From: an uncultured Bacteroidia bacterium
GTDB taxonomy: Bacteria; Bacteroidota; Bacteroidia; Bacteroidales; Prolixibacteraceae
Reading direction: 5' to 3'
DNA length: 55,136 bases
Assembly (NCBI GenBank): GCA_903897145.1
Contig: CAIUAN010000060.1
Coordinates: forward strand, 1-55,136
The first letter of the stretch is position 1, and each line of letters starts with the position of its first letter. The notes beneath the pieces are model-generated. The model was not told the DNA's origin and did not search any database. It saw only the letters and a program-made list of their open reading frames with translations. Below are positions 1-55,136 of the stretch, one piece after another. A program made the translations under genes and the position numbers.

Positions 1-1170
1 CTGACCGACTAATGTTGCCAACTTCTTATTTTTCAAAACAGAGGCGACCATCTCAGCGGTGTGCGAAGTTTTGCCATCGACCAAGAGAAAGACTTTTCCC
101 TTAAAAGATTCTTCAACTGGCACAACTTTAATCGATCGCCCTTGTTCATAGATCAATTTTCCAGCAGAGTAGCCCGGATCGGCAAAGCACTTAAGGAACT
201 TCGAATAGTCAGATGCTGAAGGGATAAAGTTATTTGAATCACTCCATTTCCGCGTCAGATAAGCACCCGCATCAAAGCTCTGATGTGCCACATAATTGAG
301 CATTAAAAAAGCAGTATTTAGCTTTAACTTATTGTTGCCTCGAAGATCAATGACCAAATTAGCGTATCCCTTGAGACGAATCGCAGTTGAAATACTATCC
401 ATCTCCTTTTTGTTAGAAGGGAAAGAATTTGCATCAAAGAATATGGTATTATTTTTCAGCTCTCTGATAGAAGGGATATTCTTTCTTCCACCCTGTTTAC
501 GCTGCTTTTTTCCCTTATTGTGAGGTCTTACCTTATTAACCTCATAAGGGGCAAAAGGAAGTTTTTTACCGAGCCAAAAAAACGTAGCCGCTAATTCATA
601 GTCATCGGAGATTTTCGATTTTAGACTATTCACCTTCTTTTTAAAGTCCAACCATTCATCCTTTTTTAGCCAAGAAGCGTTGACTAAACTTTTTTCTGTC
701 AAAGAGAAAGCCGACGTAATAACAGCATCATAATTGCGCAACGGTGATGCATCGTTCACCCGGACACCTTCAAGAAGTTGCCAGTTTCCTCGTGCATCTA
801 AAAATCGACCTTGGAAGGTATTTTCAGATACAGCAGCATTAAAAATAAACTGTTTATCGAAATAATTAAAGTTCCCATTTAATAGTAGCGTGTCGTTCTT
901 TTGCTGGGTGCGACCTTCAATAAATACGATCTCCGGATATTTCAGTTTTCCAGCAGCTTTAGCCAAAGAGAAGGTAAAAGATCCGGCTAGATCCTTCAAT
1001 GCATCCTTGCGCGTATGCGCCTCGAAGGTATTCTTAGATTTATTCACATCTAAGGTGAGCAATATTTCATCGCCTCGATCATTTTCTACTCTCCAATAGG
1101 ATTGAGCAAAAAGAGTTGCAGACTGGCTGAGGATCAAGACAATTATAAAAATTCGACTATAAATCTTCAA
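1..1170 (-). CDS. S41-family peptidase (C-terminal processing protease type), 3' part missing
   Basis: The reading frame is open from a TTG codon at 1170 to the left edge (390 codons, no stop), so the C-terminus lies outside the window. No in-frame ATG is available: an in-frame TAA lies upstream, and TTG is followed directly by a signal peptide (KIYSRIFIIVLILSQSATLFAQ, probable cleavage after LFA). The visible C-terminal part resembles the tail-specific protease fold: a strand with 'LVIDLRGNN', then 'GKVFLLVDGKTSHTAEMVA', where S41 enzymes carry the catalytic Ser in a '(G)xTaSaaE' context. Here the residue order is T-S-H-T-A-E, so the exact nucleophile needs an alignment. It is probably a periplasmic or surface protease. 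It is separated from the glycan operon by a terminator, so it is probably an independent unit. Family assignment is fairly sure; activity is less so. Confidence 0.75.
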   Translation of the reverse strand, partial: MKIYSRIFIIVLILSQSATLFAQSYWRVENDRGDEILLTLDVNKSKNTFEAHTRKDALKDLAGSFTFSLAKAAGKLKYPEIVFIEGRTQQKNDTLLLNGNFNYFDKQFIFNAAVSENTFQGRFLDARGNWQLLEGVRVNDASPLRNYDAVITSAFSLTEKSLVNASWLKKDEWLDFKKKVNSLKSKISDDYELAATFFWLGKKLPFAPYEVNKVRPHNKGKKQRKQGGRKNIPSIRELKNNTIFFDANSFPSNKKEMDSISTAIRLKGYANLVIDLRGNNKLKLNTAFLMLNYVAHQSFDAGAYLTRKWSDSNNFIPSASDYSKFLKCFADPGYSAGKLIYEQGRSIKVVPVEESFKGKVFLLVDGKTSHTAEMVASVLKNKKLATLVGQ

Positions 1171-1207
1171 AACTAAATGAATGTATTAATTATTAACGAG
1201 AGAAAAA

Positions 1208-1242
1208 TAATAGAGAAAATCGAATCTTGATTTTCTCTATTA
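1208..1242 (-). terminator. Rho-independent terminator of the glycan-degradation operon
   Basis: Positions 1208-1221 and 1229-1242 form a perfect 14-bp inverted repeat with a 7-nt loop. Read on the minus strand the stem is followed by TTTTTCT (1207-1201). There is no T-run on the other side, so it terminates minus-strand transcription only. It sits 18 bp after the stop of the GH20-like gene. Confidence 0.85.
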
Positions 1243-1259
1243 CAAATAAAGCAGAAATT

Positions 1260-3899
1260 TTATTGTGTCAACCATGTTTTTCCCGACCAATTCACTTCTC
1301 CTGTTTCAGCGAGTCCAAAAGAACGATCGTCGTTGTACCATTCAGTATGCATAAGTCCCATAAAATTAGGGTTTGACGCATTTTTAAGCAGTGTTTTTTC
1401 CCAATCTTGATGGTTTACTAAATGATCCCATGGCGAACAATAAACTCTAAAACCGCGGTCAAGTAAATAGGTAGTTCCGGTCTCAATTAAATCGCGTTGC
1501 TGATAATTTTCAGCGCTATAAAACCACTGGGTTAGAACGATGTCTTTATTCAGTAAATCAGCCGTCTTTTCTAAAAATTTTAATCCCGCATTATGATATG
1601 GGTTTATACAATCAGCCCACATAATCATATCTACAGTCGGATTATGTTTCTTGATGATGTCACTCATCCGATTAACCTGATAGGCGAGCAGCTGATGCTC
1701 TTTTAGGTTCCGTTTTTTGCAACGAGAATCGCTATTTACCAAGCCGAGCTCATCATGATTAACATGAATTTTTTGTGGGTTTAGCACTTTAATAATTTGC
1801 CCAACTAAACGATCAAACTCTTCATATGCCAGCTCTTCTGACGGACAAGTTTTAGAGAACCGATGAGCTTTTGAGTCTACTAAATCACCCGAAAAATAGA
1901 TTGTCGCATCTTTCGGTATTCTTCCTGATGGTATTCGCTCAAGGATAGGTGGGGCCAAGGATACAACTTTATAATCTTTACCGGGGATATAGACCGTTCC
2001 ATTGTCCGCTTTTGATAGAAATTTCGGTCTTGAACTTTTCATGTCGAGCATCCGTTCTACATTCATTTCTGCCCGATCGCCTTTAAATGTCAGTGGCTCA
2101 TTTTCCATAGCAAATCCCTCTTCCCAGGCAGGATCACCTGTGATCCAAAGAAGCGGTATCGGTTCAATTTGAAAACTTTTGATATACTCAAAATAAGCTT
2201 GAAAACCCTTTTTGATCTCAGGATCTGAGAGTTTTCGGTAATCAGATGAGCGGACAACAATCTCATTGTATTTCAAGTCGACATACTCCAAAATACGAGC
2301 TTTGCTTTTTTCTGTCATGGGAAGCGGTAGGTATTGAAAAGTTGCTCGATGGGCAGCTGCAGGAAAATCAAGCAAATCAACAGAAGGGAGTGGTTTGTTC
2401 ATTTCAAACAGTTGTTTGAGGGTCACTAAACCGAAGTGAAGACCTTTAATGGTTGCTCCTATGACCTTAATCTGATTTTTGTCGACCAGTATGCGATATG
2501 ATTCACCATTGGGGAAATTAACTGCACCGACCTCTGGGAAATCTTTCACTAATCCAAGAACAACATCCCCATGCACGGCTTTAACAATGCTAATTCCTTG
2601 CTTGGTTATTTTTAGTGATTCGGCGATTCGATTTAAATCTGCCTTTAACACACCACCAGTAAGATCGGTATAAGAGAGTGTATTCTTCAAAATAAATTCA
2701 CCACCCTTTTGCAACTCAATTTTTTGAATTGCAGGATAGACATGGTGGTATGGTGATGGTGCATTTTTCAAACTCTCTACCCATTTAGCAAAGCGAACTG
2801 TCACATCATTTTGTGTCCAAGAATCCATCGGTTCAAGGTTACCTGCCCGCGCATCATCCGCAAGTTGAAAATTCATACACTTGGCATTTTTCAGAATTTG
2901 CTTACCTAGAAAAGTTGTCGAATCAGGAAGCGAAATCCGTTTAAACTGGGCATATGTATCAACGATATTCGGTGCTTTACCTTTGAAAATATAGTTTCTC
3001 AAAGCTGCCTGTTTACCATCTGGCAAAATTATCGAGCAAGAAACAGGATGTAAACCGGGTATCAGATCAAGCGAGCTCTTCTTGATCGTCAAAGTCTCAC
3101 CCAAAGCAGTATGATACGAGGCAACAACATGATTTTCGTCGATATCCATAATTTTAATCTCTGCAGGAATTGGTGTTCTTAAGAGTTCAACTTTATATCG
3201 TTGACCAACAAAAATCTTATAATCATCAGCCGTTTCAGTTATTTCGGGACGCAAGTATAAATAGTCACTCTCTTCGATCCGACTTGTCGTTTGATCGTTA
3301 TCAAGTAATCGAAATTGAAAGTTCCATTTGCCATGACCTTGTGAGATCTTCACGCAGAAATAGTTCTCGCCTTTAAGAAGCTTAATGGGAACTAAATCGC
3401 GATCTGGCTCTTCTGACCCCATGGTATTGTGTTCTAATATCCGTGTACCATTCTGCCAAATTCGAACCCCATCATTTGAAGTTATTGATAAAACCATCCG
3501 TTTTTCGACAGACGAATTCACCGTACATGCAGCATAACAAACTGTCTCTTCACTGGGCTTCATCATCTCGTTTAGAGGAATTAATCCAAATGGATTTCGA
3601 ATCAAAGTCCATTTTACCTGATGACCATCAGGATGTTTGACCTCCATCCCTTCGAACGGACGAATCTTGCCCTCACCACCATATTGCATGAGATAGTCGC
3701 GGTAATGTCCCAAAGAGGTTGAATCAAACCGATAACCATTTATCCCTTTAGGCAAGGGATTTGGAAATGGTCCGCAAAGTAACCACTCTCTAAAAAATAC
3801 GCCTGCCTTTGGATCGTTATAAACTGCACCATTCTTGGAGGGTACGATATTCGAAATCAATACAATCCATAATAACAAAAGAGGGATTAATCTTTTCAT
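1260..3899 (-). CDS. GH20-like exported glycoside hydrolase (beta-N-acetylhexosaminidase superfamily)
   Basis: This 879-residue protein has an N-terminal signal peptide (hydrophobic residues 4-20). Residues about 30-200 look like a beta-sandwich of the kind that binds sugar or supports the catalytic domain. Around 400-510 is a segment like the GH20 N-terminal alpha/beta domain ('ILVDKNQIKVIGATIKGLHFG'). A TIM barrel follows from about 515 ('FPAAAHRATFQYLPLP'). An adjacent Asp-Glu pair (D716-E717, in NHDELG) sits where GH20 enzymes carry their catalytic D-E. GH20 enzymes cleave terminal beta-GlcNAc/GalNAc by substrate assistance; whether this divergent member does so is inference. It is the last gene of the operon, 49 bp after GH78, and ends before a terminator. 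An alternative is a DUF4838-type or alpha-glucuronidase-like relative. Confidence 0.65.
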   Translation of the reverse strand: MKRLIPLLLLWIVLISNIVPSKNGAVYNDPKAGVFFREWLLCGPFPNPLPKGINGYRFDSTSLGHYRDYLMQYGGEGKIRPFEGMEVKHPDGHQVKWTLIRNPFGLIPLNEMMKPSEETVCYAACTVNSSVEKRMVLSITSNDGVRIWQNGTRILEHNTMGSEEPDRDLVPIKLLKGENYFCVKISQGHGKWNFQFRLLDNDQTTSRIEESDYLYLRPEITETADDYKIFVGQRYKVELLRTPIPAEIKIMDIDENHVVASYHTALGETLTIKKSSLDLIPGLHPVSCSIILPDGKQAALRNYIFKGKAPNIVDTYAQFKRISLPDSTTFLGKQILKNAKCMNFQLADDARAGNLEPMDSWTQNDVTVRFAKWVESLKNAPSPYHHVYPAIQKIELQKGGEFILKNTLSYTDLTGGVLKADLNRIAESLKITKQGISIVKAVHGDVVLGLVKDFPEVGAVNFPNGESYRILVDKNQIKVIGATIKGLHFGLVTLKQLFEMNKPLPSVDLLDFPAAAHRATFQYLPLPMTEKSKARILEYVDLKYNEIVVRSSDYRKLSDPEIKKGFQAYFEYIKSFQIEPIPLLWITGDPAWEEGFAMENEPLTFKGDRAEMNVERMLDMKSSRPKFLSKADNGTVYIPGKDYKVVSLAPPILERIPSGRIPKDATIYFSGDLVDSKAHRFSKTCPSEELAYEEFDRLVGQIIKVLNPQKIHVNHDELGLVNSDSRCKKRNLKEHQLLAYQVNRMSDIIKKHNPTVDMIMWADCINPYHNAGLKFLEKTADLLNKDIVLTQWFYSAENYQQRDLIETGTTYLLDRGFRVYCSPWDHLVNHQDWEKTLLKNASNPNFMGLMHTEWYNDDRSFGLAETGEVNWSGKTWLTQ

Positions 3900-3948
3900 A
3901 ATGGGTTCGTTATAGTTGTCGTAAGTTTAGTCTATTCGTTTAAAATTA

Positions 3949-6900
3949 TTAGTGCTGCAGCAAAACCATTGCAGGAACATCTTGTTTCTCAATTCCAGGC
4001 CCAGTATATTGAACACGCAAGTACATTCCTCCACCAGCTTGAAAATAATTAAGTCGTAATGGATAGGTTCCTTTAACCAAAGTTATCTTACCTATATTTT
4101 CAATGTCGGCACCATGCTGACCATCATGATCAACAACCAAATGATTGTTAATAAAAAGTTTACTTCCATCATTGGATTGGATATAAAATTGATATTCCCC
4201 ATCCTTCTTGATCTGGATCTTCCCTTCAAAAGTCATGGCAAACTCATCATTTGTTGATACGATCTCATCTAAACTTAACCGATAGACCACGCCAGACTTC
4301 AAAGGTGTAAGCGGAGCATAGTCTGGTAATTTAGTCCATTTGCCGACATAGAATTTATAGTTAAGACCATTGATTTTAGGATCAATAAAGTCAATGAAAT
4401 TAATCTTTACAAAACTTGGATCATACCCATCAAGCATAGCTTTTGCCCTTAATTCTGTAGGTTTTTTCAGATAAAAAGGAGTCTTATAAATTGGCGAATC
4501 TGAAGTTGGATCAGTGCCATCTGTGGTATAACGAATCACGGCCTCAGGAACATCTGAGGTAATGCGCATCTGCACTGAATCGTGCGCTTGCGCTAAAGTA
4601 TCACTTGGGTGAATAATTGGATTCGACAAGATGGTATTTTTCAACAGGCTTCTTGAACCTTTAGCCACAAATTGATAGTCACCTGACTCCACCTCATACA
4701 CCGCATTCTTACCATTGCGTTTAAGAAATTTAATATGCTGATTATCTGCAATTGGTCGACCTGCTTCAGAGACGCTTTGCTCATCGAATGCCAACACCTC
4801 AACGGTAGCTGATGTATTTGCTGGGATGGACACGCGCAAGTGATAATCATTACCTATGAATTTCCAATCCGACTTAACCGTTCCATACATGGATTGATAC
4901 GATGAATTCACATAACTCAAGCTGCTGACAGGTGATGGTTTAATGAGAATATGCTTAAACCCTGGCTTGTCAGAATCGGGCGAAATACCGCCAAGATTTT
5001 GATAAAACCAGGCACACACACTTCCAAACATAGGATGACTATGAGACACATCGCCTTGAAACGTTTCCCATATCGTGGTTGCACCTTTTTCAATCATAAA
5101 ACCAAAGCCAGGAAAATCACGCTGGTTCATTAGCGTATACGCCAAGTCGGCCCGATCCATATTCGTTAAGACATCAAGCAACAGCGGAGTGCCTAAGATA
5201 CCGGTATCAAAATGAGCTTTATTGTCCACCACAACATTTTTAACTAGATTTTCAAACACCTTATCAATATCTTTGGCTTCAGCAATGCCAAATCCTAATG
5301 GATAAACATTCGCTCCTTGTCGTCCATTGGAGTAGCTCGATTGACCAGCATGATAATAAACTCGATTGATATCATTTTTTGCTTTGAATGCTAAATCCAG
5401 AAAGTAAGCTTTATCTTTTTCTTGAGAAAGTGCTCCTGAAACCTTCGCCATTAGCTGACAGTTATAGTAATAATAGCAACTATTGACAAAATCCGCAGGT
5501 ATCTCAACGATGTCTGGGGAGACCCATTCTCCAAGTCCTTGGCTAGCCAGAATACCCTCTTTATTCAACGAATTTCGCATGTATTCAACCCAATGTTTCA
5601 TCCCAGAATAATGATGCTCAAGGATATTCAGATCACCATAATATTGATACATATACCAAGGAATAATTAAATAAGCCGATCCCCAGGCTGTTCCACCACC
5701 CCCATCTTGGTATGGCGTTGTATTCGGAACATATCCCGTTTGGTGATTCTGACCATCTGAAATATCATTTATCCATTTGGTATAAAACTGTGACATGTCA
5801 AAATTATAGATCGCTGCCTTTGCGGAGATCTGACCATCCCCGGTATAACCTCTACGCTCACGATGCGGACAATCACTTGGTACGCCGCCATGCACATTCC
5901 CCAATTGAGTCCACTGATAGTTATCCAGGATCTTATTCAAGAGCGAATTCGACGATTCAAAGGTTCCCGTTTTGGTAATATCGGTGTTCACTACACACCC
6001 TTCAATATTTTCAATTGTCAATGGGGATGTAGCGCCAAAGACATCGACATACCGGAAAGCATGCCAAGTAAAACGAGGCTCCCATGTTTCGATCCCTTCA
6101 CCTTTAAGAATATAGGTGTCGGTTTGATTGTATGTTGGTCCAAACTCTTCAGTAAAACGCAATTTTATCTTTGTTCCCTTTGGTCCTGAAATCTTCAAAC
6201 GAGCCCACCCAGAAAATAATCGTCCCATATCGTAACGATACACCCCTTTGTCAGGTTGACTTATTGAAATAGGCTTGATAATCTTTGTGATCCGATCGGG
6301 GGCAGAAATTTGTGCTTTAAGTTTTCCTGTTGGAGCCCTTACAGCAACTGCTTTTACCCATTTTGTATCATCAAACCCAGGTTTATTCCACCCTTGCTGT
6401 TCCATTCGCGCATCATATATCTCACCTGTATGAATGCCATTATATACGATAGGACTTATTGCTGTGCGCCATTGATCAGAGCTAGCAATCCATTCAGAAG
6501 TCCCATCTTCAAACTCTATTTTAAACTGCGCAATCATCCTAGGAGTGTCGTACCACAGCATTTTATCTTGAGGACTGTCGGCTTGCAGATACCAACCATT
6601 TCCAAGTATCACACCGAAAGCATTTGCGCCAGGATGCAAGGCAGAGGTAATGTCAAACGTTTCATAAAGCACGGAGGAAGTCATATGGCCAATGCGTGAT
6701 TCCGACCATTTCTCCACCTTTTGACGATCATAATTTGTCTGGTTCGGGGAAAGCACATGATCGCCTATTTTAGCGCCATTGATATACAACTCATAATATC
6801 CTAATCCACTAATATACGCCCTAGCACTTTTAATCTTCTTGTTTATTGAAGCCTCCTGACGGAAGAGTGGTGATGCATTTTTAAATTCGCCCCTCATCAA

Positions 6901-7359
6901 AGATTCTGGTGCCCCAATCCAATTCGCATTCCAGTCAGCAGGATTTACTAAACCAATCTCCCAATTAGCACTCTTACTCCAAGCTGACTCTTGATTTTGC
7001 TCATCCCAAATCTTAACTTTCCAAAATACTTTTTGTCCAGACTTTAATTCAGAACCTTTATAGGTTATTTGAATTGACTGATCAGAATTAATCTTGCCGG
7101 AATCCCAGAGATCGCCCTTATCGGTGGACAATTGAGTTTCAGTAGCTGAAACCATTATCTGATAAGCTGTCTGCTTGGCTCCATTAACATTTTTATTCAT
7201 CTGCCACGAAAGGCGTGGAGTCACAACATCTAATCCCAGAGGATTTATGCCATATTCAGTTCGCAGATTGATCGCTTCAGGTGCTACCTGGCTTTGTTTC
7301 GAGTTGCAGGAGAATGCAAGGAGTGATAAAAAAAGGCAATAGCGCAATAAAATTTTCAT
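3949..7359 (-). CDS. Alpha-L-rhamnosidase (GH78) lipoprotein with C-terminal PA14-like domain
   Basis: The protein has 1136 residues. The N-terminus is a lipoprotein signal (MKILLRYCLFLSLLAFSC, lipid-modified Cys18), suggesting an outer-membrane or surface anchor. GH78 architecture follows: N-terminal beta domains, a concanavalin-like domain with 'YYELYINGAKIGDHVLSP', and the helical catalytic barrel with 'DCPHRERRGYTGDGQ' near residue 496. The latter is the family motif carrying the acid Glu. 'TTIWETFQGDVSHSHPMFGS' near 760 is the second conserved acidic site. After the rhamnosidase C-terminal domain there is a chitobiase-like Ig segment ('VIRYTTDGTDPTSDSPIY', about 940-970) and a PA14-like domain ('DGEYQFYIQSNDGSKLFINN', about 1060-1080). 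It probably releases terminal alpha-L-rhamnose. It is 23 bp downstream of the propeller gene, within the operon. Confidence 0.9.
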   Translation of the reverse strand: MKILLRYCLFLSLLAFSCNSKQSQVAPEAINLRTEYGINPLGLDVVTPRLSWQMNKNVNGAKQTAYQIMVSATETQLSTDKGDLWDSGKINSDQSIQITYKGSELKSGQKVFWKVKIWDEQNQESAWSKSANWEIGLVNPADWNANWIGAPESLMRGEFKNASPLFRQEASINKKIKSARAYISGLGYYELYINGAKIGDHVLSPNQTNYDRQKVEKWSESRIGHMTSSVLYETFDITSALHPGANAFGVILGNGWYLQADSPQDKMLWYDTPRMIAQFKIEFEDGTSEWIASSDQWRTAISPIVYNGIHTGEIYDARMEQQGWNKPGFDDTKWVKAVAVRAPTGKLKAQISAPDRITKIIKPISISQPDKGVYRYDMGRLFSGWARLKISGPKGTKIKLRFTEEFGPTYNQTDTYILKGEGIETWEPRFTWHAFRYVDVFGATSPLTIENIEGCVVNTDITKTGTFESSNSLLNKILDNYQWTQLGNVHGGVPSDCPHRERRGYTGDGQISAKAAIYNFDMSQFYTKWINDISDGQNHQTGYVPNTTPYQDGGGGTAWGSAYLIIPWYMYQYYGDLNILEHHYSGMKHWVEYMRNSLNKEGILASQGLGEWVSPDIVEIPADFVNSCYYYYNCQLMAKVSGALSQEKDKAYFLDLAFKAKNDINRVYYHAGQSSYSNGRQGANVYPLGFGIAEAKDIDKVFENLVKNVVVDNKAHFDTGILGTPLLLDVLTNMDRADLAYTLMNQRDFPGFGFMIEKGATTIWETFQGDVSHSHPMFGSVCAWFYQNLGGISPDSDKPGFKHILIKPSPVSSLSYVNSSYQSMYGTVKSDWKFIGNDYHLRVSIPANTSATVEVLAFDEQSVSEAGRPIADNQHIKFLKRNGKNAVYEVESGDYQFVAKGSRSLLKNTILSNPIIHPSDTLAQAHDSVQMRITSDVPEAVIRYTTDGTDPTSDSPIYKTPFYLKKPTELRAKAMLDGYDPSFVKINFIDFIDPKINGLNYKFYVGKWTKLPDYAPLTPLKSGVVYRLSLDEIVSTNDEFAMTFEGKIQIKKDGEYQFYIQSNDGSKLFINNHLVVDHDGQHGADIENIGKITLVKGTYPLRLNYFQAGGGMYLRVQYTGPGIEKQDVPAMVLLQH

Positions 7360-7382
7360 TGTTCAGCTCAGTTATTTGTTAT

Positions 7383-9635
7383 TTAGTTTTCTATGAGGTG
7401 GAAGTAGCGTGCCATCCAGTAGGGCCAAAGCCAAAAATTCGGCTCCCGAACCTTGCTTGGATCACCTTGTCTTGCTGCCCACGGATTTTTATCCCATCGC
7501 ACTGTTGCTCGAATGCTTGCAGGAGGGAGTTCAGAGATTTGAATCTCTTCTAAGATCGGACTTCTAACAACCTTTATATCTTCACGCAAAGTATGATCAA
7601 TAGACCAATCCACCAAGTCGAGTGGTGCATCTTTGAGAAATTCTAGTGTTTGATCCTTATGGATAACCTTGCCAGTTATATACGTATAAATAAGGTTATT
7701 AATTAGATTCTCGCCAGTAGGCTGACGCGCCATCCACTCTTCAAAAAGCTGCATATAGAAACGATGTAACTTAGGGTCTTTCTCGCACTTTAGTATCATG
7801 GGAAATAAATAACCTTCCAACGAACAATCAAAATAGATCAGCCAAGCTGGGTTTTTCTTATTAAGCCTATATACATTGTCAAGATAGCCCTCTTGATCGA
7901 TCAAACGACGATATTCCGTTTCGTATTTTGCATCACCTGTTAATGCACCCGCAAATTTAAGGTAAGTCAAAAGTTCAAAAGAGTTAATACTTCGCTCTGA
8001 GGCCCAATCAGGATCACGATTTAATTGATCTGGCGACCATACACCCCAATGGGTATGACTCCCATCCACATCAACTAAGTTATAGTTCGTTTTAATCAAT
8101 TGATCCACAATTTTTTTAACATGATTGCGAATAAGAACCTTTTCTTCCGCATTCGCAGCAAGTTCATAAAAAAAGAAATACCCCATCATATGGCCATCCA
8201 TCTCATCTGGACTAGTATCATTTTTCCACAACCATTTTCCATCTTTCGATAAATGCCATCTCACTTCAACGGACTTAAAGCGAGGATCTTTCACCAACTC
8301 TTCAGCCAACTCTTTATCCGTATAGGTCTTATTCGGATCATTGACATTCAAAGCACCAGCAGGAACAATCGTCCGAGCGACGAAGCCATCAGTCTGAGTG
8401 ATGGTTTGAAGTGTTTTCAAAAAATCAAATGCTTTTCTAGCCTTGTCATGCGCATCTTCGTTTTTAGTAGCTGCATATCTAAAGCTCTCCATTGCCAAAT
8501 ATCCACCCGTATATTCGCCATCGTTATCATCGTCAGAACGGTGCCATGAGGCTGTATCCCCCGGAATTTCTAATTCTAATAAGCAGCAGATCCAAGGATC
8601 TCGGATATGCTGACGCATCATCTGCGCATAATAATTTTGCTCCTTTTGTTCGAGTGTCATACTCGTTTGCTTAATCTCACTTACCCCATTGGCGGTGGCA
8701 ATCCAAGCATCTCCCTTTTGATCGAAAGCTACAGCATTCACCTGATCGTTGGTCAGCCACCTTTTTGAAAACCGAAGAGAGTGAGTCCCATCTTGGGCAA
8801 ACCGAACAACCCCAACATTGGTCCCAATCCACATGGTGCCATTGGGAGATTGCCGAATACAATTGACATTCGCAGAAGGAATACCCTCTTTGGGGGTAAG
8901 ATTATATTTAAGTTGATCTTTACTTCGAACAGAAACGCCTCCTAAAACGCCGACCCACTGGTCGCCTTGTTGGTCAAAAGCAACAGAACGACTATAGCAA
9001 CTTAAGAGATCGTTGGTATCTTGATATAACTTAGTCTTACCATCTTTGCAACGAAAAAGCCCAACATCAGATACGATCCAAAGATTACCTTGACCATCAG
9101 TTTTAGCATCCCTTAACGTGCGTCCAATCGCATAATGTTGCAGCTCCCAATTCCCATCTAACAGCTGCCAAAGGCCATTCGGTCCCATGGCATAATCGCT
9201 TTTAGGATCTGAACTTAAAACAGACACAGGCCCAAGAACACCCTTTTCTTTCAATAATCCCTGACTTCCAAATCGATACAATCCATCCCAGGTTCCTAGC
9301 AAAACATCACCCGTAGACGTTACCTGTACTGCATAAGCAGGACCTCTCTCGGCACCCGAGATTATAGGGTCCCAATCTCGTGAGTTTGGCTTTTTCCTGA
9401 AAATCCCTGAGGCTGTAGCGATCCAAACATTATCCTGCTGATCAACTGCAATACTTCGGACCTCATTATCTGCTTTGCTCTTGCTAACCTTGTAGGCTAC
9501 ATGGGTCTCCTGAATAAATGGAGTATCCTTAAAGCCTTCTTTCAGACTTTGCGATTTCTGATCAACCGTAATTATAGTGCTAAAAATATATTCACTTGAG
9601 AGCAATAAAGCCAGGATTAATATTAAATATTTCAT
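7383..9635 (-). CDS. Beta-propeller plus (alpha/alpha)-toroid fusion protein, exported, function unknown
   Basis: This 750-residue protein starts with a signal peptide (MKYLILILALLLSSEYIFS). Residues about 50-340 hold six or more short repeats of the two-component-regulator propeller type, each ending W[IV]x[TV]xxG[VI] ('NVWIATASGIF', 'NLWIVSDVGLF', 'TMWIGTNVGVV', 'DAWIATANGVS'). From about 345 the sequence becomes helical and Trp/Tyr rich ('DDDNDGEYTGGYLAMESFRYAATK', then 'DFLKTLQTITQTDGFVARTI'). That resembles the alpha/alpha toroids of many glycosidases and lyases. No histidine kinase or response-regulator domain follows the propeller, so this is not a hybrid two-component sensor. The placement inside a rhamnosidase/mannosidase operon suggests a glycan-active or glycan-binding role. 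The catalytic activity cannot be named from sequence. Confidence 0.7.
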   Translation of the reverse strand: MKYLILILALLLSSEYIFSTIITVDQKSQSLKEGFKDTPFIQETHVAYKVSKSKADNEVRSIAVDQQDNVWIATASGIFRKKPNSRDWDPIISGAERGPAYAVQVTSTGDVLLGTWDGLYRFGSQGLLKEKGVLGPVSVLSSDPKSDYAMGPNGLWQLLDGNWELQHYAIGRTLRDAKTDGQGNLWIVSDVGLFRCKDGKTKLYQDTNDLLSCYSRSVAFDQQGDQWVGVLGGVSVRSKDQLKYNLTPKEGIPSANVNCIRQSPNGTMWIGTNVGVVRFAQDGTHSLRFSKRWLTNDQVNAVAFDQKGDAWIATANGVSEIKQTSMTLEQKEQNYYAQMMRQHIRDPWICCLLELEIPGDTASWHRSDDDNDGEYTGGYLAMESFRYAATKNEDAHDKARKAFDFLKTLQTITQTDGFVARTIVPAGALNVNDPNKTYTDKELAEELVKDPRFKSVEVRWHLSKDGKWLWKNDTSPDEMDGHMMGYFFFYELAANAEEKVLIRNHVKKIVDQLIKTNYNLVDVDGSHTHWGVWSPDQLNRDPDWASERSINSFELLTYLKFAGALTGDAKYETEYRRLIDQEGYLDNVYRLNKKNPAWLIYFDCSLEGYLFPMILKCEKDPKLHRFYMQLFEEWMARQPTGENLINNLIYTYITGKVIHKDQTLEFLKDAPLDLVDWSIDHTLREDIKVVRSPILEEIQISELPPASIRATVRWDKNPWAARQGDPSKVREPNFWLWPYWMARYFHLIEN

Positions 9636-9663
9636 TGCTATTATTTCAATGCTGTTAAAAACA

Positions 9664-10251
9664 TTAGTGATTTGTCCAAAGACATGGCCCGATTTTAAAA
9701 TCTGAAAACTCAGCTTTAAAACTAGATTCTAATGGACTGCATGCATATACTCCCACTCTTGCTATTTCGATGGGTTGATGAAGATGAAAAATCCGCATTT
9801 GCTGAAAGTCCTCTCCATTCAATGAATTTTCGATCAGAAAATCGGCCCCATTTCGACTTATCCGATACCACATAGTTGATATCTCAGATGATATGTCTGT
9901 CGTAGCCCAATCCGAAAAACCCAAATTTGTAACCACCGAACCAAGTCTAGCAAACTGTTGATTTTCGTATTCAACCGAGGCTTTAACCCAATTGTCAGAA
10001 TCTTGATAAAATAAAATACCACATTGATCGTATTGATTTACGGAGGCATACTTCGTTTTTACTTCGAAGGTAAAATCACCCTCTTTAGCCATTAAAAATG
10101 CGTGACCATTGTCATTTTGAAAACCATAATGAGTCCGTTGCCAGAAATCTGTATCTGGATCGGTGACGATCACTAATTGATCATCAGAAAGCGTAAAATT
10201 CGTAGGCTTATTGATCCAGTGAAAATTAGAAAGACTTATCGTTTTATTCAT
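9664..10251 (-). CDS. DUF1349 concanavalin-like lectin-fold protein, no signal peptide
   Basis: The protein has 195 residues counted from ATG at 10251; a GTG at 10269 in the same frame would overlap the end of the GH92 gene. The ATG is preferred because it lies one base after the GH92 stop (10255-10253). The sequence is an all-beta jelly roll of the DUF1349 family, with 'FTFEVKTKYASVNQYDQCGILFYQDSDNWVKASVEYEN' as its hallmark; this fold is seen in proteins with glycan ligands. There is no signal peptide or transmembrane segment, although almost all neighbours are exported. It is either a cytoplasmic helper or is secreted by another route. Family assignment is strong; the role is unknown. Confidence 0.75.
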   Translation of the reverse strand: MNKTISLSNFHWINKPTNFTLSDDQLVIVTDPDTDFWQRTHYGFQNDNGHAFLMAKEGDFTFEVKTKYASVNQYDQCGILFYQDSDNWVKASVEYENQQFARLGSVVTNLGFSDWATTDISSEISTMWYRISRNGADFLIENSLNGEDFQQMRIFHLHQPIEIARVGVYACSPLESSFKAEFSDFKIGPCLWTNH

Positions 10252-10252
10252 C

Positions 10253-12562
10253 TTAGTCAGCTTTACCACACATATTAAATTCTAACGTGCCACCCAAAAG
10301 AAGTTCATCGTAGGTGATATATAATCGCTTCAAAAGTTTGCCGTTCAACTTCACCGAATTAAAGTAACTATTTTCTTTTGAAACATTTGCGGCTTTCACC
10401 TCAAAAGATTTTCCATTTGAGAGCTTTATCTTAACATTCAAAAATTGAGGACTTCCAAAATAATAACGACCATCTACCGGGTTTAAAGGATAAAATCCTA
10501 TTGAGCTAAAGACATACCAAGCCGACATTTGTCCACAATCTTCATTGCCACAAAGACCATCATACCTATTTCGGTATAAAGTATTGATGATTTTGTTGGT
10601 GTAAAATTGAGTCTTTTTCGGTTTGTCGACTAAATTGTATAGATAAGGTGAATTGTGATCAGGCTCGTTGCCCTGGGAATATTGACCAATCAAACCAGTT
10701 ACATCCGCCACATCATCACCGAGCAATTCTGAGGTTTGCGTAAATAAGCTATCGAGCATCATTTCAAAATGATTCTTGCCACCCATCAATTGTATCAAGC
10801 CATTCATATCATGAGGAGCAAAGAATGAATATTGCCAGGTATTGCCTTCCACACAATGTGGATTTCCATATTCTGCAAAGCGGGGCTGAAAGGGCTCATA
10901 CCATGTTCCATCACTATTTTTACCCCTCATTAGATGATATGCTGGATCGTAAAGATTTTTATAGTAAACCGATCGATTCATATATTTTAGATAGTCATCA
11001 TTCATTCCTAACCGCTTTGCCAGCTGAGCAATGCACCAATCGTCGTAGCTATATTCCAACGTTTTTGAAACTGTTCCATTCTTCTCTAGATCCGTTGGAA
11101 CAAAATGGTATTTTCGGTAAAAATCAAGACCTTTTCGATTTGTCTCAGATGCGGCTACAAGTGCCGCATACACTTCATTCACATCATAGGAAGCCAGATT
11201 CTTTGCGATTGCATCGGCCATTAATACGGCGGCGTGATATCCAATCATCGATCCACCCTCATTACCAGAGATCTCCCAATAAGGAAGTTCGCCTGTCTGA
11301 CGATATTTTGCCAACATCGAATGAATGATATCAGCCTCAACCTTAGGTTGAAGAATGGTTAACAACGGATTCTCAGCCCGAAAAGTATCCCATAAAGATA
11401 AAAGCGTATACTGCGTATAGCCTTTTGCTTTCTCTGGTTGATGATTGAAATTTTTATACTGTCCATCGACATCAGAGAATCGATAGGGAGCTAGAAAGGT
11501 ATGATATAAACTCGTATAAAAAATCTGTTTTTTAGTGGAATCCGAAGTTGTTATTACAACCTTCGAAAGCTCATCATTCCATTTATGCGCAGTTGCCTTT
11601 TTTACTTCGTCAAAGTTCCAACCATATTGATTGGCCGTATTTAGATTTGCTAACGCACCCTCCTCGCTAACGGAGGAGATGGCCACTTTAACTAAAAGAT
11701 TCTTAGATTCTCTATGGTCGAATGAGAAAGCGGCAGCTAGGTTTCGTCCTTTGGATATAGTAGATCCCTTCAAGGTATCAGCCAAGAAATAGTTGTAATC
11801 TTTGATCTTACGAGAAAATTGCATCGCGAAATAGACGCGTTGAACATGCGCTTTCCCTGATGAAAAACGATAACCTGTCACTAAGTCTGAGGTGCGATAT
11901 CGCAACAAAGCATCTGTTGTTTTATCACTTGCAGTATACCCCAGATTTAAAATAATCTCTTGGCGGGCACCCTCTCTGTTAAAGTGATAGCGGTGCATAC
12001 CAACAAACTCTGTAGTTGTCAATTCAACATCAATATCGTCATCTAAAAGCTTCGAGGAATAGTAGCCTGGAGAAGCCCTTTCCAGTTGATGAGAGAATCG
12101 CGATCTATATTTCAGCAAGAAATGTTTATCAAATGGACCCAAAGCACCATCTTTAGTCACAAAACTAGAGGATGTTAGGTTGTTCTCTTTTAGTATCTGC
12201 TTAACCGTGGCGTCGTCTTGACGAAAATAGTTAGGCTCAATGGATTTTGAAGTTGGCATCACAGAGATATCACAATAATCAGCAACCCCCGTGCCACTTA
12301 GGTGCGTATGAGAGAACCCAACGATCATGCTATCTTCATAATGATAGCCGGCAGAATAGGGCCACCCTTGTCCTCCGTTATCTGGACTAAGCTGAATCAT
12401 CCCAAAAGGATAAGCGGCACCAGGAAACATATTTCCAAAGCCATTTTTCTGATCACCACCTGTGCCAATAAAGGGATTTACAAAACGGGTGAGATCCTGA
12501 TTCGCCTCACGATTAAAGCCAAATGACCCAAGAAAAGTCAGCAGAAAGATTAGAATGTTCAT
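10253..12562 (-). CDS. GH92 family alpha-mannosidase, exported
   Basis: The start is ATG at 12562, which overlaps the stop of the upstream GH78 gene as ATGA (12562-12559). A longer frame to 12637 would add 25 residues without signal character. The 769-residue product opens with a signal peptide (MNILIFLLTFLGSFGF). Family hallmarks are 'FVNPFIGTGGDQKNGFGNMF' and 'AAYPFGMIQLSPD' near the start, 'GFSHTHLSGTG', and near the end 'GNEDCGQMSAWYVFSSIGFYPLNP'. In GH92 enzymes that last region carries the acidic base residues and shapes the Ca-dependent active site. GH92 exo-alpha-mannosidases cut alpha-1,2/1,3/1,4/1,6 mannose with inversion; specificity cannot be read here. Translational coupling with GH78 suggests one substrate with both mannose and rhamnose. 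Confidence 0.9.
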   Translation of the reverse strand: MNILIFLLTFLGSFGFNREANQDLTRFVNPFIGTGGDQKNGFGNMFPGAAYPFGMIQLSPDNGGQGWPYSAGYHYEDSMIVGFSHTHLSGTGVADYCDISVMPTSKSIEPNYFRQDDATVKQILKENNLTSSSFVTKDGALGPFDKHFLLKYRSRFSHQLERASPGYYSSKLLDDDIDVELTTTEFVGMHRYHFNREGARQEIILNLGYTASDKTTDALLRYRTSDLVTGYRFSSGKAHVQRVYFAMQFSRKIKDYNYFLADTLKGSTISKGRNLAAAFSFDHRESKNLLVKVAISSVSEEGALANLNTANQYGWNFDEVKKATAHKWNDELSKVVITTSDSTKKQIFYTSLYHTFLAPYRFSDVDGQYKNFNHQPEKAKGYTQYTLLSLWDTFRAENPLLTILQPKVEADIIHSMLAKYRQTGELPYWEISGNEGGSMIGYHAAVLMADAIAKNLASYDVNEVYAALVAASETNRKGLDFYRKYHFVPTDLEKNGTVSKTLEYSYDDWCIAQLAKRLGMNDDYLKYMNRSVYYKNLYDPAYHLMRGKNSDGTWYEPFQPRFAEYGNPHCVEGNTWQYSFFAPHDMNGLIQLMGGKNHFEMMLDSLFTQTSELLGDDVADVTGLIGQYSQGNEPDHNSPYLYNLVDKPKKTQFYTNKIINTLYRNRYDGLCGNEDCGQMSAWYVFSSIGFYPLNPVDGRYYFGSPQFLNVKIKLSNGKSFEVKAANVSKENSYFNSVKLNGKLLKRLYITYDELLLGGTLEFNMCGKAD

Positions 12563-15342
12563 CGTTTTTCTCGGGTGAAGAGATAATTTCCTGATGGGAC
12601 CCGAACGACATAGGCTCCTTCTTGGTAACCAATACATTTCAGATCAGTGTTCTGTTCAAGAGGAAGACCATCTTCTAGAAAGAGATCATCTTTATCGCCG
12701 GGTATATAGACTGTTGCATGGGTATTAAATGGAATAGAAACTTGTAAATTAAAACGTCCATTTTCGATTTTCCAGGATGAGCCTACAGATCCTTTGATCG
12801 TCTGAATGGTTGCTTTTGCAGAATTTAGACTATCCAATAATAGTGGTTTGATAAGAAAAGAGGTAAATGCTGGATCTTTCTCATCAACCTGAATACCTGC
12901 AATATATTTATAAAACCAAGCATCGATACTTCCCATCATTACATGATTTTTCGACTGTTTTAAGGTCCAAAACTCACACATGGTAGTATATTTATTCATC
13001 ATGTCGTTCCAGCTAGGGGCTGTTTGCTGATTGATTAATTTCCAGGCTACCTCTCCCATTCCAGCTTGTGCTAAAGCTTCCGGCAGATATTTTGTACCTA
13101 GCACCCCAGTTGTTAAATGAGTATTATTCTTCACCACAATATCGTGAACCAAATTATCTAAAACTCGCTGTTTGAATTCAGAAGGGACTAGACCAAGAAA
13201 CAGCGGAAAAGCATTTGCCATCTGACTGCCATCGGAATAATTCGCCGTTGATGAGTTCAGATAGTTATTGTTATAGGCCGTTTTAATCTTTTCCGAAAGT
13301 GTCCTGAAATAGGTTTGATCATCTGAATTATTTAAAACTTGTGCGATGTCAGTCATTATTTTCGCATTCAGGAAATAATAGGCTGTAGGCACAGATGCAG
13401 GCTCACCCTCTTTCCACCCCTTAACCATACTTCCCCAATCGCCAATCCAACCTTTGGGCAGAATATAATCCTTTGCTAATCGATCCAGAAATAGCATATA
13501 GGATTTAAACGCAGCATAATGATCTTCTAATATTTTACGGTCGCCATATTGCTGATAAGTTTGCCATGCCATAATCAGGTAGGTACTGCTCCATTCGATA
13601 CCTTGATCGATGATATAGGGCCTTGGCGAAATAATTGGAATATCTCCAGTCTTCGCATCCTGGTTCACTCGAATGCCTTCGAACCAATTTTGATAAAACA
13701 AAGCCATATCAAAGTTCGACATGGCCTCTTCTGCTGTAACTTGTGCATCCCCAAACCAGCCCAGACGCTCATCGCGTTGAGGACAATCCATTGGGTAACC
13801 CAACATGTTGCTTTTTTGAGACCACACCGTAGCTTTATGGATCTTATTTACCAATGAATTGCTAGAACTAAATTGGCCTATTGAGGCATTGTCCGAATAA
13901 AGTGCCTCACCATGAATCGAATTTAATTTAAAGGGTCCATTCAGCGCGCTCAGCTCAACATATTTGAATCCAAAATAGGTAAACGAAGGACGATAACTCT
14001 CTATTCCATATCCGCTCATGCGATATTCTGCTGAAGCATTCGCATGTTCATTACTGGTAATATCGAGGGTTCCATCGGCATTTATATCCTCAGCAAAGCG
14101 AAACTTTAAGACTGTATTTTTTGATCCTTGCCCGGTAATATAAACCCATCCTGCAAAGTTTTGACCCATATCAAAAATTCGAACGCCCTTCTTTGGGGAA
14201 GCAAGTTCTTTGGGCTTAAACACCTCCTGAATCTTTATGGCAGGCATTCGATGTGAGACTAAACGAGTTGCAGGAAGATCGACAGGAATAGCCTTCTGCC
14301 AGGAAGAAGCATCGTAGCCCGGCTGAGACCATCCTTTATGTGCCAATGAAGCGTCATAAATTTCGCCATCATAAACACAGTTGTAGGTTACGGGTCCTAA
14401 GGCCCAACTCCAGGTATTATCTGTCTTAACCCATTGAATAGATCCATCTTGAAATTCTATTCGAATCTGTGCGATACCCTTTTTTGCTCCAAACCATTGC
14501 ATTCGATAATCGTTCCACCATTTCTTGTAAGGATTGTACCAGCCGTTTCCAAGGTGAATTCCAAATGCATTAGATCCAGTTTTAACATAAGCTGTCACAT
14601 CATAAGTATCGTAGAGGACGTAATGATTATAAGGCGTTTTAGCGGGAGCTAAAACGTGATCACCTACGCGCCGACCGTTGATATAAAACTCATAAAAACC
14701 CAATCCTGTGATAAATGCTTTTGCCGATTTTACCACCTTATCCAATTTCACTTCTCTTCTTAAGAGCAGGGAATTGCCATCGTGACTAACCGAATCTTTC
14801 GGATTCTGCTGCTTAACATCTTTAAAAAATCCTTCTGCAGGGAGTGAATTATAGGCAGGAACATTGCTTATCCAGCTCGCCTTCCAGTTTTCATCAGACA
14901 AGAATGCGGTCTCGAATTTTGCTATTTTACTCGCATATCGCTTGTTTGATCGTTCCCAAATGACAACCTTCCAAAAATAGGTAGAGAATGACTTTATAGC
15001 ACTTCCTTGATAGGGATGTTGTATCGTTTGATCCGAAATAATTTTACCAGAATCCCAGAGATCACCTTGATCATGTGCTAGATGAGAGGCTGAAGAGGAG
15101 ACTAAAATTTGAAAGGCTTTTTGAGTTTGATTTCGTGCGGTGGACGAAACAACCCAAGAAAACCGAGGATGTGAGTTCGCAATATTAATAGGATTTTGAG
15201 AGTAATCGACTGTTAACTTCTTAAAAACCAATTGCGATTTAGCCTTTACGCTAGGCCATAAAAAGAGCAATAATACAATCATCAGGGTCGAACCAAACGA
15301 CCATTTAGGAGAACCGTTGTATCGTTTAGTATAGATTGACAT
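12559..15342 (-). CDS. Alpha-L-rhamnosidase (GH78), exported
   Basis: ATG at 15342 is taken as start. A TTG further out (15384) adds 14 residues, and ATG at 15282 would leave a short compact signal peptide (MIVLLLFLWPSVKAKS), so 15282 is also possible. The mature protein follows GH78 order: an Ig-like N-domain ('NPRFSWVVSS'-type opening), lectin-like domains with 'FYEFYINGRRVGDHVLAPA', the alpha/alpha barrel with 'DCPQRDERLGWFGDAQ' near residue 520 (the canonical catalytic motif), and a C-terminal beta domain. The second acidic site is in 'TTMCEFWTLKQSKNHVMMGS'. Unlike the GH78 at 3949-7359 it has no PA14 extension and no lipobox, so the pair may act in different compartments. It is the first enzyme of the operon, 95 bp after the regulator gene. 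Confidence 0.9.
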   Translation of the reverse strand: MSIYTKRYNGSPKWSFGSTLMIVLLLFLWPSVKAKSQLVFKKLTVDYSQNPINIANSHPRFSWVVSSTARNQTQKAFQILVSSSASHLAHDQGDLWDSGKIISDQTIQHPYQGSAIKSFSTYFWKVVIWERSNKRYASKIAKFETAFLSDENWKASWISNVPAYNSLPAEGFFKDVKQQNPKDSVSHDGNSLLLRREVKLDKVVKSAKAFITGLGFYEFYINGRRVGDHVLAPAKTPYNHYVLYDTYDVTAYVKTGSNAFGIHLGNGWYNPYKKWWNDYRMQWFGAKKGIAQIRIEFQDGSIQWVKTDNTWSWALGPVTYNCVYDGEIYDASLAHKGWSQPGYDASSWQKAIPVDLPATRLVSHRMPAIKIQEVFKPKELASPKKGVRIFDMGQNFAGWVYITGQGSKNTVLKFRFAEDINADGTLDITSNEHANASAEYRMSGYGIESYRPSFTYFGFKYVELSALNGPFKLNSIHGEALYSDNASIGQFSSSNSLVNKIHKATVWSQKSNMLGYPMDCPQRDERLGWFGDAQVTAEEAMSNFDMALFYQNWFEGIRVNQDAKTGDIPIISPRPYIIDQGIEWSSTYLIMAWQTYQQYGDRKILEDHYAAFKSYMLFLDRLAKDYILPKGWIGDWGSMVKGWKEGEPASVPTAYYFLNAKIMTDIAQVLNNSDDQTYFRTLSEKIKTAYNNNYLNSSTANYSDGSQMANAFPLFLGLVPSEFKQRVLDNLVHDIVVKNNTHLTTGVLGTKYLPEALAQAGMGEVAWKLINQQTAPSWNDMMNKYTTMCEFWTLKQSKNHVMMGSIDAWFYKYIAGIQVDEKDPAFTSFLIKPLLLDSLNSAKATIQTIKGSVGSSWKIENGRFNLQVSIPFNTHATVYIPGDKDDLFLEDGLPLEQNTDLKCIGYQEGAYVVRVPSGNYLFTREKR

Positions 15343-15437
15343 CGCGCAAAAAGCAACAAGTTTTAAAATTTCAGATAAATACAACGGTTTAAAAGAAACA
15401 ATCTTATAACTCCAAAAGAAGAATTAAAACCCAGATG

Positions 15438-16289
15438 TTATTTAAACTCTTTTCGGTATTCAGAAGGTGTCTTTTGCATGACGGCCCTGAAGTAGTGATT
15501 AAAATTCGCCAAGTTATTATATCCACACTCATAACAGATCTGTGTGATCTGCTTATCCGATTCAGCTAAAAGCTTTGCAGCCATTCCTATACGAACATTT
15601 TTCACATAATCCATAAATGTCTGGTTGGTCTTCTTTTTAAAATAGCGACAAAATGAACCTGGCTCTTTATATACTAGAGCAGAAGCTTCTTTTAACTTAA
15701 TGCCACTTTGAATATTATTAAATACGTACTCGTAAATCTTGTTGATCTGATCTTGATCTGTATCAAAAGAGTTTGCCAAGGAGGAAGGCAAAGCTAAAAT
15801 CTCACGGTCTTCTATCTGCAGTAAAAGATTAAAAACTTTTAACAATTCAATATAGCGCTCTAATCCTTTCAGGGCCACCATCTTTTTTAAGGTCTGACCC
15901 ACCTTCTCAGTCTTCTTCCCTTTAAACCAAATGCCATTGCTCGCATTCTTCAATAAGTCGACAACCTGCTCAAGTTCAGGAGTATTAAAGAAGTCGGAGC
16001 TAATAATATTTTCATTAAAATGAGTCACAATGCACTCTGCAGGCGAGTCAAGATCAGACTCAAGATTATCCCAGCAATGCGGGATATTTGGACCCAACAA
16101 GACTAAGTCTCCCTTGGTATAACCAGATATACTATTCCCAACAATACGCTTTCCCGATCCTGAAGCGATATAATTCAGTTCAAAATTACGGTGAGAATGT
16201 ATCCTTGGGTTATTAGAAGCTAACTGTAACTTCCTAGTAATAAATGAATAGTTATGAGAGACAAAGATCTTCTCATAGATTATTTCCAT
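15438..16289 (-). CDS. AraC-family transcriptional regulator with cupin-like sensor domain
   Basis: The product has 283 residues. The N-terminal half looks like an AraC-type cupin: 'RNFELNYIASGSGKRIVGN' followed by 'GDLVLLGPNIPHCW', the usual sugar-sensing jelly roll. The C-terminal 100 residues are the double helix-turn-helix: 'IKLKEASALVYKEPGSFCRY' then 'ITQICYECGYNNLANFNHYF', ending with the typical 'KTPSEYRKEF'. It has no transmembrane segment, so it is a cytoplasmic one-component activator rather than a hybrid two-component protein. It lies between the minus-strand rhamnosidase operon, which it could head, and the plus-strand amino-sugar cluster, so it is the obvious candidate regulator of both. 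A -7 element lies 36 bp upstream. Confidence 0.9.
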   Translation of the reverse strand: MEIIYEKIFVSHNYSFITRKLQLASNNPRIHSHRNFELNYIASGSGKRIVGNSISGYTKGDLVLLGPNIPHCWDNLESDLDSPAECIVTHFNENIISSDFFNTPELEQVVDLLKNASNGIWFKGKKTEKVGQTLKKMVALKGLERYIELLKVFNLLLQIEDREILALPSSLANSFDTDQDQINKIYEYVFNNIQSGIKLKEASALVYKEPGSFCRYFKKKTNQTFMDYVKNVRIGMAAKLLAESDKQITQICYECGYNNLANFNHYFRAVMQKTPSEYRKEFK

Positions 16290-16324
16290 TTTTAATTTTT
16301 TTAGTCTTTTTTAACTTTAAACGA

Positions 16325-16332
16325 CAAATATA
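16325..16332 (-). promoter_or_regulatory. Candidate -7 element for the AraC-family gene
   Basis: Read on the minus strand this is TATATTTG, a perfect match to the Bacteroidetes -7 consensus TAnnTTTG, 36 bp before the AraC start codon. No good -33 TTTG is present 19-21 bp upstream, so confidence is limited. The whole 203-bp intergenic region (16290-16492) serves two divergent genes; no clear element was found for the plus-strand gene. Confidence 0.45.
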
Positions 16333-16492
16333 TAAGAATTATGGAATATAAAAGTTAAAATTCAATGCAAAGAGAACAAGATTATAGAAGAATAAAAGAT
16401 CTTGATTGTTTTATTTTGTATGGCAATGAAATAATTTATAAATTGCCAGCTAACCTATATTAAGTGCAAACAAATTATATTACTAATCAACT

Positions 16493-17401
16493 ATGGATTT
16501 ACCTTTAAGGGGAATAATTCCTCCTGTTATTACACCGTTATTAGACAATAATACTTTAGATATAAAAGGACTTGAAAAGATGGTTGAGCACCTAATCAGT
16601 GGCGGTGTGCATGGCCTATTTATCCTTGGAACGACTGGAGAAGCACCTAGCTTAAGTTATAAGCTTCGCAAAGAGTTTATTAAAAAAACTTGCGAACTAG
16701 TAAACCATAGAGTTCCTGTTATGGTTGGTATAACAGATACCTCTTTTGACGGATCAATAGATATCGCAGAATATTCGAAAAGTGTAGGAGCCGATGCAGT
16801 AGTTGTTGCACCTCCCTATTACATGCCTATTGCGCAGTCAGAGCTAGTTTTCTATCTACAAAACTTGATTCCAAGATTGCCTCTGCCTGTTTTACTCTAC
16901 AATATGCCAAGTCACACGAAACTCCACATGGATTTAGAGACCGTCAAAATTGGCCAAGAGCTTGGAGCAATCGGGATTAAAGATAGTTCAGGTGATATGT
17001 TTTATCAAACAAATTTAATCGAAGCATTTAAAGACAAACCTGAATTTGCAATTATTACAGGTACTGAGCTATACCTTCCTGAGACCATATTGCAAGGCGG
17101 GCATGGCGCTATTGCTGGTGGAGCCAATATCTATCCAAAGTTATTTGTTGCGATGTATGAGGCATCTATTGCACGTGATTTTGAAAAAATTGCAAAACTG
17201 AGAGAACTAGATATTCAACTTTACAACACCATTTATGCCGTATCAGGCAGTAGCTCAAGGTACATCAAAGGGATCAAATGCACGTTGGCAACGATGGGAA
17301 TTTGCAATGATTATGCAGCGTTTCCATTAACAAAATATGAAGGCGAAGACCGCAAAAAAATTGAAAAATACGTTGCTCAGTTTAAAGGAATACTCGACTA
17401 A
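16493..17401 (+). CDS. Dihydrodipicolinate synthase / N-acetylneuraminate lyase family aldolase
   Basis: This 302-residue protein is a DapA/NanA-superfamily TIM barrel. It shows 'GTTGEAPSLS' (the substrate carboxylate loop), Tyr136 in 'LLYNMP', and the Schiff-base Lys163 in 'IGIKDSSG'. There is no signal peptide, so it is cytoplasmic. Family members condense or cleave 2-keto acids: dihydrodipicolinate, N-acetylneuraminate, 2-keto-3-deoxygluconate and others. The biosynthetic DapA role is less likely because it sits at the head of a glycan catabolic cluster, divergent from an AraC regulator. Sialic acid or 2-keto-3-deoxy sugar acid cleavage fits the later NagA-, NagB- and transporter-like genes. 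Substrate choice is inference. Confidence 0.85.
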   Translation: MDLPLRGIIPPVITPLLDNNTLDIKGLEKMVEHLISGGVHGLFILGTTGEAPSLSYKLRKEFIKKTCELVNHRVPVMVGITDTSFDGSIDIAEYSKSVGADAVVVAPPYYMPIAQSELVFYLQNLIPRLPLPVLLYNMPSHTKLHMDLETVKIGQELGAIGIKDSSGDMFYQTNLIEAFKDKPEFAIITGTELYLPETILQGGHGAIAGGANIYPKLFVAMYEASIARDFEKIAKLRELDIQLYNTIYAVSGSSSRYIKGIKCTLATMGICNDYAAFPLTKYEGEDRKKIEKYVAQFKGILD

Positions 17402-17474
17402 TGAATAGATAGATATCCGTTATGGGCCGAACGCAATTTTCTTAATTTCAGCCATATAACCTTATCAAACATTA

Positions 17475-17482
17475 TACTTTTG
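17475..17482 (+). promoter_or_regulatory. Possible -7 element upstream of the sialidase-like genes
   Basis: TACTTTTG matches the Bacteroidetes TAnnTTTG consensus, 140 bp before the start at 17622. It overlaps the left arm of the hairpin at 17481-17524 by two bases. No matching -33 TTTG lies 19-21 bp upstream, so this could be chance. Confidence 0.3.
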
Positions 17483-17529
17483 CTTCGATATGCCTATTAA
17501 ACATCAACTAGTCATATCGAAGCATTTTT
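17481..17529 (+). terminator. Hairpin with T-run after the aldolase gene (terminator or attenuator)
   Basis: TGCTTCGATATG (17481-17492) and CATATCGAAGCA (17513-17524) are perfect 12-bp inverted repeats with a 20-nt loop, followed by TTTTT (17525-17529). It lies 80 bp past the aldolase stop and 93 bp before the next start. A terminator is the simplest reading. The long loop and its overlap with a TAnnTTTG motif also allow an attenuator or operator. The rest of this 220-bp gap is AT-rich with nothing else recognised. Confidence 0.6.
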
Positions 17530-17621
17530 CGTTTAAAAACAAAACTATAAAATAGCAGAAATATAAAAAATAGAGGTAATAAGACTAGTAATCAAAATTC
17601 AAAGCACAAGTAGTTCAAAAC

Positions 17622-18719
17622 ATGAATAAAACCGCTCTTTTCTGTCTATTCTTTAGTATGGGTCTGGCATTAACTCTTATTGCTAGCCAACCATACAAAG
17701 GATCTCAAGCCGTTGTGCTCTCTGAATATCTATTTAAAAAGGAGCAGGTCTCCTTTAAAAGCTGTCATGCTTCAACGATTGCAGAGACTTCTGCAGGGCT
17801 AATTACTGCCTGGTTCGGAGGAACAGAGGAGAAAAATCCGGATGTAGCCATCTGGACGAGTCGATTTATAAATGGCAAATGGTCCATTCCTGTCGAGGTG
17901 GCCAATGGAGTTCAGAAAGATGGCACTCGCTTCCCTACTTGGAATCCTGTGCTATACAATGCAGGCAAAGAGCTTATTCTATTCTATAAAGTTGGTCCTA
18001 ACTGTTCCGATTGGTGGGGAGAGATGAAGACCTCAACCAACAATGGCGCAACGTGGTCGAAATCAACACGTTTACCGAAGGGAATCTGGGGACCTATTAA
18101 AAACAAACCGGTCTTGCTCTCAAACAATGTATTGCTCTGCCCTTCCAGCACCGAATATGATGGCGAAAGAATACATCTAGAATCGACATCAGATGGAGGT
18201 CGGAATTGGCATCGAACGGAAGCCCTTAACGACGGAAAGGAATTCTCAAGTATTCAACCGACTATTTTAAGTTATGGAAATGGCAAACTTCAACTTTTAT
18301 GTCGAAGCAAAAGCCGGGTTATACTTACAACATGGTCGACGGACAATGGCAAAACGTGGAGTCATCTTGAGCGTACTCAGCTTCCAAATCCCGATTCAGG
18401 CATCGATGCCGTAACGCTTAAAAGTGGAGTACAACTTTTAACTTACAACCATTTTAATCCAAAATGGGATTGGGAATCAAGAAACATCCTTACAGTAGCC
18501 ATATCGCAAGATGGAGTGACGTGGGATGGTGCTGCAGCCTTAGAATACGACCTAGATCCAGACACCGAATATTCGTATCCAGCAGTTATTCAAACCAAAG
18601 ATGGTCTGGTTCACATCACCTATACCTGGAATCGAAAACTCATCAAGCATGTGGTCCTCGATCCCAACCGATTCAAAACCAAACCAATTTTAAATGGCAT
18701 CTGGCCAGAAGAAAAATAA
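17622..18719 (+). CDS. BNR/Asp-box beta-propeller protein (sialidase-like family), exported
   Basis: The 365-residue protein opens with a signal peptide (MNKTALFCLFFSMGLALTLIAS). The mature part is a six-bladed propeller of the BNR_2 family with at least four Asp boxes: 'STNNGATWS', 'TSDGGRNWH', 'STDNGKTWS' and 'SQDGVTWD'. Also visible is the family signature 'SCHASTI..AWFGGTEEKNPDVAIW'. Databases call such proteins exo-alpha-sialidase, but the RIP/FRIP arginine motif of true GH33 sialidases is not visible, so sialidase activity is doubtful; related propellers act on other glycans. It is probably periplasmic. It is first in a run of closely spaced genes (24 bp to the next). Confidence 0.8.
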   Translation: MNKTALFCLFFSMGLALTLIASQPYKGSQAVVLSEYLFKKEQVSFKSCHASTIAETSAGLITAWFGGTEEKNPDVAIWTSRFINGKWSIPVEVANGVQKDGTRFPTWNPVLYNAGKELILFYKVGPNCSDWWGEMKTSTNNGATWSKSTRLPKGIWGPIKNKPVLLSNNVLLCPSSTEYDGERIHLESTSDGGRNWHRTEALNDGKEFSSIQPTILSYGNGKLQLLCRSKSRVILTTWSTDNGKTWSHLERTQLPNPDSGIDAVTLKSGVQLLTYNHFNPKWDWESRNILTVAISQDGVTWDGAAALEYDLDPDTEYSYPAVIQTKDGLVHITYTWNRKLIKHVVLDPNRFKTKPILNGIWPEEK

Positions 18720-18743
18720 GAAAACGAACTTAATTCATTCGAT

Positions 18744-19937
18744 ATGAAAACTACTATTCTCCTCTTATCCCTTTCACTTTTCGTGACCTTTCAGGGAATT
18801 ACTCAGTCAAGGAATTCCAAGCAAGCCATCGTGCGTGAAGAGCTTATCTTCCCAACACAAAACGAGCATACTCATGGCAGCAGCTTAGTCTCCTTACCCA
18901 ATGGGGACTTACTTGCAGTCTGGTTTCAAGGAAGTGGTGAGCGCACAGCTGATGATGTTCGCGTGATGGGATCGAGACTAAAAAAAGGGGCAAAAGAGTG
19001 GGCTACCCCTTTTCTAATGGCCGATACGAAAGGTATTCCAGACTGCAATCCAGTCTTATTCTTAAATCAAAAAGGGAAACTGTTCCTGTTCTGGGTTGCT
19101 GTTTTAGCGAATAAATGGGAGAATGGAATATTGCGTTTTAAAACCTCAACCAATTACAACGGTGATGCGGCCCCAATCTGGGAATGGCAAGACGATATAT
19201 TATTTAAACCTACTGACAGTTTTGCGAAGGAGGTAGAACAAAAGTTCAAAGATATGCCTGAAAAACATGCGGGATGGGCTGCTTTCGCACCTACGTATGA
19301 TAATCTCATCAAAGAAGCTAGTAAAGATCTAACCAAAAGAACCTTTGGCTGGATGGGGCGTATACATCCTATCACTTTAGCCAGTGGAAGAATCCTACTG
19401 CCTCTTTACAACGATGGATTTAATTTCTCCTTGGTCGCTATTTCCGATGATGATGGCGCCACCTGGAGACCTAGTCTTCCAATTGTAGGACGAGGACCAA
19501 TACAGCCTGCTTTAGCAATCAAAAAAGATGGAACTATCGTTGCCTATATGCGCGACAGTGGTGATGCACCTACCAGAGTTCACCGGAGTACCTCAACCGA
19601 CAATGGCGAGACATGGAGCTACTCGGTAAAAACAGATATCCCAAATGAGGCAAGTGTTGAGCTCTGCGTCCTTAAAGATGGGAAATGGGCCTTCTTAGGC
19701 AATGACATCAATGACGGCCGCTATCAACTTTCCCTGTATCTTTCGGATGACGAAGGAGAAACCTGGAGATGGAAAGAGCTTATCGAATATGAGGCAGATA
19801 AAAAAGGTAGTTATTCCTATCCTTGCTTGATACAAACACCTGATGGACTGCTAAACATGACCTATTCCTATGCAAAAGGAGAAGGGAAAAAATCAATTAA
19901 GCATGTCGTTATTGATCCAAAAAAACTTACGAAATAA
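18744..19937 (+). CDS. Second BNR/Asp-box beta-propeller protein (sialidase-like family), exported
   Basis: The 397-residue protein begins with a signal peptide (MKTTILLLSLSLFVTFQGITQS). Asp boxes are visible as 'SDDDGATWRP', 'STDNGETWS' and 'SDDEGETWRW', with the blade pattern of the BNR_2 family ('TPDGLLNMTYSY' near the C-terminus). It is clearly related in fold to the preceding gene. It is longer, with an insertion of about 60 residues between blades ('DDILFKPTDSFAKEVEQKFK' region), and the two share only short motifs, so they are not recent copies. As with its neighbour, true sialidase residues were not recognised. Two different propellers in tandem suggest two linkages in one substrate. 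Confidence 0.8.
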   Translation: MKTTILLLSLSLFVTFQGITQSRNSKQAIVREELIFPTQNEHTHGSSLVSLPNGDLLAVWFQGSGERTADDVRVMGSRLKKGAKEWATPFLMADTKGIPDCNPVLFLNQKGKLFLFWVAVLANKWENGILRFKTSTNYNGDAAPIWEWQDDILFKPTDSFAKEVEQKFKDMPEKHAGWAAFAPTYDNLIKEASKDLTKRTFGWMGRIHPITLASGRILLPLYNDGFNFSLVAISDDDGATWRPSLPIVGRGPIQPALAIKKDGTIVAYMRDSGDAPTRVHRSTSTDNGETWSYSVKTDIPNEASVELCVLKDGKWAFLGNDINDGRYQLSLYLSDDEGETWRWKELIEYEADKKGSYSYPCLIQTPDGLLNMTYSYAKGEGKKSIKHVVIDPKKLTK

Positions 19938-19972
19938 TCTATTAATATACACCAACATCCGCAATAACTAAA

Positions 19973-21052
19973 ATGAAAATAAAGACCAATCCATTAAAAA
20001 AGCATTCAAATGGCCACTTCAGTAAAATACTGAACTCGGCTTTAGGAATTGCTTTCGCACTAACTATTCTTGCCCTTCCAACAACCCTATTGGCGAACAA
20101 ACATGCCAACGAAGCGACAGGGAAAGCAGTCCCAACAGCAGAATCAAAACAGAAAGAGCAAACCGGAGCTGAGAAACTTGGTTTCCCATCTGGTAAGGTG
20201 GTCTTGTTATTACATATTGATGATGCGGGGATGTGTCCCGAGGCCAATACCTCAACCTTCAATTATATAGAGAAGGGATTTCTAAATTCTGCGGCTGTGA
20301 TGATGCCTTGTCCAAATGCCGAAGCGATCATTAAATGGGCAACAAAGCATCCGAAGGCAGACATTGGTCTTCATCTTACCCTTACCAGTGAATGGACAAA
20401 CCACCGCTGGGGACCGGTTTCAGATCCTAAAAAAGTTCCTGGACTTATCGACCCAGATGGAAAATTATGGCATGAAGTGCCAGATGTGGTAGCCCATGCA
20501 TCGGCTAAAGAAGTTGAGACAGAGATTCGCGCTCAGATCGAAAAATCTATTGCCCTTGGATACCGTCCAAACCATATCGACACCCATATGGGGACACTCT
20601 ACGGATCACCTGAGTACGTTAAAGTATTCCTAAAAGTTGCCGAAGATTATCATATCCCTGGAAATATCATCAATGTGGCAAACCCTGAGATTGCTGAAAA
20701 TTTCAGAGTAGCTGCTGGATACCCTATCACAGAAGAGGTTATTACGAATATTCGCAACTACAGCATGCCCAAGCTTGATAATTTCACAAGTGTAGGACCA
20801 GGTGATACCTATGAGATCAAGAGAACGAACTTCTTCACCCTTGTGAAGTCTCTCAAGGCAGGTCTGACAGAAATAATATTCCACCCTTCGGTTCCAAATG
20901 AAAACTTAAAATCAATTACTGGCACCTGGAAGCAAAGAGGCTGGGAAGGTGATTTATTTGCAGATCCAGTAGTCATCAAATTTTTAAAAGACCAAGGGGT
21001 GATCATCACCGATTGGAAAGAGATTATGGCTCGATTTGAAAAAAAGAAGTAA
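19973..21052 (+). CDS. Exported YdjC/ChbG-family carbohydrate deacetylase
   Basis: This 359-residue protein has a signal peptide with a long n-region (hydrophobic core about residues 24-42, 'LGIAFALTILALPTTLLA'). From 'GAEKLGFPSGK' onward it is a YdjC/ChbG domain: 'HIDDAGMC' (D83, D84), 'GLHLTLTSEW', and 'HIDTHMGTLYG' provide the Asp and His metal ligands of the family. ChbG removes an N-acetyl group from chitooligosaccharides in the cytoplasm; here the leader places it outside the inner membrane. The final ~295 residues are about 80% identical by hand alignment to the C-terminal domain of the next protein. Placement among GH20/GH123-like enzymes suggests deacetylation of a released N-acetylhexosamine unit (inference). 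Confidence 0.85.
   Translation: MKIKTNPLKKHSNGHFSKILNSALGIAFALTILALPTTLLANKHANEATGKAVPTAESKQKEQTGAEKLGFPSGKVVLLLHIDDAGMCPEANTSTFNYIEKGFLNSAAVMMPCPNAEAIIKWATKHPKADIGLHLTLTSEWTNHRWGPVSDPKKVPGLIDPDGKLWHEVPDVVAHASAKEVETEIRAQIEKSIALGYRPNHIDTHMGTLYGSPEYVKVFLKVAEDYHIPGNIINVANPEIAENFRVAAGYPITEEVITNIRNYSMPKLDNFTSVGPGDTYEIKRTNFFTLVKSLKAGLTEIIFHPSVPNENLKSITGTWKQRGWEGDLFADPVVIKFLKDQGVIITDWKEIMARFEKKK
20900..21028 (+). repeat. Near-identical repeat, copy 1 (deacetylase 3' end)
   Basis: These 129 bp match 25305-25433 with only five differences that I counted, including unbroken identical runs of 47 and 51 bp. All five changes are silent: the encoded 43 residues are identical. The rest of the two deacetylase domains has clearly diverged, so this segment looks homogenised by gene conversion. 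Confidence 0.85.
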
Positions 21053-21104
21053 ATGCGAAGATATCCGCATACCAACTAATGTAAACTTAACGACCACATT
21101 CATC

Positions 21105-24100
21105 ATGATTCAAACGGCTAATAAGTCAGGGATGGAGCATCTTCCTCTTCGGAAGTTAAGCCTCCTCGGAATGCTATTGCTAGTCACTGTTTTTGCGATA
21201 TTTCCGCAGAAACTTTCGGCGCAGAAGATTAACCTTCCCCTGAAATGGGCAACGAATCAAAAGAGCTTCATTGAAAGTGCAGCAACAGTAGCCGATGTGA
21301 ACAATGATGGCTTAGACGAAGCCATAGTCACGTCGCAAGAAGAAGTTATAGCGATTGGAAAGAGTGGGAATAATCTTTGGCGCTGGCGATCAAAAGGGAG
21401 GTTTATGACTTACCCCTCGGTATTAAAACGTGCTGGAAAATCGGCTTTGATTTATGCGGCCGATAATAGAGGAAATGTAACTTGTCTTGACGGACTAGGA
21501 AAGGTTGTCTGGCAAGCTAACTTAGAGGCAGGTACTGATTGGTCTGCCGGAGTAATCGCAGATCTTGATGGGGATGGAAATCAGGAGTATATTCAGACTG
21601 ATGCCTCTGGGAATATCTGGATATTTGACGCCATTAGTGGCAAGGTGGTAAAGAAAACAAAGATTTTAGGACAGCCTGTTAGCCCATCAATTGGAGATTT
21701 AGACGGAGATGGGAAACTAGAACTTGTTGTTGCAACTACCGATGGTTCATTAACTGCGCTAACACATGATCTAATCACCATATGGCGAATTAAGATTGGC
21801 GGAGCATCAGAATCTTGGTCTACCCCTGCGCCAGTGATGTTTGGCGCCTCGAATGGTAAAAGCTATATCATAGCCGCTTCCAGCAATGGAGAGGTATTCT
21901 GCCTCGATGCTAAAGGCAAATCAACTTGGCAATATCCGACAAACGTGCCGGTATCCTCCTCTATCTCTGTTGGCGATTTCGATCAAGATGGGGAGGCCGA
22001 CATCTTTCTTATTACCCATTCCGGAATTATTTACAGATTCGATGAGCGAGGAAATGTTCTTTGGAACATCGACATGCAAGGCCGATCTCTAGCACCTGGA
22101 GCAATTGCAGATATTGATGGAGATGGAAAATTAGAATATCTAGTAACAACCCAAGTTGGACATATATTAGCTTTGAATAATCAAGGGACGGTGATTTTCG
22201 ACCATCAACTGCCTTCAAGAGCGATCAATGTCACTGCATCATTTGGTCATGTGACTGGCAACAGCGATAAACTTGATTTCGTGGTAACAGGCGGCGAATC
22301 AGGCATGACCTACTGCTTTCAAACTTCAAGTGCAAAAAATCCAAAGTTGCAATGGACCAATTACAGATCAAACATACAAAACACAGGCACATGGTTCGGA
22401 TTAACAAAATCTGATGAATTAAGAATGGTTCCTCAAAATTTATCGTGGAATAAAATTCTAAATGGTGAAAAAATAAAATTCAACATCACCAATCCTAATC
22501 CAACCATAAATCCATTGAAAGCACATGTCGAATGCATTAGTCCAAATGGGACTAAAAATTCTGCCATTGCAAATATTTACAATAAAGAAGGTCAAATCTA
22601 TCTTCCAGCAAACTTCACTATTCCTGGCATTTATCAGCTGAGCTGGTCTGTTTCTGATTCGAATGGAAAAGAGTTGTTAGCGGCTTCTAAAAGTGTAACC
22701 ATACAACCATTCGAAAACGATCGCTCTTTGGCTTCTCAAGCTATCAAAGCTTTAACTAGCAGTGCGGAGAAAATTTCTTCGATCTTACCTTTGTCAGCGT
22801 TGGCCTTGCAAAAAGAAGCCGCTGAAATTCAAGCAGAAGCTACCAAACTATCGACAGAGCAATCGAAAGTACCGCAAAGCAATTCTGTATTTAGCCAGTC
22901 GATCATAAAATCAACTGCGAAACTTAATGAGTCAGCTAAACGAGCAATCACGGTAAGCGGTCTTGTTGCTCAAGCAGCGAATCTTGGTGCTGGAACAAGC
23001 TTAATCGCCTTTGAAGGAGATAAATGGGACAACCGCAATGTTGACAAGCAATTGCCAACAAACGTCGAAAATCCACTAAACTTAGATCATATAGTAGTCC
23101 CGAGTGAACACCATCCAATACCGATTGTGATGTTTAACATTACAGATCATTTGCTCAATGCTAGATTAGTTTTAGACAAGCCGGTAGCGGGTATCAAAGT
23201 AACCCCATTGCGCTCTATCAACACGGCGAGTTCCCTTGGCGAGGATTCTTGGGATGCACTACCGGAACTCGATGAATCGGGAGTCGTTTCTATTCCGGCC
23301 CTCTCAAGTAGAGAAGTTTGGCTAGATATTGAAATCGAATCGACAGCTAAAGGAAAACAAAATTTAGAGTTCACCATCCAAGCTCTTAACGGTGCTGGTG
23401 TTTTAGATACATCAAATGATCCACATGATGTTCCAGCTCCAGAGACGAAGGTAAAAGTGACACTCGACATCTTACCATTTACGATGGCTCCATCGTCTGA
23501 CTTTAGAATGTGTACTTGGTCACCATCTAAAGGGCCAGAGGTTCCTTCGTTGCTCGCACATGGAAACAACGTCTTCTTATTGACTAATCCAATATTTAAA
23601 TACAATGAGAAAAATGAACTTATTGGATTTGATTATTCGGGCCAAGATGAGGCGTTAGCCCAGCTCAAAGGGAAAGAGGTCTTTTTACTGATCAATGGTT
23701 TGCCAGGTATTAAAGAGGAATTTGCGAGCGAAGGTTACAAAAAACAGTTCAATACCTATCTTAAAGATCTGATCGCTCATTTATCAAGTTTTGGATTTGG
23801 AATCAATCAGTTTGCCCTTTATCCAATCGATGAGCCAGGGGGCAATGGTTGGGCAGCCGTTAAACAAGTTGTTAAATTTGGGGAAATCGCCAATGCTGCG
23901 AACCCTGATGTGATGATTTACCAAGATGGTGGCGGCGAATTACCAATGTTTCAAGCCATGTCTAAATCGGTGAATGTCTGGAGTCCAACCATCGACTGGG
24001 TAGGTGACAAGTCGCCTGAGATGGATATTATGAGGACAAAGAAGAAATTCCTTTGGTCCTACAATTGCTCCTATGCCTCTTCAAGGCCAGTTGGACCAAA

Positions 24101-25457
24101 CATTAAAAACATCAACTTGATTTATGAATTTCGCACAGCTGCTTTACTTGCTATTCGTAACGGTGTTTCCGGCATTGGTTTCTGGTGTTATAATCTAGGT
24201 GCTGAAAATCCATGGTCAAGAATAAAACAAGAATACAATCTCGTCTATCCAGGGAAAACAAAATCGATTACCAGTCGTCGTTGGGAAGCGGTTCGAGAAG
24301 GAATTGAAGATTATAGGATCTTAGCGGCATTAAAGAGCAGTCTAAGTGATGCGAATATTGACCCATCGGTACGCAAGAGTATCGAACATCTGCTCAATGT
24401 CAGTCTGCCAGAATTTATTGATCCAGGATATCAGGCGATGAAGCTGGGATTCTCCAGGGAGGTTTTTGATTTTGTCTGCAGCGAATCTAAGATGACCAAT
24501 TTTAGAGACGAGATGATGAACTGCATTCAACTTCTAAATTCAAAGAAAAAAGCGGCAGAAAACAGAACATCGGCAGAGAAACTTGGATTTCCAAAAGGGA
24601 AAAAAGTTATCCTATTGCATATCGACGATGTGGGTATGTGTCCCGAGGCCAATCAATCTACAATAAGCTACATCGAGAAAGGCTTTTTAAATTCAGCTGC
24701 CGTGATGATGCCATGTCCAAATGCAAATGCCATGATTCAATGGGCTAACACACATCCAAAAGCGGATGTCGGACTTCATCTTACGCTAACAAGTGAGTGG
24801 AAAAACCACCGTTGGGGATCTATTTCTGATCCGACAAAAGTTCCGGGATTAATCGATCCATTTGGGAAGCTGTGGCCTGAAGTCCCTGATGTGATTGCAC
24901 ATGCATCGGCCAAAGAGGTAGAGATGGAGATTAGAGCTCAGATCGAAAAATCCATTGCTCTTGGACATCGTCCAACCCATATCGATACACATATGGGAAC
25001 CCTCTATGGCACTGAAGGATACGTCAAAGCCTTTTTAAAAGTTGCTGAGGAGTACCATATTCCTGGTAATATCATCGACCTTTCGAATCCTGCGATTGCG
25101 GATGCTTACCGAAAAACAAGAACCTGGCCTATCAATGAGGATATCATCAATGCAATTACGGAGTATAAAATGCCCAAACTAGATAATTTCACCAGCGTAC
25201 AACCAGGTGAAACCTACGAGCTAAAAAGAGAGAACTTCTTCACATTAATAAAGGGTTTAAATGAAGGTCTAACAGAAATTATCTTCCACCCTTCAACACC
25301 TACAGAAAACTTAAAATCAATTACTGGCACCTGGAAGCAAAGAGGCTGGGAGGGAGATTTATTTGCAGATCCTGTGGTCATTAAATTTTTAAAAGACCAA
25401 GGGGTGATCATCACCGATTGGAAAGAGATTATGAAACGATTCGAAGCAAAAAAATAA
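21105..25457 (+). CDS. FG-GAP propeller + GH123-like (DUF4091) + YdjC deacetylase fusion protein, exported
   Basis: The start ATG at 21105 is chosen because it leaves a signal peptide (core 'LSLLGMLLLVTVFAIFPQKLSA'). The frame is open further back to 21036, but that would overlap the previous gene. The product is 1450 residues. After the signal, five FG-GAP/VCBS repeats carry Ca-binding DxDxDG loops ('DVNNDGLDE', 'DLDGDGNQE', 'DLDGDGKLE', 'DFDQDGEAD', 'DIDGDGKLE'), about residues 40-460. An Ig-like piece, an Ala/Ser/Glu-rich helical linker (about 545-640) and a jelly roll follow. The GH123-like barrel has D909-E910 in 'YPIDEP' and the DUF4091 tail 'RRWEAVREGIEDYRIL'. From about 1155 to the end it is a complete YdjC domain (HIDD at 1172-1175). 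A beta-N-acetylgalactosaminidase coupled to a deacetylase is the natural reading, not proven. Confidence 0.8.
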   Translation: MIQTANKSGMEHLPLRKLSLLGMLLLVTVFAIFPQKLSAQKINLPLKWATNQKSFIESAATVADVNNDGLDEAIVTSQEEVIAIGKSGNNLWRWRSKGRFMTYPSVLKRAGKSALIYAADNRGNVTCLDGLGKVVWQANLEAGTDWSAGVIADLDGDGNQEYIQTDASGNIWIFDAISGKVVKKTKILGQPVSPSIGDLDGDGKLELVVATTDGSLTALTHDLITIWRIKIGGASESWSTPAPVMFGASNGKSYIIAASSNGEVFCLDAKGKSTWQYPTNVPVSSSISVGDFDQDGEADIFLITHSGIIYRFDERGNVLWNIDMQGRSLAPGAIADIDGDGKLEYLVTTQVGHILALNNQGTVIFDHQLPSRAINVTASFGHVTGNSDKLDFVVTGGESGMTYCFQTSSAKNPKLQWTNYRSNIQNTGTWFGLTKSDELRMVPQNLSWNKILNGEKIKFNITNPNPTINPLKAHVECISPNGTKNSAIANIYNKEGQIYLPANFTIPGIYQLSWSVSDSNGKELLAASKSVTIQPFENDRSLASQAIKALTSSAEKISSILPLSALALQKEAAEIQAEATKLSTEQSKVPQSNSVFSQSIIKSTAKLNESAKRAITVSGLVAQAANLGAGTSLIAFEGDKWDNRNVDKQLPTNVENPLNLDHIVVPSEHHPIPIVMFNITDHLLNARLVLDKPVAGIKVTPLRSINTASSLGEDSWDALPELDESGVVSIPALSSREVWLDIEIESTAKGKQNLEFTIQALNGAGVLDTSNDPHDVPAPETKVKVTLDILPFTMAPSSDFRMCTWSPSKGPEVPSLLAHGNNVFLLTNPIFKYNEKNELIGFDYSGQDEALAQLKGKEVFLLINGLPGIKEEFASEGYKKQFNTYLKDLIAHLSSFGFGINQFALYPIDEPGGNGWAAVKQVVKFGEIANAANPDVMIYQDGGGELPMFQAMSKSVNVWSPTIDWVGDKSPEMDIMRTKKKFLWSYNCSYASSRPVGPNIKNINLIYEFRTAALLAIRNGVSGIGFWCYNLGAENPWSRIKQEYNLVYPGKTKSITSRRWEAVREGIEDYRILAALKSSLSDANIDPSVRKSIEHLLNVSLPEFIDPGYQAMKLGFSREVFDFVCSESKMTNFRDEMMNCIQLLNSKKKAAENRTSAEKLGFPKGKKVILLHIDDVGMCPEANQSTISYIEKGFLNSAAVMMPCPNANAMIQWANTHPKADVGLHLTLTSEWKNHRWGSISDPTKVPGLIDPFGKLWPEVPDVIAHASAKEVEMEIRAQIEKSIALGHRPTHIDTHMGTLYGTEGYVKAFLKVAEEYHIPGNIIDLSNPAIADAYRKTRTWPINEDIINAITEYKMPKLDNFTSVQPGETYELKRENFFTLIKGLNEGLTEIIFHPSTPTENLKSITGTWKQRGWEGDLFADPVVIKFLKDQGVIITDWKEIMKRFEAKK
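25305..25433 (+). repeat. Near-identical repeat, copy 2 (end of the fusion gene)
   Basis: Partner of 20900-21028. It encodes the last part of the YdjC domain of the 1450-residue fusion and stops just before the C-termini diverge. The copies are in direct orientation 4.4 kb apart, so recombination between them could delete most of the fusion gene. Confidence 0.85.
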
Positions 25458-26546
25458 ATGAATAAAATAGATCGATTAATTTCAGTTGACGTCTTCAGAG
25501 GTATAGTTATTGCCTTTATGATCTTGGTTAATTATCCAGGATCATGGGGATATATGTATGCGCCTTTAACTCATTCACATTGGAATGGATTAACTCCAAC
25601 TGATTTAATCTTTCCCTTTTTTATTTTTATTGTGGGTGTTTCTATTGCACTATCTTATTCGAAACAACTTGCTGATTCAAAGCCTCGAAAGGAGATGGTG
25701 AAGAAAATCCTAATCCGAGGAGCTAAAATTTACGCCATTGGATTCTTCCTTCATTACCTCCCTGAGTTTGATTTTAATAAAATTGATCTATTCGGAGTCT
25801 TGCAGCGTATTGCCGAAGTGTTTGTAGCTTGTGCATTGCTCTATCTCTACACTTCTTGGAAAACACAAATTTATATCATCGCGGTAATTTTGGCTGGATA
25901 CTGGCTCACCATGACCTATATCCCAACCGATGCGTTTATTGCAGGAACATCAGAACCTGGTGTAAACTTTGCTGCTTGGGTCGATCGATTGATATTCCCC
26001 ATTGAAACAATTGGAAAACATGGGTGGACAGCCGAAGGATTTTACAGTTGTTTTCCAGCTATTGCCTCAGGAATCATTGGGATGTTAATTGGCCAATTTA
26101 TCGTGATTCGGAAAACATCTGAAAACACCATCCTTTGGCTTGTTGTTGCGGGAGTTGCTTGCATTATAGCTGGAACTATCTGGGGTTGGACTTTCCCTAT
26201 TAATAAAAAAATATGGTCAAGCTCATTTGTTCTAGTCACCTCTGGATGGGCAGCGATAGTACTTGCGTTATCTCTATTTTTAATTGACCTACAAGGTTAT
26301 AAAAACAACCTAATTGCGAAATTCGGAGTTATATTTGGATCAAATGCAATTGCAATTTACATCACGGCCGATCTGTTTGAAACGACCTACAAATACACAG
26401 GAATTCACGACTTCGTTTATCTCGGCTTGACAAATCTTGGTATGTGTGAGCTCAATGCTTCACTGATCTGGTCTTTCTGTTCCGTTCTCTCCTGCTTTTT
26501 AGTCGGATTCATACTGTATCGGAAACAACTCTTTTTCAAAATTTAG
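25458..26546 (+). CDS. Membrane acyltransferase of the heparan-alpha-glucosaminide N-acetyltransferase type (DUF5009)
   Basis: The 362-residue protein has about ten hydrophobic segments. It opens with the family signature 'RLISVDVFRGIVIAFMILVN' and 'HSHWNGLTPTDLIFPFFIFI'. His39 of HxHWNG corresponds in position to the His that carries the acetyl group in human HGSNAT, where a cytoplasmic acetyl-CoA donates acetyl across the membrane to a glucosamine on the far side. The ATG directly follows the stop of the fusion gene, so the two are probably coupled. The enzyme would re-acetylate amino sugars freed by the adjacent deacetylases, or acetylate another group; that direction is inference. A COG4299-type annotation is also possible. 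Confidence 0.8.
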   Translation: MNKIDRLISVDVFRGIVIAFMILVNYPGSWGYMYAPLTHSHWNGLTPTDLIFPFFIFIVGVSIALSYSKQLADSKPRKEMVKKILIRGAKIYAIGFFLHYLPEFDFNKIDLFGVLQRIAEVFVACALLYLYTSWKTQIYIIAVILAGYWLTMTYIPTDAFIAGTSEPGVNFAAWVDRLIFPIETIGKHGWTAEGFYSCFPAIASGIIGMLIGQFIVIRKTSENTILWLVVAGVACIIAGTIWGWTFPINKKIWSSSFVLVTSGWAAIVLALSLFLIDLQGYKNNLIAKFGVIFGSNAIAIYITADLFETTYKYTGIHDFVYLGLTNLGMCELNASLIWSFCSVLSCFLVGFILYRKQLFFKI

Positions 26547-26562
26547 ACATCTAAAAAGTGCT

Positions 26563-27924
26563 ATGATGATAAACCAACTCACGCTCATTTTAATTCTTGC
26601 TTTATGCTATAGCTGTGGGGTAAAGAAAAGTGAGCATAAACTATCTTCTAGCAAACCAATTCGAATAATCCAGCTGGATCCAACACATAGTCATGCGGCA
26701 GCCGCACAAAATGAGCCGCTAGATTCCGTTGATAGTACCATTTACGTATATGCTCCCGACAAAAGTGCCATTGGGCCCTATCTTCAGCAGATTAAATCAA
26801 TGAATTCTCGCAAAGAGAGTCCAACACATTGGAATGAGATTGTCTATTTTGGTCATGACTATCTGGAAAAGATGGCCTCGGATAAAAAAGGGAATGTCGT
26901 GGTACTTGCTGGAAACAACCGACTAAAGATTAACTATATCGAGGAGTCACTCAAGGCGGGAATGAATGTATTTTCAGATAAGCCAATGGTTATTAATCAA
27001 GCGGGCTTTGAACGATTAAAAAACTGCTATCAGCTGGCACAAGACAAAGGATTGATATTGTTTGACATGATGACTGAACGGTATAGTCTGATTCACCGAA
27101 TTCAGAGATCAATCATGCAAGATTCGATGCTATTTGGTAAGCTAACCAAAGGAAGTCCGACGCATCCAGCACTAATTGAATCAAGTGTTCACCATTTTTA
27201 CCGCGGCGGTAAAGGGACTCGGCCAGCTTGGTATTTCGATGTGCTGCAACAAGGCGAAGGTGTTGTTGACGTAACAACTCATTTAATAGACCTTTCCTTT
27301 TGGAAATCTTTCCCCGAACAAGCGATCGACTACCAGAAAGATATTAAAATGGTTGGAGCTACGCATGGCACTGTCAATCTTTCAAGAGCTGAATTTACGT
27401 CGGCAACCTCGCTTCCCGTAATCCCATTATCTCTTGCATCGTACATGAAAGACTCTACACTTTCGGTCTTTGCCAATGGAAGTATCAACTATATTTTAAA
27501 AGGTGTTTATACGAAGGTCGAGGTTGAATGGCGTGCAGCAACTCCTCCAGGGGGGAATGACATTCGAAATGCTTACGCTGAAGGGACGAAGAGCACTCTA
27601 TTTATTATGCAACAATTTGGACAGAATAAACCTAAGCTTTGTCTTCAAAAAATAAAATCGATACCTGATCAAGCTTTTAAGACACAACTCACAAAGACAT
27701 TTTCTAAACTTCAAAAAGATTACCCAGGTTTATCATGGTCTGAAGAGGGAAAAATTATTCAAATTAATATACCTTCGGAATTAGAATTAAATAAGGATAT
27801 CACCTTTAAGGTTTTTAGCGGTCATCTCTTAAATCATACGATACCGAAATGGGAAGTACCTAATACAATAGCAAAGTATTTCATTACCACTTCAGCTTTA
27901 GAGTTAGCCAAGTCGAATAAGTAA
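26563..27924 (+). CDS. Gfo/Idh/MocA-like oxidoreductase lipoprotein (putative oxidoreductase C-terminal family)
   Basis: The 453-residue protein has a lipoprotein-type start (ILILALCYSCG, Cys at about 20). The first Rossmann strand is 'IIQLDPTHSHAAAAQ' in place of the usual glycine-rich NAD loop, a variant typical of the exported 'oxidoreductase C-terminal' family. 'NVFSDKPMVIN' corresponds to the EKP-type lysine motif, with Asp for Glu. Later 'GEGVVDVTTHLIDLSFW' matches the conserved helix with His in Gfo/Idh/MocA proteins. A tightly bound or absent cofactor is possible given the altered loop. It is probably periplasmic and acts on sugars, perhaps oxidising them at C3. It is followed immediately by the remnant of another oxidoreductase gene. 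Confidence 0.75.
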   Translation: MMINQLTLILILALCYSCGVKKSEHKLSSSKPIRIIQLDPTHSHAAAAQNEPLDSVDSTIYVYAPDKSAIGPYLQQIKSMNSRKESPTHWNEIVYFGHDYLEKMASDKKGNVVVLAGNNRLKINYIEESLKAGMNVFSDKPMVINQAGFERLKNCYQLAQDKGLILFDMMTERYSLIHRIQRSIMQDSMLFGKLTKGSPTHPALIESSVHHFYRGGKGTRPAWYFDVLQQGEGVVDVTTHLIDLSFWKSFPEQAIDYQKDIKMVGATHGTVNLSRAEFTSATSLPVIPLSLASYMKDSTLSVFANGSINYILKGVYTKVEVEWRAATPPGGNDIRNAYAEGTKSTLFIMQQFGQNKPKLCLQKIKSIPDQAFKTQLTKTFSKLQKDYPGLSWSEEGKIIQINIPSELELNKDITFKVFSGHLLNHTIPKWEVPNTIAKYFITTSALELAKSNK

Positions 27925-27934
27925 AATAAAGTTT

Positions 27935-28158
27935 ATGACGACAAAGAGACGCGAATACATTAAGAAATCAGCTGCCGGGATTGCTGCAATTGCCATCGGA
28001 GGTCATAATAGTGCACTCTTAGTTCAGCGTGGAACATCTTCCAACACGTTGAACGATCATTAAAAATAAATCCCCAAAATAGACATACCCTTTACGATCA
28101 TGAAGCTTCAAAATTCTGGTCACACGAGTATGAAAAAGGATGGGAAATGACATTGTAA
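27935..28158 (+). pseudogene. Remnant of a Tat-exported Gfo/Idh/MocA oxidoreductase (large internal deletion)
   Basis: Codons from ATG 27935 give a twin-arginine leader (MTTKRREYIKKSAAGIAAIAIGG) that breaks down and stops at 28063. In a different frame, from about 28021 to the TAA at 28156-28158, the sequence reads '..WNIFQHVERSLKINPQNRH..' and ends 'HEYEKGWEMTL'. This lines up with the end of the intact oxidoreductase at 34523-35905 ('ISYRLGHELKFNPEQEKF ... RRNYRKPYVI'). So the first ~25-30 and last ~45 codons survive and the middle is gone, with a frame change at the junction near 28015-28025. Function is lost. The rest of the 253-bp gap holds only the leader of the RraA gene. Confidence 0.7.
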
Positions 28159-28177
28159 AATTTAGAAACAACAAACT

Positions 28178-28915
28178 ATGTTACCACTTAGTGAATTGCT
28201 TAAGCTTAAACGCTGGAATACCCCAACGATATACAATGGTTGGGAACAGATAACGAAACATCCTCGAACTTCAGGGTTTAATTTAGAGGAGACGGTCGAT
28301 TTCATGCCAGAATTTGGACCGATGATTGGGTATGCCGTAACCGTTACCATTCAGCCATCCACCCCTGGATCAAACCCGAATGCTTGGGCTGAATATCGCG
28401 AATATATTGCCTCATTACCTGGCCCAAAGATCATTGTGATGCAAGATCTAGATAAGCCAAGTGTAATTGGCTCTTTCTGGGGCGAGGTTAGTGCGAACAC
28501 GCATAAATCACTTGGCTGCGTAGGCGTTATCGTGGATGGTGCAATACGAGATCTTGACGAGATGAAATGTGCAGGTTTTAAAGCCCTTGCACGTCGTCTC
28601 TGCGTGGGTCATGCCTATGCGACTCCATTAAGCTGGGGAGAACCTGTTGAAGTATTTGGAACGAAAGTTAAAACGGGAGATTTGATACATGCCGACAAAC
28701 ATGGCTTTTTAATTATCCCAGAGGAGGATCAGCCTCGTATTCTTGAAGCCTCCTTATTTATGGATAACAACGAATGTGATACCGTGATTAAAGCGGCATT
28801 AAAATACGATCAAATCGACGAACAAGTAAAAATCGCCGGCGCTATGAACGGAGCCGCTAAAGCATTTGGTCAAGCAGCAGTAAATGCTCTTGGCAAGGAA
28901 GGAGAATGGAAATAA
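28178..28915 (+). CDS. RraA-family protein (4-hydroxy-4-methyl-2-oxoglutarate aldolase-like)
   Basis: The 245-residue protein has the RraA fold signature 'CVGVIVDGAIRDLDEMKCAGF', in which the Arg and Asp bind substrate and metal in class II pyruvate aldolases of this family. It continues with 'GEPVEVFGTKVKTGDLIHADKHGFLIIPEE'. There is no signal peptide, so it is cytoplasmic. RNase E inhibition, for which E. coli RraA is named, is unlikely in this setting. The overlap with the following HpaI-type aldolase gene (TAATG at 28913-28917) says the two work together, probably in splitting a 2-keto acid derived from the glycan. The substrate is not known. Confidence 0.85.
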   Translation: MLPLSELLKLKRWNTPTIYNGWEQITKHPRTSGFNLEETVDFMPEFGPMIGYAVTVTIQPSTPGSNPNAWAEYREYIASLPGPKIIVMQDLDKPSVIGSFWGEVSANTHKSLGCVGVIVDGAIRDLDEMKCAGFKALARRLCVGHAYATPLSWGEPVEVFGTKVKTGDLIHADKHGFLIIPEEDQPRILEASLFMDNNECDTVIKAALKYDQIDEQVKIAGAMNGAAKAFGQAAVNALGKEGEWK

Positions 28916-29748
28916 TGGTTGGACAAGAATTTAGAGACGCGCTGCGTTCAGGTAAAAATGTTTTTGGCACAATGCTCACCTCAACATCACCTAAGATGTT
29001 CGATGTGACGTTAAGCCTAAACTTGGATTATGTATTCTTTTGCGATGAGCATGTCGCCTATGATCCAGAGACCTTAAGTTGGATGTGCCGAGCTTATAAA
29101 GCTGCAGGTATCACGCCTATCGTTAGAATCCTTGAACCCAATGCATACCTCGCAACAAAGGCTTTAGATGCTGGTGCAGGAGCTATCCTAGTTCCCTATA
29201 TTGAGAAAGTTGAAGATGTTTACGACCTAGTTGGAGCCGTAAAATATCGTCCATTGAAAGGGGAAAAACTTCGACGAATTCTGTCAGGAAAAGAGAAACC
29301 AACAGCTGAATTGGAGGCCTATCTTAAGAATCACAATAAAAATCACACGTTACTCTTAAATATTGAAAGTCCAGCGGGGGTTGCTAACATGGAAGAATTT
29401 TTCAAGATTCAATCCGTTGACGGACCAGGTGTAGATGGCATAGTTTTAGGACCTCATGATCTCTCAACATCCTACGATATGCCGGAGAAATACCTCAGTC
29501 CAGAGTTTCTTGATTTAAGCTGCGGGATAATAAAAAAAGCGAGAGCTTGTGGAGTGGCTGCTGGTGGTCATAATGGATCACGAGGAACCCTTGATTTACA
29601 GCTAGCTTGGGCTAAAGCAGGAGCGAACATCCTGATGCATACGTCAGATATGTTTCTCTTTGCAGATAAGATGCAAGATGATCTCAATAAATTAAGAGAA
29701 GCCAAAGGGGAGAAAACAAACAATATTCGATCCACAGAAAGTATCTAA
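28915..29748 (+). CDS. HpcH/HpaI-family 2-keto-3-deoxy sugar acid aldolase
   Basis: ATG at 28915 overlaps the stop of the RraA gene. An ATG three codons earlier (28906) is in frame and cannot be excluded. The 277-residue product shows the class II HpaI aldolase layout: 'VFFCDEHVAYD' (His46, catalytic base), 'TPIVRILEPN' (Arg that binds the pyruvyl group), 'LLNIESPAGV' and 'GIVLGPHDLS' (metal-binding acidic residues). Family members split 4-hydroxy-2-oxo acids into pyruvate plus an aldehyde; RhmA, for 2-keto-3-deoxy-L-rhamnonate, belongs here. Since the window also holds two alpha-L-rhamnosidases, a rhamnonate-type substrate is attractive but unproven. Confidence 0.85.
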   Translation: MVGQEFRDALRSGKNVFGTMLTSTSPKMFDVTLSLNLDYVFFCDEHVAYDPETLSWMCRAYKAAGITPIVRILEPNAYLATKALDAGAGAILVPYIEKVEDVYDLVGAVKYRPLKGEKLRRILSGKEKPTAELEAYLKNHNKNHTLLLNIESPAGVANMEEFFKIQSVDGPGVDGIVLGPHDLSTSYDMPEKYLSPEFLDLSCGIIKKARACGVAAGGHNGSRGTLDLQLAWAKAGANILMHTSDMFLFADKMQDDLNKLREAKGEKTNNIRSTESI

Positions 29749-29750
29749 AG

Positions 29751-31988
29751 ATGAGAAATGCACTCTTAGCTCTGGTACTTTTAGTTGTTGCGTTTGGATG
29801 TCAAACCGCACAACCTATCAAATTCGTATCAAACGGAATAAGTGGTTATGCCATTCATATTCCTCAGAATGCGAATGAGCAAGAGCAACGTGCAGCTAAC
29901 ATCCTTCAAAAGTATGTCAAGGAGATCTCTGGATGCGAGCTGACTATAGCTCTCGGGGGCGAATCGGGTGGCAAAGGAGTCTATATCCATGAAGATAAAA
30001 CAGTCAAAATAGATGCTTACCGGATTAAGAGCAGCGATGATGGATCAATAACAATTATTGGAGGTGAGCGAAAAGGGTGCGTTTATGGAGCAATTACCAT
30101 ACTTGAGAAATATTTCAATTGTCATCTCTATAGCCCCACCTACAAAGTCATTCCTAAAAATAAAAATCTAAGCCTTCCACTGATCAACCTAGCTGATTCA
30201 TCGGTTAACAATTACCGCATCGTCAACTATTTCTCATCTGCCTATCAGAATGATGAGGATCTAATGGATTGGAATCGGCTTTTCAATAATTATATTTTCG
30301 CTTCTCACTCTTTCGACTGGCTCGTCCCTTGGGAGACCTATTTCAAAGAACATCCTGAATATTATGCTTTCAGAGAGGGTAAACGGATGCCAACACAGCT
30401 GTGCATGACCAACAAAGAGGTCGTAAACATTGCTGTTGAAAAACTAAGAAAGGAGATGGCTGCTAATCCTAGCAGAATTTATTGGTCGGTAGCCCAAAAT
30501 GATTTTGGCAATCCTTGTCAGTGTGACAATTGTCTGAAAATTGAAAAAGAAGATGGTTCTCAGTCGGGTCCAGTTATCTATTTTGTTAACCAGATTGCGA
30601 AAGAATTTCCGGATAAAATGCTTTGTACTTACGCATATACCTATAGTCAGTCGGCACCCGCTAAAACAAAGCCACTCGAAAATGTGCATATCACCCTTTG
30701 CTCCATTGAAACAGATCGTAGTCGACCAATAGAGAAAGATACCGCGAAAGCAGCGCGACAATTTGTAAAGGATATTGTCGATTGGGGCAAGATAAGTAAG
30801 CATATTGCAACCTATGATTACACGATTAACTATCACCATTTTATCTCTCCTCACCCTAACTTGTTCGTCCTTCAACCGAACATTCAGTTATTTGTAAAGA
30901 ACAATGTCTTTGATCATTTTCAACAATCGGATATTGCTGAAGGCCATGAATTTGCGGAGCTAAGACTTCATTTAATCTCCAAACTTTTGTGGAATCCGAA
31001 TATCAATGTCTCGGCTACGATGGACGAGTTTCTAAAAAATTTCTACGGCGCAGCAGCCCCTTGGATCCGAAAATACATCAATGAACTTCAAAGTGATCTT
31101 GTTAAGTCAGGCGACAGACTCAATATTTTTGGTCCTCCCTCCTTTCATCAAACAACCTATTTAACAGCTGCAAACCTAATTAAATACAGTTCAATCTTCG
31201 ACCAAGCAGAATTATGTGTAGCCTATGATTCAGTCTTTCTGCATCATGTCGACATCGCTCGCTTACCTCTTAGTTACGCGATCCTTGAAATTGCTAAAGC
31301 CAATTTTGTGGGTCCAAGGGGCTGGTGGGATGAGTCAGGAACTGTTAGGTCAAATAAGATGGATGCGATCTTAGAGAAATTTAATCTGGTTATGAACCGC
31401 GAGAAAATTGGAGTGATGAGTGAGCATAATCTCACAGCCAAAGAGTATTACGACATGAGTCAGCAGACCGCTAGTCATGTTTTCGTTCAAGACAATTTAG
31501 CTTTTCATAAAAAAGTCGTCGCGAATCCTGTTCCGAATTCATTAAACAAGTACAACCATGCCGATTTAGGTTTGCTTACCGATGGCGGTATTGGGGATCT
31601 AAACAAATCGAAACCACTTTGGATCGGCTGGGAAGAAGAGCATGTTGAGCTATTGTTAGATTTAGAAGTAGTTACAAAAGCCTCTTCGATTGAGATTACC
31701 TCTCTTTGGGATACTAAAACACGACGAATACTTCATCCCTCACTAATCGAATGTTTGGTCTCGGAACGAAAAGATGACGGATATATTTCGATTGGCACGA
31801 TTGAAAATAAAGGAATTCAACTTGAGGAAAAAAGCATTTTAACGCATTCGTTTAAGATCTCAAGCTCTGTGAAACCTTTTAGATATGTGAAGATAAAATT
31901 AAACGGAGCTAAGTTTATGCCTCCACCCTACTCGACCGTCGGACAGAGAGCTCAATTCTTTGTAGGGGAATTAGCAGTTACAAAATAA
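29751..31988 (+). CDS. DUF4838 lipoprotein, putative glycoside hydrolase
   Basis: This 745-residue protein has a lipoprotein signal (MRNALLALVLLVVAFGC, Cys17). Residues 25-145 resemble the alpha/beta N-domain shared by GH20 and alpha-glucuronidases ('EQRAANILQKYVKEISG', 'GGERKGCVYGAITILEKYFN'). The DUF4838 barrel follows, with 'NDFGNPCQCDNC' (C256, C258, C261) and 'HITLCSIETDRSRP'. The last ~170 residues look like a discoidin-type carbohydrate-binding module ('LGLLTDGGIGDLN', 'VELLLDLEVVTKASSIEI'). The catalytic activity of DUF4838 proteins is not firmly established. The gene starts 2 bp after the aldolase stop, so it is in the operon. Confidence 0.8.
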   Translation: MRNALLALVLLVVAFGCQTAQPIKFVSNGISGYAIHIPQNANEQEQRAANILQKYVKEISGCELTIALGGESGGKGVYIHEDKTVKIDAYRIKSSDDGSITIIGGERKGCVYGAITILEKYFNCHLYSPTYKVIPKNKNLSLPLINLADSSVNNYRIVNYFSSAYQNDEDLMDWNRLFNNYIFASHSFDWLVPWETYFKEHPEYYAFREGKRMPTQLCMTNKEVVNIAVEKLRKEMAANPSRIYWSVAQNDFGNPCQCDNCLKIEKEDGSQSGPVIYFVNQIAKEFPDKMLCTYAYTYSQSAPAKTKPLENVHITLCSIETDRSRPIEKDTAKAARQFVKDIVDWGKISKHIATYDYTINYHHFISPHPNLFVLQPNIQLFVKNNVFDHFQQSDIAEGHEFAELRLHLISKLLWNPNINVSATMDEFLKNFYGAAAPWIRKYINELQSDLVKSGDRLNIFGPPSFHQTTYLTAANLIKYSSIFDQAELCVAYDSVFLHHVDIARLPLSYAILEIAKANFVGPRGWWDESGTVRSNKMDAILEKFNLVMNREKIGVMSEHNLTAKEYYDMSQQTASHVFVQDNLAFHKKVVANPVPNSLNKYNHADLGLLTDGGIGDLNKSKPLWIGWEEEHVELLLDLEVVTKASSIEITSLWDTKTRRILHPSLIECLVSERKDDGYISIGTIENKGIQLEEKSILTHSFKISSSVKPFRYVKIKLNGAKFMPPPYSTVGQRAQFFVGELAVTK

Positions 31989-32001
31989 TGGATTGCAAGG
32001 C

Positions 32002-32124
32002 ATGAAATCGCGTCGCTTATTCTTCAAGAAAATTAGGAGCTGTGTCACCCTAGAAGCCCTAGGTTTTACGTCTATAATTATATCTTGTAAAGATGAGAGC
32101 TTGGTAATTATGCTCAAACCTTAA
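32002..32124 (+). pseudogene. Decayed Tat-type leader, remnant of a lost exported protein
   Basis: ATG at 32002 opens a 40-codon frame that begins MKSRRLFFKK, runs through 'LEALGFTSIIISC' and stops at 32122-32124. The RR-x-FF-KK start and hydrophobic stretch ending in a lipobox-like Cys are typical of twin-arginine lipoprotein leaders in this phylum. No mature domain follows. It could also be a small expressed peptide, but the resemblance to the leaders of intact neighbours (34523, 40321) favours a truncated gene. Confidence 0.5.
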
Positions 32125-32138
32125 TCTTCGACGTTATT

Positions 32139-33377
32139 ATGACCAAACTCTATTATACACCCATCGTTTACTTAATTATTTTCTGTTTTATGGTTATGAC
32201 TAACGCGTCATTTGCACAGTCCACGGTTGAAGGACTTTGGTATCTAACGAAAAAGCCTGTCTCAGTAGAGATGAAAGATGGAAAAATTTTTAAGATAACA
32301 CCGATAAAGAAACTTTCCGATGAGGCTCATCCTGCCTTTATCGCACCAGGTCTAATCGACAATCAAGTAAATGGCTTTGCAGGTGTTTCTTTCTGCTTAG
32401 CTGGTGGGGAACTAACAAAAGAGGGTATTTTAAAGGCGACGCACGAACTTTGGAAAAAGGGAGTCACCACCTATCTTCCAACACTTACCTCGAACAGTCG
32501 TGAAGTGCTAGTGCGCAATTTCACCCTGCTAGCCAAAACAAAAAATGATCCTGAGCTAAATGGGTCAATCATGGGATACCATCTTGAAGGGCCTTATATC
32601 TCTCCGATTGACGGTTTTCGTGGAGCCCATCCACTGCGGCATATGCGTAAGCCAGATTGGAAGGAGTTTATGGAATTTTACGAGGCCTCAGGCAGAAATA
32701 TTATTACTGTCACGGTGGCACCAGAACTAGAGGGCGCCATTGACTTCATTAAAAAATGTACCGAGATTGGGATAACAGTAGCCATCGGACACCACAATGG
32801 GAGTAAAGAAATTATTGAGGAGGCAGTTGCCAATGGTGCAAAAACAACTACACACCTCGGAAATGGGTGCTCAAACATGATCAATAGACATGTTAATCCT
32901 TTATGGCCTCAACTAGCCAACGATAAACTTATGGCTAGTCTAATTTGCGATGGGTTTCATCTTCGCGACGAAGAGATTATTGTCTTTTATAAAGCAAAAG
33001 GTCTAAATAGAACCATTATAACCTCCGATGTTACCCACTATGCCACCCTGCCACCAGGAGAATATAAAAATGATGAGGGAGAAACAATACAACTAACCAA
33101 AGAAGGAATGGTTCGCTTGGCGTCTCAGAATGTACTCTACGGCTCGGCTTCACCATTATCAAGAGGAGTGGCGCATATGATAAAAGTTACAGGCTGCTCC
33201 TTGGGAGAAGCTATTCAGATGGCAAGTACAAATCCAGCAAAATTATATGGATGGAAGGATCGCGGTGTTCTTGCCCCAGGCAAACGTGCCGACCTAATTC
33301 TATTCGAAGTTGGAGAAAATGACCTAACAATTAAAAAAACCTTTGTTGCTGGGAAATTGGTTTACGAAGCTCAATAG
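32139..33377 (+). CDS. Exported amidohydrolase related to N-acetylglucosamine-6-phosphate deacetylase (NagA-like)
   Basis: The 412-residue protein has NagA-type metal and catalytic residues: Glu150 in 'HLEGPYISP', His218 in 'AIGHHNG', His239 in 'TTTHLGNG', and the general Asp297 in 'ITSDVTH'. Unlike ordinary NagA it begins with a clear signal peptide (core 'YLIIFCFMVM', cleavage around ASFA-Q). It should therefore work outside the cytoplasm, where a phosphorylated substrate is not expected. The N-terminal beta-sandwich that normally precedes the barrel is short. The likely job is removing N-acetyl groups from unphosphorylated amino sugars or oligosaccharides (inference). A NagB-like gene 4 kb downstream strengthens the amino-sugar context. 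Confidence 0.8.
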   Translation: MTKLYYTPIVYLIIFCFMVMTNASFAQSTVEGLWYLTKKPVSVEMKDGKIFKITPIKKLSDEAHPAFIAPGLIDNQVNGFAGVSFCLAGGELTKEGILKATHELWKKGVTTYLPTLTSNSREVLVRNFTLLAKTKNDPELNGSIMGYHLEGPYISPIDGFRGAHPLRHMRKPDWKEFMEFYEASGRNIITVTVAPELEGAIDFIKKCTEIGITVAIGHHNGSKEIIEEAVANGAKTTTHLGNGCSNMINRHVNPLWPQLANDKLMASLICDGFHLRDEEIIVFYKAKGLNRTIITSDVTHYATLPPGEYKNDEGETIQLTKEGMVRLASQNVLYGSASPLSRGVAHMIKVTGCSLGEAIQMASTNPAKLYGWKDRGVLAPGKRADLILFEVGENDLTIKKTFVAGKLVYEAQ

Positions 33378-33488
33378 CATCCTAAAACATTGAATTTGTG
33401 CAGCTAAACCTATTGCTTAAAGCAGACGATAAAACTTGAATTGTAATAAAAACTAACTATTTATAAACCTTAACAGACCAAATTAACC

Positions 33489-34487
33489 ATGAAAAGAAAA
33501 TTAGTATTAGTGACATTACTGGTCGTTCTAGGGGTTATCTCGAGCAATGGGCAAAAGGCACCTACGGGAAATCCTAAAGATTTTAAAATAAAAACCTGTC
33601 TTCATTCAGTTAGTTACAGTGGAGCATGGAGAGGCCAGGCCTTGCTCACCGTTGATCAATTCCTTGTAAAAGCAAAAGAACTGGGTTTTGATGGTGTTGA
33701 GCTTGGGACCAAACGACCCCATGTATCGTTAATTGATTATGATGACGCGGCACGTAAGAAACTAAGAGCTCGGATTAAAGAGCTTGGACTCGAATTAGTT
33801 TGCCTGGCAGGATACAATGACTTTACTGCAGGCGTGGATAAGTCTGGCATTCCAAACGTAGAAATTCAGGCTATTTATATTGGAGAACTAGCCCGTTTGG
33901 CAAGTGACCTTGGAACCAATATGGTTCGAGTATTCACTGGTTACGAGCGAACTGGAATACCTTTTGATAAACAGTATGCGCAAGTAGTGGAAGGATTGCA
34001 AATGGCTGGAAAAATTGCGGCCAAGTATGGCGTTACGCTTGTGGTTCAAAATCACCACGATATCGCCGTTCATCATGATGTGATGAGATGGCTACTAGAT
34101 GAAGTAAACCTGCCGAATGTAAAAGCAGGATTCGACTGTTGGGCACCCACCATGCAAGGATTATCGAAGGATGAGATTAAAAAAGCCATCTATATCATGA
34201 AGCCTGATATTCTCCTCACAACGGTAGCCGATTACGAAAAACTGCCTCGCTACAGATACGAATCGGGACAAGTCAACTATGTAGAGGAACTTGCAGAAAA
34301 CCGAATGGTTGCAACTGGCGAAGGTTATCTCGAATACAAAACGTTTATCTCTACATTAAAGGAGATCGGCTATCAAGGTTATATTTCTTATGAAATGTGT
34401 GCACCATTAAAAGGGGGAGGTAGCATTGAAAATCTTGACAAGAACGCAAAGGTGTTTCTGAATTATTTAAAGCAATTTGAAAAATAA
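33489..34487 (+). CDS. Exported sugar isomerase/epimerase-like TIM-barrel protein
   Basis: The 332-residue protein has a signal peptide (MKRKLVLVTLLVVLGVISSNG). It belongs to the xylose-isomerase-like TIM-barrel superfamily: 'LGFDGVELG', 'VVQNHHDIAVHHDV', 'VKAGFDCWAP' and 'GYISYEMCAPL' hold the Glu, His, Asp and Glu metal ligands. Exported members paired with Gfo/Idh/MocA oxidoreductases have been described in gut Bacteroides as the lyase/hydrolase step of a 3-keto-glycoside pathway. The next gene is such an oxidoreductase, 35 bp away. That makes a role in oxidative glycoside cleavage more likely than sugar-phosphate isomerisation, though this is inference. The 111-bp gap upstream shows no clear promoter. 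Confidence 0.8.
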   Translation: MKRKLVLVTLLVVLGVISSNGQKAPTGNPKDFKIKTCLHSVSYSGAWRGQALLTVDQFLVKAKELGFDGVELGTKRPHVSLIDYDDAARKKLRARIKELGLELVCLAGYNDFTAGVDKSGIPNVEIQAIYIGELARLASDLGTNMVRVFTGYERTGIPFDKQYAQVVEGLQMAGKIAAKYGVTLVVQNHHDIAVHHDVMRWLLDEVNLPNVKAGFDCWAPTMQGLSKDEIKKAIYIMKPDILLTTVADYEKLPRYRYESGQVNYVEELAENRMVATGEGYLEYKTFISTLKEIGYQGYISYEMCAPLKGGGSIENLDKNAKVFLNYLKQFEK

Positions 34488-34522
34488 TCTACTTCATAAA
34501 TTTTCAATAAAAGATAATTATC

Positions 34523-35905
34523 ATGACAAAAAGAAGAGACTTTATAAAGGCTAATATCTTAGGATCTACAGGTATTGCCATCGGCGGAATTGGATTCAGT
34601 GCTAAATCATATGGTTCTATTATAGGAGCCAACGACCGTCTTAACATTGCCCTTGTCGGATTGCGAAGCAGAGGTAAATCGCATTTGGAAGAGTGGTGTG
34701 CGTTAAAAGACAAGCAAAACATCAGACTAGTTGCCTTGTGTGATACCGACTCCCAGTTTTTTGCAGAACGCGCAAAAACAGTATTTGACTCAACAGGGGT
34801 TATGCCAACAACAGACTGGGATATGCACAAAATATTAAATAATCCGGATATCCATGCAGTATCGTTTGCAACCCCTAATCACTGGCATGCCTTAGGAACC
34901 ATCTGGGCTTGTCAAGCTGGGAAGCATGTCTATGTTGAAAAACCTGCCTGTCATAGTATTTTCGAAGGACGAAAAATGATTGAGGCTGCGAGTAAATATA
35001 ACGTACGTGTTCAAGTTGGCCATCAGGGTCGCTCCTATCAGAATGTGCAAGAAGCTATGAAATTTTTACATGATGGAGGAATTGGCAAGGTATATATGGC
35101 TCGTGGACTTTGTTACAAACCACGCGAATCATTTGGGATCGCCAAAGACAGCACACCACCGGAAACATTGAAATATGAACGTTGGCTTGGTCCAGCTTTA
35201 TGGAGAGAATACAATGAAAAGAAGAGTCATTACAACTGGCATTGGCATTGGGATACTGGAAATGGAGACAGCGGTAATCAGGGGGTTCATGAATTTGATT
35301 TTGCTCGCTGGGGACTGAATAAAAATGAACATCCAATCTCTGTTTATTCAACAGGTGGCATTTATGGCATAAGTCCAGATGAATGTTCTCAGGAAACACC
35401 AAACACACAAACATCAGTCTTTAAATACAAAGATGGCACGATGCTTGAATTCGAAACTAGAGGTCGATATACAAATCGTGAAGGGGATCAGAACATAAGT
35501 ATCGGCAATGTATTTTATGGTACAGAAGGTTACATGGAAATGCAAGCTTGGGAAAATCGCGGTGGTGAATGGCAGGCTTTTCGCAAAAGAGAGAAAGTGC
35601 CATTTGCAGGCTCAAGCATAAAAGACAAAGAAAAACTTGGAGCAACCTTGTTGGGTCCTGAAAGTACAGCACATTTTTCAAATTTTATTGATGCAATAAA
35701 AGCAGGAAAAAATGACGGACTCAACTGTAATGTGCATGAAGGATTCTACTCTGCTGCACTTCCTCATTTGGCGAATATCTCTTACCGTCTTGGTCATGAA
35801 TTAAAATTCAATCCTGAGCAAGAGAAATTTGCTGGCAATTCAGAGGCTGATGCCATGCTTAGAAGGAATTACAGAAAGCCTTATGTTATTTCAGATAAAA
35901 TTTAA
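34523..35905 (+). CDS. Tat-exported Gfo/Idh/MocA-family oxidoreductase
   Basis: The 460-residue protein opens with a twin-arginine leader (TKRRDFIKANILGSTGIAIGG). The Rossmann domain follows with 'LNIALVGLRSRGKSHLE', an NAD(P)-binding loop. The conserved 'GKHVYVEKPACHSI' contains the EKP catalytic lysine, and 'QVGHQGRSYQN' and 'NGDSGNQGVHEFDFARW' supply the active-site His. The Tat leader implies folding in the cytoplasm with bound cofactor before export. Such enzymes oxidise or reduce sugars, including C3 oxidation of glycosides. It is paired with the exported TIM-barrel protein just upstream and is the intact counterpart of the remnant at 27935-28158. Confidence 0.9.
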   Translation: MTKRRDFIKANILGSTGIAIGGIGFSAKSYGSIIGANDRLNIALVGLRSRGKSHLEEWCALKDKQNIRLVALCDTDSQFFAERAKTVFDSTGVMPTTDWDMHKILNNPDIHAVSFATPNHWHALGTIWACQAGKHVYVEKPACHSIFEGRKMIEAASKYNVRVQVGHQGRSYQNVQEAMKFLHDGGIGKVYMARGLCYKPRESFGIAKDSTPPETLKYERWLGPALWREYNEKKSHYNWHWHWDTGNGDSGNQGVHEFDFARWGLNKNEHPISVYSTGGIYGISPDECSQETPNTQTSVFKYKDGTMLEFETRGRYTNREGDQNISIGNVFYGTEGYMEMQAWENRGGEWQAFRKREKVPFAGSSIKDKEKLGATLLGPESTAHFSNFIDAIKAGKNDGLNCNVHEGFYSAALPHLANISYRLGHELKFNPEQEKFAGNSEADAMLRRNYRKPYVISDKI

Positions 35906-35954
35906 AGACTAATTTCTCATTTTGGGGGACCTGAAACTAACTGAATAAATCCAA

Positions 35955-37256
35955 ATGACAGAGCAAAAACATACTGTTGGCACTTACCGCTATCGCATCC
36001 TGGCTTTGGTCTTTATGGCTACGACCATAAATTATTTTGATCGCAGCATTATTGGGGTTATGGCGCCAACCTTGCAAAAGCTTTTCGATTGGTCGAATAA
36101 AGATTATGCGTTAATCATGGTCTCCTTCAAAGTCGCCTATGGTATTGGGCTATTATTTATGGGGAGTATCATTGACCGTTTTGGGACCAAGACTGGTTAT
36201 ACCCTTTCTATTGTAATCTGGAGCATTTTTGGAATGCTGCACGCGGCCATTCGACCAGCTTTTAGTCTAATTGGTTTTATCACAGCCCGCTTCGGACTTG
36301 GAATTGGCGAATCGGGTAATTTCCCCGCGGCCATCAAGACAGTAGCAGAATGGTTCCCAAAGCGGGATAGAGCATTTGCAAATGGCATTTTTGACGCTTC
36401 TACAAGTGTCGGTGCTATTTTAGCTCCATTTATTGTTGGAGCCATCGTAACCGTAGAGGGCAAAAACTGGCAGATTCCATTTTTATTTACTGGCGTACTA
36501 AGCGTCATTTGGGTCTATCTCTGGATTAAGTTCTATCAAAAACCGGAGGAGCACCCTCAACTTTCGAAAGAGGAATTAAAGTATATAAATAGCGACTCAT
36601 CCGAGGAGAGCGTTGAAGCTATACCTTGGCTTAAACTTTTGCCAAAGCGCGAGACGTGGGCCTTTGCCTTAACAACAATTACGGATGGCGTTTGGTGGTT
36701 CTACCTTTTCTGGGGAGCTAAATTCTTAGCCGAACAATTTGGAGTCGACATTAATAACATAGGTCCACCATTCTTGGTGATCTTCATCATGGCTGATATA
36801 GGGTCGCTTCTGGGAGGATATACCTCGGGTGCATTGATAAAAAAAGGGTGGTCCATTAACAAGGCGAGAAAAATCACCATGTTGATTTGCGCTATCATCA
36901 TTCTCCCTGTTGCCTTTGTTCCAGTGATAACAAGCAAATGGCTTGCGGTATTCCTAATCGGTCTTGCAGCAGCAGGTCATCAATCATGGTCTATCAATGG
37001 CTATACACTTGTGCCAGACGTATTTCCTAAAAAAGCAGTTGCCTCTGTAATCGGCATAGGCAAAATGGTGGGCGTTGTGGTAGCCGTAATTGCCGACCTC
37101 GCACTTGGAGCCGTATTAGACAAAGCAGGTAATACGGGCTATTTCTGGGCTTTTATCATTGCAGGACTCTCCTACCTAACTATTCTAGGCTTTGTGCATC
37201 TTTTGATGCCTAAGATGACACCAATGGACGATAATTTAGATTATATTAAAGCATAA
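35955..37256 (+). CDS. MFS transporter, anion:cation symporter (hexuronate/ExuT-like) family
   Basis: The 433-residue protein has about twelve hydrophobic segments. It carries family signatures 'TINYFDRSIIGVMAPTLQK' at the first helix, 'GSIIDRFGTK' in the loop between helices 2 and 3, and 'GIGESGNFPAAIKTVAEWF' in helix 4 and after. This is the pattern of ExuT/GudP-type sugar-acid transporters. It would carry a sugar acid or a small amino-sugar product across the inner membrane to the cytoplasmic aldolases of this cluster. It is the only transporter of the window, so uptake through the outer membrane must rely on genes elsewhere. It lies 49 bp after the oxidoreductase and 17 bp before the deaminase gene. 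Confidence 0.85.
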   Translation: MTEQKHTVGTYRYRILALVFMATTINYFDRSIIGVMAPTLQKLFDWSNKDYALIMVSFKVAYGIGLLFMGSIIDRFGTKTGYTLSIVIWSIFGMLHAAIRPAFSLIGFITARFGLGIGESGNFPAAIKTVAEWFPKRDRAFANGIFDASTSVGAILAPFIVGAIVTVEGKNWQIPFLFTGVLSVIWVYLWIKFYQKPEEHPQLSKEELKYINSDSSEESVEAIPWLKLLPKRETWAFALTTITDGVWWFYLFWGAKFLAEQFGVDINNIGPPFLVIFIMADIGSLLGGYTSGALIKKGWSINKARKITMLICAIIILPVAFVPVITSKWLAVFLIGLAAAGHQSWSINGYTLVPDVFPKKAVASVIGIGKMVGVVVAVIADLALGAVLDKAGNTGYFWAFIIAGLSYLTILGFVHLLMPKMTPMDDNLDYIKA

Positions 37257-37273
37257 AATAATTGATTCAACAG

Positions 37274-38008
37274 ATGGAGATAATCATCTCAGATACAAAA
37301 CAAGAACTTGGTTTTAAAGCGGCCCAAGCTGGTGCCGCCCGAATCCGGGAGGCTATTGTAGCCCGTGGAGAGGCGAATATCATTGTGGCAACTGGAGCAT
37401 CACAATTTGAGATGTTACAGGAGCTTGTCAAAGAAGAACTTAACTGGTCTGTCGTGACGGCTTTTCATCTCGATGAATACATTGGGATCCATGAGCAGCA
37501 TCCCGCTTCATTCCGAAAATATCTAAAAGAACGATTTGCTGATTTAGTCCTGCCTAAAGCGTTTAACTATGTCAATGGAGATATTGATCCCTATCAAGAG
37601 TGCCAACGGTTAGATAAGCTAATTCAATCTTTTCCAATTGATGTGGCTTTTGTAGGGATTGGCGAGAATGGTCACTTGGCGTTCAATGATCCACCTGCTG
37701 ATTTCGAAACAGAGGAAGCATACCTTGTGGTTGAATTAAACGAGGCCTGTCGCAAACAACAGCTTGGCGAAGGGTGGTTTAAGACTCTTGAAGAGGTTCC
37801 AAAACAAGCCATTAGCATGTCGATTAAGCAGATTTTAAAATCAAAATTTATTGTTTGCAGTGTGCCAGACCAGCGAAAAGCGCAGGCGGTATCTGACACT
37901 GTGACTTGTGAAATTTCACCCGAGCATCCGGCTTCGATCCTGCGAAATCATCCAAATACGATGGTCTACTTAGATAAAGAAGCAGCATCATTATTGAAGA
38001 ACTCTTAA
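37274..38008 (+). CDS. Glucosamine-6-phosphate deaminase-like protein
   Basis: ATG at 37274 is preferred; a TTG at 37262 would add four residues. The 244-residue protein is a NagB-family member with 'FHLDEYIGI' (catalytic Asp67) and '[13 protein letters not shown]' (His134, with Glu131 where NagB has Asp). NagB turns glucosamine-6-phosphate into fructose-6-phosphate and ammonia in the cytoplasm. The C-terminus differs from E. coli NagB and the allosteric-site residues were not recognised. Isomerase-type relatives such as sugar-phosphate deaminases with other substrates are possible. No amino-sugar kinase lies in the window to supply its substrate. Confidence 0.8.
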
Positions 38009-38035
38009 CTTATAATAAATCAAACTATCTATAAC

Positions 38036-40291
38036 GTGAAAACAAATTTTTCTAGACTTCTGACCTTGGGATTTCTTGCAATCCTATTTTGTTCCTTTAC
38101 ACCTGCACCAGAGAAGAAATCGAACCTTGATTATGTCGATCCTTATATTGGGGGGATGGGTCATTTGCTCCATCCAACAAGACCAAACGTGCAACTGCCT
38201 AACCAGATGATTCGGATGCACCCCATGCGTGCTGACTTTTTAGATGATCAGATTAGCTACTTCCCGCTATCCATTATTTCGCATCGCAATGGAGAACTCT
38301 TTGGCATTCTTCCAGGTAAAGGAAGGGCTCAAGCAGGAACCTGGAAAGAGCGGCAGACCTACGATCATGATCTTGAGATTGTCCGTCCATATTACTTTTC
38401 AACGTATCTTATTGATGAAGATATCAAGGTTGAATTTACTCCCGGAAATAAAATTGGCTTCTTCCGATTTAGCTTTCCTGCAAATTCCGACAAGACCCTT
38501 CGTCTGCAAGTCAATCAGGAAGGTCATTGGGAAACACTATCAAATAATAGCATCGCAGGGGAAGAGCAGTTTTCTGGAATGAAGGGGTTCGTATATGGCG
38601 AATTCAATCAGGACTACAAGGGTACGATCAAGGACGAGAATAGGTTTGTTAAGAAAACGAATAAAACAAGAAAAGAACCCACAGCTTGGCTTGAGTTTGC
38701 AAAAGAGGGACAAAAACCTGTTGAATTTAGATACGCTATCTCCTATATCAGCCTTGAGCAAGCCAAAATAAATCTTAGGAACGAAATTTCTGACTGGGAG
38801 TTTGAAAAGCTTAAAGACAAGGGGGAGAAAGTTTGGATGGATGTAGTTAATCAAATCGAAATTAAGGGGGCTACAGATGCTCAACGGCGAACATTTTTTA
38901 CTTCCTTATATCGTACCTATGAGCGAATGGTTAACATCAATGAATATGGTAGTTATTATAGTGCTTATGATCACCAGATTCACAAGACAAAACGCGATTT
39001 CTACATCGATGACTGGGTCTGGGATACTTACTTAGCCAACCATCCGTTGCGTATGATTCTTCAGCCTAAAAAAGAGTCAGATATGCTTAACTCATATACT
39101 CTAATGTATCAGCAAGGCGGTTGGATGCCACAGTTTCCTCTGCTTTATATTGATAATCCAGCAATGAATGGCTTCCATTCGACCATTGTGTTTTTAGATG
39201 CCTACCGCAAAGGGATTAAGGGATATGATGTGGAGAAAGCCTATGAAGGAACTCTAAAAAATGGGTACGAAGCGACCTTATTACCATGGAGAAATGGGAT
39301 CAAATGTTCATTAGATACTTTTTATCGTGAAAAAGGGTTCTACCCTGCCTTAATGCCTGGCGAAGTTGAGACGGTTAAAGAAGTTGACAGCTTTGAGAAG
39401 CGCCAGAGCGTAGCAATTACTCTTGGAGCTAGTTATGATGACTGGGCACTTTCGGAAATGGCTAAGGAGCTGGGGCATAAGAAAGACCAAGATTATTTTC
39501 ACAAACAATCCACGAATTACCGCAATCTTTACCGTCCAGAAAAGACATTGATGTGGCCGAAGAATGCCAAAGGAGATTGGATTGAGATTGATCCTAAATT
39601 TGATGGTGGTCCTGGAGGTCGTGATTATTATGATGAGAATAATGGATATACCTATCAATGGCAAGTTCAAGAAGATATCCATGGGCTCGTTAAACTGATG
39701 GGTGGACGGGAGAAGTTCACCGCTAACCTCGATCAACTCTTTCGGGAAGATCTTGGACGCTCAAAATTTCAGTTCTGGGCTAAATTTGCTGATGCTACAG
39801 GTATGGTAGGTCAATATTCGATGGGTAACGAACCAAGTTTTCATATCCCATGGCTGTATAATTATGCAGGCGAACCATGGAAAACACAAAAAAGAGTCCG
39901 TTTCTTACTTGACGTGTGGTTTCAAGATAATATTTTTGGAATCCCTGGGGATGAAGATGGTGGAGGAATGACCGCCTTTGTAGTCTTTGCTTCAATGGGT
40001 TTCTACCCTGTAACCCCCGGATTGCCAATCTATAATATTGGAAGTCCAGTCTTTGAAGAGGTTAAAATAAAACAAACCAACGGCAAAACCTTTACAATCA
40101 AAGCGCATAATTATGCAAAGGGAAATAAATACATTCAATCGGCAAAATTAAATGGTCAACCCCTGAACAAGCCGTGGTTTACCCACGCCGAGCTTTTAAA
40201 TGGAGCTACAATCGAATTAGAGATGGGAGACTATCCAAATAAGAAATGGGGTGCTTCTGTTGATGCAGCTCCGCCATCATCTATTGAATAG
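38036..40291 (+). CDS. Second GH92 family glycosidase, exported, divergent
   Basis: GTG at 38036 is used as start because it leads straight into a signal peptide (core 'LLTLGFLAILFCSF'). The product has 751 residues. GH92 hallmarks are 'YVDPYIGGMGHLLHPTRPN' near the N-terminus, 'TFFTSLYRTY' in the helical domain, 'DDWVWDTYLANHPL', and near the C-terminus 'GIPGDEDGGGMTAFVVFASM' and 'GFYPVTPG'. Compared with the GH92 at 10253-12562 the ends of the motifs differ: GDEDGGGMTAF instead of GNEDCGQMSAW, and no 'FSHTHLSGTG'. It belongs to another branch of the family, so mannosidase specificity is less certain. It lies 27 bp after the deaminase gene. Confidence 0.85.
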   Translation: MKTNFSRLLTLGFLAILFCSFTPAPEKKSNLDYVDPYIGGMGHLLHPTRPNVQLPNQMIRMHPMRADFLDDQISYFPLSIISHRNGELFGILPGKGRAQAGTWKERQTYDHDLEIVRPYYFSTYLIDEDIKVEFTPGNKIGFFRFSFPANSDKTLRLQVNQEGHWETLSNNSIAGEEQFSGMKGFVYGEFNQDYKGTIKDENRFVKKTNKTRKEPTAWLEFAKEGQKPVEFRYAISYISLEQAKINLRNEISDWEFEKLKDKGEKVWMDVVNQIEIKGATDAQRRTFFTSLYRTYERMVNINEYGSYYSAYDHQIHKTKRDFYIDDWVWDTYLANHPLRMILQPKKESDMLNSYTLMYQQGGWMPQFPLLYIDNPAMNGFHSTIVFLDAYRKGIKGYDVEKAYEGTLKNGYEATLLPWRNGIKCSLDTFYREKGFYPALMPGEVETVKEVDSFEKRQSVAITLGASYDDWALSEMAKELGHKKDQDYFHKQSTNYRNLYRPEKTLMWPKNAKGDWIEIDPKFDGGPGGRDYYDENNGYTYQWQVQEDIHGLVKLMGGREKFTANLDQLFREDLGRSKFQFWAKFADATGMVGQYSMGNEPSFHIPWLYNYAGEPWKTQKRVRFLLDVWFQDNIFGIPGDEDGGGMTAFVVFASMGFYPVTPGLPIYNIGSPVFEEVKIKQTNGKTFTIKAHNYAKGNKYIQSAKLNGQPLNKPWFTHAELLNGATIELEMGDYPNKKWGASVDAAPPSSIE

Positions 40292-40320
40292 GACTCCAAT
40301 GATCATGATTGATAAGTAAA

Positions 40321-42108
40321 ATGAGAAATAACCGCAGAGACTTCCTAAAGAAAGGGGCCCTAACAGGTTTAATCATCTCAGGGACTGGGCTTTCCAACAC
40401 GCAACTTTTAGCTCAGAAGAGTCTGAGAGAGAAGTTAAAAGAAAGCCCAATTTCTGCCGTCTTATTTTATCGATCGATACATTTCAACCAGGATGAGGCT
40501 CCAGGCTTACTCCCCTTGAATGCGACCAAAATATTTTATCGTATACTGAAAGAAAGAACAGGAGTTGAGTTTAATAAACCGTCTAAAAATAGACTAACTA
40601 TTCGTCTTGTTCTAAACCCAGGAAGTTTACCCGCGGAGGGATATCGAATAGATCGAACAGCAGAACACTTAATCACGATTACTTCGAGTAATGAAAATGG
40701 TATTTTGTATGGATTAGGAAAATTATTACATAACTCGACTAGCACAGAACAAGGGTTTAAGCCCGGAAAATGGGAAGGTCTCTCTGCTCCTGAGAAGAAA
40801 CAACGAAATATCTATTTCGCCACACACTTTAATAATTTTTACCATACTGCTCCCATTCAAAAAGTCATTAATTACATTGAAGAGTTAGCATTCTGGGGTT
40901 ATAATACCATAGAAGTTTGGTTCGACATGCACGGCTTTGAGGGGATCAATGATCCCAAAGCTAAGAAGATGTTGGAAAGGCTAGCCTTAATTTTACGCGC
41001 TGGCAAAAGTGCTGGGATGAAGGTCGCGATCTGCATGCTTGCTAATGAAGGATATAATTCAACACCAATACACTTGCGTGCTACGGAGCCCAAGCAGATC
41101 AAATTAAGGGGACGATATGGAGTCGAAATTTGTCCTTCGAAGCCTGGAGGGACCGAATTAATCATGCAGCAGGTTGAAGAAGAATTTGATGCTTTTAAAA
41201 ATCTTGGTGTAACATTAGACTCATTAATTCTTTGGCCCTATGATCAAGGAGGTTGTGGATGCGACCAATGTATTCCATGGGGATCGAATGGCTATTTAAA
41301 TCTATCGCGCAAGATTAGCACCTTAGCACGTCGGAAGATTCCCTCCATAAAAATTGTGCTTTCGACCTGGCTCTTTGATTGTGTTGAAGACGAAGGAGAA
41401 TGGAGAGGGCTAACCAAAACCTTCCAGAACGAGAAACCATTCGTGGACTATATCCAAGCAGATTCGCATGAAAAGTTCCCTAAATATCTGAATGAAAACA
41501 GGGTACCTGGAGGACTACCCTTATTAAATTTTCCTGAAATTAGCATGTGGAACTCATGGCCATGGGGGGGCTTTGGAGCCAATCCGCTTCCACAAAGATT
41601 TCAACTATTATGGAATGAAGTTAAAGGAAGAGTCTCAGGGGGAGCACCCTATTCAGAAGGAATTTTCGAGGATCTGAATAAGGTGATCTACAGTCAATTT
41701 TATTGGACAGGTGATCGCACAGCAACTGACATACTCAGGGAATATCTCTCATTTGAATTTTCTCCTGCAGATCCAGAACTGATTCTTGAAGCTATTGAAA
41801 TTCTTGAAAAAAATCATGGACTTCAAGCACATTACAATGCTGCAAGTGGAACAATGATAAAGGTTCCTAAAAATGATTTTGGAGCCAAAAGAGCTTATGA
41901 GATCTTACAAAAAGCGAACGATCAGCTTCCCTATCAAATAAAAACAGGATGGCGGTGGAGGATATTATTCCTACGTGCGATGTTTGACTATGAATTACGA
42001 GTAAGTCAAGGAGTTCAGACAGAAAAGATAAAGGCTGGATTCTTGGAGCTTACAGCATTATATTATGCCGATCAAGCGGATCCGTCGGTCCATCCACCCA
42101 GAGATTAA
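40321..42108 (+). CDS. Tat-exported GH20/DUF4838-like putative glycoside hydrolase
   Basis: The start is ATG at 40321, giving the twin-arginine leader MRNNRRDFLKKGALTGL; a TTG at 40309 is in frame but adds nothing. The protein has 595 residues. It carries an alpha/beta N-domain like those of GH20 and alpha-glucuronidases ('TITSSNENGILYGLGKLLHN'). A barrel follows with 'YNTIEVWFDMHGF', 'LILWPYDQGGCGCDQC' (C312, C314, C317) and 'FPEISMWNSWPWGG'. The C-x-C-D-x-C motif is shared with the DUF4838 protein at 29751-31988. A Tat leader on a glycoside hydrolase is uncommon and may mean a metal or cofactor is loaded before export. It is the last gene before a terminator. The substrate is unknown. Confidence 0.7.
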   Translation: MRNNRRDFLKKGALTGLIISGTGLSNTQLLAQKSLREKLKESPISAVLFYRSIHFNQDEAPGLLPLNATKIFYRILKERTGVEFNKPSKNRLTIRLVLNPGSLPAEGYRIDRTAEHLITITSSNENGILYGLGKLLHNSTSTEQGFKPGKWEGLSAPEKKQRNIYFATHFNNFYHTAPIQKVINYIEELAFWGYNTIEVWFDMHGFEGINDPKAKKMLERLALILRAGKSAGMKVAICMLANEGYNSTPIHLRATEPKQIKLRGRYGVEICPSKPGGTELIMQQVEEEFDAFKNLGVTLDSLILWPYDQGGCGCDQCIPWGSNGYLNLSRKISTLARRKIPSIKIVLSTWLFDCVEDEGEWRGLTKTFQNEKPFVDYIQADSHEKFPKYLNENRVPGGLPLLNFPEISMWNSWPWGGFGANPLPQRFQLLWNEVKGRVSGGAPYSEGIFEDLNKVIYSQFYWTGDRTATDILREYLSFEFSPADPELILEAIEILEKNHGLQAHYNAASGTMIKVPKNDFGAKRAYEILQKANDQLPYQIKTGWRWRILFLRAMFDYELRVSQGVQTEKIKAGFLELTALYYADQADPSVHPPRD

Positions 42109-42123
42109 AATCTGGCGTAAAAC

Positions 42124-42158
42124 AAAAAAGCTAGAAAGGGATTCTTTCTAGCTTTTTT
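42124..42158. terminator. Bidirectional Rho-independent terminator
   Basis: The stem GCTAGAAAG (42130-42138) pairs with CTTTCTAGC (42144-42152) around a 5-nt loop. A6 before and T6 after extend the pairing and give a T-run on both strands. It lies between the convergent ends of the glycan cluster and infB. Confidence 0.9.
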
Positions 42159-42180
42159 TATCTAATAATGTTGTTAGGTC

Positions 42181-45100
42181 TTAATCTAATGTTTTAGCAA
42201 CGGAAACTTGTTCGAATGCTTCGATGAAATCACCTTCTTGTAGATCGTTGTATCCTCTGATGTTCAAGCCACATTCGTATCCTTTGGCAACCTCTTTAGC
42301 ATCATCTTTAAATCGTTTTAAAGATTCAAGATCACCTGTGTAGACTACGATACCATCTCTAATAAGACGAACTTTCGAGTTGCGGATAATTTTTCCATCA
42401 CGAACAATACAACCGGCAATGGTTCCAACCTTAGTAATGCTAAATACGTTAAGGATCTCTGCCGTTCCTTTGATCTCTTCTTTGATCTCAGGCGCTAACA
42501 TTCCTTCCATTGCTGATTTAACTTCATTGATTGCATCGTAGATGATTGAATACAGTCGAATATCAATCTCTTCCTTCTCAGCAAGTTTACGCGCACTCAT
42601 GGAAGGCCTCACTTGGAAACCAACAATAATCGCATTTGAAGCTGAAGCAAGCATGATATCAGATTCAGTAATCTGTCCGACTGCCTTGTGAATCACATTA
42701 ACCTGGATCTCGCCAACTGATAGCTTGATTAACGCATCAGCTAATGCTTCAATTGATCCATCAACATCACCCTTAACGATAATATTTAATTCTTGGAAGT
42801 TGCCAATTGCAATTCGTCGGCCAATCTCATCAAGAGTAATATGTTTTTGAGTCCGTAGACCTTGTTCACGTTGAAGCTGTTCACGTTTATTGGCAATCAT
42901 ACGCGCATCGCGCTCGCCTTCCATAACGTTGAACTTATCACCAGCCTGTGGTGCTCCATTTAATCCTAAGATCAAAACTGGCTCTGCAGGTCCTACTTGT
43001 TCTACGCGCTGATTTCGTTCGTTGAACATCGCCTTTACGTGACCAAAATGGGGTCCAGCAAGGATTACATCTCCAACTTTAAGTGTTCCATTTTGCACAA
43101 GGATAGTAGCGACATAACCTCTACCTTTATCTAATGATGACTCAATAACAGAACCAACGGCACGTTTATTTGGATTTGCTTTTAGCTCCAACATATCGGC
43201 TTCAAGCAATACTTTTTCTAATAAATCTTTAACCCCTAAACCACTCTTAGCCGATAAGTCTTGAGACTGGTATTTTCCACCCCAATCTTCAACTAAGAAA
43301 TTCATAGTGGCAAGCTGCTGTTTAATTTTCTCTGCATCAGCGGCTGGTTTATCAACCTTATTTATAGCGAATATAATCGGAACACCAGCAGCAGTCGCAT
43401 GGTTAATCGCCTCTTTTGTTTGCGGCATCACGTCGTCGTCAGCTGCAACGATAATAATAACAATGTCAGTAACCTGAGCACCACGAGCACGCATCGCGGT
43501 AAACGCTTCGTGACCTGGTGTATCCAAGAAGGTAATCTTACGACCATTCTCAAGGGTTACGTTATAGGCCCCAATATGTTGTGTGATACCTCCTGCTTCA
43601 CCCGCAATAACATTTGCCTTACGGATATAATCGAGTAATGAGGTTTTACCATGATCGACGTGACCCATCACCGTAACAATAGGTGGTCGGGACATTAGAT
43701 CATCTTCTAAATCTTGTTCTTCAACAATTGCTTCTTGAACTTCGACAGAGATAAATTCAACCTTAAAGCCAAATTCATCAGCCACAACAGCCATAGTCTC
43801 GGCATCAAGTCGTTGATTGATAGAAACGAAAAGACCGAGTGACATACAAGTCGCAATAATCTTTGTCGGAGGCACATCCATCATCGATGCCAACTCGTTG
43901 ACAGAGACAAACTCCGTAACCTTGATAATGCTCTTATCTATTTCATCCTGAACACTCTGTTCAGCCATCTTCTCACTAAACGCGAGACGTTTATCACGAC
44001 GATATTTCGAACCCTTTGTCTTCTGACCTTTGGTGGTCAAGCGAGCTAGCGTCTCTTTGATTTGTTTTTGTACATCCTCCTCTTTAACCTCTTGTTTAAC
44101 AGGAGACTTCTTTTTGACAACCAACGAGATTTTTTTCTTCAGCTTATCCGATTTCTCACCCTTATTCTCAATTGTAGATTCAGGCTTTTTCTCTGCTGGC
44201 AAGTCAACACGTTCCTTTATTTCATTTGGAACACGTTTCCGTTTTTTCTTATTGCGAAGTTGATTTTCATCAACACGAGTTATTTTTTTCTTCTCTTCAA
44301 CTGGAAGATCAATTCGTCCTACTACTGTTGGTCCAGATAATTTCTTGCGATCTAACTTAAAAATCTCATCTTGATTATCGATTCCATCCACAACCGAATC
44401 ATCATCAAGCACTGCTTTTGGTTGAATGGCTTCCGTTTTTTCTGAGACCTGTTTTTCTTCAGGCTCATTTGCAACGGCTTTTTTCTTAACAATTTCAGAG
44501 GCAGCTTTTTCTGTTGTACGCTGAGGATTAAGATCAATCTTACCGACAACCTTCACATTATTTTCAATCTGAGACTGATTAGACATCATCTCAGGTTTAG
44601 AAGCCTCTTTCTTAGCTTTAGCTGGAATCTCAGTTGGCTCTGCCTGAACTTTTGATTTAGACTCTTTGGTCTCTTCTGAACTTTCTCTTTTTTTCGGGGA
44701 AGCTACTTCGGTACTTGAAGCTTTAACTTTCGGTTTGACACCAAGATCAACCTTGCCAATCACTGTAATTTGAGGCCTTTCATCATTTCCTGCAGCATCT
44801 GCAGATGGTTTAAAAATTTCCTGAGTCGCGGGCTTTGAAACATTTGAATCACTGGTAGACTTTACTGTCGTCTGCCCAGTATGTTTGTCATCTTTATAAT
44901 GCGGAAGGCTATGATCCTTAATTAAAATTGAGTCGTCATCGGCCTCGGCATCGTCTGTGTCCTTTTTTGCAGCAGGCACATCTGAAATTGAAACAGCCTC
45001 ATTTTTAGCATAGTGATGACGAAGATTAAGCTTGTCAGCCTCTGCCTTAGCTTCATGATCTTTTCGGAATTGCTTCTCGAGAAGTTCATGCATATCAGCT

Positions 45101-45231
45101 TCAATTTTTGTATTTGGATCACTCGAGATCTTATAGCCCTGCTTCTGCAGGAAATCTACTAATGTAGTGATTCCCACGTTCAGCTCACGCGCTATCTTAC
45201 TCAATCTTGATCCTTTTTCCCCTGTAATCAT
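42181..45231 (-). CDS. infB: Translation initiation factor IF-2
   Basis: The 1016-residue protein starts with the IF-2 N-terminal domain ('[21 protein letters not shown]'). A Lys/Glu/Ser-rich linker of about 400 residues follows, then the GTPase domain: 'GHVDHGKT' (G1), '[17 protein letters not shown]' (G3) and 'NKVDKP' (G4). Domains II, III and IV follow ('[15 protein letters not shown]'). IF-2 brings initiator tRNA to the 30S subunit and promotes subunit joining. The linker has three copies of a [IV][IV]G[KR][IV]DL motif near residues 156, 224 and 300, each followed by basic residues. It is third in the rimP-nusA-infB operon, 60 bp after nusA. Confidence 0.97.
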
Positions 45232-45291
45232 ATCTTCCCAAACAATTAATTATGCTATTTAGCTAAGCCAAGTTTAATGCTCCAAAAAGAG

Positions 45292-46530
45292 TTATTCAAA
45301 CTCTGCTTTAAATATGCGCAATACTTCATCAATAGTTTCTTCTTCCAAATCAGTACGCTTAATTAGATCTTCACGCGATATGCCCAAGACATTCTTCGCA
45401 GTGTCACATCCAATCGCTTTAAGTTCATCAATAATCCATCCTTCGATCTCATCAGAGAATTCATCAAGACTTACATCTTCTTCATCAACGGTATCACGAT
45501 CTCTGTATACGTCAATGTCGTAACCGGTAAGTTGACTAGCTAATTTTATATTAAGGCCACCCTTACCAATAGCCAAAGAGACTTCTTCAGGTTTTAGAAA
45601 AACTTCTGCACGATTTTCACCGGCAAAAAGTTTAATTGAAGAGATCTTCGCTGGGTTTAAAGCCCGCTGGATATACAACTGTAAGTTATTGGTATAGTTG
45701 ATAATATCAATATTTTCGTTGCGTAATTCACGAACAATTCCATGAATACGTGAGCCTTTCATTCCAACACAAGCACCAACTGGATCAACGCGTTCATCGT
45801 ATGATTCTACAGCAACCTTCGCTCTTTCACCCGGGATACGCACAATATTTTTAATGGTTATTAGACCATCAAAAATCTCAGGAACCTCAAGTTCGAAAAG
45901 GCGCTCAAGGAAAACTGAAGAAGTACGTGACAAGATGATGTACGGACTATTGTTTCTCATCTCAACGCGGATAATAACAGCTCTTACGGCATCTCCTTTG
46001 CGGAAAAAGTCGGTAGGAATCTGCTCCACCTTAGGAAGCAAAAGTTCATTACCCTCATCGTCAAGCAAAAGCAATTCACGTTTCCAGATCTGATAGACTT
46101 CTCCAGTAACGATTTCGCCGATCTTATTTTTATATTTTGTGTATACGTTGTCCTTCTCCAGTTCAAGAATACGAGTTGCCAAATTCTGTCTTAGATTCAG
46201 AATTGCTCTTCTACCAAAGTCTGAAAATTTCACCTCATCGGTTACCTCTTCTCCTACTTCATAGTCATCACCAATCTTTTTAGCTTGTTCAAGCGTGATT
46301 TGAAGGTTTGCATCCGTAAATTCGTCATCTGCAACGACTGTTCTATTGCGCCAAATTTCAAAATCGCCCTTGTCAGGATTGATGATCACGTCGAAATTTT
46401 CGTCTGTACCAAACTGTTTTTGAAGAACACTACGGAAAGAATCTTCAAGCACACTCATCATAGTGGCTCTATCGATACTTTTAAGATCTTTAAACTCCGA
46501 AAACGTGTCAATCAAGTTCAGGTTATCCAT
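45292..46530 (-). CDS. nusA: Transcription termination/antitermination factor NusA
   Basis: The 412-residue protein contains the NusA N-terminal domain (1-125), an S1 domain ('GEIVTGEVYQIWKRELLLLDDEGNE'), and two KH domains with 'GACVGMKGSRIHGIVREL' and 'VSLAIGKGGLNIKLASQLTG'. The C-terminal acidic repeats of the proteobacterial protein are reduced to one helix-hairpin-helix-like segment ('DELKAIGCDTAKNVLGISRE'), as usual in Bacteroidota. NusA binds RNA polymerase and modulates pausing and termination. It lies between rimP (15 bp upstream) and infB, the standard order. Confidence 0.97.
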   Translation of the reverse strand: MDNLNLIDTFSEFKDLKSIDRATMMSVLEDSFRSVLQKQFGTDENFDVIINPDKGDFEIWRNRTVVADDEFTDANLQITLEQAKKIGDDYEVGEEVTDEVKFSDFGRRAILNLRQNLATRILELEKDNVYTKYKNKIGEIVTGEVYQIWKRELLLLDDEGNELLLPKVEQIPTDFFRKGDAVRAVIIRVEMRNNSPYIILSRTSSVFLERLFELEVPEIFDGLITIKNIVRIPGERAKVAVESYDERVDPVGACVGMKGSRIHGIVRELRNENIDIINYTNNLQLYIQRALNPAKISSIKLFAGENRAEVFLKPEEVSLAIGKGGLNIKLASQLTGYDIDVYRDRDTVDEEDVSLDEFSDEIEGWIIDELKAIGCDTAKNVLGISREDLIKRTDLEEETIDEVLRIFKAEFE

Positions 46531-46545
46531 ATCTTCAGGATTTTA

Positions 46546-47001
46546 TTAAAAAGAAATTATTATTTTAACTGTTTTAATTTGATCAAAAGGATAAGCTAAC
46601 ACCTTAGTTATAATAACTTTTTTGCCGTCAACCTTCTCTTTTGTTGCTACTTCTAATTCAAAACCTACCTCATCGGCCGATTTCAATATGCCCGTCATCT
46701 TTTCACCGCTATTTGTCACTACCTCAACTTCGCGACCGATATTTTTAAGGTATTGACGAAACACTTTAAAAGGCAAGGAGAGCCCTGGTGATGATACTTC
46801 CAACGAAAAATCTTCAGTTTCACGATCTAGGCTTCCTTCGATATGACGCGATATTGTCACACATTCACCCACGCTTACTCCAGCATTACTATCAACGTAT
46901 ACAGAAATTGCATTCGCTGCACTTACGGTAACCTCTACAATAAACAGATCCTTTGACATTGCTTCCAATGCAAGAGACTCAACCTTTTCTTTAGTTATCA
47001 T
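46546..47001 (-). CDS. rimP: Ribosome maturation factor RimP
   Basis: ATG at 47001 is chosen (MITKEKVESLALEAMSKD). A longer frame to 47064 would start within the -7 promoter element at 47062-47069 and upstream of the leader hairpin. The 151-residue protein has the RimP alpha/beta N-domain ('VEVTVSAANAISVYVDSNAG', then 'CVTISRHIEGSLDRE') with the family 'DFSLEVSSPGLSLPF' motif. An Sm-like C-domain follows. RimP helps assembly of the 30S subunit. It is the first gene of the operon with nusA and infB. Confidence 0.95.
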   Translation of the reverse strand: MITKEKVESLALEAMSKDLFIVEVTVSAANAISVYVDSNAGVSVGECVTISRHIEGSLDRETEDFSLEVSSPGLSLPFKVFRQYLKNIGREVEVVTNSGEKMTGILKSADEVGFELEVATKEKVDGKKVIITKVLAYPFDQIKTVKIIISF

Positions 47002-47019
47002 TTTTACTATCAATAAAAT

Positions 47020-47038
47020 AGGGGACCTTCCGTCCCCT
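47020..47038 (-). promoter_or_regulatory. Hairpin in the rimP 5' leader
   Basis: AGGGGAC (47020-47026) and GTCCCCT (47032-47038) pair perfectly (7 bp, 5-nt loop), within a predicted leader of about 54 nt and 19 nt before the start codon. There is no T-run, so it is not a terminator. It may shield or tune rimP translation or mRNA stability. Confidence 0.5.
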
Positions 47039-47061
47039 AATCCTTCGATTATTCTCCGCAA

Positions 47062-47093
47062 CAAAAGTAAACCTTTTGTGTGAAAAAAACAAA
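47062..47093 (-). promoter_or_regulatory. Promoter of rimP-nusA-infB, Bacteroidetes type
   Basis: On the minus strand TTTG (47093-47090), a 20-bp spacer and TACTTTTG (47069-47062) match the Bacteroidetes primary-sigma consensus TTTG-N19-21-TAnnTTTG exactly. Transcription would begin near 47055, about 54 nt before the rimP ATG. Confidence 0.85.
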
Positions 47094-47174
47094 TTTTACC
47101 CTCTTGTAATTTGAATATGAATTTTTAAATGAGATAGTTGAGATAGTTTAAGAGTATTAAAGGAGAACATTTGC

Positions 47175-47182
47175 TAAATTTG
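47175..47182 (+). promoter_or_regulatory. Candidate -7 element for the HD-domain gene
   Basis: TAAATTTG fits TAnnTTTG and lies 28 bp before the start at 47210. No matching -33 TTTG is at the right distance. The divergent rimP promoter lies about 80 bp to the left. Confidence 0.45.
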
Positions 47183-47209
47183 AACCATAAATTTATAAAG
47201 TAACCTAAG

Positions 47210-48460
47210 TTGAAAAACTCAATTAATAAGATCATTAATGATCCGGTTTGGGGATTCATCGAACTAGATTCAGACCTCCACATCAAACTCATAGAGCATC
47301 CTTATTTTCAAAGACTTAGACGAATAAAGCAATTAGGATTATCCTCCTTAGTTTATCCAGGAGCTAATCATACTCGATTTGAGCATGCCATAGGTACGAT
47401 GTACTTGGTTCGAGCAGCAGTTTCTGTACTTCGAAACAAAGGGAACAAAATCACTCCTGAAGAGGAAGAGGGGGTGATGGCTGCACTTTTATTGCATGAC
47501 ATTGGTCATGGTCCATTTTCGCATGCACTCGAACAAAGTATTGTGCAAGGGGTGTCGCACGAGGAACTCTCCTTGATTTACATGAATGAGTTAAATCAAG
47601 AGATGAATGGAAGGCTCACGCTGGCTATTGAGATTTTCCTCAACAAACATCCCAAAAAGTTCTTGCATCATCTGGTAAGCAGCCAACTAGACATGGATAG
47701 GCTGGATTTTCTAAAACGCGATAGTTTTTATACTGGTGTTTCGGAAGGAGTCGTCTCATCTGAGCGAATCATTAAAATGCTAAACATTAAAAATGATCAG
47801 CTTGTAGTTGAAGTAAAAGGAATCTATTCGGTGGAGAAATTTCTCATTGCCAGACGATTGATGTATTGGCAAGTATATCTGCATAAGACTGTAATATCAG
47901 CAGAATACATGATGATTAAAATCCTTCAACGAGCTACGGAATTGGTCGCGAAGGGTTATCCAGTTAATGCCACCGGCCATCTCACCCTATTTCTAAACAA
48001 AACTATTCAAGCAATAGATTTTAGGTCAGAAGATTCATCGATCAGAAACAGGGCCTTAAAAACTTTTGCCTATCTGGATGACACTGATGTAATATTTACA
48101 GTAAAAGGGTGGATGGAGCATCCGGATCCCATCTTATCGACTTTATCCAAAGGACTTATCAACAGAAAGTTATTAAAAATAAAATTATCAGACTCTTCCT
48201 TCAAGGAATCAAAACTTACGCAGCTTAAAAATGCGGCCATGGAGAAGTTTCACATTGATGATCAAGATGTTGAATTCCTTGTCGTGAATGGTGAAATAAC
48301 CAATAGTGCTTATGACTCAGAAGCAGGCAGCATTCAAATCCTATCAAAAGACGGAAAACTAAAAGACATAAAAGAAGCGTCAGACATTAATTTAGAGGGA
48401 CTTACAAAGAGAGTGCTCAAACATTTTGTGTATTATCCGGCAGAAATCCAAACAAGGTAA
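47210..48460 (+). CDS. HD-domain phosphohydrolase (dGTPase-like)
   Basis: The start is TTG at 47210 (KNSINKIINDPVWGFIELDS); no ATG is near. The 416-residue protein carries the HD-superfamily ligands: His in 'RFEHAIGTMYL', the HD pair in 'LLHDIGHGPFSHALE', and the distal Asp in 'SSQLDMDRLDFLKRDSFY'. The opening 'HPYFQRLRRIKQLGLSSLVYPGANHTRFEHA' is typical of dNTP triphosphohydrolases of the SamHD1/YdhJ type. It probably hydrolyses a nucleotide, but the nucleotide cannot be named. In many Bacteroidota this gene sits just before lpxD, as here (42 bp). Confidence 0.9.
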   Translation: MKNSINKIINDPVWGFIELDSDLHIKLIEHPYFQRLRRIKQLGLSSLVYPGANHTRFEHAIGTMYLVRAAVSVLRNKGNKITPEEEEGVMAALLLHDIGHGPFSHALEQSIVQGVSHEELSLIYMNELNQEMNGRLTLAIEIFLNKHPKKFLHHLVSSQLDMDRLDFLKRDSFYTGVSEGVVSSERIIKMLNIKNDQLVVEVKGIYSVEKFLIARRLMYWQVYLHKTVISAEYMMIKILQRATELVAKGYPVNATGHLTLFLNKTIQAIDFRSEDSSIRNRALKTFAYLDDTDVIFTVKGWMEHPDPILSTLSKGLINRKLLKIKLSDSSFKESKLTQLKNAAMEKFHIDDQDVEFLVVNGEITNSAYDSEAGSIQILSKDGKLKDIKEASDINLEGLTKRVLKHFVYYPAEIQTR

Positions 48461-48469
48461 ATATTTTAT

Positions 48470-48477
48470 TATTTTTG
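48470..48477 (+). promoter_or_regulatory. Candidate -7 element before lpxD
   Basis: TATTTTTG matches TAnnTTTG, 25 bp before the lpxD ATG and followed by CAGC. A clear -33 is missing, so lpxD may also be transcribed from further upstream. Confidence 0.45.
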
Positions 48478-48502
48478 CAGCGTAAATTTTAAAGACCAAC
48501 GA

Positions 48503-49540
48503 ATGGAGTTTTCGGCAAAAGATATTGCAGCCCTTATAAACGGTACAGTTGAAGGGGATGGCAATGTTAAGGTTAGTAACCTATCTAAAATTGACCAGCC
48601 AATACCCAGGACGATTACATTCCTCTCTAATCCGAACTACGCCAAATATATCTATACCACCACCGCTTCAATAGTCATTGTCAATAATGATTTTAAAGCT
48701 GAGGCAGATTTAAATTGCACTTTAATACGCGTGGACGATGCCTATGCTGCATTGGCAAAACTTCTCGATTTTTACGTGAAATCGAAGCCTCAGAAAATGG
48801 GCATCGAGCAACCAAGTTTTATTCATGCGACTGCCTCACTAGGAACCAATGTTTATGTAGGTGCCTTCGCATACATTGGTGAAAACGTAAAAATAGGAAA
48901 CAACGTAAAAATATATCCGAATTCCTACATCGGTGATCAGGTAAAAATTGGGGACAACACCATAATCTATTCAGGAGTTAATATCTACTACGACTGTGTA
49001 TTAGGTGCCAACAATATCATTCATTCAGGTGCAGTCATTGGAGCTGATGGATTTGGATTTGCTCCGAATCCAGGGGCGGCCTATTCGAAAATAGAACAAA
49101 TAGGAAATGTGATCATTGAAGACAATGTTGAGGTTGGTGCGAACACTACGATCGACCGAGCCACCATGGGATCGACAATTGTCCACAGTGGCGTTAAACT
49201 TGATAATTTAATCCAGATCGCACACAACGATGAGATTGGAGCCAATACAGTTATGGCTGCTCAGACAGGTATTGCAGGTTCAGCAATTGTTGGCGAAAAT
49301 TGTGTTTTTGGAGGCCAAGCAGCTGTTTCCGGCCATATTACGATCGGTGCAGGATCTAAAGTTGGTCCAAAATCAGGAGTTATCTCCTCCATAAAAGAAA
49401 ACTCGGTTGTTTTAGGTACTCCAGCAATGGATTTTAAAGCAACCATGAAATCATATGCTGTATTTCGAAACTTACCGCAGTTACGCGATGATCTGATTGA
49501 ACTGCAGAAAAAAATAAAATCACTAGAAAACAACGAGTAA
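48503..49540 (+). CDS. lpxD: UDP-3-O-acylglucosamine N-acyltransferase
   Basis: The 345-residue protein has the LpxD N-terminal uridine-binding domain (1-100, '[18 protein letters not shown]'). A left-handed beta-helix of hexapeptide repeats follows ('[20 protein letters not shown]'), with the catalytic His in '[15 protein letters not shown]'. It adds the second hydroxyacyl chain to UDP-3-O-acylglucosamine in lipid A synthesis at the inner membrane. It is followed 18 bp later by lpxC-fabZ and then lpxA, the usual Bacteroidota order. Confidence 0.96.
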
Positions 49541-49558
49541 AAAGATAAAATTCGCTCA

Positions 49559-50956
49559 ATGACAAGTAAGAAACAAAATACTATCTGCAAAGAGGTTTCA
49601 ATCTCTGGGAAAGGTCTTCATACTGGTATCGAAGTTACCATAACCTTTAAACCTGCTCCCGACAACTTTGGATTTAAATTTCAACGAATTGACTTAGAGG
49701 GCCAACCGATCATTGAAGCAAATGTTTCGAAAGTTAAGGGTACCTCGAGAGGCACGGTACTTCAAGATGGTGATCTTTCAATTAGTACGATCGAACATGT
49801 GATGGCGGCCTTAATCGGCAGTGACATCGACAATGTTTTAATGGAACTAAATGGCCCTGAGGCTCCTATTTTGGACGGAAGTGCTACTCCATTCATGAAC
49901 CTATTAAAAACTGCCGGCCTACAAGCACAAGAAGCGGAACGGGAATATTTCGAAATTAAAAAGAAAATTGTTTACCGAAACGAAGAAACTGGTAGTGAAA
50001 TTATCGCCTATCCTGATGATGATTTCAGCATTGATGTGATGATATCTTATGATTCGGCAGTCTTGCACAATCAATATGCAACCTTTAATAGCTCGACAAA
50101 TTTTGAGACTGAGATTGCTCCTTGTAGAACATTTGTCTTTGTGCGTGAACTAGAGACCTTGTTAAAAAATAATTTGGTTAAAGGTGGTGATGTCGACAAT
50201 GCGATTGTGATCATGGATCAACCCATGTCAAACGACGAATTGAATAGAATTGCTGATCTTTTTAATCAGAAACACATTGAGGTTAATAACATTGGCATCC
50301 TAAATAACTTAACGCTTCACTTCGACAATGAGTGTGCACGACATAAGCTTCTAGATGTAATTGGTGATGTTGCCCTAATTGGCAAACGGATCAAAGGGCG
50401 TATTGTAGCGAAGAAGCCTGGTCATGGGCCAAACACCGAATTTGCAAAACTTCTGCAAAAAGAGTACTTAAAAGGGATTTCAGAGACCTCTCCACCCGAT
50501 TACGATCCAAATCAGATCCCATTATACGATGTCAATCAGATAAAAAAAATGTTGCCGCATCGGAATCCATTCTTGCTACTTGACAAAGTATTAGGAAAAG
50601 GTGAAGACTTTATCATTGGGGTAAAAAATGTGACGATGAATGAGCCGTTTTTCGTAGGCCATTTTCCTGAAGAGCCTGTCATGCCAGGCGTATTGATTAT
50701 CGAGGCAATGGCGCAATGCGGGGGCGTATTTGTGATTAGCTCACAACCAGCTGACGGGGATTATTCGACCTATTTTATGACGATGGACAACATTAAATTT
50801 CGCAAGAAAGTTGTCCCTGGTGACACCCTAATTTTTAGATTAAAACTGATTGGTCCAATTCGCCGAGGCATTGCAAATATGAGAGCAACAGCTTTTGTTG
50901 GCGATACAGTAGTCTGTGAAGGCGAATTTATGGCTATCATTGCAAAAACTAAATAA
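49559..50956 (+). CDS. lpxC/fabZ: Bifunctional LpxC deacetylase / FabZ dehydratase
   Basis: The 465-residue fusion has LpxC at residues 1-310: 'STIEHVMAALIGSDIDN' (zinc His), 'HKLLDVIGDVALIG' (zinc His and Asp) and 'GHGPNTEFAKLL' (catalytic His). FabZ follows at about 325-465: 'MLPHRNPFLLLDKV', 'VGHFPEEPVMPGVLIIEAMAQ' (His and Glu dyad). LpxC removes the acetyl group from UDP-3-O-acyl-GlcNAc, the committed step of lipid A synthesis. FabZ dehydrates 3-hydroxyacyl-ACP, the same pool that feeds LpxA and LpxD. The fusion is characteristic of Bacteroidota. Confidence 0.96.
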   Translation: MTSKKQNTICKEVSISGKGLHTGIEVTITFKPAPDNFGFKFQRIDLEGQPIIEANVSKVKGTSRGTVLQDGDLSISTIEHVMAALIGSDIDNVLMELNGPEAPILDGSATPFMNLLKTAGLQAQEAEREYFEIKKKIVYRNEETGSEIIAYPDDDFSIDVMISYDSAVLHNQYATFNSSTNFETEIAPCRTFVFVRELETLLKNNLVKGGDVDNAIVIMDQPMSNDELNRIADLFNQKHIEVNNIGILNNLTLHFDNECARHKLLDVIGDVALIGKRIKGRIVAKKPGHGPNTEFAKLLQKEYLKGISETSPPDYDPNQIPLYDVNQIKKMLPHRNPFLLLDKVLGKGEDFIIGVKNVTMNEPFFVGHFPEEPVMPGVLIIEAMAQCGGVFVISSQPADGDYSTYFMTMDNIKFRKKVVPGDTLIFRLKLIGPIRRGIANMRATAFVGDTVVCEGEFMAIIAKTK

Positions 50957-51003
50957 TTTGATCCCAAAATTAAGGGATTAGTAATTTATTTAAAATTATA
51001 AAA

Positions 51004-51786
51004 ATGAATCAACCATTAGCAAATATTCATCCAACGGCAAAAATAGGGGAAGGTGTGGTCATCGAGCCTTTCGCTACGGTATCTAGTGATGTTGTAATTG
51101 GAGATGGGACTTACATTGGTCCTACAGCTGTCATACTTCCAGGAACAAGAATTGGAAAAAATTGCAAAATCCATTCCGGAGCAGTTATTGGAGGCGAACC
51201 ACAAGACTTAAAATTCAATGGTGAGTACACCACTGTTGAAATTGGAGACAACACAACCATTCGCGAATGCGTAACCGTCAATAGAGGAACTATTGCACAC
51301 GGCAAAACAGTCATTGGAAGCAATTGCTTGATTATGGCCTATGTGCACGTTGCCCACGACTGCGTTGTTGGGGACCATGTCATACTTGTTAACTCGGTTG
51401 CATTAGCTGGCGAAGTAGTCGTTGATGATTATGCAATCATTGGAGGCCACACAGGAATTCATCAGTTCTGCCATATTGGCAAGCATGTTATGCTTTCTGG
51501 AGGATCACTAGTCCGCAAGGATGTGCCGCCATACATTAAGGCAGGCCGTGAACCATTATCATACGCAGGTGTTAACTCTATCGGACTAAGAAGAAGAGGT
51601 TTCTCCAACGAAGTGATTTGTCAGATTCAAGATATCTATCGCATTATCTATCAAAAGGGATACAATAACACACAAGCATTAGAAGTTATTGAAGCGGAGA
51701 TGCAAGCTTCTCGCGAGCGCGACGAGATCTTGTTATTCTTAAAAGACTCTAAAAGAGGAATTATCAAAGGCTATTTCCCTGATTGA
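51004..51786 (+). CDS. lpxA: Acyl-ACP--UDP-N-acetylglucosamine O-acyltransferase
   Basis: The 260-residue protein is a left-handed beta-helix of hexapeptide repeats ('IHPTAKIGEGVVIEPFATVS') with the catalytic His in 'MAYVHVAHDCVVGDHVILVN' and the C-terminal helical domain ('LRRRGFSNEVICQIQDIYRI'). It transfers a 3-hydroxyacyl chain from ACP to UDP-GlcNAc, the first step of lipid A synthesis. It lies 47 bp after lpxC-fabZ and before a strong terminator, so it ends the lpx operon. Confidence 0.96.
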   Translation: MNQPLANIHPTAKIGEGVVIEPFATVSSDVVIGDGTYIGPTAVILPGTRIGKNCKIHSGAVIGGEPQDLKFNGEYTTVEIGDNTTIRECVTVNRGTIAHGKTVIGSNCLIMAYVHVAHDCVVGDHVILVNSVALAGEVVVDDYAIIGGHTGIHQFCHIGKHVMLSGGSLVRKDVPPYIKAGREPLSYAGVNSIGLRRRGFSNEVICQIQDIYRIIYQKGYNNTQALEVIEAEMQASRERDEILLFLKDSKRGIIKGYFPD

Positions 51787-51796
51787 TTCTTGCAAA

Positions 51797-51848
51797 CGTT
51801 AAAAGACAAAGGCAGATATCTCATGATATCTGCCTTTGTCTTTTAACG
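51797..51848. terminator. Strong bidirectional terminator with 24-bp perfect stem
   Basis: Positions 51797-51820 and 51825-51848 are perfectly complementary, with a 4-nt loop TCAT. Both genes converge on it (lpxA and the membrane protein at 51865). No T-run follows the stem itself; the stem holds A4/T4 near its base. A long mRNA-stabilising hairpin is the alternative reading. Confidence 0.75.
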
Positions 51849-51864
51849 CATCTGTATTAAGCGA

Positions 51865-52860
51865 CTATGAATAAGTATACAGCTGAAGAACTGCAATGGT
51901 TGTTGCAACTAAGATCCAAGTAAAGACCTCCTTTAATATCGGTCTGGAATCAGAAAGTAGGTATTGAGCAATAAAATAAGAGACTGGAATGGTCAGTAAA
52001 GCGATGATCTCGATACTAATTGAAATCAAGGCAACTGCTGAAAGAAGTAATAACCCCAAGATCCAATAACAAATCACGAAATATTTCCTCGAACTAACTT
52101 TAATACGTTGATAAACATCAACAACAGAAAAACATCCGATTGTTGTCAAGATCGCCACTACGGCAGTCATCAATAAGAAATAAGGGTGAAAGAGATACTC
52201 ATTATGAGGAATCCAGAGCATCTTAATTAGCTCCTTCCACATCACTTCATGCGCATTGTTCATAAAGGCATAAAACCACATAAATAGCCAAGGAACGCCA
52301 AAACCCAAAACAGGGACGGCCAATAGTCGCCAGTTATCATTCTTCTGCAGAACAAAGATTGAGATCCAGACTAACGGGAAAAGAACTACCACTGGTAGAT
52401 AAAATAAGGTCGCAATAGCCATAAAAAAAGCGGCATTGTAAGTATAGGTAATCTCTGCTTTCTTATGAAAAGTGTCGAAAATAAAGAAAAGTGAAATCAG
52501 AACAAAAGTTGTAGCGATATGCACGGGAAGTAAGTTATGCAACACACTTAATGAAGAGACTGTAATCAAGTAAATTATTCCGGGAAGAAACGATCGTTTT
52601 CGAAGAAATAAGAACATCGATCCAAGCTGGGCGATAAAAAGCGAATTAAGTATCACCAAACAAAATGCAATAAATACCTGCAAGAAATCAGATTGTTTAA
52701 GGGCATCGTAAACAAGATAATACAAAGGCATTGCACCGCAAGCCTGATGAAAATTCAATATTTCGGGCGCCCTAAGACTACCCATCCAATAGCATAAGGC
52801 GATGAGTGGTATCAGAAGTGTACTAAATAGCGTATTACTTTTTAATATTCGTAATAGCAT
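51865..52860 (-). CDS. Polytopic membrane protein, DUF6427-like
   Basis: The 331-residue protein has about nine to ten hydrophobic segments and few charged residues. The pattern ('MLLRILKSNTLFSTLLIPLIALCYW', 'YNAAFFMAIATLFYLPVV', 'WRLLAVPVLGFGVPWLFMWF') matches the DUF6427 family, widespread in Bacteroidota and often next to purD. No catalytic motif was recognised, so a function is not offered. It lies 12 bp downstream of purD and is probably co-transcribed. Confidence 0.75.
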   Translation of the reverse strand: MLLRILKSNTLFSTLLIPLIALCYWMGSLRAPEILNFHQACGAMPLYYLVYDALKQSDFLQVFIAFCLVILNSLFIAQLGSMFLFLRKRSFLPGIIYLITVSSLSVLHNLLPVHIATTFVLISLFFIFDTFHKKAEITYTYNAAFFMAIATLFYLPVVVLFPLVWISIFVLQKNDNWRLLAVPVLGFGVPWLFMWFYAFMNNAHEVMWKELIKMLWIPHNEYLFHPYFLLMTAVVAILTTIGCFSVVDVYQRIKVSSRKYFVICYWILGLLLLSAVALISISIEIIALLTIPVSYFIAQYLLSDSRPILKEVFTWILVATTIAVLQLYTYS

Positions 52861-52872
52861 AGAAAAATGTTT

Positions 52873-54141
52873 TTATAGATCAAAACCTAAGTCGGTTCGG
52901 TAATACTTATTCTTATACTTTATCGCAGCAGCATTTTTATAGGACAGCGCAAGTGCCTCATCCATATTTTTGCCCTTAGAACTTACTGCAATTACACGAC
53001 CACCATTGGTCACGACCGCATCCCCAGAAAATGTAGTTCCTGAATGAAACAAGATACTGCCAGCAATACCGTCTAAATTTGTGATCACATCACCCTTTTC
53101 ATAATCACCCGGATATCCACCCGCCACAAGCATAACAGTTGCGGCGCTTGACGAGTCGATCTCCAAAGTACGACTAGCCAAATTACCTTCTCCAACACCT
53201 TCAAAAAGATCAACAAGATCGGAGTTTATTCGAAGAATGACCGCTTCCGTTTCTGGATCACCCATTCGAACATTATATTCAATAACTATCGGCTCCTTGT
53301 TGACAGAGATCAAACCAAAGAATATAAATCCTTTGTAATCGATCCCATCTTTCTGCAATCCATTAACTGTTGGAATGATGATTCGCTCCTCCACCTTTTT
53401 CATAAATTCAGCATCCGCAAAAGGAACTGGAGAGATGGCACCCATGCCTCCGGTATTTAGACCCGTATCCCCTTCACCAATCCGTTTGTAATCTTTTGCT
53501 ACTGGCAAAATCTTATAGTCTTTACCATCTGTTAATGCAAAAACGGAACATTCGATGCCTGAAAGAAACTCTTCTATCACAACAGTCGCACTCGCCTGAC
53601 CAAACATACCACCAAGCATTTCTCGAATTGATTGTTCGGCTTCGTTCAGATCATCGATAATCAACACACCTTTGCCAGCAGCTAAACCATCGGCTTTTAA
53701 AACATAGGGCGCTGTTAAAGAGCGCAAAAACTGAATCCCCTCCTCTAAGTTAGCCAGGGTAACAGACAAGTAAGCAGCGGTAGGAACTGAATGACGAAAC
53801 ATAAACTGTTTAGCAAAATCTTTGCTCCCTTCTAGAATAGCCCCCTCACTTTTAGGACCAATAACAAAAATATCTTTAAGCTTCTCGTCCTTGGCAAAGA
53901 AATCATGGATCCCTTCAACAAGCGGAACTTCAGGTCCAACGATAACCATTTTAATTTGGTGCTCCAAAACAAGCTGACGCATGGCATGAAAATCTGTGAC
54001 CGAGATTGGAACATTCGTTCCAAATTCAGCGGTTCCAGCATTTCCTGGAGCTATAAACAGTCGATTTATTCTCGAGCTTTGACTAATCTTCCATGCAAAA
54101 GCATGCTCCCTTCCACCCGAGCCAACAATAAGTATATTCAT
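52873..54141 (-). CDS. purD: Phosphoribosylamine--glycine ligase
   Basis: ATG at 54141 is chosen because it starts '[19 protein letters not shown]', the standard PurD opening; the frame continues back to 54249 without family similarity. The 422-residue protein has the ATP-grasp fold: '[18 protein letters not shown]', '[18 protein letters not shown]', '[17 protein letters not shown]' and '[15 protein letters not shown]'. It joins 5-phosphoribosylamine and glycine in purine synthesis in the cytoplasm. It is transcribed divergently from the gene at 54328; the 186-bp region between shows no convincing promoter. Confidence 0.96.
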
Positions 54142-54327
54142 TGCAAAAAATTGAAAACAAATTCTTAAACTTAAATCATTGAAATAAGGGATTTTGACCA
54201 TTTTAAGCAGATCAAAATACCTAAATATTTCATACTGCAAAATAAACAAAATTTCAGGCGATAATTCATTTTCAGTGCGGAATGTATATCTTCACACCAT
54301 AAGAATACTGAAATAACACGAAAGGAG

Positions 54328-55136
54328 ATGGACTCAAACTTAACTAGGCGGAACTTTCTTCAAAAAAGCTTGGTAGCAGGGGCTGGAATAGCTGCTCTAA
54401 ACCCAATTTCAGCATGGGCAAAACCAAAGCATCCTGAGATGAAACTAGGCTTAGTGACCTACCAATGGGCCAAAGACTGGGATCTTAAAACACTAATCGC
54501 AAATTGCGAAAAGACTGGCATCTTAGGCGTAGAGCTTCGTACTGAGCATGCCCACAAAGTTGAAATTAATCTGAATACCGATCAAAGAAGAGAAGTCAAG
54601 AAGATGTTTCAAGATAGTCCTGTCACCTGCCTAGGTTATGGATCGAATTTTGAATACCACAATCCCGACCCCATTAAACTTAGGTGGAATATCGATCAAA
54701 CAAAAGAGTACATTAAACTTTGTAAAGATATTGGAGCCTCGGGCATAAAGGTTAAACCGAATGGGATTCCTGATGGAGTAGCAAAAGAAAAAACCTTTGC
54801 TCAAATAGCCTCTTCGCTCAATGAAATAGGTAAATATGCCCAAGATTTTGGGCTAACCATCCGCGTTGAAGTGCATGGAAATAAATCGCAAGAACTCCCT
54901 AACATGAAAGCAATATTCGATCAGGTCAGCGAGAAGAATGTAAGGATGTGTTGGAATTGCAACGACCAGGACTTACTTGCACCAGGATTGGAAGCGAACT
55001 TTAATAGTGTGAAGAGATGGTTTGGAGATACGGTACATGTCCGCGAATTAAATATCGGAGACTACCCTTATGCCCAGTTATTCAAACTCTTTCATCAGAT
55101 GCATTATGGAGGATGGATACTCATGGAAGCAAGAAC
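54328..55136 (+). CDS. Tat-leader sugar isomerase/epimerase-like TIM-barrel protein, 3' end missing
   Basis: ATG at 54328 follows a purine-rich GGAG, and the frame is open to the right edge (269 full codons). The N-terminus is a twin-arginine leader (LTRRNFLQKSLVAGAGIAAL, ending about PISAWA). The mature part is a xylose-isomerase-like barrel: 'GILGVELRTEH', 'TIRVEVHGN' and 'VRMCWNCNDQD' hold the typical metal ligands. It resembles the exported TIM-barrel protein at 33489-34487 in fold, but is not a close copy. The C-terminus and the partner genes are outside the window. Confidence 0.8.
   Translation, partial: MDSNLTRRNFLQKSLVAGAGIAALNPISAWAKPKHPEMKLGLVTYQWAKDWDLKTLIANCEKTGILGVELRTEHAHKVEINLNTDQRREVKKMFQDSPVTCLGYGSNFEYHNPDPIKLRWNIDQTKEYIKLCKDIGASGIKVKPNGIPDGVAKEKTFAQIASSLNEIGKYAQDFGLTIRVEVHGNKSQELPNMKAIFDQVSEKNVRMCWNCNDQDLLAPGLEANFNSVKRWFGDTVHVRELNIGDYPYAQLFKLFHQMHYGGWILMEAR

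Follow-up and report, generated by a model that had tools for sequence, protein, structure and literature searches.

A beta-propeller, a GH123-like module, and a YdjC domain in one predicted amino-sugar-processing protein of the Prolixibacteraceae

Why would a single bacterial protein carry a glycosidase module of a family that needs the acetamido group of its substrate together with a deacetylase domain that would remove it? The question is posed by one gene in the 55,136-nucleotide stretch of DNA analyzed here (the window), which comes from an uncultured bacterium of the Prolixibacteraceae. An initial annotation had suggested that its three-part architecture was not previously described, and our literature search agrees, as it returned no paper that pairs YdjC with GH123 or DUF4091 with a deacetylase. 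The explanation that we favor, with about an even chance of being right, is that the protein works in amino-sugar catabolism as a periplasmic (or exported) enzyme with two steps, first releasing an N-acetylhexosamine and then deacetylating it.

Architecture of the fusion protein

The fusion gene (21105..25457, on the forward strand, as is every feature given below) begins with an ATG at 21105 and runs without interruption to a stop codon ending at 25457, encoding 1450 amino acids; an in-frame TTG at 21036 is an alternative start and would give 1473. From the list of open reading frames, Pfam, AlphaFold models, and fold matches, the protein consists of a signal-peptide-like N-terminus, a propeller, an Ig-like/helical spacer, a GH123 module, and a YdjC domain, and the order proposed in the initial annotation is borne out by the Pfam matches and the open frame. 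By visual inspection, the N-terminus resembles a Sec signal peptide, in line with the earlier view that the protein is exported, as it apparently is. Ten genomes encode the full layout, in proteins 64-99% identical to the query, and every domain whose synonymous changes are not saturated has a low dN/dS. A frameshift or assembly artifact can be eliminated from the unbroken layout in these 10 genomes and the low dN/dS where it is measurable, and an oddity of one species can be eliminated because the layout recurs across relatives. The fusion gene is real, since relatives keep the same layout.

The N-terminal PQQ/FG-GAP beta-propeller (residues 40-440, 21222..22424) exceeds the curated Pfam cut-offs of FG-GAP_3 (66.1 bits vs 26.9), PQQ_2 (54.5 vs 27.6), and the lambda-carrageenase propeller model (75.8 vs 26.8), and Foldseek matches it to designed propellers and BamB. 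All five FG-GAP loops noted earlier (DxDxDG) were located, with the motif D-x-[DN]-x-[DN]-G-x-x-[DE] at residues 64, 153, 198, 291, and 336, while 2000 shuffled versions of the protein contain 0.008 on average and never more than 1; the motif predicts that the propeller may bind calcium. In the AlphaFold model, a spacer (residues 441-640, 22425..23021) formed by an Ig-like sandwich and three long helices separates the propeller from the GH123 module, and the propeller-GH123 model has a pTM of 0.59. The initial annotation had omitted both these spacer elements and a near-duplicate standalone YdjC gene (19973..21052), which is 78% identical to the fused domain as assessed from Pfam and sequence comparison.

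Two predicted catalytic modules

The GH123 module (residues 640-1150, 23022..24554) comprises a beta-sandwich, a catalytic barrel, and C-terminal helices. It scores 39.7 bits against GH123_cat (PF13320, formerly DUF4091; curated cut-off 23.1) and has a profile match to 8k2j, which is also the best Foldseek match of the sandwich and barrel in the AlphaFold model (E 4.9e-25). The catalytic pair D909-E910 (codons 23829..23834, located by profile match and alignment) lies within YPIDEPGG, and the consecutive DE motif recurs in 17/17 aligned GH123 modules, which upholds the barrel and acidic pair described in the initial annotation. All nine residues common to all GH123 groups are found in the window protein; across the alignment, six are present in 17/17 modules, W739 and W1027 in 16, and D717 in 15, where D717 and W739 were positioned by spacing and local alignment. 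Identity to GH123 structures is 14-16%, and such a large distance from characterized enzymes would fit a module that has lost its glycosidase function and now supports the deacetylase as a scaffold or binding module. We consider this very improbable because D909, E910, and Y986 are kept in every module and W1027 in all but one, and the dN/dS of the module is low. Sequence and model together predict an enzyme that would cleave N-acetylated amino sugars from glycans.

When aligned stretches are compared, the nearest groups by sequence are the group 3 and group 1 beta-N-acetylgalactosaminidases. NgaDssm (group 3, 8k2j) and NgaCa (group 1, 8k2f) (PMC11087588) have the fold, the DE motif, and the all-group residues in common with the fusion, but identity is ∼15% over the fold match, and their chains in the matched structures are without the propeller and the YdjC domain that the fusion has. 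The group 3 loop carrying H479 and L485 of NgaDssm (numbering inferred from an offset of 23) is absent from the fusion, which shows a gap in the alignment to 8k2j; the sugar specificity of group 3 therefore cannot be carried over.

The YdjC domain (residues 1156-1450, 24570..25454) scores 175.5 bits against PF04794, well above the curated cut-off of 29.7, and, like the GH123 module, it was thus recovered by the domain search. Residues D10, D11, H61, and H125 of KpChbG align in the fused domain (vs 7vi8), and the equivalent of H206 is placed from the IIFHP motif by comparison with CmCBDA (8jqe). All five columns of the DD, H, H, H motifs are invariant in 41/41 domains, and the AlphaFold model matches the CmCBDA crystal structure at 27% identity, so the claim of a complete domain stands. 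We note that none of the named deacetylase models is reached; the NCBIfam equivalog for ChbG (chitin disaccharide deacetylase) gives 56.8 bits against a cut-off of 227. Fold and motifs are those of CmCBDA and KpChbG (PMC9402603), but here YdjC is placed behind a glycosidase module in an apparently exported protein. These comparisons suggest that the domain is a metal-dependent deacetylase.

Distribution and descent

Sister-genus proteins (L060, L061, and L044, ∼41% identical) have propeller, spacer, and GH123 in the order of the fusion but stop before YdjC, and the two of these loci with neighbors have different gene neighbors. BNR-YdjC fusions from the same family (L062-L072) carry a C-terminal YdjC of the same family at the same operon position, but begin with a sialidase-like BNR protein. 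A draw of 395 genomes from the phylum (E cut-off 1e-10, at most two candidates scored per genome) gave one weak partial match besides the window's own, and a draw of 393 from the order gave one fused protein (G082) and one partial protein with no YdjC (G882); one contig scan of genomes reaches close relatives only.

Propeller-GH123 regions from the fused proteins form one clade with support of 94/96, just below the tree tool's own mark for firm support, and the fusion therefore probably arose once; repeated origin of the whole fusion is not favored given this grouping. The fused YdjC tails do not form one clade in their tree. Some group with the neighboring standalone YdjC gene and others with the BNR-YdjC fusions, a pattern suggestive of gene conversion or domain exchange. 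One relative (G016) lacks the propeller-GH123 part and has a single, chimeric YdjC gene that combines sequence from both copies. Both trees were built with L057 and L087 left out as repeats of contigs already included; L073, L075, and L083 were left out of the GH123 tree as partial, the broken second copy of G014 was retained in that tree and left out of the YdjC tree as too short, the remnant tail of G009 is labeled standalone in the YdjC tree, and the rows for the AU test were picked by architecture once the tree was known.

Gene neighbors and the proposed reaction sequence

We infer the activity, substrate, order of steps, and location of the enzyme, as well as the role of its propeller, as follows. 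The GH123 module would hydrolyze a beta-linked N-acetylhexosaminide, with GalNAc likelier than GlcNAc, by substrate-assisted catalysis in which D909 would hold the 2-acetamido group and E910 would act as the acid/base. The YdjC domain would then N-deacetylate the sugar or oligosaccharide so released, an order suggested by the need for the 2-acetamido group in the published GH123 mechanism. The propeller probably binds the glycan or anchors the enzyme, and the standalone YdjC would carry out similar chemistry. The free amino sugar would go to a NagX-like protein, which would acetylate it again with acetyl-CoA from the cytoplasm, and would also be passed to NagA-like and NagB-like enzymes. SiaBb3 of Bifidobacterium bifidum likewise has GH123 and a second catalytic domain, and so two steps on one protein, but its partner is a sialidase rather than a deacetylase, it is cell-wall anchored, and the available part of its description reports no propeller (PMC12856340).

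We count in favor of the two-step reading the Pfam cut-offs, catalytic residues, folds, low dN/dS, and 10-genome layout, the NagX-like, NagA-like, and NagB-like neighbors, and the use of CmCBDA as a GlcNAc deacetylase after a hexosaminidase in an in vitro cascade, as given in the available text of PMC8619855. Counted against it are the distance of the sequence from all characterized enzymes, the failure to reach any named deacetylase or Nag model, the missing H479/L485 loop, and the apparent wastefulness, for plain GlcNAc, of putting the acetyl group back as soon as it has been removed. Moreover, YdjC occurs without this GH123 module in most genomes of the family; therefore, the two steps are not coupled everywhere.

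Group 3 and group 1 beta-N-acetylgalactosaminidases can release oligosaccharides (PMC11087588), and the product therefore need not be a free sugar. Upstream of the fusion are two genes for sialidase-like proteins, BNR1 (17622..18719) and BNR2 (18744..19937; fused to YdjC in relatives), assigned by Pfam and PDB comparison with weak matches to PDB structures, and many glycosidase genes lie nearby, including a rhamnosidase and a mannosidase in the locus. A possible though rather unlikely alternative is that the two modules work on separate residues of a single glycan, where GH123 would free a HexNAc-containing oligosaccharide and YdjC would deacetylate another residue before or after the cut, making the chain accessible to the sialidase-like, rhamnosidase, or mannosidase proteins encoded in the locus. 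The oligosaccharide-releasing relatives, the numerous glycosidase genes, and the absent group 3 loop, which may leave an open cleft, are consistent with this, as is the occurrence, in 11 other genomes of the family, of YdjC fused to a BNR protein rather than to GH123, from which it follows that the YdjC substrate is not tied to GH123. However, characterized YdjC enzymes use small products such as chitobiose (PMC9402603) or GlcNAc (PMC8619855).

The NagX-like transmembrane acetyltransferase gene (25458..26546, identified by Pfam) begins immediately after the stop codon of the fusion, with no intervening base, and is directly behind the fusion in 8/10 loci. Its product scores 45.8 bits against HGSNAT_cat (cut-off 22) and has the acceptor histidine motif; the NCBIfam NagX model gives 176.8 bits against a cut-off of 480, and the NagA-like and NagB-like proteins, encoded downstream in the window, are below the cut-offs of their named models. 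Because the NagX-like gene would restore the acetyl group, "cut and deacetylate" may be half of the story. Acyl exchange outside the cytoplasm is conceivable but improbable: YdjC would remove from the GH123-released hexosamine an N-acyl group that may be other than acetyl, and the NagX-like protein would add acetyl from cytoplasmic acetyl-CoA to feed the ordinary N-acetylhexosamine route. The adjacency, the histidine motif, the NagA-like gene, and the proposal, in the accessible portion of PMC9007349, that NagX acetylates periplasmic glucosamine are in keeping with this exchange, but the NagX cut-off is missed, in 2/10 loci the fusion is not immediately followed by this gene, the non-acetyl substrate is purely hypothetical, and the GH123 reaction is established for acetamido substrates. 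If true, unusual N-acylated hexosamines would be converted to ordinary N-acetylhexosamine before uptake.

A hexosaminidase and a YdjC deacetylase have been brought together artificially to produce glucosamine from chitin, according to the available text of PMC8619855; if both domains work, the protein would be a natural fusion of such a pair and would give YdjC a role in glycan breakdown by exported enzymes. The deacetylase and the putative transmembrane acetyltransferase, encoded side by side, offer a testable case. The YdjC tail, apparently rewritten from the adjacent gene, shows how a multienzyme protein can either keep pace with a standalone paralogue or disappear in favor of it.

Domain composition and active-site residues

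The reading frame at 21105-25457 on the forward strand is open throughout and encodes a product of 1450 residues. The initial annotation had described this product as a propeller with five FG-GAP loops, a GH123/DUF4091-like barrel with a D909-E910 pair, and a complete YdjC domain, and had named a domain search as a check. With Pfam, both enzymatic domains score above their cut-offs, GH123_cat at residues 874-1075 (39.7 bits vs 23.1) and YdjC at residues 1169-1430 (175.5 bits vs 29.7), and the N-terminal third contains propeller repeats (FG-GAP and PQQ), in agreement with that description. The five DxDxDG-type loops compare with 0.008 expected from shuffling. Some of them are degenerate in other fusion proteins, the second loop most of all, so the predicted calcium binding would not be required of every loop.

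An AlphaFold model of residues 440-1450, built on a 31-row alignment (mean pLDDT 87.8, pTM 0.74), places an Ig-like sandwich and long helices between the propeller and GH123. A Foldseek search of the PDB with this model put the group 3 beta-N-acetylgalactosaminidase NgaDssm at the top (E 4.9e-25), with BvGH123 next and the YdjC-family member CmCBDA in fifth place (E 2.9e-21). For a second model, spanning residues 40-1145 (pLDDT 80.9, pTM 0.59), the matches were to designed propellers and BamB as well as to GH123 enzymes.

In a profile of 17 GH123 modules, the DEP motif of NgaDssm corresponds to D909-E910, which bears out the annotated pair. Nine residues are shared by every GH123 group (PMC11087588); of these, D909, E910, Y986, G1023, Y1048, and R1059 are present in 17/17 modules, W739 and W1027 in 16/17, and D717 in 15/17. 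The position of NgaDssm W204 is kept in the fusion, and the loop holding the NgaDssm contact residues H479 and L485 is an alignment gap (numbering is chain number plus 23, inferred from three agreeing residues). Lacking this loop, the cleft may be open, like that of oligosaccharide-releasing enzymes. The YdjC motifs HxDD, GxHLT, H(I/M)D(T/S)HM, and IIFHP are kept in 41/41 domains; the first three align with the deacetylase KpChbG and all four with CmCBDA, active-site residues being taken from PMC9402603. The fused YdjC domain reached no cut-off against named deacetylase models.

Recurrence and history of the fusion

The complete layout occurs in 10 genomes, at 64-99% identity to the query: nine of the 140 genomes in the family search (the window's own, G000, with G002, G004, G005, G011, G014, G510, G513, and G514) and G082, from a different family of the same order. 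Genome G014 has an additional copy that is interrupted within YdjC; the G010 frame ends where YdjC begins. The dN/dS values, computed for six pairs and rough because several dS exceed 1 besides the saturated ones, are low: in five pairs the propeller gives 0.05-0.12 and GH123 gives 0.05-0.09, and in four of those five YdjC gives 0.03-0.09; dS is saturated in every domain of one pair and in the YdjC domain of one further pair. The recurrence and low dN/dS rule out an artefact, and the annotated single protein, free of a frameshift between domains, stands.

The propeller-GH123 part of 11 fused rows, truncated G010 included, forms one clade (94/96), whose sister group is formed by unfused propeller-GH123 proteins from another genus (~41% identical). 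Monophyly of the 10 fused YdjC tails was rejected (log-likelihood 204.9 lower, AU p 1.9e-5); in the tree they cluster with same-lineage standalone YdjC or with BNR-YdjC fusions. The window's fused copy and the standalone YdjC gene upstream (19973-21052) share 137 of their last 150 aligned bases, and each of the five preceding 150-base blocks has 92 to 121 in agreement; no such sharp 3'-end rise was found in four other genomes tested. Genome G016 has no propeller-GH123 part at this locus and a single YdjC gene, whose first 219 informative sites match the upstream copy at 184, the fused copy at 14, and neither at 21, and whose last 11 match the fused copy at 11/11, as expected for recombination between the two copies. 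In genome G009 a short ORF (L073:8606-9763) has the start of the fusion protein attached straight to YdjC, the arrangement that an in-frame deletion of the propeller-GH123 part would leave. Taken together, the GH123 clade, the split tails, the window's 3' identity, and the G016 and G009 loci suggest a single fusion event, after which copies underwent gene conversion or exchanged domains and were occasionally lost.

YdjC-BNR fusions were found in 11 other genomes of the family (loci L062-L071 and L072), with a BNR2-type partner in 10 (L065 is cut by a contig end) and a BNR1-type partner in G056 (L072); Pfam was run on three of the 11 proteins. Further propeller-GH123 proteins without YdjC (loci L084, L085, L086, and L088; 1081-1188 aa; GH123 part 24-29% identical) have hosts that include genera within the same family and extend to one other family.

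In the open-licence PubMed Central literature we found no paper on YdjC together with GH123 or on DUF4091 together with a deacetylase, consistent with the annotator's view that the three-part architecture is not known to have been described. Nor did we find one there on YdjC with a sialidase in a Bacteroid- context, and none of the matches listed for YdjC and fusion in polysaccharide utilization loci set YdjC in a glycan locus. The nearest published fusion found, SiaBb3, joins GH123 to a sialidase (PMC12856340), whereas the partner here is YdjC.

Gene neighborhood and proposed function

The Pfam scan of the window covered ORFs no shorter than 150 aa between 1260 and 46530, apart from two that overlap opposite-strand ORFs. 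The neighborhood comprises a divergent AraC regulator, a DHDPS/NanA-type aldolase, BNR1 (17622-18719), BNR2 (18744-19937), YdjC, the fusion, a NagX-like gene, Gfo/Idh/MocA, RraA-like, HpcH/HpaI, DUF4838, a NagA-like amidohydrolase, an isomerase-like protein, a second Gfo/Idh/MocA, an MFS transporter, NagB-like, GH92, and a GH20b-like protein; GH92, two GH78-like proteins, and a GH20b-domain protein lie on the other strand. With its GH92, GH78-like, GH20b-domain, DUF4838, NagA-like, and NagB-like genes, 1260-42108 is a large glycan-use locus; the Pfam results for the scanned ORFs contain no SusC/SusD models. At 17622-19937 the two BNR sialidase-like proteins adjoin the aldolase, and their PDB matches to sialidases are weak. 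In relatives the aldolase is additionally trailed by a sodium symporter or FAD protein. BNR2 lies upstream in 10/10 fusion loci, standalone YdjC between BNR2 and the fusion in 6/10, and the NagX-like gene immediately downstream in 8/10.

The NagX-like gene (25458-26546, forward strand) begins on the first base after the fusion stop, and a predicted deacetylase and a putative transmembrane acetyltransferase are thus encoded back to back. NagX is proposed (PMC9007349) to acetylate periplasmic glucosamine using cytoplasmic acetyl-CoA. The NagX-like protein has the histidine motif and did not reach the cut-off of the NagX model.

The acetamido group takes part in GH123 catalysis, so prior deacetylation would block the cut at the same sugar. 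In vitro, glucosamine has been made by a cascade of a hexosaminidase and then CmCBDA (PMC8619855). A plain GlcNAc substrate would leave the putative acetyltransferase directly downstream unexplained. That gene would be accounted for if the two enzymes acted on different residues of one glycan, which we consider rather unlikely, or by acyl exchange between YdjC and the putative acetyltransferase, which seems to us improbable. Our preferred reading, to which we give an even chance, is hydrolysis first and deacetylation second, in which the GH123 module would hydrolyze a beta-linked N-acetylhexosaminide, the YdjC domain would then deacetylate, and the free hexosamine would be passed on.
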